Source: Verrucomicrobium sp. BvORR034
GTDB lineage: Bacteria > Verrucomicrobiota > Verrucomicrobiia > Verrucomicrobiales > Verrucomicrobiaceae
Assembly (NCBI RefSeq): GCF_000739635.1
Contig: NZ_BATQ01000121.1
Coordinates: 1-33,276 of the forward strand
DNA: 33,276 nucleotides
Reading direction: 5' to 3'
Shown here piece by piece: positions 1 to 33,276 of the stretch. The notes under the pieces were generated by a model. It had not been told where the DNA came from, ran no database searches, and was given only the letters and a program-made list of their open reading frames with translations. Both the position numbers and the translations under genes were made by a program. Numbering within the stretch: the stretch's first letter is position 1; every line of letters starts with the position of its first letter.

Positions 1-1
1 G

Positions 2-2497
2 GCCAATGCCCTGCTGACCGTGGATGTCGCCACCCTGGCAGACGCCGTCGTGGACACCACCCCAACCGGCAAGAACCTGCAGCTCACTGGCACGGGCAAT
101 GTCACCGCCCAGACGAGTGAGACGCTCAACACTCTTCGGATTGCTGGAAACAACAACATCACGCTGGCCGCAGGCGCCACCCTGGAAGTCCAGAGCATCC
201 TCAAGGCCGGCGGCAACGCCTCCGAGATCACGGGCGGCACAGGTCTCGGGCTGGAAAGCGGTGATGACCGGGACTTCATCATCCGCACCGACCTGGCTAC
301 GGACACGCTCACGATTTCCAGCGTGCTGCTGGGCAGCATCGAGAACGGACTCACCAAGTCAGGTCTCGGCACCCTCATCCTGGCCGCCTCCAACCAGTAC
401 GCAGGCATCACGAACCTGCTGGACGGCACCCTCAAGCTTGCCCACGTCAACGGACTGGGGCTCAACTCCTTCAACGACCGCACTCGGGTCCACTCGACCG
501 CTCTTCTCGACATCGGTGAACTCACCATCGCAGAGATCATCGAGCTCTACAACGGCGGCGCGGTTGGCACCTCCACCGGCACCCTCGGCACGCTCACGGG
601 CGAAATCATCCTGAACGGCAGCGGCAGTCTTCAACCCGCCGCCTCGACCATCCTGCACGTGAGCAGCATCATCAGCGGCAGCGGCAGCCTCGCCCACACC
701 GGTGCTGGCCAGACCATCCTCACTTCAGCCAACACTTTCACTGGCGATGTGAACGTGAACAACGGCACACTGGTGGTCACCGGCAATCAGAACCTCGGCT
801 TGGGGAACAAGACCATCAACGTGGCCAATGCGGCCCGCCCCGCCCTGGCGCTGGACGGATCAGCAGGGAATCTCACCCTGGGCGTGAACTACTCCTGGAA
901 CCTCAGCAGTGATGGCAGCACCGCCACCCTCGGCGCCCTCATCAACGTGGCTGGTACCAACACCATCAATGGTGCCATTCATCTCACCAACGGCGGGGGC
1001 GGCCAGGCCAAGATCTACGCCCAGGCAGGCAAACTCATCATCAACGGCACCATCGACTCCAACACCGCCACCTCAGGTCGCACTCTGCTGCTGGATGGCC
1101 CTGCCGAAGGCGAACTCAACGGTGTCATCAGCGATACCAGCCAGGTGGTGAGCATCACCAAGAGCGGCACCGGCATCTGGACGGTCAATGGAAACAACAC
1201 CTACACCGGCGCGGTGTCCGTGACGGACGGCACCCTGAAGGTGAGCAATATTTCAGACATCGGAACCGCACAGGCGCTCGGATCCGGCGCCGCAGCCATC
1301 ACCCTGGGCTCTGCCACCACGACCGGCACACTGGACTACACCGGTCTCGTCGCCGCCACGCTGGCGCGCAACATCACCGTCTCCGGTGTCGGCGGCGGAG
1401 TGGTGCGGAACTCCAGCGGACAACTGCTCACCTTGAGCGGAGTCCTCACGCACAACGCGCGCCCGCTCACCTTCTCCCAGGGGGCATTCCTCATCACGGG
1501 CAACATCACCGGCAACAATGCCAACTCGCACACCATCATTTCCAATGCCCAGGTGACCTTCACCAACGCCACCAACAACTACAACGGCAACACCGTCGTC
1601 CAGGGAGGCGGCACTTTGAAGAACGGAGCCTCTGAGGTGCTCCCCAATGGAACCACGGTGGTGCTGGGCGACGCCACCGGCAACAGCAACGGCACCTATG
1701 ATCTCAACGGGTACAATGAAACCGTTACAGGGCTCACCCATGCAGGCACCGGGCAGGCAGTCGTGACCAACAGTGGTGCGACCGGAACGGGCACGCTGAC
1801 GGTCACCGGCACCAGCAACTACAACGGGGCCATCGTGGACGGGGCCACGGCCCAAGTGGCGCTCATCAAGAGCACCGCGGGCGTCTTCACACTTTCCGGG
1901 GCAAACACCTACACCGGCACCACCCAGGTGACTGGGGGCACCTTGGCCATCGCCGTTACCGGCTCCCTCACCAGCCAGGTCAGTGTCTCCGCAGGTGCCA
2001 CACTGGATCTGCTGGGAACGATCAACGGCCATGGCGTTGATTCCTCAGGCAATCTCGTCATCGGCAGTGGCGGCACCACCGGCGTGGCCACCATTCACGG
2101 GGCCCTTACCACCACCGCCACCAGCGGTCTCTACTTTGACATCAAAGGTGCCGACCGCGGCGCGACGACTGCAGGGTATGATGCCATCAACGGGCTAACC
2201 GGGCTCACACTCAGCGGTACCATCAACATTGCGCTCGATGCCGGGTTCACTCCTACGGAGAGCAGCACGTTCAATCTCATCGACTGGACCCTGATCAACG
2301 CCTCCTTCATCAACAACGGATACACGTTCAACTTCACCGGAGTTGACGTTTCCACCCTCGGACTGGAGTGGCGCACTGATCTCTTCAGCACCACGGGATC
2401 CATCTACCTGGCCAGTGCCGTCCCAGAGCCCGGCCGCATCGTGATGCTGGCGCTCGGTCTGGCAGCCCTGTTACTTAGAAGAAGACGCCGGGCGTAG
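2..2497 (+). CDS. Autotransporter-associated beta-strand repeat protein with PEP-CTERM sorting tail (5' truncated)
   Basis: The reading frame is open from base 2, so the gene starts left of the window; the GTG at 20 is internal. About 830 residues are visible. They are rich in Gly, Thr, Asn and Ser and carry diverged copies of a roughly 30-residue motif of the type 'KSGxGxxxLxGxNTYTGxTxVxxGTL' (numbering from base 20: residues 111-140, 224-253, 379-408 and 615-644, with weaker copies between). This is the PATR-type autotransporter-associated repeat, which folds as a beta-helix. The last 25 residues are a PEP-CTERM signal: VPEP at 801-804, a hydrophobic helix, then an RRRRR cluster. Family knowledge says such proteins are exported, processed by an exosortase and placed on the surface or in the matrix. 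No beta-barrel domain follows, so this is not a classical type V autotransporter. The substrate or role is unknown. Confidence is high for the class. Confidence 0.9.
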   Translation, partial: ANALLTVDVATLADAVVDTTPTGKNLQLTGTGNVTAQTSETLNTLRIAGNNNITLAAGATLEVQSILKAGGNASEITGGTGLGLESGDDRDFIIRTDLATDTLTISSVLLGSIENGLTKSGLGTLILAASNQYAGITNLLDGTLKLAHVNGLGLNSFNDRTRVHSTALLDIGELTIAEIIELYNGGAVGTSTGTLGTLTGEIILNGSGSLQPAASTILHVSSIISGSGSLAHTGAGQTILTSANTFTGDVNVNNGTLVVTGNQNLGLGNKTINVANAARPALALDGSAGNLTLGVNYSWNLSSDGSTATLGALINVAGTNTINGAIHLTNGGGGQAKIYAQAGKLIINGTIDSNTATSGRTLLLDGPAEGELNGVISDTSQVVSITKSGTGIWTVNGNNTYTGAVSVTDGTLKVSNISDIGTAQALGSGAAAITLGSATTTGTLDYTGLVAATLARNITVSGVGGGVVRNSSGQLLTLSGVLTHNARPLTFSQGAFLITGNITGNNANSHTIISNAQVTFTNATNNYNGNTVVQGGGTLKNGASEVLPNGTTVVLGDATGNSNGTYDLNGYNETVTGLTHAGTGQAVVTNSGATGTGTLTVTGTSNYNGAIVDGATAQVALIKSTAGVFTLSGANTYTGTTQVTGGTLAIAVTGSLTSQVSVSAGATLDLLGTINGHGVDSSGNLVIGSGGTTGVATIHGALTTTATSGLYFDIKGADRGATTAGYDAINGLTGLTLSGTINIALDAGFTPTESSTFNLIDWTLINASFINNGYTFNFTGVDVSTLGLEWRTDLFSTTGSIYLASAVPEPGRIVMLALGLAALLLRRRRRA

Positions 2498-2534
2498 CAG
2501 GCTAGAACCCCAAAGTCACTCAAGATATCCGCAA

Positions 2535-2568
2535 AGGGGCAGGGGCCGGCGCTCCCTCCCCTTTTTTT
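2535..2568 (+). terminator. Intrinsic terminator after the PEP-CTERM gene
   Basis: Stem AGGGG(C)AGGG pairs with CCCTCCCCT, with one bulged C and a 9-nt loop, and is followed directly by seven T residues. It sits 38 bp after the stop codon at 2497. Confidence 0.8.
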
Positions 2569-2609
2569 GTGTCAGATCACAACTCCGTGTTCACCAGGAC
2601 CACACGGAC

Positions 2610-2656
2610 GATTCGCAAACGAATCTTCAATCAGATGAATAAACACTCATCTGATT
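2610..2656. promoter_or_regulatory. Two adjacent inverted repeats in the intergenic region
   Basis: GATTCG (2610-2615) pairs with CGAATC (2620-2625) over a 4-nt loop. AATCAGATGA (2629-2638) pairs with TCATCTGATT (2647-2656) over an 8-nt loop. Neither is followed by a T-tract, so they are not obvious terminators. They lie 80-126 bp before the start of the histidine-rich gene and could be operator sites or leader hairpins. Confidence 0.4.
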
Positions 2657-2735
2657 CCATCAAAGATTCAGTGCCGGGCAGCAGGTGTTGCTCCGCGAAC
2701 CGTGTTCCAAACCGAACCCCCTACCCCAGACGGAC

Positions 2736-3029
2736 ATGAAACTCCCCTCCCCTCGCCCCCTTCTTGCCATTTTCGCAGCGGCCACCTTGGCGCTGGCCGC
2801 CAGCTTGACGCCCTCCACGGCGGCAGCACGTGAAACTCACAGTCAGCGCCACAGTGAGTCCTCTCATGAAGTTCAGACCGTCGGCCATCGCCATGGTCAT
2901 GGGCACAGCCATCATCATCATCGCCGCCCGCGTCTGGAGCACCGCTTCTGCGGCAGCCATCGCCATCACCACACGCACATCTGGTACGGCAGACATCACC
3001 GGGTGTACAAATGCTGGGGACATCGCTAA
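2736..3029 (+). CDS. Small exported histidine-rich protein, putative metal-binding
   Basis: The 97-residue protein starts at ATG 2736, where a clear signal peptide begins: Lys near the start, a hydrophobic Leu/Ala core, then a Ser-Thr-Ala-Ala-Ala cleavage region around residue 30. A GTG at 2685 would only add 17 charged residues in front of the signal. The mature part is about 66 residues and contains 20 histidines, two cysteines and many arginines, with HGHGHSHHHH and HRHHHTH runs. Such compositions usually bind Ni, Zn, Cu or Co; the metal here is a guess. The gene stands alone on the plus strand between a terminator and a MITE. The TAA stop (3027-3029) is also the target duplication of the MITE, so transcription must read into the element. 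No family is recognised beyond the composition. Confidence 0.7.
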   Translation: MKLPSPRPLLAIFAAATLALAASLTPSTAAARETHSQRHSESSHEVQTVGHRHGHGHSHHHHRRPRLEHRFCGSHRHHHTHIWYGRHHRVYKCWGHR

Positions 3030-3250
3030 GAACCTGTTTGGATAAAAACGCTGAGTGTGTTGCGAGGCATTTTGAGTCTGGACAAGGCGCGAAGAGGGCG
3101 TAAATCGAAATTCACAACCGATGAGCAACGCAGTCCAGGCTCAAAAGGCCCGCAACCCGGAGGGGGCAGTTCTCAGGCTCGGCGAAGCCGCTTTTATCTC
3201 ATTCCCTTAGTTGAACCTGCCACACCCGGATGTTTTATCCAAACAGGTTC
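3030..3250. mobile_element. MITE copy 1 (221 bp, TIRs, 3-bp TSD TAA)
   Basis: The ends are perfect inverted repeats, GAACCTGTTTGGATAAAA at 3030 and its complement ending at 3250. The element is flanked by TAA on both sides (3027-3029 and 3251-3253). Inside, TTTTGAGTCTGGAC (3070-3083) pairs with GTCCAGGCTCAAAA (3133-3146) with one mismatch, giving a second nested stem. No transposase is encoded, and the short open frame across its right end has no credible protein. It is about 96% identical by eye (8 substitutions, 2 one-base indels) to the copy at 5278-5500. TNA-type 3-bp duplications are known for parts of the IS5 family, so an IS5-like transposase in trans is a reasonable but unproven source. 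Confidence 0.88.
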
Positions 3251-3425
3251 TAAGCTCCCCGCACCTCAAGGCTGGAACGCGCCGTGCCAGACTTGAGGCG
3301 TAATCTTGACCAGTTGCAAAGTTCTCAAATTCATATTCCCGCACGAAAGCGGCCTATTTTCATTGCTTCCGGCAACTGATCACTCCGGCATTGTAGTACG
3401 CCCGATAGGCATCCCTGCTCCGATT

Positions 3426-4178
3426 ATGGGCGTCATGCCTCCTTCTGTTTTGCCCGCTCCCTCTTCTCAGAAGTCTGCTTTGACCACCCGAGTCCTGGTG
3501 GTGGATGATCATCCCGGCTTCCGCCTGGGCGTGGTCGAGATGTTACACGATATCGAAGGATTCGAGGTGTGCGGGGAGGCCGGAGATTCTGCCTCCGCCA
3601 TGGATTCTTTTCGACACTTGGAGCCCGATCTCGTCGTCATGGATATCAGCCTGCCTGGCCGGGATGGTATAGAAGTAACCAAGATGATGCTGGCAGAACG
3701 ACCGCACACCACCGTGCTGGTTCTCACCATGCATGATGAACTATTCTATGGTCTGCGCGCCCTCAAGGCAGGGGCCTACGGATACTTGCGCAAGGACGAC
3801 ACCCTCACCCAGTTGGCCGACGCCATTCGTCTTACCGCGAGCCGGACCCACTATGTGAGCCCCAAGCTTCTCGCTCATCTGGTCAAGAAGCTCGCTCACA
3901 CCCCCACCGTGGAGGTGGAAGGCAAACCGGCCATCCAAGGGCTCTCGGACCGGGAGATGGAGGTGTTTCACTGGTTGGCCAAAGGCCTGGGGACAAGGCA
4001 GATCGCGACCCAGCTTGGACTCAGCATCAAGACCATCGAGACCCACCGGGCCCATATCAAGAGCAAGCTCCGCATGCCCACTGCAGAGTCAATTGTCAAA
4101 CTGGCCCGCGAGTGGCACGAACTGGACGAACAGTCCTGTGCCCTTGAGCGAAACGGGAACGGCCAGGAAGCGGGCTGA
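3426..4178 (+). CDS. NarL/FixJ-family response regulator (orphan, first of three)
   Basis: This is a two-domain response regulator of about 250 residues. The N-terminal receiver domain shows the acidic pair in VVDDHP, the phospho-acceptor Asp in VVMDISLPGRDG, the switch Thr in VLTMH and the Lys in LRKDD. The C-terminal LuxR-type HTH reads LSDREMEVFHWLAKGLGTRQIA and continues through KTIETHRAHIKSKL, where the recognition helix lies. The receiver begins about 20 residues after ATG 3426, which fits family length; ATG 3435 is an equal alternative, while an upstream in-frame start at 3306 would add an unlikely 40-residue leader. No histidine kinase is adjacent. The upstream MITE ends 175 bp before the start and could affect expression. 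It is very similar to the regulator at 9478, especially in the HTH, which suggests a duplication and overlapping DNA targets. Confidence 0.93.
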   Translation: MGVMPPSVLPAPSSQKSALTTRVLVVDDHPGFRLGVVEMLHDIEGFEVCGEAGDSASAMDSFRHLEPDLVVMDISLPGRDGIEVTKMMLAERPHTTVLVLTMHDELFYGLRALKAGAYGYLRKDDTLTQLADAIRLTASRTHYVSPKLLAHLVKKLAHTPTVEVEGKPAIQGLSDREMEVFHWLAKGLGTRQIATQLGLSIKTIETHRAHIKSKLRMPTAESIVKLAREWHELDEQSCALERNGNGQEAG

Positions 4179-4199
4179 GCGCCCAGCCCCTCGAACAAG

Positions 4200-4553
4200 T
4201 TACTCTTGTGAAGGAGGAGTTACTGGTGGCGGCACCTGTGGGGGCACTGGCGCACTTGGCACAGGAGGCGCGCTCGGTGCAGGGGTCGGCGTAGGCGGGG
4301 TGCTTGGAGCAGGCGCTGGAGGCGCACCGGGCACGGGTGCAGGAGCGCCCTCCGGAGTGGCACTGCCGCCCTGCGGAGGTATCGGTGTGGCCGGACGTGT
4401 CGGATCGGATCCGGTATCGCGTGGTGTGTAATAGTCCCGCGTGGGCGGTCCTTCCTGCCTCGGAGCATGCTCCTTGTTGCGGTCACATGCCGCCAAAGCG
4501 AGCATAAGGAAACAACCAGAACAGACCAGGAGAAAGGGGCGGAGGGCGTTCAT
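4200..4553 (-). CDS. Proline-rich lipoprotein, unknown function
   Basis: The 117-residue protein starts with a lipoprotein signal peptide: Arg at position 5, a hydrophobic stretch, then lipobox LAAC with Cys23. The residue after the cysteine is Asp, which in enterobacteria is a Lol-avoidance signal favouring the inner membrane; whether that rule holds in this phylum is unknown. The rest is low complexity, dominated by Pro, Ala, Thr and Gly in repeats like APxPxAPP, with no recognisable domain. Such regions act as extended spacers or peptidoglycan-spanning stalks. The gene is convergent with the response regulator to its left (21 bp between stops) and divergent from the DUF2892-like gene to its right. 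The anticodon strand is also open across this region, but only this strand gives a credible signal peptide. Confidence 0.72.
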   Translation of the reverse strand: MNALRPFLLVCSGCFLMLALAACDRNKEHAPRQEGPPTRDYYTPRDTGSDPTRPATPIPPQGGSATPEGAPAPVPGAPPAPAPSTPPTPTPAPSAPPVPSAPVPPQVPPPVTPPSQE

Positions 4554-4745
4554 GAGAAGACTGGGAGCTTTTCATAAGATCGCTCTCGTGCCGCCGCACG
4601 CAGGTAGGGCGAATCCCTGATTCGGCCATCAGGCAGCAGGCCTGCGCTGTTCCCGAAGCATTGGGACCGCCGCAACAACGGGCTGGCGTCGATTCAGCCC
4701 AAAACAAAACACAAACACCATACAGGCTCATAATCTGCCCTGCCT

Positions 4746-5222
4746 ATGAACACGACTGCTACTACCCCATTGCATCGCACATTGCCCGCCACCGACGAGC
4801 GAGTTCCCGCCAACACGGCCGACAACGTCAACCTGGACATTCGCCGCAAGATGGAGCAGCGACTGGCTCAACTGGCCGCGAGCGACAAGGATGCAATCAC
4901 ACGACGACTCCTGGAACTGGAGCACGAATGGGATATTGAACGGGTATTGGAAGCCAATGCCGCCACTGTTGTACTGGCCTCCGCCACTCTGGCCGTCATA
5001 GAAGACCGCCGCTGGGGTTGGCTTACGGTGGCAGTGGGGGCCTTCCTGCTGCAACACGCGGTCCAAGGATGGTGCCCACCCCTTCCAGTGTTGCGTCGAC
5101 TGGGCGTCCGCACTGCGAGAGAGATCAACGAAGAGCGCCTCGCCCTGCGCATCCTGCGCGGAGATTTTGCCGTGCCTGTGTCCACATCCGCCGAGGCGTT
5201 GGTACTGGCTCATGAGCATTGA
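4746..5222 (+). CDS. DUF2892/YgaP-like membrane protein
   Basis: This 158-residue protein has a charged, helical N-terminal half (residues about 25-65) followed by two hydrophobic segments (about 70-85 and 90-108). After these comes the signature QHAVQGWCPPLPVLRRLGVRT, which resembles the C-terminal membrane domain of YgaP and other DUF2892 proteins, where a Cys-Pro pair follows the second helix. In YgaP this domain anchors a rhodanese; here there is no rhodanese, only a soluble helical region, so the role is unknown. Sulfur or phage-shock related roles have been proposed for relatives, but nothing here proves one. The gene is monocistronic by its surroundings: a divergent lipoprotein lies upstream and a MITE inserted 55 bp after its stop. 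Confidence 0.72.
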   Translation: MNTTATTPLHRTLPATDERVPANTADNVNLDIRRKMEQRLAQLAASDKDAITRRLLELEHEWDIERVLEANAATVVLASATLAVIEDRRWGWLTVAVGAFLLQHAVQGWCPPLPVLRRLGVRTAREINEERLALRILRGDFAVPVSTSAEALVLAHEH

Positions 5223-5277
5223 ACGGGCAAGAGAATTTGACGTATCCTCTCATTCCAGGCAGGTCCTGGCTGCGTTA

Positions 5278-5500
5278 GAACCTGTTTGGATAAAAACGCT
5301 GGGTGTGTTGCGAGGCATTTTGAGTCTGGACAAGGCGCGAAGAGGGCGTGAATCGAGATTCACAACCGATGAGCAACGCCGTCCAGGCTCAAAAGGACCG
5401 CAACCCCGGAGGGGGCAGTTCTCAGGCTCGGCGAAGCCGCTTTTATCTCATTCCCTCAATTGAACCTGCCACACCCAGATGTTTTTATCCAAACAGGTTC
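5278..5500. mobile_element. MITE copy 2 (223 bp, TIRs, 3-bp TSD TTA)
   Basis: Same element and same orientation as the copy at 3030-3250. The terminal inverted repeats are GAACCTGTTTGGATAAAAAC and its complement, with flanking TTA duplications at 5275-5277 and 5501-5503. The internal nested stem is conserved. The TSD differs from that of copy 1 (TTA against TAA), so the two are independent insertions rather than one segmental duplication. It separates the DUF2892-like gene from the YciF-like gene. Confidence 0.88.
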
Positions 5501-5597
5501 TTAGGGAAAACAGAGTTTGATCGATCATGCCCCGAACTCGCCATCAGGGTCGCATCCTCCACCTCCGCCCTCCGGCATCCCCGCGATGCCACGGTGT

Positions 5598-6101
5598 ATG
5601 AAACTCGAAACACTCCACGACGCCTATGTGCATGAATTGAAGGACCTGCTCAGCGCGGAACGCCAGCTGACCAAGGCCCTGCCAAAGATGGCCAAAGCCA
5701 GTTCCAATGAAGAACTGGCTGCGGGATTCCAAGAACACCTGAGCCAGACGGAGGAACACGTAAACCGCCTGGAGAAAATCCTCTCTGATATGGGCGAGAG
5801 CTCCACCCGGGTGGAGAAGTGCAAGGCCATGGAAGGGCTCATCGCGGAAGGCTCGGACCTCATCAGCAAGGGTGGCACACCCGAGGTGGTGGATGCCTTG
5901 CTCATCGGTGCGGCCCAGAGGGTGGAGCACTACGAGATCGCCGCCTACGGCACCGCGCGAACGTTCGCTGAAATCCTGGGTGAGTCAGCCGCGGCGACCG
6001 TGCTGCAAACGACCTTGGATGAGGAAGGTGCCACGGACAAGAAGCTCACAAAACTGGCCATGAACACCGTCAATGTCGAAGCTCAGGCAGCGGCCCCTTG
6101 A
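5598..6101 (+). CDS. YciF-like ferritin-fold protein (DUF892)
   Basis: From ATG 5598 the protein is 167 residues, very close to the 166 residues of E. coli YciF, and begins at the conserved 'ETLHDAYVHELKDLLSAERQLTKALPKM' region. ATG 5586 and an earlier in-frame ATG at 5517 would only add a proline-rich leader that looks non-coding. The family folds as a ferritin-like four-helix bundle. The candidate carboxylate and histidine ligands are visible in HELKDLLSAE, in the EEHVNRLEK segment and in RVEHYEIAAYG. YciF relatives are stress-induced and may bind a di-metal centre; the reaction is not known. The MITE lies just upstream (ends 5500), so it may sit in or near the promoter. A weak terminator follows. 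Confidence 0.88.
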   Translation: MKLETLHDAYVHELKDLLSAERQLTKALPKMAKASSNEELAAGFQEHLSQTEEHVNRLEKILSDMGESSTRVEKCKAMEGLIAEGSDLISKGGTPEVVDALLIGAAQRVEHYEIAAYGTARTFAEILGESAAATVLQTTLDEEGATDKKLTKLAMNTVNVEAQAAAP

Positions 6102-6113
6102 AGGCACTTCGCG

Positions 6114-6138
6114 CAGCTTTCCAAACAGCTGACTTTTT
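6114..6138 (+). terminator. Weak intrinsic terminator after the YciF-like gene
   Basis: A short stem, CAGCT (6114-6118) with AGCTG (6127-6131) and an 8-nt loop, is followed after AC by five T residues. The stem is short, so this is tentative. Confidence 0.4.
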
Positions 6139-6228
6139 CTGCCACCATAACTAACTGACTGCCCAATGTGTGGGGAATTTTGCTGCATCCAAATGCTGCC
6201 CAACACATAGCACTGACCCCCAATCCAG

Positions 6229-6289
6229 CCTCTGGCCGCTCCACTCCCGCTCTCCCTTAGTCAGGAACGGGAAACGAGATGGCCAGAGG
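6229..6289. repeat. Widely spaced inverted repeat in the intergenic region
   Basis: CCTCTGGCC (6229-6237) and GGCCAGAGG (6281-6289) are perfect complements separated by 43 nt. They lie between the convergent YciF-like and porin genes. No T-tract follows on either strand. The rest of 6139-6334 shows nothing else. Confidence 0.4.
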
Positions 6290-6334
6290 TTGCGATCTTT
6301 GGAGCCAACTCTACGGATGCGCCCTGCTGACCTT

Positions 6335-7717
6335 TTAGAAAGTGATCAGGTAGTTGCAGATCAAACGCAGATCCGTCAGATCATCGGACGCTGCCGCCCG
6401 CTCATCTACCAATGCATAGCGCAGGCGCAATGACAGACCTTTGAACACCCCTTCCGGAGCGCTCCACTGGAGGTTGAAGTTGTATTCATCCCGGGCATGC
6501 TTGCCTGTCGCATCCGGTGCAGAGCCGTGCACCCAGAGGGCATACGTGCTGAGACCCTTGATTTCCTTGAACTCATACGCGGCACGCAGCATCCAGGCCG
6601 CTTCCCCCGCACGGTTGAAGTCCTCCACCTGCACGCTGGTGTAGCCCGGATAGCCGGCCCAGGGGCTCATCATGCCGATGTCACCGCTGATGTTGGTGTA
6701 CGCAGCGGTAAAGAGTGCCCGCCCCACAGGCAGTTCGGCTTTGATGCCGTATTGCTGGCCACTGTCGCCCGGGTTCAGCAGCAGATCATTCCCCACGCTG
6801 CGTTGATCGATAAACTGCACTGCCAGGCGGGGTGTGAGCCCCCCGCCCATGGCGAATTCCATCTTGGCCTCCGCGAAGCCGATGTTCACGATATCCGGGC
6901 AATAGTAGTCCAGTGCACCAAGGGAGAAGCCTCCTTGCTTGTAGAGCCCCCCGGCGGCAATCACGCCTCGTTCGACTTCAGCCCCGGCATCCACAGACAT
7001 GGAGACAAACTCGTCCGAGTTCCGCTCTTTGATGGAGTCCACATAACCCAGTCCATAGCGCAGAGAGGCCCCTTTGGAGCCCACCTTGGTGCCGCCCATG
7101 AGGGAGATGGCCTCGAAAGTGTTGGGCGTCATGCGTGAGTCGTTGCGGTTGATGAAGGGGGTGTCGTACTCCTTGCGCCCGACAGTCAGGTTCAGCCCCT
7201 CGATGATCTTCACGTCAGCATACAGCTCGCCCAGGACCTCATACCCATGCTGCCCCCGCCCCAGCAGCAGCGCCGCATCCTTGTCGGGGTCACCATGCAG
7301 CTTTTGGGAGGTATAACCCGTGGCCCCAAAGGAGAAATGGTCGAGAAAGTAGTCCGTCTTCACGCCGGCCCAGCCCCCTGTGGCCAGACTCTCCGTCTCG
7401 GAGCCATCGTAGTTCTGGCGGCCCAGATACATGGTGCGAAAGTCCAAGTTGAACTTCGTCCCCGACGGGGCCCCCACCGCAGCCTGAGCGGCCGGTGCCC
7501 TGCGGGGACGACCGCTGAATGCCTCCTCCAGCGGCGTCTGCCCCTGCTCCACGGAGGAAGGCGGTGCGGAGACCGCCTCCGGCTGGGCATAAGCACCTGT
7601 CCCAACCGACAGCCCCACCAGCATCAAGGCGTATCCCAACCTCCTGACGGGTGAAATGACCGCGCAAGTGTTGTGTCGGGTCGGTACACGATGGCTTACG
7701 GAGGAGTATTTGCTCAT
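6335..7717 (-). CDS. OprD-like outer-membrane porin
   Basis: This is a 460-residue exported protein. A signal peptide ends near Ala-Tyr-Ala-Gln (about residue 45) after a hydrophobic stretch, GYALMLVGLSVGTG. The mature part matches the OprD porin pattern: an early FNLDFRTMYLGRQNYDG region, a GWAGVKTDYFLDHFSFG strand pair, then LNLTVGRKEYDTPFINRNDSRMTPNTFEA, which is a typical OprD signature. Alternating hydrophobic strands continue to a C-terminal aromatic residue (LITF), the usual outer-membrane assembly signal. Family members are 18-stranded channels for small organic acids, peptides or amino acids; the substrate here cannot be read. A proline/alanine-rich linker follows the signal. The gene is convergent with the YciF-like gene and divergent from the small gene at about 8 kb. 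Confidence 0.87.
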   Translation of the reverse strand: MSKYSSVSHRVPTRHNTCAVISPVRRLGYALMLVGLSVGTGAYAQPEAVSAPPSSVEQGQTPLEEAFSGRPRRAPAAQAAVGAPSGTKFNLDFRTMYLGRQNYDGSETESLATGGWAGVKTDYFLDHFSFGATGYTSQKLHGDPDKDAALLLGRGQHGYEVLGELYADVKIIEGLNLTVGRKEYDTPFINRNDSRMTPNTFEAISLMGGTKVGSKGASLRYGLGYVDSIKERNSDEFVSMSVDAGAEVERGVIAAGGLYKQGGFSLGALDYYCPDIVNIGFAEAKMEFAMGGGLTPRLAVQFIDQRSVGNDLLLNPGDSGQQYGIKAELPVGRALFTAAYTNISGDIGMMSPWAGYPGYTSVQVEDFNRAGEAAWMLRAAYEFKEIKGLSTYALWVHGSAPDATGKHARDEYNFNLQWSAPEGVFKGLSLRLRYALVDERAAASDDLTDLRLICNYLITF

Positions 7718-8032
7718 TTTGGATCAGTGAAGCGGTCACGGAAGTAGTCGGCGGTGCCTCCGACGCAAGCAATTCTTGTGCAACGTCTTGGGGTCAATAC
7801 TGCCTCGACACGCTATCCCAGTCGGGTTCACACCTCTCAATGCCCCCTTCCCCCAAGACTTCTCCCGAGGCGGGCGCACGAGCTATCCTAAAGTCTAAGA
7901 AAGAACCCCTAGAAAATGATCAGGCATGCACTTAACATTCAAAGGTTGGCAGCCCTTGCGTTATGGTGCTGCCAGACTCCTGCCGCAGTCGCCCCTCACC
8001 GCGGAACTCACGTCCCAGCCATCTCTGCGTCC

Positions 8033-8305
8033 ATGCAATCTATCCATCCGCTCTTCGGCACCGCCGCCCAGGCTCCCGTCACTTCTCTTCCCCAACCCAT
8101 CCCCGCCGACACCTGCGTACGCAAGGTGGCGCTCGATGCCGAGCTCGCTGTGTGGGTGGACTCGGAGGCCGCTCGTATGGGCATGTCCTTTGCCTCCTTC
8201 GTCTCCCCCCTTCTGGAGTGGGCCCGTACCGAAGACATCGCCAGCGACGGAGATCTGGGGCTGTTCATGGCACCGGAACGGGGCGCCTGGCAGGGTCAGC
8301 CGTGA
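8033..8305 (+). CDS. Small protein with ribbon-helix-helix-like segment, unknown
   Basis: I chose ATG 8033, giving 90 residues; the frame is open to ATG 7916, but that 39-residue extension has no coding feel. The core, VRKVALDAELAVWVDSEAA followed by RMGMSFASFVSPLLEWAR, has the spacing of a CopG-like ribbon-helix-helix: a beta strand, a helix starting with Asp-Ala-Glu, a Gly-Met-Ser turn, and a second helix. This is a weak, by-eye match. The gene ends 52 bp before the ECF sigma factor on the same strand, so the two could be cotranscribed, and a regulatory partnership is possible. It does not look like a typical anti-sigma factor, since it lacks a zinc-binding motif and a transmembrane helix. 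Confidence 0.5.
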   Translation: MQSIHPLFGTAAQAPVTSLPQPIPADTCVRKVALDAELAVWVDSEAARMGMSFASFVSPLLEWARTEDIASDGDLGLFMAPERGAWQGQP

Positions 8306-8357
8306 AGTTGACCGCCCTCGGATCCCCAGCCATTCGAGACTCTCAACTCTTCTAGCG

Positions 8358-8981
8358 ATGGAAGACGCTTCCCCGGGCCCTCCGCATATGGACGCTCCCG
8401 CCGTCCCGCCCTCCCTTGTCACACTCTCCGACCAGGAGCTCATCCGCTTGATCAGCCTGCAACGCTGTCCCCTCTGCCTGAAGGAACTGCACCGTCGGTA
8501 CCGCAGCCAGCTGCAAGCCGTTGCGCGAAAAGTGCTCCCGTCCAATGCAGACTGCGATGATGTGGTGCAGGAGAGCCTGCTCCAGATCTGGCTACAGGCG
8601 CAAAATTACAATCCAGAGAAGGGCCACCCCTACAGCTGGATCGTGACCATTGTAAAACGCCGGGCCATGGATGCCTCCCGAGTGCTCGCCCGTGCCCAAA
8701 ATCTGGCTCACCACTACGAGTCCTGCTGCGAGCGGGACGACGTCAGCACCTCGATGGTGGAAGGGCAAGTCCGGCATAACGAACTGCACCACCTGCTCGA
8801 GTGCGGTCTGGACGGGCTGCCGGAAGATCAGCGCCACGCCATCAAGCTCGCCTATTATCGGGGCATGAGCCAGCGCCAGATCGCCAGCCACCTGAGCCTG
8901 CCACTGGGCACGGTGAAGACCCGCCTTGTCCTGGCTCTCAAAAAACTCTCCCGCACCCTGTCCGCCCTGCTGGCACCGTAG
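8358..8981 (+). CDS. ECF-type sigma-70 family RNA polymerase sigma factor
   Basis: The 207-residue protein starts at ATG 8358; the open frame continues upstream but overlaps the preceding gene and reads as low-quality sequence. Sigma region 2 spans about residues 30-100, with the LHRRYRSQLQAVARKVL helix, the conserved DCDDVVQESLLQIW stretch and PYSWIVTIVKRRAMD, which matches the -10-binding and melting segment. Region 4 (about 150-205) shows LPEDQRHAIKLAYYRGMSQ, then the helix-turn-helix RQIASHLSLPLGTVKTR. No region 3 is present, so it belongs to the ECF group. It directs RNA polymerase to a specific regulon that cannot be named here. No anti-sigma factor is adjacent, so control may come through the small upstream protein or by transcription. 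Confidence 0.92.
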   Translation: MEDASPGPPHMDAPAVPPSLVTLSDQELIRLISLQRCPLCLKELHRRYRSQLQAVARKVLPSNADCDDVVQESLLQIWLQAQNYNPEKGHPYSWIVTIVKRRAMDASRVLARAQNLAHHYESCCERDDVSTSMVEGQVRHNELHHLLECGLDGLPEDQRHAIKLAYYRGMSQRQIASHLSLPLGTVKTRLVLALKKLSRTLSALLAP

Positions 8982-9477
8982 CGCATGACGAGAGGAGGCA
9001 AAGTCACATTCTCGGAGTTTCATGAACCCAGTTGGTTCAAGGTCGCACACCACCATCTCACGAGCCAGGACCGCCCTTCGCCACGCAAAGACGGCCCGCA
9101 CAGCGCACTCGCGCCATACGGGCCGTCAACTACATCCACAACAAGTCATCACTCTCGATGCATGACCCGACCACTATGGCAGTTCCCCATGGCAGGTCGA
9201 GCATTAGGGTTACAGCTCCTCCCTGAGCCATCCATCAGGGCGATTGATGAACGGTCAATCCGGCTCCGAACCGTCCTCTTCCACTTCATCCCGCCTGTTC
9301 TGTACGCAGCAGCGTGATTTCTCTCCGTATGTTCCTTTCCTTCGGCCCCGCGCCTTTCCACCTCTCACTCCTTCCCTCTGAGCCCGCCTTTCCGGGCGAT
9401 CTTCCACGCCCAACTTCAGCCTGTTTGATGCAAAGTCCACGCACCTGTGGCTGGAGCAGCGATTTCCATGTGGTGGT
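8982..9477. other. Intergenic stretch of about 500 bp without a gene
   Basis: No convincing coding frame was found. It holds a perfect 9-bp inverted repeat GACGGCCCG/CGGGCCGTC (9090-9098 with 9119-9127, 20-nt loop), a CCCTGA/TCAGGG repeat (9221-9226 with 9235-9240) and an ATTGA/TCAAT repeat (9243-9259). The first may end the sigma-factor transcript but lacks a T-tract; the latter two could be operator sites for the regulator that starts at 9478. Confidence 0.5.
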
Positions 9478-10215
9478 ATGAAGGCAGGAGAAACAATCTT
9501 GGAAACTCCCCAATCCGTCATCAACGCGCCGACGAAGTCCCGCATCCTGGTGGTGGATGATCATCCAGCCTTCCGGTACGGGCTCATGGAACTGATCAGC
9601 GGCATGTCCATTGCCGAGGTTTGCGGGGAGGCAGATGACGCATGCTCGGCTCTGGCCGCCTTTCGGAACCTGAAGCCGGATCTCGTACTGCTGGATATCA
9701 GTCTGCCCGGCCGGGATGGCATTGAACTGACAAAGATGATGAAAGCGGAGTCTCCCCGCATCCCCATCCTCATTGTCTCCATGCACGATGAGGCCTTTTA
9801 TGGCCTGCGCGCCCTCCGCGCCGGGGCCTGCGGCTATCTGCGCAAGGACGACTCCCTGGATCACCTGGAAGACGCCATTGAGCACGCCCTGAAGCAGGAC
9901 TACTACCTGAGCCCGCGTCTCAAGCGGCACCTCATCCAGCAGTTTCTACAGAACAACGGCCCGACCACGGAGAACTATACCCTGCAGGGACTCTCCGACC
10001 GGGAGATGGAGGTGTTTCACTGGCTGGGCAAGGGCTTGGGCACCCGGCAGATCGCCGACCGCTTAGGCCTGAGTGTGAAGACCATCGAAACTCACCGAGC
10101 CCACATCAAGACCAAGCTCTCCCTCGAGACGGCGGAGGACATGGTGAAGCTGGCCCGGGAGTGGAAGGAATTGGGAGAGCAGCCCGCCAGCAGGATCGCG
10201 GTGGGGAGCAACTAA
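9478..10215 (+). CDS. NarL/FixJ-family response regulator (orphan, second of three)
   Basis: The 245-residue protein starts at ATG 9478, about 20 residues before the receiver domain. Receiver landmarks are all present: VVDDHP acidic pair, phospho-acceptor Asp in VLLDISLPGRDG, Ser in the switch position (IVSMH), and Lys in LRKDD. The C-terminal LuxR-type HTH contains LSDREMEVFHWLGKGLGTRQIA and KTIETHRAHIKTKL. Several blocks are identical or nearly so to the regulator at 3426, including SLPGRDGIE, GYLRKDD and the HTH core, so the two are paralogues and probably read similar sites. No sensor kinase is adjacent. It sits between the ECF sigma factor and the third regulator, all on the same strand but with gaps of several hundred bases. 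Confidence 0.93.
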   Translation: MKAGETILETPQSVINAPTKSRILVVDDHPAFRYGLMELISGMSIAEVCGEADDACSALAAFRNLKPDLVLLDISLPGRDGIELTKMMKAESPRIPILIVSMHDEAFYGLRALRAGACGYLRKDDSLDHLEDAIEHALKQDYYLSPRLKRHLIQQFLQNNGPTTENYTLQGLSDREMEVFHWLGKGLGTRQIADRLGLSVKTIETHRAHIKTKLSLETAEDMVKLAREWKELGEQPASRIAVGSN

Positions 10216-10501
10216 ACGTGCCACACAGTCAAGCGCCGCGCTCCATTCTCTCGTAGTCCATGGCGGAAACTCCGTGACCGGCCCGATCCCGGCATCAGGG
10301 TGAAGAAATGTCTTGGAAGACCCTCAGGTCCAGTGAAAGGCGCCAATGCCATCGCCATGCTCACAACCCGTTTGACCCTCCTGATTAGCAGAGCTCGACC
10401 CCGAGCATGGGAAGGCATTTTATCATATCCATGCTCCAATGCTGATCCGACGTCCGATTCAGGTAAAAAGGAACGGCACGCCCCGCCTCACCATCCAGGC
10501 C

Positions 10502-11305
10502 ATGGACTCCAACCGTGCTGAAGTGACCGCACCGCCGACCACCAGACCACCCTCCACCACGTCCCCAATCGCGAGTGCTGGGAAGAATGCAGCGAGTGTG
10601 GCAGCTCCCCCCACCGACGAAATTCGGCGAGTCCTGCTCGTAGATGCCCATCCCGCCTTCAGGCTCGGCATTCGGGCCATACTCCGCCAGTTGGGCAACT
10701 TCACGATATGTGGCGAGGCGGGCACAGCGGCGGAGGCCCTTCAGGCACTCCGGTCGGAGCGGCCACACTTGGTGGTGATGGATTTATGCCTCCCGGACGG
10801 AGATGGCACTGGAATCCTGACCGAGATGCTGAGACAGGATCCCAGCATCGCCATCTTGATCGTTTCGCACCATGAGGAGCCCCTCTATGCCGCTCTCGCT
10901 CTCTCCGCCGGCGCACTCGGATATGCCCGGAAGGATGATCCGCTCAAGAGCCTGTGCTCCGCTCTGAACAAGACGGCCCGGCGCGAACTTCACGTAAGCC
11001 GGAGTTTCAGACAGCACGTTGTCATCAAAGCGCTGCTGGATGCGGGAGGAGGCACGCGTGATTTCCTGGCTCCCCTCTCCAGCCGCGAGCTGGATGTCTT
11101 CCGTTGCCTGGGCCAGGGCATGGACACGCACGAGATCGCAAAGCAGCTCGATCTGGGCGTGAAGACTGTGGACACCCACCGGGCAAACATCAAAAAGAAG
11201 CTCCACCTGGCCGATGCCGCCTCCACCAGCCGCCTCGCCACAGAATGGCACGCCATGACAAGATGCGGGGACGACAGAAGACAGGAGACGACGTTGCCTC
11301 CGTGA
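10502..11305 (+). CDS. NarL/FixJ-family response regulator with altered acidic pocket (third of three)
   Basis: From ATG 10502 the protein is 267 residues; ATG 10439 is an alternative that adds 21. A Pro/Thr/Ala-rich leader of about 40 residues precedes the receiver. The receiver motif reads LLVDAHPAF, so the second acidic residue of the usual Asp-Asp pair is Ala. The phospho-acceptor Asp is kept (VVMDLCLPDGDG), as are a Ser at the switch position (IVSHH) and the Lys (ARKDD). The LuxR-type HTH is LSSRELDVFRCLGQGMDTHEIA followed by KTVDTHRANIKKKL. It is clearly related to, but more diverged than, the two regulators upstream. Loss of one Mg-binding acid suggests weak or phosphorylation-independent activity; this is inference. 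Its 3' end converges on the DGPF-domain gene. Confidence 0.9.
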   Translation: MDSNRAEVTAPPTTRPPSTTSPIASAGKNAASVAAPPTDEIRRVLLVDAHPAFRLGIRAILRQLGNFTICGEAGTAAEALQALRSERPHLVVMDLCLPDGDGTGILTEMLRQDPSIAILIVSHHEEPLYAALALSAGALGYARKDDPLKSLCSALNKTARRELHVSRSFRQHVVIKALLDAGGGTRDFLAPLSSRELDVFRCLGQGMDTHEIAKQLDLGVKTVDTHRANIKKKLHLADAASTSRLATEWHAMTRCGDDRRQETTLPP

Positions 11306-11331
11306 ACTCAATGGGGAACACCCGCTTTCGT

Positions 11332-11727
11332 TTAGCCCTCCGCAGGCGTTTCATTCGTCTCCACATAGGCGCTGGCGCGCTCCAGTTCCAGCGGTCGCAG
11401 CTCAAAGAAGAGTCCACACTGGATGCAGGGATTTCCCGCCATGTACTCCGCAGCTTCTTCGAGGTTCTCCGCGATGATGAACCAATAGCCCCCGATCACC
11501 TCCTTCGATTCGCCAAAGGGGCCGTCCACAATCACTCCCTTGGCCCCCACAGTCTTGCCACCCACCGCCAGGCGCTGCCCGGGCTTCATTTTGCCCTCTT
11601 CGATCATGCCTTCAATCCACATGTAGAAGGAATCAATGGCCGTCTGAATTTGCTCCTTGGAGAGCGATTTGTCCCACTGGCCGCGGGACAGGACGAGGTA
11701 TTCCGATTTCGCGTTGCGATCACTCAT
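11332..11727 (-). CDS. YCII/DGPF-domain protein
   Basis: This is a 131-residue cytoplasmic protein. The core, VDGPFGESKEVIGGYWFI (residues about 67-84), is the defining DGPF motif of the YCII-related family, in which a dimeric alpha/beta ferredoxin-like fold carries a conserved Asp/His pair. The N-terminal YLVLSRGQWD strand and the following amphipathic helix fit the fold. Relatives are often encoded next to ECF sigma factors (the sigma factor here lies 2.4 kb away) and may have enzymatic or sensor functions that are not established. The gene is convergent with the third response regulator (26 bp between stops) and divergent from the TonB-dependent receptor. Confidence 0.87.
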   Translation of the reverse strand: MSDRNAKSEYLVLSRGQWDKSLSKEQIQTAIDSFYMWIEGMIEEGKMKPGQRLAVGGKTVGAKGVIVDGPFGESKEVIGGYWFIIAENLEEAAEYMAGNPCIQCGLFFELRPLELERASAYVETNETPAEG

Positions 11728-11903
11728 GGCTTGGTCAGTCAGGGGTTGGGTGAGAGGTCCGCAGTGTGGACGTCCGTGAGGGAAATCGCAACTTCAATTG
11801 CCCGGCTGCGGGTTCCTGTTACTCGTGACCAGAATGCTGGAGCGACGCGATTCCTTTGCGGGACCCCACCCCTTCGTTCCGTTTAGTCGCTACCCATCCT
11901 TCC

Positions 11904-14006
11904 ATGCTGCACCCGTCTTTCGCCGTTCCCTCCTGCATTGCCCTGTTCTGTCTGGCGCTGGCCACGGTCTCCCGCGCCCAGTCCACGGAGGAACTGCCCG
12001 CAGTGGAAGTTGTTTCCTCCCGCTATCCGGCAGACTCCCTCGCTCAGAGCGCCTTTGGTGTCACCTCCCTCAACCGGGAGGAATTGCTGAGCCTTCCCCA
12101 AGGCACGCTGGATGAGGTGCTGAAGACGGCTGTCCCGGGGTTCAGCCTTTTCCGGCGAACCAGCAGCGAGGTGGCCAATCCCACCACTCAGGGTCCGAGT
12201 CTGCGGAATCTAGGGCCAAATGGTGCTGGCCGCACCTTGGTGCTGCTGGACGGCGTGCCGCAGAATGATCCCTTTGGCGGGTGGGTGTACTGGAACCGCC
12301 TGCCTCCTGCTTTGCTGGGCACGGTGCAGGTGGAGCAAGGCGGAGGTGCCGGACTCTTTGGCAACAATGCCCTGGGAGGCACGCTCTACCTCACCCGTCA
12401 CCAGCCGGATCATGTGGCAATCGACCTGCTGGCAGGCGACCGCCAGACCCATGAGGCCACCTTGCTCTCTCGGGTGGAGGCAGGCCGGTTCCGCATCACC
12501 ACCACCCTGCATGAGCAGGCCACAGACGGCTATCCTGTGGTGCAGGCGGGGCAGCGGGGGCCGGTGGACATCCACGCAGACTCGCGCTCCTTCCTCGCAG
12601 AGACGGGCATTGCGACCACCCTGGAGTCGGGCACTGAAGTGACGCTGCGGGGCGCCTGGTTCGAGGAAAGCCGCGGCAATGGCACCCCCTACACCGGAAA
12701 CCGCTCCGAGGCCCTGGACCTGAGCCTCGGGTTGCGGGGACCAGCCGGTGATTTCCAGTGGGAGAGCCTGCTCTATTATCAGGATCGCGAGTTTGCCAGC
12801 ACCTTCAGTTCCGTGAATGCCGATCGCACAGCAGAGACTCCCGCACTGGACCAGTACAAGGTGCCTGCACAGTCCCTGGGCTACAGCCTCACTGCCACCT
12901 GGGCAGGCGGGATCCCCCTTCCTGTCACACAGGATGGCTCACGCCTGATCATCGGAGTGGACGGGCGCTGGATCGAGGGTGAAACACGTGAACGCTTCCG
13001 CTTTGACTCGGGTCGTTTCCTGAACCACCGCGTGGCCGGCGGTGAGCAGTGGCTGCAGGGCCTGTTTGCCGAGCAGACCTGGCAGTTCCCTGACGACTGG
13101 GCGGTGACCCTCGGCGGCCGCGCGGACTACTGGCGCCTCTCTTCCGGGCATCGCACAGAAAGCGTGATCGCCACCGGGACCCCTCTGCTGGATGTGGACT
13201 ACCCAGATCGGGACGGCGTCGTGGCCAACGGCCGTCTGGGCCTGGCCCACATGGTGACTGAGGGGCTCATCCTGAAGGGATCCGCTTACACAGGCTTCCG
13301 TGTCCCCACTTTGAATGAGCTCTACCGCCCCTTCCGCGTGCGCAATGACGTCACCGTGGGCAATGCCGGGCTGGAACCTGAGCGACTCACCGGCGTGGAG
13401 GCGGGCGTGACATGGGAGCCCGACAAGGCCTGGCACTTGGGAGCAACGGTCTTCTGGAACGAACTGCACGATGCCGTGGCCAACGTCACCCTGTTGGAAG
13501 GGCCCGGCATCGCCCCCGACGGCACGGTGGTGCCTGCTGGGGGCGTGTACCGCCAGCGGCAAAATGTGTCCTCCGTGATCTCCACCGGCGTGGAATTGCA
13601 AGCCCGCTGGGAGCCGACCTCCTGGCTGGAGCTCAATGCTGGATACTTGTACACCGCCACCGAAGTAAAGGCACGGTCCGCCGCTTTGGATGGCCGTGAG
13701 CTCGCCCAAGCCCCACCTCATGTGCTTACCAGCGGCATCGCCTGGCGTCCTGCGGAAGGCTGGCAGGCCCTTATCCAGGCCCGGTATGGCAGTGAGCAGT
13801 TCGAGGACGATCTCAATACGCTGATGCTGAACTCGTACCTGGTGTGGGACGCATCCATCAGCTGCCAGCTCAACCCACAGCTGCGCGTGTCCGTGGTGAT
13901 GGAAAACGTCTTCGATGAAGAGGTGGAAACCGGCCGCTCCGGGGACGAACTGGTGAGCATCGGCGCGCCACGCTGGGTCGGAGTGAAAATTTCGTGGGCC
14001 TTTTGA
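11904..14006 (+). CDS. TonB-dependent outer-membrane receptor
   Basis: From ATG 11904 the protein is 700 residues and opens with a signal peptide (CIALFCLALATVSRAQ). An in-frame ATG at 11856 would put a polar leader in front. A plug domain follows (about residues 30-150): an ELPAVEVVSSR segment near the usual TonB-box position, PGFSLFRRTSSEVANPTTQG, and RTLVLLDGVPQNDPFGG plus ALGGTLYL, all typical of plug domains. The rest is a 22-strand-type barrel with TGFRVPTLNELYRPF near the middle-to-end and a final Phe (VGVKISWAF). The family imports siderophores, cobalamin or other scarce ligands using TonB energy. The substrate cannot be assigned. The cupin gene follows on the same strand after 59 bp and may be cotranscribed. 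Confidence 0.93.
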   Translation: MLHPSFAVPSCIALFCLALATVSRAQSTEELPAVEVVSSRYPADSLAQSAFGVTSLNREELLSLPQGTLDEVLKTAVPGFSLFRRTSSEVANPTTQGPSLRNLGPNGAGRTLVLLDGVPQNDPFGGWVYWNRLPPALLGTVQVEQGGGAGLFGNNALGGTLYLTRHQPDHVAIDLLAGDRQTHEATLLSRVEAGRFRITTTLHEQATDGYPVVQAGQRGPVDIHADSRSFLAETGIATTLESGTEVTLRGAWFEESRGNGTPYTGNRSEALDLSLGLRGPAGDFQWESLLYYQDREFASTFSSVNADRTAETPALDQYKVPAQSLGYSLTATWAGGIPLPVTQDGSRLIIGVDGRWIEGETRERFRFDSGRFLNHRVAGGEQWLQGLFAEQTWQFPDDWAVTLGGRADYWRLSSGHRTESVIATGTPLLDVDYPDRDGVVANGRLGLAHMVTEGLILKGSAYTGFRVPTLNELYRPFRVRNDVTVGNAGLEPERLTGVEAGVTWEPDKAWHLGATVFWNELHDAVANVTLLEGPGIAPDGTVVPAGGVYRQRQNVSSVISTGVELQARWEPTSWLELNAGYLYTATEVKARSAALDGRELAQAPPHVLTSGIAWRPAEGWQALIQARYGSEQFEDDLNTLMLNSYLVWDASISCQLNPQLRVSVVMENVFDEEVETGRSGDELVSIGAPRWVGVKISWAF

Positions 14007-14065
14007 GACCGCCCGACTGCATCTCCAAGTGCGATTCATTCGCGGAATCCGCTCCCCCTCCTCTC

Positions 14066-14599
14066 ATGTCCGAACTTTCCCCATCATCTCCCGAGACATT
14101 CACGTTTGAGGACGACGGACGCATCCCCAACAGCCCGCTGCCCCTCCTGCTTTACCGGGATGCCCTGCAGGTGGCGAACGACGCCGAGCAGGATTTGGCC
14201 GTAGTGTTCGAAGAGCGTTTCGCAACCCACCAGTGGACCGGTTCGTGGAGAAACGGTGTGTACCCCTACCATCACTATCACAGCAACACGCACGAGGTGC
14301 TGGGCGTGTACCGCGGCTCCGCCACCCTCAAACTCGGCGGCTCCACCGGCCATGAGACCCTCGTGCAAGCCGGAGACGTCATCGTCATCCCCGCCGGCGT
14401 AGGCCATATGTGCATTGAACACAGCCACAACTTCGGAGTGGTGGGCGCCTATCCGAATGGCATGAAGTGCGACATCCTCACCGGAGAGCCGAGCGAGCGA
14501 CCTCGAGCTCTGGAAAGGGTGAAGCAAGTACCTGTGCCCGACTTTGATCCCGTGCTGGGGAAGGAAGGTGGTTTAAGGAAATCGTGGCTGACAGAGTAG
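14066..14599 (+). CDS. YjlB-like cupin protein
   Basis: The 177-residue protein starts at ATG 14066; an upstream in-frame ATG at 13994 overlaps the receptor gene and is less likely. The central cupin motif 1 is HHYHSNTHEVLGVYRG, with the His and Glu metal ligands, followed by GxxxLVQAGDVIVIPAGVGH (motif 2 region) and a later His pair in CIEHSHNFG. The 'TGSWRNGVYPYHHYHSNTHEVLG' stretch and the PAGVGHM segment match the Bacillus YjlB type of single-domain cupin, whose biochemical role is unknown. It probably binds a divalent metal. It lies 59 bp after the TonB receptor gene, so a metal- or ligand-handling role with that receptor is conceivable but not shown. Confidence 0.85.
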   Translation: MSELSPSSPETFTFEDDGRIPNSPLPLLLYRDALQVANDAEQDLAVVFEERFATHQWTGSWRNGVYPYHHYHSNTHEVLGVYRGSATLKLGGSTGHETLVQAGDVIVIPAGVGHMCIEHSHNFGVVGAYPNGMKCDILTGEPSERPRALERVKQVPVPDFDPVLGKEGGLRKSWLTE

Positions 14600-14896
14600 C
14601 GGCGGGCTTCCGTCTGCTCCGTTCGCGTCACCGATACCCCAACCACGTACGTTTTGGGGTGGCCGCCAAGAAACCTGCACAGTACAGATGCTCAGTCGAA
14701 GCTCTTCCTCGAAGAGGATGTGGCTACAAGCCCAATGTTGGCGAGCTTCCAGCGAGCCTACGTTGGGAATGGGGTGTTGGAAGTTTCTACTCCGAAGGAG
14801 TTGTGGCGGTCTGACTGCCTTTCGCATCCAAGGTTCCTTGGCAGGCACTAACTTCCCAATGAGGTCCGCGCGCGATGAAAACTGGCCCACCCCACC
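14600..14896. other. Hairpin-rich intergenic stretch between convergent genes
   Basis: No credible gene. ACCCCAA (14636-14642) and TTGGGGT (14654-14660) form a stem with an 11-nt loop, and further short stems such as CTCTTC/GAAGAG (within about 14701-14715) and ACTCC/GGAGT (near 14791-14803) follow. The minus-strand translation has an arrangement that looks like a spurious reading of a dispersed repeat rather than a protein. A repeat origin is only a suspicion. Confidence 0.4.
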
Positions 14897-16648
14897 TCAA
14901 TCCAAGATTCTCGGTGCCCCCGCAGGCAGCTGCAGTTCATTCGTATTGAGATTTTGTGGCTCCGAGACGGAAGGTGCAACCGGCCCGGCTTTGCGACCGA
15001 TGTGCGACAGCAAGATGCGGCGCACCTCCGCAATCGCCTGCGGGTTCTGATTGGACCAATGTCCGCTGGGCACGATCAGTTCACTCTGCGCCCCGTCGAT
15101 ATGGCTGCTCCAGTAGGGTACCAGGCCATCGGTGCTCACGGGCTTCGTTTTGTCCAAGTTGCCGCCTTTTCCACGGTCGGCAATAATGGAGTGATACGGA
15201 ATCCCTGGTGTCGGAGGGATGTTGTTGATCGTGGTCAGGAAGCGATTGTCGGGATCCAGAGCATCCAGACTGTTGGGCATCGCCAGGATGGGCTCGCCGG
15301 TATTGGCCGGTTTGGCAGCTTTCACCGCCTTCATGGTGTCGTCCATGTCACCGAGAATGGCCGTGCTGTTTCCCATGATCTTCTTGCCCAACCTGCCGAA
15401 GAATCCCACCGCCACGTCACTGCCACCCAGGGAGGCAGAGAGAAAGACCACCCGGGAGATGTCCGACCGGTGATTGAAGATCAAGGTGTTCTCCAGGATG
15501 CTGCGGCCTTCTGGAGAGACCTTGAGCTCCTGCGGCGGCACATCGAAGTAGGCGTTCCAGAGCTTCATCCCGCTGTCCGTGATGAGCTCGCGCGCGATCA
15601 TCCCGCCCATGCTGTGCCCGAGGACCACAAACTTCTTGTGCCCCGGGTAACGTGCCGTCATGTCGTCCAGCTCCTTGCGCAGGCCTGCCGCCATGAGAGG
15701 GTACGGAAACCCCGTGGGATAGGTGTAGAACCAGAACTGATAGTGCTGCCGGATGACTGGATCGCCACGGAGAGACTCAATCAAGGGTGCCCAGGTGGCT
15801 TGGGAATCGCCAAGACCGTGGATGCACAGAATCGGAATCTTGTGGGCCTCATAGGGCTGCAGCCTTGCCAGACGGCTGGTTCCGGCAAACTGGTCGGGAC
15901 GGAACATCCGCTCCAGCTCCGTGCGACGGGGCTTGAGCTCCGCCAGCGCCAGGCCGATCGCGGCCGTGAAGTCCGCCGCCAGTGGGAAGCTGTGCCCGGC
16001 AAATTGCACATTCTCGACTTGAAGCGGGTCATAGGAAACGGCCGTGCAACGCTGACCGTCGAACCGGATCAGCACCGTCAGCCCGTAGTACACGTTCTGC
16101 CCCATGATGAAGCGGTCCTTCTTCGTGAAGTCCAGCCCCGGCTTGCTGGAAGCCACCATGGGCGCGCCGATGCCCTGTTTCACCGTGCGTTGCTTCACCA
16201 GGCTGCCGTTAAACTCAAACCGGTCGGCCGGCAGGATGCGGAAGAGCGAGGGATCGTGCGTAGGATCACCGTCGGTCTTGATGGAGAAGGTCCACGGCCC
16301 GTCTTTGCCGGGGCATTTGATCGGCTGCTTCCACGGCTCCAGTCCTGCCTCGTGGATCACCTCAAAGATGCGGCCAATGGCAAAGTTGTAGTCCCGACGG
16401 GCCTGGTTGTTCTTTGGATTGCGGCGCAGCTTGTCTGAGGCCAGGGAAGCCGCGTTGAGCAGCCGACCAATCTGAAGTTCAGGCTCCTTCCGAGGGTCTC
16501 CCAGGGCTTTTCTCAGCACCGCGCCGGAGAGGCTCTCCGCCTTGGCCTTCGGCCGCGTGATCCGTACGGAGGAGTATCCGGAGCAACCGGTCACACACAC
16601 GGTGACGATCCAGAGAACAACGGCACAGAAAGTGGACGGCAGGCGCAT
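14897..16648 (-). CDS. Alpha/beta-hydrolase (lipase/PGAP1-like) lipoprotein
   Basis: From the ATG at 16648 the protein is 583 residues and starts with a lipoprotein signal ending in VTGC (Cys22, then Ser, compatible with outer-membrane sorting). An upstream in-frame ATG at 16681 spoils the signal. The catalytic half begins about residue 270: IPILCIHGLGDSQATW supplies the oxyanion HG motif, VVLGHSMGGMIAR carries the nucleophile Ser346, and a late SGHWSNQNP offers the catalytic His; the acid may be the Asp in STDGLVPYW. The first 260 residues form an extra N-terminal region without a recognised domain. It probably hydrolyses esters or lipids in the periplasm or at the outer membrane. It is the last gene of a minus-strand run and is 64 bp after the methyltransferase-like gene. 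A link to the PKS product is speculative. Confidence 0.85.
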   Translation of the reverse strand: MRLPSTFCAVVLWIVTVCVTGCSGYSSVRITRPKAKAESLSGAVLRKALGDPRKEPELQIGRLLNAASLASDKLRRNPKNNQARRDYNFAIGRIFEVIHEAGLEPWKQPIKCPGKDGPWTFSIKTDGDPTHDPSLFRILPADRFEFNGSLVKQRTVKQGIGAPMVASSKPGLDFTKKDRFIMGQNVYYGLTVLIRFDGQRCTAVSYDPLQVENVQFAGHSFPLAADFTAAIGLALAELKPRRTELERMFRPDQFAGTSRLARLQPYEAHKIPILCIHGLGDSQATWAPLIESLRGDPVIRQHYQFWFYTYPTGFPYPLMAAGLRKELDDMTARYPGHKKFVVLGHSMGGMIARELITDSGMKLWNAYFDVPPQELKVSPEGRSILENTLIFNHRSDISRVVFLSASLGGSDVAVGFFGRLGKKIMGNSTAILGDMDDTMKAVKAAKPANTGEPILAMPNSLDALDPDNRFLTTINNIPPTPGIPYHSIIADRGKGGNLDKTKPVSTDGLVPYWSSHIDGAQSELIVPSGHWSNQNPQAIAEVRRILLSHIGRKAGPVAPSVSEPQNLNTNELQLPAGAPRILD

Positions 16649-16712
16649 GGTTGGCCCGCCTGTAAATGCCGAAACGGGCATCCGTCAAGCGGACCTTGCC
16701 TTTCAGCCTCTC

Positions 16713-17825
16713 CTACGCAGGCAATGTCACAGATTTTTTTCCGTACACCTCCACGTCATAGACGTGACCGGAGCCCATCAGGCGGGTCAGTTCAAAATTG
16801 GCCGCCGCCATCAGGGCGGTGAGATTCTCCCGGTCACGATAGTCAAAACGCCGGCCAAACAACTCGAGGAGCTGGGTGGCGGCATTTCGTCGGTAGGTGT
16901 TGACCACCAGACTGCCCTGATGAGCCACCATCTCATCCAGACGCTGCACGAGATCGATGGCAGAGGTCGCCTCCGCCTGCACAGACAGGTTCAGATGGTG
17001 CTCCGTGGTGGTGTAGGTGTGACCGTGAAAGTACTCCAGAATGCCGATGGCCGTGACCACATCATACGGCTCCAACCCGGCGTCAGCATGCTTCACAAAG
17101 AGATCCTCCGGTTTGGCCAGGATGCTGCCGCCGCGCTCCTGAACAGCCTGTCGCCCTTTGGTGGTCTGGATCTTGTCCATCAGCCGATTTGCCTTCTCGA
17201 TGTTGACCGGATCGCGGTCGGTGATGGAAACCGCGATGCGACCGGAGTCAAAGCCATCACGGATGAGCCGGTCATACACCAAGATCAGGCTCAGCCCGGT
17301 GCCAGCGGCCACCGCCTTCAGCCGCACACTCTTGCCCGCATCCAGCAGGGCCCGGGCGGCTTCATAGGTCGCCAGCGTCTCCCAAACCATGCGCAGACGC
17401 ACGTCCTTCCCCTGAACGGAGTCGAGGAAGATCCGGTCCCAGGTGCCAGCATTCTGCCGGATCTCAGGCGAGATCATCATGTACTGGCTGTTCATCGGGT
17501 CGCCACCTTCCACGAGGCATTGGGTCGACTTGTTGGTGGTGCCCATGAGGGCGGCCGCATAGGGGTGACCCGAGCGGTCCAGAATGGCGTTCCGGTACAC
17601 CGTGGCCTCTCCTTGGCTGCCCCCATCAGGCAGCACAGATCGGGTGGTCCATTTCAACAATCGGTAGGAAATCCGGGCCAGCAACTGCTTGGCACGATTC
17701 GCCGGCTCCAGCCCAGTTCCACCAAAAATGGCCTCACTCAAACTCGCCACGATTGCCCGCGACACATCCTCCTGGCCGGTTGCATACAACACGGCGACAG
17801 CCTCCATCGGTTTCAAATTCTTCAT
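16713..17825 (-). CDS. Class I SAM-dependent methyltransferase-like protein
   Basis: The 370-residue protein has a helical N-terminal half (about 1-150) with no signal peptide. A Rossmann-like core follows: RLKAVAAGTGLSLILVYD at about 168-185 (a variant of the glycine-rich SAM loop, AAGTG at 173-177), VSITDRDPVNIEKA at about 199-212 (acidic residues after strand 2) and YDVVTAIGILEYFHG at 254-268 (motif IV region). Later residues include HQGSLVVNTYR, as in post-motif strands. The fold is convincing, but the substrate is not identifiable. It could modify a small molecule, given the neighbouring PKS locus and exporter. It lies between the exporter operon (133 bp away, with a hairpin between) and the lipase gene (64 bp). 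Confidence 0.72.
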   Translation of the reverse strand: MKNLKPMEAVAVLYATGQEDVSRAIVASLSEAIFGGTGLEPANRAKQLLARISYRLLKWTTRSVLPDGGSQGEATVYRNAILDRSGHPYAAALMGTTNKSTQCLVEGGDPMNSQYMMISPEIRQNAGTWDRIFLDSVQGKDVRLRMVWETLATYEAARALLDAGKSVRLKAVAAGTGLSLILVYDRLIRDGFDSGRIAVSITDRDPVNIEKANRLMDKIQTTKGRQAVQERGGSILAKPEDLFVKHADAGLEPYDVVTAIGILEYFHGHTYTTTEHHLNLSVQAEATSAIDLVQRLDEMVAHQGSLVVNTYRRNAATQLLELFGRRFDYRDRENLTALMAAANFELTRLMGSGHVYDVEVYGKKSVTLPA

Positions 17826-17898
17826 GCGAGTGACGCTTTAGACAGTCAGAGGACCAAGATGCTCACCTCGCAAAAGCAGATGCTGCACCGGTCCGTGT

Positions 17899-17927
17899 AA
17901 AAAATGAATCGGGCCATCGCCGATGGC
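17899..17927 (-). terminator. Possible terminator after the permease gene
   Basis: GCCATCG/CGATGGC (17913-17919 and 17921-17927) forms a hairpin; on the minus strand a run of six T follows after eight bases. The spacing to the T-run is longer than usual, so this is tentative. Confidence 0.4.
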
Positions 17928-17958
17928 GGGCGGGTCCACTCGCGAAAAACCGCGTTGC

Positions 17959-19074
17959 TCAGCTCTGAATGGCCACGGCGGGAGACAGTCGGGAACTGCG
18001 CCATGCGGGATAAAGACCGCTGATCAGACCGACCACCACGGCAATGATCACAGAGATGATCAGAAGGCGTGGACTGAGGTCCGGCTCGAGGAGCCCTTTG
18101 ATCGCTGGCGTGGTCTCCATGATCATGAGACCGGCCGCGCCGAGAATGACGCCCAGAATCCCACCCAAGAGACCGAGCAGGGCGGACTCACAAAGCACCA
18201 TGAGCATGACGCGCTGCCTCCGCCAGCCCACCGCCAGCAGGATGCCGATCTCGTGGGTGCGCTCGAACACGGTCATGAGCATGGTGTTCATGACACCCAG
18301 AATGCCGACTGTGATCGCGAGGATGGAGGTGCTCCAGCTCATGGCCCGCGCCACGCGGAAGCCCTGGCTCGTGCCGACCACTTCGCTGGCCTTCACTGCA
18401 CGACCCTCGGGGAAGATCTTTTTGATCTCCGCAGCCGTCTCTGTCACCGCATCCTTGTCCGTGCCTGGCTGGAGCCGGATGTCGATGAAGTTCACCTTCC
18501 CCTCATTGAGCGTGACCTTCTGCATGACCGCCAGGGAGAGAATGATGGCTCCATTTTCCACCACTGACCCGCCATCAACAATGCCCACCACGTTCAGTTC
18601 GTCGCTGTCCAGCTGAACGGTATCGCCCACCTTTTTCTTCAGCACCTCCGCAGCGAGCCTGCCAAGCACCACCGCCGGTTCATGTTCGTCCTTGATCATC
18701 CGTCCTTCCACCACCTTGAGCTGATGCCACGTGAACCCTCCCCACTTGCGGCCGGACACCATGATCATGGGCGCGTCCTCCACGCTGATGAGCTGCATGA
18801 GAAGCGAGGTCGTTTCCTTGATCTTTGGAAGCTGGGCAATCTTGTCCTCGACGCTTGCATCAAAAGTCTTGGGCATGATGCCGCCCGTCATATTGCTGAC
18901 GATCATGTCAATGCCAATGACGTCGAGCTGCTTGCCGATGCTCTTTTCATAGCCCCAGGCCATGCCCACCAGCGCCACCACTGCGGCGATGCCGATGGAG
19001 ATGCCAGCCAGCGTGAGCCCCGTCCGCACAGGACGACGCATCAATCCACGAGTTACAATGGTGAAAAAGGTCAT
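17959..19074 (-). CDS. ABC transporter permease, FtsX/MacB/LolE type
   Basis: This is a 371-residue membrane protein. The N-terminal MRRPVRTGLTLAGISIGIAAVVALVGMAWGY is transmembrane segment 1 of the MacB/FtsX class. A large periplasmic domain follows (about residues 45-240). Three C-terminal segments come next, near 250-275 (SILAITVGILGVMNTMLMTVFERTHEIGILLAVGW, the FtsX signature), about 295-320 and about 335-360. The four-helix topology is that of lipoprotein- or small-molecule-exporting ABC systems, which move cargo between the inner membrane and a periplasmic carrier. Its start overlaps the ATPase stop by 4 bp (ATGA), so the two are translationally coupled. Together with the LolA-like gene this is one export unit. 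Confidence 0.92.
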   Translation of the reverse strand: MTFFTIVTRGLMRRPVRTGLTLAGISIGIAAVVALVGMAWGYEKSIGKQLDVIGIDMIVSNMTGGIMPKTFDASVEDKIAQLPKIKETTSLLMQLISVEDAPMIMVSGRKWGGFTWHQLKVVEGRMIKDEHEPAVVLGRLAAEVLKKKVGDTVQLDSDELNVVGIVDGGSVVENGAIILSLAVMQKVTLNEGKVNFIDIRLQPGTDKDAVTETAAEIKKIFPEGRAVKASEVVGTSQGFRVARAMSWSTSILAITVGILGVMNTMLMTVFERTHEIGILLAVGWRRQRVMLMVLCESALLGLLGGILGVILGAAGLMIMETTPAIKGLLEPDLSPRLLIISVIIAVVVGLISGLYPAWRSSRLSPAVAIQS

Positions 19075-19862
19075 GGGTGATTGGCAAGGGACGGCGTTGA
19101 GGACGAGGTCTCGGAAACGACCCGACCGTCCTTCATGCGAATAGTACGGGTGGCAAGTCCGGCGATGCCCAGATCATGCGTGACGAGCACCAGCGTCACC
19201 TTGCGATCACGGTGCAGCTTCAGCAGCAGTTCCAGGATTTGCTCGGCATTGGCACTGTCCAAGTTTCCCGTGGGTTCATCCGCCAACACCACCGAGGGGC
19301 CGTTGGCCAGCCCACGGGCAATGGCCACGCGCTGACGCTCCCCACCCGACAACTCGGAGGGGAAGTGCGTGAGCCGGTGCCCCAGACCGACGGATTCCAA
19401 AAGCTCCACCGCGCGGTCTTTGCGCTGGGCCTTCGTGAGCCCCCCCTCGAACATGGGGATCTGCACATTTTCCAGCACCGTGAAGGTGGGCAGCAGATGG
19501 AAGGCCTGAAAGACAAAGCCGATATCGTGGGAACGATAATGGGCGGGGTCCGGCATATCTGGAATGGAGCGACCGCGGAAGTTCAGCGTGCCTTCAGAGG
19601 GCAACGCCAGAGATCCCAGCAGTTGCAGGAGCGTGCTCTTGCCACAACCGCTCGGCCCTGTGATGGCGACGAACTCCCCTTCCCTCACGTCCAGGTCCAC
19701 GCCCCGCAGTGCGGCCACCTTGCCGCCGTCGAACTCCTTCTTCAATCCCCTTGCCTCATACACGGTAGGTGTGGATGCCGACGGCACGTTTTCAGCCATG
19801 CCGGAGGCTACACGGGGAGCATCAGATGGTCCAGACGATTGTTGTTCATTCATGATACCCAT
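19071..19862 (-). CDS. ABC transporter ATP-binding protein, LolD/MacB type
   Basis: This is a 263-residue cytoplasmic ATPase. Walker A is GPSGCGKS (residues 69-76), Q-loop Gln119, signature LSGGE (171-175), Walker B VVLADEP (191-197) and the switch His229. The spacing and the GLxxRLTHFPSELSGGERQRVAIARGLANGP segment match LolD/MacB-class proteins that partner FtsX-fold permeases. The 30-residue N-terminal extension before the fold is unusual in length; ATG 19853 and ATG 19799 are alternative starts. It overlaps the permease by 4 bp and follows the LolA-like gene by 42 bp, so the three genes form an operon. Confidence 0.93.
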   Translation of the reverse strand: MGIMNEQQSSGPSDAPRVASGMAENVPSASTPTVYEARGLKKEFDGGKVAALRGVDLDVREGEFVAITGPSGCGKSTLLQLLGSLALPSEGTLNFRGRSIPDMPDPAHYRSHDIGFVFQAFHLLPTFTVLENVQIPMFEGGLTKAQRKDRAVELLESVGLGHRLTHFPSELSGGERQRVAIARGLANGPSVVLADEPTGNLDSANAEQILELLLKLHRDRKVTLVLVTHDLGIAGLATRTIRMKDGRVVSETSSSTPSLANHP

Positions 19863-19904
19863 CTTGAAGCACCGAGTTTCGTCCAGAACAGCTTGATGGG
19901 CCGG

Positions 19905-20693
19905 CTATTCCCCTCCCTTGGGGCCGCTCAGATTTTTCAGACCTTCCGCAGTGAAATCTGCATCGGTGTAGGCCACTCCGCGTTTGATGCGGGAGCCGTC
20001 CATTTCCGTCGCCGTGGCGTGACCAGGGCGGCGGATCACCAGCATGGCCAAGACGTTGCGTCCATCCACATTGGCCACATCGGAGGTGTCGATGCGGCGC
20101 ACCAACTGGCCGCCAGCGCCATACTTTTCCACCCGCAGCGGCACCATGCGCTTGGTATCGATCCAGGACTTCACCGAAGTATAGCTGGAGCGCGCACCTT
20201 TGGGCTTCGACTCCAGAATCTGGCAGCTCACGTTGCTGACAGTTTCTGTACCGGCGAGGGACTGGTCCTTCCAGGCAAAGAAGTTGTCCGAGACATCTTC
20301 ATAGGAAAGATCGCTACCCAGGAGGGACTCCTTGAACTTCGCGGCGTCAAAGGTTTGCAATTTGTCAGGGGGCGTAAAGGTGGCTCCATTGCCGCTGCTG
20401 CTGATCAGCACCGCCTCTCCCTTTCTCTCCTTGGGGAAGAGCACCTGGTACACCACGTCCGTCTGGCCGGCGCTGCGACGGGACTTGATCTGGAGTTGGA
20501 GCGTGGTCTTGGGATCCGACGGGTTGGCCGGAGAGCTGACGATCATCTTCACCCGGATGAAGGTGCTGCCATCCTGTTGCAGGTCACTGAGCTTTGCCGC
20601 CAGTTCAGCCGCTCCAGGAGCGTCGGCAGACATGGCAGCGGTGGAAAACAAGAGGCCGCCGACCATGGCGGTGAGAAAGGGTACCAGTTTCAT
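19905..20693 (-). CDS. LolA-like outer-membrane lipoprotein-sorting protein
   Basis: The 262-residue protein begins with a signal peptide (MKLVPFLTAMVGGLLFSTAAMSA, cleavage near residue 23). The mature part is a single domain of alternating strands (VKMIVSSP, TTLQLQIKSRRS, VLISSSGNGATFTPP, a SDNFFAWKDQ loop, then SWIDTKRMVPLRVEKY). This matches the LolA-like 'outer membrane lipoprotein-sorting' fold that cradles an acyl chain. Classical LolA works with LolCDE on lipoproteins; paralogues in lipid or polyketide loci carry other acylated cargo. It is first in a minus-strand operon with the LolD-like ATPase and the FtsX-type permease. The proximity to a PKS suggests a lipid cargo, though lipoprotein transport cannot be excluded. 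Confidence 0.85.
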   Translation of the reverse strand: MKLVPFLTAMVGGLLFSTAAMSADAPGAAELAAKLSDLQQDGSTFIRVKMIVSSPANPSDPKTTLQLQIKSRRSAGQTDVVYQVLFPKERKGEAVLISSSGNGATFTPPDKLQTFDAAKFKESLLGSDLSYEDVSDNFFAWKDQSLAGTETVSNVSCQILESKPKGARSSYTSVKSWIDTKRMVPLRVEKYGAGGQLVRRIDTSDVANVDGRNVLAMLVIRRPGHATATEMDGSRIKRGVAYTDADFTAEGLKNLSGPKGGE

Positions 20694-20745
20694 AGAAGCT
20701 CAGCGATGAAGGTTTAACGCGACGTGGCAGGCACGTCTTTTGCAG

Positions 20746-20795
20746 AAACAAAACAGGCAGCGGCCCCCAATCATCGCGAGGGATCCCGCTGCCTG
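20746..20795 (-). terminator. Terminator of the two-repeat secreted protein gene
   Basis: CAGGCAGCGG and CCGCTGCCTG (20754-20763 with 20786-20795) form a perfect 10-bp stem with a 22-nt loop. On the minus strand it is followed by TTTTGTTT, as expected for the gene ending at 20828. Confidence 0.68.
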
Positions 20796-20827
20796 AAAGA
20801 AAAAACTTTGAAGGATGTGTCACTTAC

Positions 20828-21574
20828 TTAGTCGTCCTTGAGATCTTCGAGGCGTTCCTTGGCCTCTTCACGAGCTTCCTTGCGGCGCTCCCGGGCCTCC
20901 TCACGCTGATCCTTCAATTCCTCGCGCTCGTCCTTGGTCAACGGACGGGTCGGTGTCGTCACAGACCGGGTCACGACCACGCGATTGGCGATCATACGAT
21001 CCCCTTCCCGCACATAGTGCACCGTCACCGGCACGCCTGTCGCGATCTTCTCAACCGCCACGGGGGCTCCAGTTTCATCCACATAGACTGTAGAAGTGGA
21101 GGTGGCGTAGGTCAGAGGTCCCGAAGTCGAGCGCAGCACAATGGTCTGGCCAGGGCTGAACTCGGAAATGGTGCCCGCACCGGTGGTGGTTGTCGTGGTG
21201 GTACGCGTCGTTTGCGTCGCCACCGGGCCGCCGGTGGTTGTCACCGTCTTCTTCACCACGACGCGGGAGGCTACCATGCGGTCGCCATCGCGCACATAGC
21301 TCACCGTAATTGGTACGCCAGAGGTGATGTGAGTGGCTTCCACAGGCAACCCTGCTTCATCCACAAACGTGGTCTGTTTGGTGACGGAATAGCTGATCGG
21401 TGAGCCAGACTCCTGGTTTACCACCAGGGTTTGCCCGGGCGAGTAGGTCGTGATGGTGCCGTAGCCCGTCGTGGAAGTCTCCGCAACCGTGACCTGGGCG
21501 GAGACCACGGTACTCAATGAGATGAATGCCGCAGCGAACAGGCTGGCGGCAGATGTTTTGGCAGTCGAATTCAT
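20828..21574 (-). CDS. Secreted protein with two tandem beta-rich repeats and a charged helical tail
   Basis: The 248-residue protein has a signal peptide (Ala/Ser/Phe-rich, cleavage near VVSAQ at residue 27). Two repeats of about 75 residues follow at roughly 37-113 and 132-208. Each runs from G-x-GTI, through a YSPGQT/FSPGQT motif and TTFVDEAGLP/STVYVDETGAP, to GVPITVSYVRDGDRM/GVPVTVHYVREGDRM and SRVVVKK/NRVVVTR. A Thr-rich linker (TTRTTTTTTTG) separates them. The last 40 residues are almost all Glu, Asp, Arg, Lys and Ala, a charged helix or coiled coil. No known family was recognised. The repeats resemble small OB-like or SH3-like beta units, but this is a guess. Gene borders are sound: clear start, stop and terminator. 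It separates the desaturase end of the biosynthetic operon from the exporter operon. Confidence 0.75.
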   Translation of the reverse strand: MNSTAKTSAASLFAAAFISLSTVVSAQVTVAETSTTGYGTITTYSPGQTLVVNQESGSPISYSVTKQTTFVDEAGLPVEATHITSGVPITVSYVRDGDRMVASRVVVKKTVTTTGGPVATQTTRTTTTTTTGAGTISEFSPGQTIVLRSTSGPLTYATSTSTVYVDETGAPVAVEKIATGVPVTVHYVREGDRMIANRVVVTRSVTTPTRPLTKDEREELKDQREEARERRKEAREEAKERLEDLKDD

Positions 21575-21947
21575 GTTGGGGTGCTTGGGTAGGGTTCAGA
21601 TATTCTTCGTATCCACTGAACCGGCCCGAACTCCGTAGAGGGCGGCCGGTCTTCCCAAGGGATCGGGCACTGCTCTCCAAGCGGTTGGATGAGATCCAAC
21701 GGCGATCGACAAGTGATTGAGGGCGAAGAGTATGGGAAGCTGCAAACATCTGGCCGGAACCAAAATGCGACTGCATTCGATGGGTTTCGACCTGTTCACG
21801 ACCGAACTATTCTCGCAGTATCGCCACAGCCGTCGTTTGGATATGCCGTCCGTCTCAGTCGCCACACACCCCCACGTCCTCACCTCTGGGACATACTATC
21901 CCGGCCCGCAACAAACGTCCCATAGGCAATGCCAGAGAGAGCGCCAG

Positions 21948-22057
21948 GCCCAAATAATCTGGGCTCTGTAGGGCGACCGCTTCGGTTGCCTCAGACACAG
22001 AGCCACAGCCCCATAGTCGCGGGACGTGCTCGCGTTGGAGCACAGCCCGCTTTTCTT
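21948..22057 (+). other. Three tandem hairpins ending in a T-tract, candidate structured RNA
   Basis: Hairpin 1: GCCCA (21948-21952) with TGGGC (21960-21964). Hairpin 2: GGCTCTGT (21962-21969) with ACAGAGCC (21997-22004), enclosing GGCGACCG/CGGTTGCC (21972-21990), which pairs fully as RNA on the plus strand through one G-U pair but mispairs on the minus strand. Hairpin 3: GCGGG, GTGCTC and a 6-nt loop with GAGCAC and CCCGC (22019-22050), followed by TTTTCTT. Hairpins 1 and 2 share bases, so they exclude each other. No plus-strand gene lies upstream within the window region, which is why a small RNA or repeat is possible. Confidence 0.45.
22019..22057 (+). terminator. Plus-strand intrinsic terminator inside the hairpin cluster
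   Basis: An 11-bp stem interrupted by a small AC/AG internal loop, 6-nt loop, then TTTTCTT. It faces the 3' end of the desaturase gene, which comes from the other strand. Confidence 0.6.
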
Positions 22058-22078
22058 GCGGCAGCCTACCACCACCAC

Positions 22079-23059
22079 TTACTTCTGCGTCGTCGGCACT
22101 CTGCGCCACTGCGCCCCTACCTGCGGGTCCTTCAAGCAGCCCAAGAGGTGCAAAAAGGCATGCCAGTAGCTTGGGAAAGGCGGATGCTCATCTTCGTGCA
22201 CCGGCATCAGATCCGCACGGTGCAGTGGGAGTTCGGCATGAGGAATGCCCGCCCGCTGGTGATGCACGCCGTGGAAGGGTTCATGAAGCAACGAAAACGA
22301 CACAATCTTCCCCATCACGGAATCTGCCACAATGCTGCGGGTGGCACTGCGGATTGTCGAGCCCGTCAGACCCACATGCTCAATGTACTTGCGCCAGGCC
22401 TGAAGGTTCCCGGCAATAAACCCCGGTACGAGGTAGAGGCCGAGGAAATACTTCCACACCCCGAAGTAGGCCACCAGGCACACGGTCACCGTCCAGAACC
22501 CCACGATAAAAATCAGCTCATTCCAGATGCGACGGCGCACCTTCTTGCTGCGAATGGGTGAATTCTTCCTGAGGAAGGTACGCAGAAAGACCAGCGGGGT
22601 GACATACAGTCCGCAGGAAAGCTCCGCCACAGCAGCCACAACACGGAACCAGCGAGGCTCTTTGGGATCCACGAACGGCCAAAACTCCTCGTCCCGCTCT
22701 GAAGACAGGTGGGCATGGTGCGTCTGGTGCGCGGCCCGATAAAGACTGAAGCTGGTGTTGCTCAACAACCCGATGAGCACACCGTCCACTTCATTGAGGA
22801 AACGGCTCTTGCGCAACATGCCATGGGACGCCTCATGAAAGCCGATGAGGTTTCCATGCATCAGATGGCTCGCCGTGAGCATGAGCGGGATGGCCACCCA
22901 GTAGTTGTTGAAGTACAGCGCGAAAAAGATGCCCGCGAGATTGATGACCAGCAGCAAGGTCAACAACGGAAACGCCGCACGACTCACCCAATGAGGCTCA
23001 TGCGGATCCTCAAGTGGGCTGATAACCGGGGCGGGTGCTTGAACTGGGGCGGTGTTCAT
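22079..23059 (-). CDS. Membrane fatty-acid desaturase
   Basis: From ATG 23059 the protein is 326 residues; ATG 23101 would overlap the preceding gene. Two hydrophobic blocks (about 28-55 and 60-80) begin the protein, and more lie near 180-225. The di-iron histidine boxes are all present: HEASH at 75-79, HQTHH at 111-115 and HEPFHGVHH at 259-267. This is the diagnostic three-box pattern of the membrane fatty-acid desaturase/hydroxylase superfamily, which uses O2 and electrons to introduce a double bond (or a hydroxyl) into an acyl chain. It is the third gene of the PKS operon, 22 bp after the condensation-domain gene, so the likely substrate is the PKS-derived acyl chain or its ester or amide. 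Regiochemistry cannot be read. Confidence 0.9.
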   Translation of the reverse strand: MNTAPVQAPAPVISPLEDPHEPHWVSRAAFPLLTLLLVINLAGIFFALYFNNYWVAIPLMLTASHLMHGNLIGFHEASHGMLRKSRFLNEVDGVLIGLLSNTSFSLYRAAHQTHHAHLSSERDEEFWPFVDPKEPRWFRVVAAVAELSCGLYVTPLVFLRTFLRKNSPIRSKKVRRRIWNELIFIVGFWTVTVCLVAYFGVWKYFLGLYLVPGFIAGNLQAWRKYIEHVGLTGSTIRSATRSIVADSVMGKIVSFSLLHEPFHGVHHQRAGIPHAELPLHRADLMPVHEDEHPPFPSYWHAFLHLLGCLKDPQVGAQWRRVPTTQK

Positions 23060-23081
23060 GGCGGTCGAAGGGGGAGGTCCG

Positions 23082-24431
23082 TCAAGACATGAGCGCGGCA
23101 CTGGTCTGGCTGGGTGCCTGACAGGCCCGCGTCAGCACAAGTTGATACAAGTCGTTCAGCTTTTCAATCTCGGCATGGCTGAAGAGGGATTCCCGGGACA
23201 ACCAGACCAATTCCAGCACATTTCCGTCCTGGGTGACTTCGCAAGCGAGGTCAAATCTGGCCGTGCCAGTGGACCGCATGCGCAGCTTCATGGAGATGCT
23301 GGGCAGCCCCACTTCGGGCACAGGGTGGTTCTGCAGGGCAAAGCGGACGTCAAACACCGGATTGTGTTCCGGAGCAGGCAAGTCCCCCACTGCCTTGACC
23401 AGTTCGGCAAACGGCATGGCATTGGCAAACGCATCCATGGTGGACTCATGCACCACCTTCAACGTTTCCGAGAACGGGCGGTCCCGCACGACTTGCCCAC
23501 GTACCGGCACCACGCCGGATACGTATCCCATGGTCTCCTTCATGGAGGGATGATTCCGGTTGGCCACCGGTGACCCCACCACAATATCCTCACCCCCGGT
23601 CCACTGACAGAGCGTGGTCTGAAAGGCTGACAGCAAGGTGCTGTAAAGGGTGGCGTGATGCTTCTTGGCGAGATCCTGAATGGCCTGCGTCAACGGGGCG
23701 GGAATCTCCGTCACCCAACGCCGCAACATATGAGGCTCACCGGGGCGACGCACCGGCGGGGTCCACAAACGAGGAGCATCCTTCAGCAACGGCCGCCAAT
23801 AGGTGGCGCGCTGTTCCAGTTCTGCCTTGGGCCACTGGGCCCTCTCCGCCGCACTCCAGGCAGAGTAAGTCATGGGCACTGACGGCAACGGACCTTTTGA
23901 TCCTTTCATCAGACCAAGGCAGGAAGCCCACAGGTCCTGGACAAACACGCCCAGGCTCCAGCCATCCGCAATGGTATGATGGGCCGCAAAGACAAGCACC
24001 GTGTCGTCCGCAGAGCGGGACAACATCTCAATCCGGTAAAGCGGTCCGTGCATGAGATCAAACGGCTCCCCGAAGATCTCCTGCACCGCTTCCTCCAGCG
24101 CCTCAGGACGCTGTTGGGCTTCGGGAAGGTCACGGAACTTGATGTTCGCCTCCCCGGTCGCACGCACCATCTGAAACGGCTGATCTTTCCCGGGAAGGAA
24201 CGAAAGCCGAAGCGCCTCCTGCCGGTCCACCACCCGCTGCACCACCTGCCGCGTCATTTCAGGCGGGATTTTACCCCGCATGAAAATCAGACTGCAGATG
24301 TGGTTGGCAGGGTCCGAAACCGGCACCGGCGTTGTTTCCCACAACTCCCTCTGGGAGAGGGAGAGTGGGTGGAGCTTGATTTCCCCGTTGGCGAGGAGCT
24401 GTTTGAGCCGGGCGCGCTTGTCGTCAGACAT
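23082..24431 (-). CDS. Free-standing condensation-domain protein (NRPS C/PapA-like acyltransferase)
   Basis: The 449-residue protein starts at ATG 24431, 4 bp after the PKS stop; upstream in-frame ATGs lie in the PKS 3' end. The N-terminal DDKRARLKQLL helix resembles the short linkers that precede condensation domains. The catalytic motif HHTIADGWS is at residues 151-159, the canonical HHxxxDG. The RQEALRLSF segment and, later, VGSPVANRNHPSMKETMGYVSGVVPVR match conserved C-domain motifs. There is no adenylation or carrier domain, so it acts alone, probably taking the acyl chain from the PKS ACP and joining it to an amine or alcohol acceptor. That is known for PapA-type and free-standing C domains; here it is inference. 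The tight spacing implies translational coupling with the PKS. Confidence 0.92.
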   Translation of the reverse strand: MSDDKRARLKQLLANGEIKLHPLSLSQRELWETTPVPVSDPANHICSLIFMRGKIPPEMTRQVVQRVVDRQEALRLSFLPGKDQPFQMVRATGEANIKFRDLPEAQQRPEALEEAVQEIFGEPFDLMHGPLYRIEMLSRSADDTVLVFAAHHTIADGWSLGVFVQDLWASCLGLMKGSKGPLPSVPMTYSAWSAAERAQWPKAELEQRATYWRPLLKDAPRLWTPPVRRPGEPHMLRRWVTEIPAPLTQAIQDLAKKHHATLYSTLLSAFQTTLCQWTGGEDIVVGSPVANRNHPSMKETMGYVSGVVPVRGQVVRDRPFSETLKVVHESTMDAFANAMPFAELVKAVGDLPAPEHNPVFDVRFALQNHPVPEVGLPSISMKLRMRSTGTARFDLACEVTQDGNVLELVWLSRESLFSHAEIEKLNDLYQLVLTRACQAPSQTSAALMS

Positions 24432-24435
24432 GTCC

Positions 24436-27400
24436 TCAGGAGATCGCAGAAGTCGTACCAGTGGAACCGGCACGCGGCGTAACATCATCGGACGAATCAT
24501 CCCCGAGCAGACGATCGAGATCCTCATCGCTGAGGGACTCAATATCCACCTCTTCCACCGCAGCGGGTGTTTCGACCACCGCAGGCGCGGCGGACGCTGC
24601 CGGGGCAGCCCCCGACTTGCCTCCCACACGCTCTGAGATGAGGGTCACGATCTGACCAATGGTTCGAGCCCGCATGAGGCTGGTCGGTGGCAGGGCCACG
24701 CCAATCGCTGCTTCCAGCGAGTTTTCGATTTCCACACCCATGAGGGAATCCAGGCCCAGGTCGGTGAGCGGCTGGTCGTTGCGCAGGCTGTCCGGTTTCA
24801 CACGGAGCACCCCACCCACCACATCCCGCACGGCGGCGCCAATGACGCCTTCACGCTCGTCTGCAGAGGCGGACTCGATGCGCAAACGCCAGTCGCTGGT
24901 GCCACCACCGGCTTCCTGATCGTCCATGCCCGAGGCAAAGATGCGCTCCAGCAGCGGGTTCTCCTGCATACCGCGGAAGAACTGACGCCATTTGTTCCAG
25001 TCCACCCGGATGGCCACGCCCTGGGCAGTGCCAGTGGCAAGGAAGCCTTCGAGCAGAGTGACCACCTCGCCAGGTGAAAGAGCCGCCGTCCCCTGACGGG
25101 CCAGGAACTCCGCCACCTTCTCGTTGCGGGCCACATAACCTTCACCACCCAGCACACCCCAGTTCACCGTCAGCGCGGGCAAGCCGAGCGCACGGCGGTG
25201 GTGGGCCAGAGAGTCAAGGAACGCATTAGCAGCCGCGTAGTTGGCCTGAGCCGGGTTGCCAAACACGCTGGAAACCGAGGAGAACATCAGGAAGCAGTCC
25301 AGATCCATTCCGGTGGTCTGCTCATGGAGCAACCAACCACCGTAGGATTTGGGTGTGAGCACCGACTTCATACGGTCGCGGTTGAGCACCCCGAGCGGGG
25401 CGTCATCAATGACCATCGCCAGATGCAGCACCCCCTTGAGCGGCACACTGAGCTGGCCGATCTCAGTAAAGAGACGGGCCACATCTTCCTTCGAGCCCAC
25501 ATCAGCAGACACGGTCAGCACTTCCACGCCTTTGGCTTCCAGGCCTTGGACAAACGCTTCCGCTCCTGGGGTCTTCAAGCCGCTGCGGCTGCTCATCACC
25601 AGGTGACGGGCTCCAGCCTCCACCAGCCAGTTGGCCAGCACTCGGCCAAAGCCGCCGAAGGCACCGGTGATCAGGTAAGCACCATCCGGGCGAACCTCAA
25701 AGGCCGGCACCGGAGCCTCCCCGCGCCGCGAGACGAACTCGGGGGCGAAGGAAACGACCACTTTGCCAATGTGCTTGCCCTGCGCCATCTGGCGGAAGGC
25801 AGCATCCACACGGCATGCCGGGAAGGCGCGGAAGGGCAGCGGGTGCAATTCACCCTGCTCCACACGCTCGGTCACATCGGCCAGAAGCTGGCGCGCCAGC
25901 CTGCCATCCCCACTGAACACCGCGTCCATCGCCACTACGTGGAAGGAGGCGTTGTTGCGCAGCGGCCACAGCGGGATGCGGGAGTTCTGGTAGATGTCGC
26001 GTTTGCCGATTTCAATGAAGCGGCCAAATTCTGAGAGACAGGCCAGACCCATCGGGATGGCCTCGGAGGCCAGTGCGTTGAGCACCACATCCACCCCGCG
26101 ACGATCCGTAAGGGCCATGACAGCCTCCACGAAGTCGCCACGACGGGAGTCAATGACGTGCTTCACACCCATGTTCAGCAGCAGGGCACGCTTGGTGGCA
26201 CTGCCTGCGCTGGCGATGACGTCCACACCCAGGTGACGGGCGATCTGGATGGCCGCCATACCCACCCCGCCGGCACCGGCGTGGACAAGGATGGTTTCAC
26301 CCGCACGCATGCGGGCCACATTCACCAGCGAGTGCCAGGAGGTCATGAAGACCACTGGCAGCGTCGCGGCTTCCTCAAAGCTCAATGCGGGCGGCATGAC
26401 GCGCACGTCACAACCGCGAGCGAGCGTCTGGGTGGCCATGCCAAACACGGCCAGACCAAAGGCTCGATCACCCACTTGCACGTGATCCACATTCGCCCCC
26501 ACCGCAGTGATGATCCCCGCCACTTCGTCACCGAAGATCCGGGCATCAGGAGCTTCACCAGGATACAACGCCAGAGCCTTGAGCACGTCGCGGAAGTTCA
26601 TCCCCGCGGCCATGACATCAATCACCACGTCATCCGGACCACAGGCTGGCTGCTCAAACGGCGCGAACGCCAGAGCATCCAAGTGACCACGATCCTTCGA
26701 CTCCAGACGGAGCGGAACTGATGCATCCAGCCACTGTTCCTGCACGGAGCGTCCACGCGTCAGGCGCATGGCATAGCGGGCTTCCCCACGGAAGGCCACT
26801 TCGCGTTCCGCATCGCGGTTCCCCAGTTCACCCAGCAGCAAGTCCACATCCCCTTCCGAGGCCACCGGGGGCAGATCCACGCAGCGGCAGGAAATGCTCG
26901 GCTGCTCATTGTGAATGACACGGGCAATCCCGATGGCAGGAGACTGTGCCACACTCGTGACTGGGATCTCCTCACCCACCGACTGGGCACCACGGGTGAT
27001 CAGGTCCATTCGGACCTTGGAAGCCGGGCAGATCGAATCTTGCGCCTGGGCCAGATGCAACAGGGCATCCGTACCACCGAGCACGTCATCAGCCTCCGCA
27101 GGCGCGGCAGGCTCATCGAGCGTCCAGAGATACACAAAGCGTTCCGGCGCAGCTTCCGCCACGACCTCCGTCACCAACTGAGTCCAGTCTTCCGGAGCTT
27201 CCGCCCGCACGGTGAACTGGTCCTGGCCATCAGAGGCATACGCACCACCACGTGTCACCACCCGGCAACGGGCACCGGCTTCACGCAGACGGGACACAAG
27301 CTGGTCACCCAGTCCGCCCGCATCAGCAAAGACGAGCCAGGAGGTCTCGAGGTCCACCCCTTCACCACCCTCTTCGGCCGTTGCTTCCTCGATCTCAGCA

Positions 27401-30400
27401 GGAGCAACCTCGGTCGTCCAAGCCTTGCGGCCCAACACGCCGATCTGCCCTTCTCCGCCACGCGGGCCGGTAAGGCCGGGCAGTGAGGCGGTTTCGTCGA
27501 ACCCAACTTCCTTGAGCACCTTCTCCCACTGCTCCCGCTCCATGAGCGGCTGCACCGGGCGGAGCTCGCGGTCCGTCAGGCTCCACCAGCCGCTCGTGAG
27601 ACCGAAGACGGTCTCCGTCCAAAGCTGGGGAGAGGCGGTGTCCATGAACACCAGGCTTCCGCCGGGCGCGAGGAGATCACGCAGGTGGCCCAGGGCCTCG
27701 CGCACATCGCCCACGGCGTGCACGCAGTTCGTGCCAATGACAAAGTCATAGGAACCCAGCTCGTAGTCCTGTTCCGCAGGGGAACGCTCCAGGTCATAGG
27801 CCCGGTACTCCACCTCAGGGAACCCGGCCAGCTTCTGCATGGCACCGGAGAAGAACGAGGCTGAAATATCCGTGAAGGTGTAGCTGTGCAGGCCACGCTC
27901 AAGCTGCGGCAGCAGGTAAGAAGCGAGACCGCCTGTGCCCGCACCGATCTCAAGAATGCGCAGACCGCGTCCTTCCGGCAGTGCCTTGGCCGCCTCCTGC
28001 ACTGTGGCCGCGATGGCCGCCAGCCAGTGGCAGGTGAAAAGGCCGTCGCCGTAGAACTGATCCAGAAGGTCTGCACCACTGCCGCCAAAGAGCACTTGTA
28101 CCGCCTCTTTCTCACCACGGAGAATAGGCGTCAGTTCTGCGCAGTTTGCCACGCAGAGCAGGGCCTCCGGCAGATGGCCGGGATGCTGCTCCACGTACTC
28201 ACGCAGGGTGTCGTCCGCCGAAGCGGCCACCCGGTCAAATTCCGCAGTGGGCACATAGCCACCGTCCTTGGCATCCACCAGGCCGCGCAGCACCAGACCA
28301 GTCATAAGCTGGCCAAACACCGGCTGCAGCGCCGGGGCCACGCCCAGAGCCTCAGCGGTGATGAGGTCACCCGCACCCATCTTGCGCAGTCCCTGCGTCA
28401 GGTGGGCGGCTGCGAGCGTGTCACCTGCCGCCAGAGCGGCTTCCAGCTTGGCACGACCGCGTGCGTTCACCACCTCATCGAGCGCCGCACCAGCGGCCTC
28501 TTTCAGGCGGGACAGCGGCAGCGGCTCAAGAGTGGCCGGTGTACCAGCGAGCGGCTTGCGCTCCCAGCCCACGCTGTAAATCAGATCCCGGATGCCTCCC
28601 GGACTGCCGGAACGGCGCACCCCGGCCACAGCGATGGCACGGAAGCCGTCTACCAGCACGCATGGATTGCCTGCCTCATCATAGATGCCGAGGCGGCCCT
28701 GGAGATACTCGTCGTTAAATCCTTGAACCCCTGCCTCAACCTTGCAGGACGCGCCTGGCGAACGCAGGAAAAGGATGCGGGCAAAACGCACCGGCAGCTT
28801 GAGCCGGGCTTTGCGTCCTTCCACGGTGCGGGCACCTGCGGAGAACACGTGCAGCGCACCATCCATGAGCACCGGATGCAACTGATACTCCCCTGCTCGG
28901 ACCGCGGAGGCCTCGGTCAATGCGACACGCCCGGATGAGCGGCCACCAGCGGCAGCGAGCTCGCGCACTCCGCGGAACTCTTCACCGTAGCGCAGGCCCT
29001 TGTCGGCCATGTGGTCATAGAAGTGGGTAAGATCCACCTTCTCCAGTCCCTGCACTTCTTGAGAGGCGGACTCCCAATCGGTACCGGCAAACGTCGATTC
29101 CGTGCGCTCACTGCGCATCGTGCCCACCACATGGACCGACCACGAGGCAGCGTTCTCAAACTTGCTCTGGATCGTGAAGGTGCGCTCGTTGCTGTCGTAA
29201 GTCACCTCCAGCTGAATGCTGGACGGATTCTCCGGCAGGATGAGCGGCTTGCGGATCTCAAAATCCTCCACGGCAAACGGGCGGCCTTCAAAGAGCTGCA
29301 CGCCGGCTTCCAGCACGAGTTCTACAAAGCCTGCGGCAGGGAAGATGACGTGGCTCTCCACCTTGTGATCCTTCAAGAAGGCCATGTGGCGGGAGTCCAG
29401 ACGGGCCGACCAGGTCGGGGTGGCCCGAGGCAGACGGGTATCAAGCAGACCGCGTCCACCCTTGCCAAGACGGCCTTCCTTCCAGTCGGGTGACTCGCTC
29501 CACCAGCGGCTGCGATCCCACGCATAGGCTGGCAGGGCAAGCTGGCGGCGGGACGGCGTGATGGCAGAGAAGTCCGCCTCCACCGCATTCCGGTGCAAAT
29601 TGGTCACCGTCTCAAGCATGGTGTCATGCTCACGCTCACGGCGAATCGAGGAAAGAACAGGTGCCTTGACTCCACGTGCCGTGAGGCACTCCTGGATGGA
29701 GTGCGCCAGCGCCGGGTGGGCGCTGATTTCCAGCCAGACATCCACACCATGGTCGGCGAGGGCGTTCACTGCCGGGGCAAAGAGCACTGGCTGGCGGATG
29801 CCACGACCCCAATGGGCGGCATCACAGGATTCACCGGAGCAGCGCTCACCCGTGACCGTGCTGAAGAACGGCACGGTCTCAGCCAGAGGCTTCATTTCCG
29901 AGATGGCTGCCACCAGGGCATCTGCCGCTGGTTGCATGAGCGCATGGTGGAAGGGATGGTCCACCTTCACGAGGCGGGCAAAGACACCCTGGCCTTCAAG
30001 TTCAGACTGGATGGCTTCCAGAGATACGCGCGGACCCGCCATGGTCAGGGAGCGCGGGCCGTTGAAGGCCGCGATGCTCACCGTACGATCATGACGTGCG
30101 ATCACGGCGCGGGCTTCTTCTTCGGACAGACCCACTGCCAGCATGGTGCCTTCACCACGGGCGCAGTCTTCCATGAAACGAGCGCGCTGCACGATGATGC
30201 GGGCACCATCTTCAATGCTGAAGATGCCGGCCACACAGGCGGCGGCCACTTCACCTACGCTATGACCCACCACAGCGGCGGGATTCACACCCCAGGACTG
30301 CCACAGTGCCGCGAGCGACACCTGCATGGCGAAGATCGCCGGCTGCCCCACCTCGGTGCGAGCCACTTGGGAAGTTTCCTCGGTCCTCGCCAGCTCCTCC

Positions 30401-32160
30401 AGCAAGGAGAAGCGTGCCCAGGGCTTCATGGCCTCAGCACAACGCTCCATCGTGGCGCGGAACACCGGCTCATGCTTCATGAGTTCACGGCCCATGCCCC
30501 ACCACTGGGGTCCCTGGCCGCTCATCACAAAGCCCACCTTGGGGGCCTGCTCCGGACGCGGAGTGAAGGAGGCCTGCACCTTTGGCCCCGGAGATCCGGC
30601 AGCGTAGGCACGCAGCTCTTCGATCGCCTCTGGCATCGTCTGCGGCACCAGCGTCATGCGATACTGGTGATGATTGCGACGGGCACCCAGAGTGTAAGTC
30701 AGATCGGGCAGCAACGGAGTGCTGCCATTGGCGTTGGAGCGGGCTTCGAGCCAGTCAGCAACACGAGCCGCATTGCCACGCAACGCCTCTTCCGAACGGG
30801 CGGAAAGCACCAGCGGCCAGGAGCGGCCGTCCGCCATCACCGGACCGTCCGGCTGCGGACGGGCGGGAGCCTCGGACACGATCACGTGCGCGTTGGCACC
30901 CCCGAAACCGAAGGAGTTCACCCCAACCAAGCGCTCACCATCAATGGCGGGGAACGGCTCCAATGAGGTGGGAACACGAAGCTTCAGCCCGGGGAAGTCA
31001 ATGTGCGGGCTAGGCGTTTCAAAATGCAGGCTCGGCGGGATCTGATGATGCTTCAGCACCAGCAGAGCCTTCAGAAGCCCCGCCACACCGGCGGCGGTTT
31101 CAAGGTGGCCAAGGTTCGTCTTCACCGAGCCGATCGGCAGCGGATCATCCGAGGCACGTCCGGCGCAAAGGGCTTCCGCGAGGGCGGTGGCCTCAATAGG
31201 GTCCCCTACTGCGGTGCCTGTACCATGGGCTTCAACAAAACCGATCTTCGAGGGGTCAACACCCGCATCGCGGCAGGCATCGCGCACCAACCGGGCCTGG
31301 GCCTCAGGGCTGGGCAGGGAGATACCATTGGTGTGACCATCCTGGTTGATGGAAGTACCCACGACCACGCCATGGATGGGATCTCCATCGGCAATCGCCT
31401 TCGACAGAGGCTTCAGCAGGACCATGCCGGCCCCTTCCCCACGCACGAAGCCGTTGGCAGAGGCGTCGAACGCTTTGCAACGACCATCAGGTGACAACAT
31501 TGACGCTTGAGAGAAGCCAATGAACCCACCAGGGTTGATCATGATGGTCACGCCGCCCGCGAGGGCGACCTCACCACGACCGCTCCAGATGTGCTCACAC
31601 GCGGCATGCACCGCAGTGAGCGCGGAGGAGCACGCGGTGTCCATGGCCACACTTGGACCAGTCAGATTCAGACAGTAGGAAATGCGGTTGGCCGCGATGC
31701 TGTGGGCGCTGCCCGTGGCCGTGTGCGGGCTGATGCCCGAGGAATCATACGGAGAGGCCTGGATGATCTGGTAGTCGTTGTGGGAGATGCCCACATACAC
31801 AGCGAGATCGGTCCCCTTCTCGAAGTCCAGCACCAGGCCGGCATCTTCAATGGCCTCCCACGCAGTCTCCAGCAGCAGACGATGCTGCGGGTCCACAAAC
31901 GGGGCCTCACGAGGGGAGATACCGAAGAACTGGGGATCGAACTGCTCGAGTGATTCCACGAACCCACCTCGGCTGGCGATCGACTTGCCGAGAATCCCGG
32001 CCTCCGCATCGTAGTACCGCTCCAAATTCCACCTGTCTGCAGGCACTTGGCCAACGGCCTCACGACCCTCGGCAAGCAGCTTCCAGTAGGACTCCATGTC
32101 CGCAACCTTTCCAGGGAAGCGGCATCCGACACCAACGATGGCAATTCCTTCTTTATTCAT
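24436..32160 (-). CDS. Single-module type I polyketide synthase KS-AT-DH-cMT-ER-KR-ACP
   Basis: This 2574-residue protein is one complete reducing module. KS, residues 1-430: DTACSS Cys177, AHGTGT His312, NLGHLE His352. AT, about 540-840: GHSVGE Ser634, with HPFH at 735-738 in the substrate-specificity position. This resembles malonyl-type HxFH rather than methylmalonyl YASH. DH, about 900-1180: His932 in DHKVESHVIFP and Asp1100 in HPVLMDGALH; the usual HxxxG is HxxxS. C-methyltransferase, about 1360-1580: LEIGAGTGG 1403-1411. ER, about 1815-2140: HAGAGGVGMAA 1960-1970. KR, about 2150-2390: TGAFGGFG 2165-2172, IDD 2251-2253 (B-type-like), Tyr2308. ACP: GLDSLM with Ser2472. A 60-residue Ala-Pro-Glu-rich tail ends with DIESLSDEDLDRLL, which looks like a docking helix. 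No thioesterase is present. All reductive domains look intact, so a saturated, possibly C-methylated acyl unit is expected, perhaps iteratively. Confidence 0.96.
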   Translation of the reverse strand: MNKEGIAIVGVGCRFPGKVADMESYWKLLAEGREAVGQVPADRWNLERYYDAEAGILGKSIASRGGFVESLEQFDPQFFGISPREAPFVDPQHRLLLETAWEAIEDAGLVLDFEKGTDLAVYVGISHNDYQIIQASPYDSSGISPHTATGSAHSIAANRISYCLNLTGPSVAMDTACSSALTAVHAACEHIWSGRGEVALAGGVTIMINPGGFIGFSQASMLSPDGRCKAFDASANGFVRGEGAGMVLLKPLSKAIADGDPIHGVVVGTSINQDGHTNGISLPSPEAQARLVRDACRDAGVDPSKIGFVEAHGTGTAVGDPIEATALAEALCAGRASDDPLPIGSVKTNLGHLETAAGVAGLLKALLVLKHHQIPPSLHFETPSPHIDFPGLKLRVPTSLEPFPAIDGERLVGVNSFGFGGANAHVIVSEAPARPQPDGPVMADGRSWPLVLSARSEEALRGNAARVADWLEARSNANGSTPLLPDLTYTLGARRNHHQYRMTLVPQTMPEAIEELRAYAAGSPGPKVQASFTPRPEQAPKVGFVMSGQGPQWWGMGRELMKHEPVFRATMERCAEAMKPWARFSLLEELARTEETSQVARTEVGQPAIFAMQVSLAALWQSWGVNPAAVVGHSVGEVAAACVAGIFSIEDGARIIVQRARFMEDCARGEGTMLAVGLSEEEARAVIARHDRTVSIAAFNGPRSLTMAGPRVSLEAIQSELEGQGVFARLVKVDHPFHHALMQPAADALVAAISEMKPLAETVPFFSTVTGERCSGESCDAAHWGRGIRQPVLFAPAVNALADHGVDVWLEISAHPALAHSIQECLTARGVKAPVLSSIRREREHDTMLETVTNLHRNAVEADFSAITPSRRQLALPAYAWDRSRWWSESPDWKEGRLGKGGRGLLDTRLPRATPTWSARLDSRHMAFLKDHKVESHVIFPAAGFVELVLEAGVQLFEGRPFAVEDFEIRKPLILPENPSSIQLEVTYDSNERTFTIQSKFENAASWSVHVVGTMRSERTESTFAGTDWESASQEVQGLEKVDLTHFYDHMADKGLRYGEEFRGVRELAAAGGRSSGRVALTEASAVRAGEYQLHPVLMDGALHVFSAGARTVEGRKARLKLPVRFARILFLRSPGASCKVEAGVQGFNDEYLQGRLGIYDEAGNPCVLVDGFRAIAVAGVRRSGSPGGIRDLIYSVGWERKPLAGTPATLEPLPLSRLKEAAGAALDEVVNARGRAKLEAALAAGDTLAAAHLTQGLRKMGAGDLITAEALGVAPALQPVFGQLMTGLVLRGLVDAKDGGYVPTAEFDRVAASADDTLREYVEQHPGHLPEALLCVANCAELTPILRGEKEAVQVLFGGSGADLLDQFYGDGLFTCHWLAAIAATVQEAAKALPEGRGLRILEIGAGTGGLASYLLPQLERGLHSYTFTDISASFFSGAMQKLAGFPEVEYRAYDLERSPAEQDYELGSYDFVIGTNCVHAVGDVREALGHLRDLLAPGGSLVFMDTASPQLWTETVFGLTSGWWSLTDRELRPVQPLMEREQWEKVLKEVGFDETASLPGLTGPRGGEGQIGVLGRKAWTTEVAPAEIEEATAEEGGEGVDLETSWLVFADAGGLGDQLVSRLREAGARCRVVTRGGAYASDGQDQFTVRAEAPEDWTQLVTEVVAEAAPERFVYLWTLDEPAAPAEADDVLGGTDALLHLAQAQDSICPASKVRMDLITRGAQSVGEEIPVTSVAQSPAIGIARVIHNEQPSISCRCVDLPPVASEGDVDLLLGELGNRDAEREVAFRGEARYAMRLTRGRSVQEQWLDASVPLRLESKDRGHLDALAFAPFEQPACGPDDVVIDVMAAGMNFRDVLKALALYPGEAPDARIFGDEVAGIITAVGANVDHVQVGDRAFGLAVFGMATQTLARGCDVRVMPPALSFEEAATLPVVFMTSWHSLVNVARMRAGETILVHAGAGGVGMAAIQIARHLGVDVIASAGSATKRALLLNMGVKHVIDSRRGDFVEAVMALTDRRGVDVVLNALASEAIPMGLACLSEFGRFIEIGKRDIYQNSRIPLWPLRNNASFHVVAMDAVFSGDGRLARQLLADVTERVEQGELHPLPFRAFPACRVDAAFRQMAQGKHIGKVVVSFAPEFVSRRGEAPVPAFEVRPDGAYLITGAFGGFGRVLANWLVEAGARHLVMSSRSGLKTPGAEAFVQGLEAKGVEVLTVSADVGSKEDVARLFTEIGQLSVPLKGVLHLAMVIDDAPLGVLNRDRMKSVLTPKSYGGWLLHEQTTGMDLDCFLMFSSVSSVFGNPAQANYAAANAFLDSLAHHRRALGLPALTVNWGVLGGEGYVARNEKVAEFLARQGTAALSPGEVVTLLEGFLATGTAQGVAIRVDWNKWRQFFRGMQENPLLERIFASGMDDQEAGGGTSDWRLRIESASADEREGVIGAAVRDVVGGVLRVKPDSLRNDQPLTDLGLDSLMGVEIENSLEAAIGVALPPTSLMRARTIGQIVTLISERVGGKSGAAPAASAAPAVVETPAAVEEVDIESLSDEDLDRLLGDDSSDDVTPRAGSTGTTSAIS

Positions 32161-32402
32161 ACAAGAATTGTCTTCAAATAAACGTGAATCACTGAATTAC
32201 TGCCGTACGACAACATCTACACTTCCGGGAAGCATGAACGATTTTCAACGAAATTCCGCAACCATGCAGAAACTGAACCCCTTCTATTCGCGGTGAGCAG
32301 GTTTGTCGCGCTTTTCCTGCCGCCATTTTGTCTTTTTTTTAATGCAACAGATTTTCACAGAAAAGACTGTCCTTAGGGTCCACCAAAAGCGATACGAAGA
32401 TT
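32161..32402. promoter_or_regulatory. Divergent promoter region between the PKS operon and the amidotransferase
   Basis: The 242-bp spacer is more AT-rich than the flanking genes. It holds CTTCC-G-GGAAG (32222-32232) and a hairpin ACAG-A-TTTTC-ACA-GAAAA-GA-CTGT (32347-32370) that ends 33 bp before the amidotransferase start. Both could be operator sites; no -35/-10 pair was confidently recognised. Confidence 0.5.
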
Positions 32403-33276
32403 ATGTGTGGCATTGCAGGCATGCTAGATCTTGGCGGTGAACGTACCGTGCCCGAGGAGGCCCTCCGCAGGATGGCCCGGGCCATTGTACACCGGGGTCC
32501 AGACGAGGAGGGATTCTTCATTCGCCCAGGGGTGGGACTGGCCTCCCGGAGGCTAAGCATTGTGGGACTGGCCGATGGGCAGCAGCCCATGAAAAACGAG
32601 GCGGGGAACGTCCATGTCGTGTTCAACGGCGAGCTCTTCGACCACATTGAAAAGCGTCGCGAGCTGACGCAGCGCGGACACGTGCTGCGAACTCATTGCG
32701 ACACCGAGATCCTGCCCCACTTGTGGGAGGACTATCAGGAGGGTCTCTTCGAAAAACTTCGAGGTCAGTTTGCTGTTGCCCTTTGGGATGATTCGAAGAG
32801 GCAACTGATTCTGGGACGTGACCGCTTTGGCATCGCTCCCCTCTTCTGGACCCGGCAGGGCGACTGGCTGCTTTTCGCGTCTGAAATCAAGGCGTTGCTG
32901 GCCTCAGGCATGGTGCCCGCCCGGCCCGACCGCAAGGGCATCGATCAAATCTTCACCTTTGCCGCCCTTCCGGGGCCTACCACCTGCTTCGAGGGCGTGC
33001 GCATGCTGCCGCCTGCCCACTACCTGCGCATCCAGCCGGGTGGCCAAAGCACCGGTCCGACCTTGGACGAGCGTGCCTACTGGAAGATGGACTTCCCCGA
33101 CCAAGGGCAGGAGGTGGATGGCGACGCAAAGGACCTCGTGGACAGCTTCGAGAAACATTTGCTCCACGCTGTAGGCATGCGCCTGCGTGCGGATGTGCCC
33201 GTGGGCTCCTACCTCTCCGGCGGAGTGGACTCAAGCATGATCCTGGCACTGGCCTGCCATCTTCACGGCAAGAACG
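32403..33276 (+). CDS. asnB: Asparagine-synthetase-type glutamine amidotransferase (3' truncated)
   Basis: From ATG 32403 the frame is open to the end of the window (291 codons). The start MCGIAG puts Cys2 at the N-terminus after Met removal, the nucleophile of class II glutaminases. Further motifs are HRGPDEEGFF, RLSIVGLADGQQP, VFNGELFDH, DTEILPH and GRDRFGIAPLFW. The synthetase half begins with SYLSGGVDSS, the PP-loop of the ATP pyrophosphatase domain. The family forms amides by activating a carboxylate with ATP and using glutamine-derived ammonia. Compared with housekeeping AsnB, the FNGELFDH (usual FNGEIYN) and GIAPLFW (usual GIKPLYY) positions differ. AsnB homologues in biosynthetic clusters often amidate a tailored product, and the divergent placement from the PKS operon suits that. 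The end of the gene and its downstream neighbours lie outside the window. Confidence 0.9.
   Translation, partial: MCGIAGMLDLGGERTVPEEALRRMARAIVHRGPDEEGFFIRPGVGLASRRLSIVGLADGQQPMKNEAGNVHVVFNGELFDHIEKRRELTQRGHVLRTHCDTEILPHLWEDYQEGLFEKLRGQFAVALWDDSKRQLILGRDRFGIAPLFWTRQGDWLLFASEIKALLASGMVPARPDRKGIDQIFTFAALPGPTTCFEGVRMLPPAHYLRIQPGGQSTGPTLDERAYWKMDFPDQGQEVDGDAKDLVDSFEKHLLHAVGMRLRADVPVGSYLSGGVDSSMILALACHLHGKN

Follow-up and report, generated by a model that had tools for sequence, protein, structure and literature searches.

A covarying structured core recurs in bacterial MITEs with different ends

Bacterial MITEs are usually seen as dead IS fragments, each genome having its own set. Duplication of a 3-bp TNA within a target resembling CTNAG is the mark of IS5 groups, and Correia elements (CREE, nemis) of Neisseria duplicate TA; a REPIN is an element of two inverted hairpin units. 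For Correia elements, the accessible part of one report (PMC2649163) describes transcripts with a hairpin that are bound and processed by RNase III, cleavage depending on the symmetry of the ends and not on the core, and an ability to create promoters at the ends. REPs measure 20–40 bp according to the available text of PMC3733652, and the Chunjie MITE of Geobacter uraniireducens, likened to the present element by description only, is given as 235 bp with 37 further copies in the accessible portion of PMC10969869. Structured mobile-repeat motifs are also in print, the available text of Narunsky et al. 2024 (PMC11109978) listing 250 mobile or repeat candidates, the MRSC motifs.

The window, a stretch of 33,276 nucleotides of Verrucomicrobium sp. 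BvORR034 (contig NZ_BATQ01000121.1), contains two copies of a MITE, at 3030–3250 (221 bp) and 5278–5500 (223 bp). A sequence-only reading had described both, with perfect outer inverted repeats, an inner stem with one mismatch, flanking TAA or TTA duplications, about ten differences by eye and no transposase, and each of these observations held on measurement. The terminal inverted repeats are free of mismatches over 18 nt in copy 1 (3030–3047, plus strand; 3233–3250, minus strand) and over 20 nt in copy 2 (5278–5297, plus strand; 5481–5500, minus strand), the ends reading GAACCTGTTTGGATAAAA. TAA is duplicated at 3027–3029 and 3251–3253 around copy 1, the left one doubling as the stop of the ORF at 2685–3029, and TTA at 5275–5277 and 5501–5503 around copy 2. 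The mismatch of the inner stem, TTTTGAGTCTGGAC/GTCCAGGCTCAAAA in both copies, is a single T.G wobble, and the copies, aligned globally, differ by 8 mismatches and 2 single-base indels. At 221 bp the element is too small for a transposase gene; with its size, terminal repeats, multiple copies and target duplications it belongs to the MITE class.

Folding of copy 1 as single-strand DNA gave a z-score of −7.15, with none of 200 shuffles equally stable. Inside the ends lies a structured core of ~95 nt, at 3062–3156 in copy 1 and 5310–5404 in copy 2 (plus strand; 96.4 and 101.9 bits with model R2). Its P1 stem ends in a closing C-G pair and is followed inwards by a highly conserved loop, AAGGC/AACGCM, then by tandem G.A pairs and, at the apex, by the hairpin P2. 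Fold alignment of copy 1 places the arms of P1 at 3070–3083 and 3133–3146, the two strands of the tandem G.A motif at 3090–3097 and, facing it, 3118–3125, and P2, with one A.C mismatch in this copy, at 3100–3115. Model alignment places the conserved loop at 3084–3088 (AAGGC) and 3127–3132 (AACGCA) in copy 1 and at 5332–5336 (AAGGC) and 5375–5380 (AACGCC) in copy 2, all on the plus strand. A right half defined by its variation within the genome follows on the same strand (3157–3232 and 5405–5480). A search for a second core in the window copies returned weak antisense matches alone (E 0.1 and 0.34), overlying the same core.

Searching with copy 1 detected the MITE at 40 places in its own genome, derived from 53 matching pieces by removal of 11 end-to-other-end matches, two elements being split into two pieces each. 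The 18-nt end, allowing up to 2 mismatches, occurs 40 times forward and 38 times in reverse, whereas its reversed control occurs 1 and 0 times, and the anticipated multi-copy family is thus present, well above what chance would give. Thirty copies are full and 29 could be judged for target duplication, L011 having no left flank. An exact 3-bp duplication flanks 22 of the 29, in every case TNA (TAA 9, TCA 7, TTA 4, TGA 2), as expected from the independent insertions proposed earlier; flanks are unequal in the other 7, and C precedes and G follows the target in 20/29, the CTNAG context. Homologous intervals of two sister genomes carry no MITE, at the copy 1 site in both G002 and G003 and at the copy 2 site in G002, the G003 interval being set aside as its gene content differs. 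Flanks and junctions are too diverged, however, to demonstrate that these intervals lack precisely the element together with a single TNA. Orientation relative to neighbouring genes showed no clear preference among the 18 of 30 copies classifiable with crude gene calls (convergent 7, same direction 9, divergent 2). Targeting of stop codons was also considered and dropped, since a codon-score test was passed by only 2/30 copies and missed copy 1, whose left TAA is an ORF stop.

The earlier suggestion of an IS5-like source is upheld in one part, the TNA duplication in a CTNAG-like target, as in an IS5-family derivative. The corresponding search for an IS with the same inverted repeats found none among the loci examined in the own genome, G002 and G003: the first 14 nt of the MITE end occur with at least 3 mismatches throughout 29 transposase loci (5 own, 21 from G003, 3 from G002). 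These loci derive from PF01609 searches, supplemented by PF13340 in the own genome, an assembly of 200 contigs; 21 loci were examined from 43 PF01609 matches in G003 and 3 loci at two places in G002. Inspection by eye of pattern matches in own and sister genomes likewise revealed no pair of MITE ends at IS-like spacing. A related case is found in G111, of another genus in the same order, where an IS with a PF01609 transposase has one end nearly identical to those of the MITE found in G111 itself (L274; one mismatch in the first 14 nt). An IS5-like transposase is a plausible driver of the window family. The window MITE shares with IS5-family MITEs the TNA duplication, the CTNAG target and the lack of a transposase, but differs from them in that the genus loci examined hold no same-ended IS and the scanned IS loci no core.

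The core itself is conserved, folded and strongly covarying. Pattern searching yielded 47 core-like places and 16 representatives, 15 of which were aligned (the degenerate L128, which differs in length, was excluded). RNAalifold predicted 29 pairs from these 15 sequences of 8 genomes, with both sides changed in 20, and the covariation score was 0.572 as compared with 0.187 for shuffled and at most 0.152 for slid alignments. When 78 sequences were aligned to the model, the score was 0.916 versus 0.230, and 28/29 pairs showed double changes, pairing being kept among widely different sequences. Weaker and near-duplicate loci were left out of set A3 (L184 and L186, weak; L189, near-duplicate) and of the 64 chosen loci of set A4 (e.g. 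L030, L070, L090, L174, L175, L178–L187, L189, L210, L211). The strands are asymmetric: paired columns of the 78 cores hold 142 G.T plus T.G compared with 26 A.C plus C.A, or 94 compared with 24 when one mostly-G.T pair is removed. Half of these cores lack one or more of the four G.A pairs. Within the own genome, variation per site is 1.09% in loop and P2 and 5.95% in the right half, with the 3' arm of P1 nearly as high (5.0%), largely through one site. The inner stem noted from the letters alone is thus real, but it is more than a palindrome, being part of a structured module conserved across phyla.

The core is absent from Rfam: Rfam 15 gave 0 gathering hits in the window and, at permissive thresholds in 21 further loci, a single match (E 4.9) touching the core edge at L069. 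The GA-rich loop was also read as hammerhead-like or as a kink-turn, and both readings were rejected, as the strand order fits neither and Rfam gave no convincing match. Priority is uncertain because similar mobile-repeat motifs are already in print. MRSC-65-2, as described in the accessible part of PMC11109978, resembles the core in being multi-copy, structured, covarying, spread over diverse phyla and judged a mobile repeat, but it is one long stem with repeated UYCCGG, a hexamer which occurs in 4/78 cores on either strand and never twice. It is the only one of the 250 candidates in that text compared in detail, and the core may therefore be among the others. Literature searches with words for the core returned no paper recognisable, from title and start of abstract, as describing it.

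Matches to models of the core occur in 28/387 genomes of Verrucomicrobiota, 91/398 of Pseudomonadota and 10/395 of Bacteroidota, as well as in a single genome from Elusimicrobiota and another from Planctomycetota; the core spans at least five phyla, the last two represented by one genome each. One Pseudomonadota element used as query had no match in E. coli. Outside the window family, carriers are mostly MITEs with different, often unrelated ends, and therefore presumably different transposases. Inverted repeats scoring at least 14 enclose 44/59 cores (62 less L221, L226 and L200, which have short flanks) and 0/56 shuffled controls, with no clear ends for 15. Scanning 35 transposase loci (30 and the five own) with R2 detected the core at L272 only, in a separate MITE adjoining the IS, and the best match of R3 in 23 such loci, 18 of them new, had an E of 0.42. 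Because the core recurs in elements with different ends in distant bacteria, it seems that the core itself, and not just the ends, matters. Two cores face each other in 12 of the 27 Pseudomonadota loci considered at E≤0.01 (30 loci less L221, L226 and L229), the 3' ends lying 6–9 nt apart, or 30 in L235, which makes the core available on either strand. These two-core forms recall the two inverted units of REPINs and of REPs with RAYT, from which they differ as units of ~95 nt within transposon ends and target duplications.

The likeness extends to the Correia elements, which are mostly intergenic MITEs and, judged from model alignment, carry a diverged version of the core. With no Correia end among their training loci, models R2 and R3 align the loop C-AAGGC/AACGCC-G and P1 in these elements. 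The elements tested came from IMG/VR contigs and were assigned by their ends, which equal the Correia ends in the available text of PMC5039591. Of 9 Correia places, R3 matched 5 at E≤0.004 (two being one sequence) and one at 0.02; among the remainder, an element cut by a contig end scored 0.07 and a short form 0.26, chance level beginning at 0.2, and a fragment was missed. Correia elements differ in their ends, TATAGTGGATTAA..., and in being shorter, with P1 running into the ends and the tandem G.A pairs lost. Conversely, the window MITE is by its ends and its TNA duplication not a Correia element, and among the loci examined TATAGTGGATTAA is present only in the eight retrieved by that pattern.

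Combined, these comparisons suggest that the MITE ends follow the available transposase and that the core persists because of its fold, probably acting as RNA, a reading to which we assign a probability of about 0.58. The family would be non-autonomous, relying in trans on a transposase with a CTNAG preference and TNA duplications that most likely belongs to the IS5 type, and ends would be swapped according to the transposase at hand. Selection on the fold would retain the core in one strand polarity. An element inserted between genes would be transcribed with its neighbour, the core would fold, most likely as RNA, and host RNA machinery may bind or process it, as reported for RNase III and Correia elements, which could soften or tune the effect of the insertion. 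Counting against this reading are the reported dependence of RNase III cleavage on the symmetry of Correia ends, the lack of a clear orientation preference, the compatibility of G.T with single-stranded DNA, the variable 3' arm of P1, the incomplete set of G.A pairs in half of the 78 cores, the 15/59 cores with no clear ends and the absence of a same-ended IS from the genus loci examined.

Activity of the core as single-stranded DNA appears rather unlikely. The core would then fold at replication and be recognised by a replication protein of the host or by the transposase complex, helping short elements to excise, to be copied or to select their targets. A fold conserved in DNA transposons needs no transcription on this account, facing cores offer the structure on either strand, and tolerance of G.T is also compatible with single-stranded DNA. 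However, the same core is found with different ends and is absent from the scanned IS loci; cut-and-paste DDE transposases are not known to need an internal hairpin, which also counts against such a role. Absence from the IS loci bears equally on an ordinary IS5-derived MITE, formed by internal deletion and with a useless leftover as its interior. Its ends, TNA duplications and lack of transposase, together with the G111 IS end one mismatch in 14 nt from the G111 MITE, agree with such an origin; nevertheless, the core covaries and is common to MITEs of further phyla whose ends differ, so that as an account of the core the leftover reading is contradicted and, overall, improbable.

Recent horizontal spread between phyla, with likeness reflecting short time and not function, is slightly less probable still. 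Distribution is patchy and multi-copy, and two queries matched 3 and 4 plasmid records, including Azotobacter, Halomonas and Pseudomonas, a further query having no match. Against this, widely different sequences have kept their pairs, the ends differ, and there is little sign of phage carriage, as one query matched no phage record and viral contigs numbered 0 with a strict and 1 with a looser pattern. Least probable of all is a MITE serving chiefly as a transcription terminator or promoter donor for neighbouring genes. Stable hairpins between genes and the promoters that Correia ends can create, described in the accessible part of PMC2649163, would fit, but a pattern scan of 2950–5600 found no promoter- or terminator-like site in either copy, with totals at shuffle level, and the T-run lies on the 5' side of P1.

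Beyond the preferred reading of exchangeable ends and a core kept for its fold, we tentatively consider, as a possible but doubtful extension drawn from sequence comparison, that the core may be one ancient structured nucleic acid family, most likely RNA, in MITE lineages of at least five phyla. It would make insertions tolerable via a conserved host RNA-processing factor, ends being exchanged as transposases come and go, and Correia elements would be one known branch. If the core is kept across phyla while ends change, selection can act on the interior of a MITE. Well-studied Correia elements would then be joined to a large family, the direct question would be which host factor reads the AAGGC/AACGCM loop, and the core family could account for many unannotated intergenic hairpins.

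We have extended the sequence-only description of a MITE in Verrucomicrobium sp. BvORR034 by analysis of its two copies, its relatives and the folded module that it carries. The two copies of 221-223 bp are present at positions 3030-3250 (copy 1) and 5278-5500 (copy 2) of the window with all of the features described. Terminal inverted repeats, claimed to be perfect, are so over 18 nt in copy 1 and 20 nt in copy 2, TAA and TTA flanking duplications are both present, and the copies, thought to differ at about 10 positions, differ by 8 mismatches and 2 single-base indels. As a single strand, copy 1 folds far more stably than shuffled sequences. Its left TAA duplication (3027-3029) is also the stop codon of an ORF at 2685-3029. 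The element is absent from the interval homologous to copy 1 in two sister genomes of the genus (G002 and G003) and from that homologous to copy 2 in G002; thus, both insertions look lineage-specific. The junctions of these intervals have diverged too far to show exact loss of the element plus one TNA. In G002, the sequence aligned to the region of 3027-3029 is CGC TAG C, which resembles a CTAG target. The window also encodes, at 20-2497 (+), an 825-aa ORF that contains four passenger-associated-transport (PATR) repeats and may specify an autotransporter-like protein, and, at 24436-32160 (-), a 2574-aa modular polyketide synthase with KS, AT, DH, methyltransferase, zinc dehydrogenase, KR and carrier domains (Pfam).

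The element was predicted to be multi-copy, and copy 1 as query detects 40 element places in its own genome (8.58 Mb in 200 contigs, the window being contig 80); among the 53 match pieces listed, 11 are only end-to-end matches and two elements are each split in two pieces. The MITE end occurs 40 + 38 times in this genome versus 1 + 0 for the control, and is also found in records of Verrucomicrobium sp. BvORR106, with nine exact ends there and nine in G002. Thirty full copies were extracted, one of which (L011) has no left flank, leaving 29 on which duplications were judged. An identical 3-bp duplication, always TNA, flanks 22 of the 29, the flanks being unequal in seven, and C precedes and G follows the target duplication in 20. 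None of the 30 interrupts a high-scoring ORF, as judged by crude gene calls. In this genome, the members of three copy pairs (3030-5500 of the window, G000:C160:79919-82692 and G000:C43:15916-17712) are separated by just 1.3-2.4 kb, and such closely spaced pairs might move as a composite.

Beyond the genus, an element BLAST over 142 relatives yielded only partial matches, all internal to the element and found in five genomes belonging to the same order, where the MITE ends differ. The inner module, a core of ∼95 nt (3062-3156 in copy 1, 5310-5404 in copy 2), varies by 1.89% per site among own-genome copies, with 1.09% in loop plus P2, 5.0% in the P1 3' arm (largely one site), 0.8-1.3% in the ends and 5.95% in the right half. 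An alignment of 15 cores, selected among 47 places and representing eight genomes, is almost gap-free, and 29 pairs are identical in the pairing read from the sequences and the RNAalifold consensus. For 20 of these 29 pairs a sequence exists with both sides changed, and 95.6% of cells are paired. Covariation scored 0.572, compared with 0.187 for shuffles and no more than 0.152 after sliding; among the five measures, one gave a less clear result, the count of further pair types being 34 versus 30.4, a value matched by 39 of 500 shuffles. Scores rose to 0.813 versus 0.216 with 40 distinct sequences and 0.916 versus 0.230 with 78, where double-sided changes occur in 28 of the 29 pairs; both of these alignments were fitted to a model and so lean towards it. 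The consensus order is P1, the loop AAGGC / AACGCM, G-C, C-G, a tandem G.A, a covarying pair, a second tandem G.A and the P2 hairpin. The closing pair of P1 is C in 76 and G in 78 of 78 cores. G.A or A.G occupies the four G.A positions in 55, 54, 69 and 69 of the 78, and all four together in 39, with the first tandem G.A replaced by ordinary pairs in some cores.

The same core is enclosed by different ends. Of 62 cores listed, 59 had sufficient flank to be scored, and inverted repeats scoring at least 14 enclose 44 of these versus 0 of 56 shuffled controls; clear ends were absent by this test from 15, including L165, L171 and L173. The ends include GGGCCTGTTAACAC, GAACCTATCTCAG, TAGTGTAGTGCGTCTCAC, AGAGCGCGATGACG and ACACAGCACCATAA. 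Many share a GRRNCTGTT start, and some may therefore be diverged forms of one type, while others have no likeness. In Pseudomonadota, 12 of 27 loci have a second core (E<=0.01), in every case oriented towards the first, with 6-9 nt between the two 3' ends (30 in L235); thus, each strand of such an element bears one sense core. The elements of the window have a single core each.

Distribution was investigated using two models of the core (R1 and R2), the large searches scoring only the best 10 candidates per genome. R1, built from Verrucomicrobiota, detected the core in 28 of 387 Verrucomicrobiota genomes, own included, and 18 of 197 genera (E<=0.001). At E<=1e-4, R2 detected it in 91 of 398 genomes from the phylum to which a Piscirickettsiaceae genome belongs (assumed to be Pseudomonadota) and in 10 of 395 from that of Emticicia (assumed to be Bacteroidota), including G499, which was already known. 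Six genomes of other groups were chosen through an 18-nt match to the MITE end. At E<=0.01, cores were found in three of the six, an Elusimicrobia genome (23), a Planctomycetota genome (3) and Emticicia (3), and none in the Fibrobacteria, Piscirickettsiaceae and archaeal genomes; by eye, the 550 nt around the 18-nt match in the three positive genomes contain neither core nor second end. Occurrence in Elusimicrobia and Planctomycetota stands on thin ground, one metagenome bin each. R2 also detected the core on plasmids Azotobacter chroococcum pAcX50f, Pseudomonas aeruginosa PA83 and Halomonas sp. PA16-9, two of which have a second facing core; no gene is listed under the match in these three records, in a gene table that is incomplete and holds none for the Halomonas stretch. 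In f26 family genomes (L178, L171, L181) the core has no recognizable transposon ends and is close to sequence resembling 5S rRNA, and L178 has two cores in tandem, 253 bp apart.

The comparison with Neisseria MITEs, the Correia elements, was prompted by the possibility that they share the loop of the core. Eight IMG/VR contig stretches without host name, picked by a Correia end, provided nine places. Their ends are those given for Correia elements in PMC5039591. R2 matched five of the nine at E<=0.0064 and R3, a further model of the core, five at E<=0.004, two of these being the same sequence; R3 gave 0.02 for another, 0.07 for one cut by a contig end and 0.26 for a short form, which is chance level (chance matches begin at 0.2), and missed a fragment. 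The best matches align exactly to C-AAGGC, AACGCC-G and the P1 stem. Among the loci compared, training loci of the models included, the 13-nt Correia end occurs only in those eight stretches. One Verrucomicrobiota core (L183) is enclosed by the ends CTTATAGTGTATTAAATTG, which are similar to TATAGTGGATTAA of Correia elements.

TNA duplication within CTNAG is a property of IS5-type transposases, and its occurrence here suggests such an enzyme, as the sequence-only reading had proposed. The own genome has four PF01609 and two PF13340 matches; PF01609 and core matches number 4 and 34, respectively, in this genome versus 43 and 8 in G003, a single contig of 8.22 Mb. In 29 transposase loci (five own, 21 of the 43 matches from G003 and, at two places, three from G002), the end was matched over its first 14 nt with three mismatches in seven and four in 20, none better. 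A PF01609 locus of G111, from another genus of the order and with one side lost at a contig end, has GAGACCGTTGAAAAACCCC adjoining TAA on the other side, for comparison with GAGACTGTTGAAAAACCCC, the end of the MITE of that genome, and G424 has an IS, encoding a PF01609 transposase, inserted in CTAG immediately at the border of a core-bearing MITE (L272:1321-1417 and beyond). Because of the target and these transposase loci, an IS5-type driver is plausible, a close end match being absent from the 29 loci. The core itself was not found as a component of the IS in the loci scanned: in 35 transposase loci R2 found it only in L272, within the neighbouring MITE (two viral loci scanned alongside contain cores), and in 23 loci, 18 of them new, the best R3 match had E 0.42.

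If the complementary strand were the one that folds, A.C and C.A would be favoured over G.T and T.G. The paired columns hold 142 G.T plus T.G versus 26 A.C plus C.A (94 versus 24 without one mostly-G.T pair), and therefore selection seems to act on one strand, of this polarity, in the form of either RNA or single-stranded DNA. We infer that the strand of the core is set mainly by its asymmetric loop rather than by wobble pairs. Action as single-stranded DNA is the chief rival to a role as RNA. According to PMC2649163, Correia transcripts are bound and cleaved or protected by RNase III, long forms bind IHF and the elements create promoters.

Rfam gave no gathering matches in the window and no convincing match in 21 loci at permissive thresholds, and a description of the core was not found in the accessible parts of the literature searched, a body largely without subscription papers. 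Narunsky et al. 2024 (PMC11109978) count 250 mobile/repeat candidates; the one worked example compared with the core differs from it, and the core may be among the others. Thus, this MITE forms a new family within a known class of elements, and priority for the shared core is uncertain. Under the RNA reading, a transposase, putatively IS5-type, would act in trans to move the element into CTNAG, the target seen at the copies, between genes. The element would then be transcribed together with a neighbouring gene, the core would fold, as covariation supports, and host RNA machinery may act on the folded core, by analogy with Correia elements.
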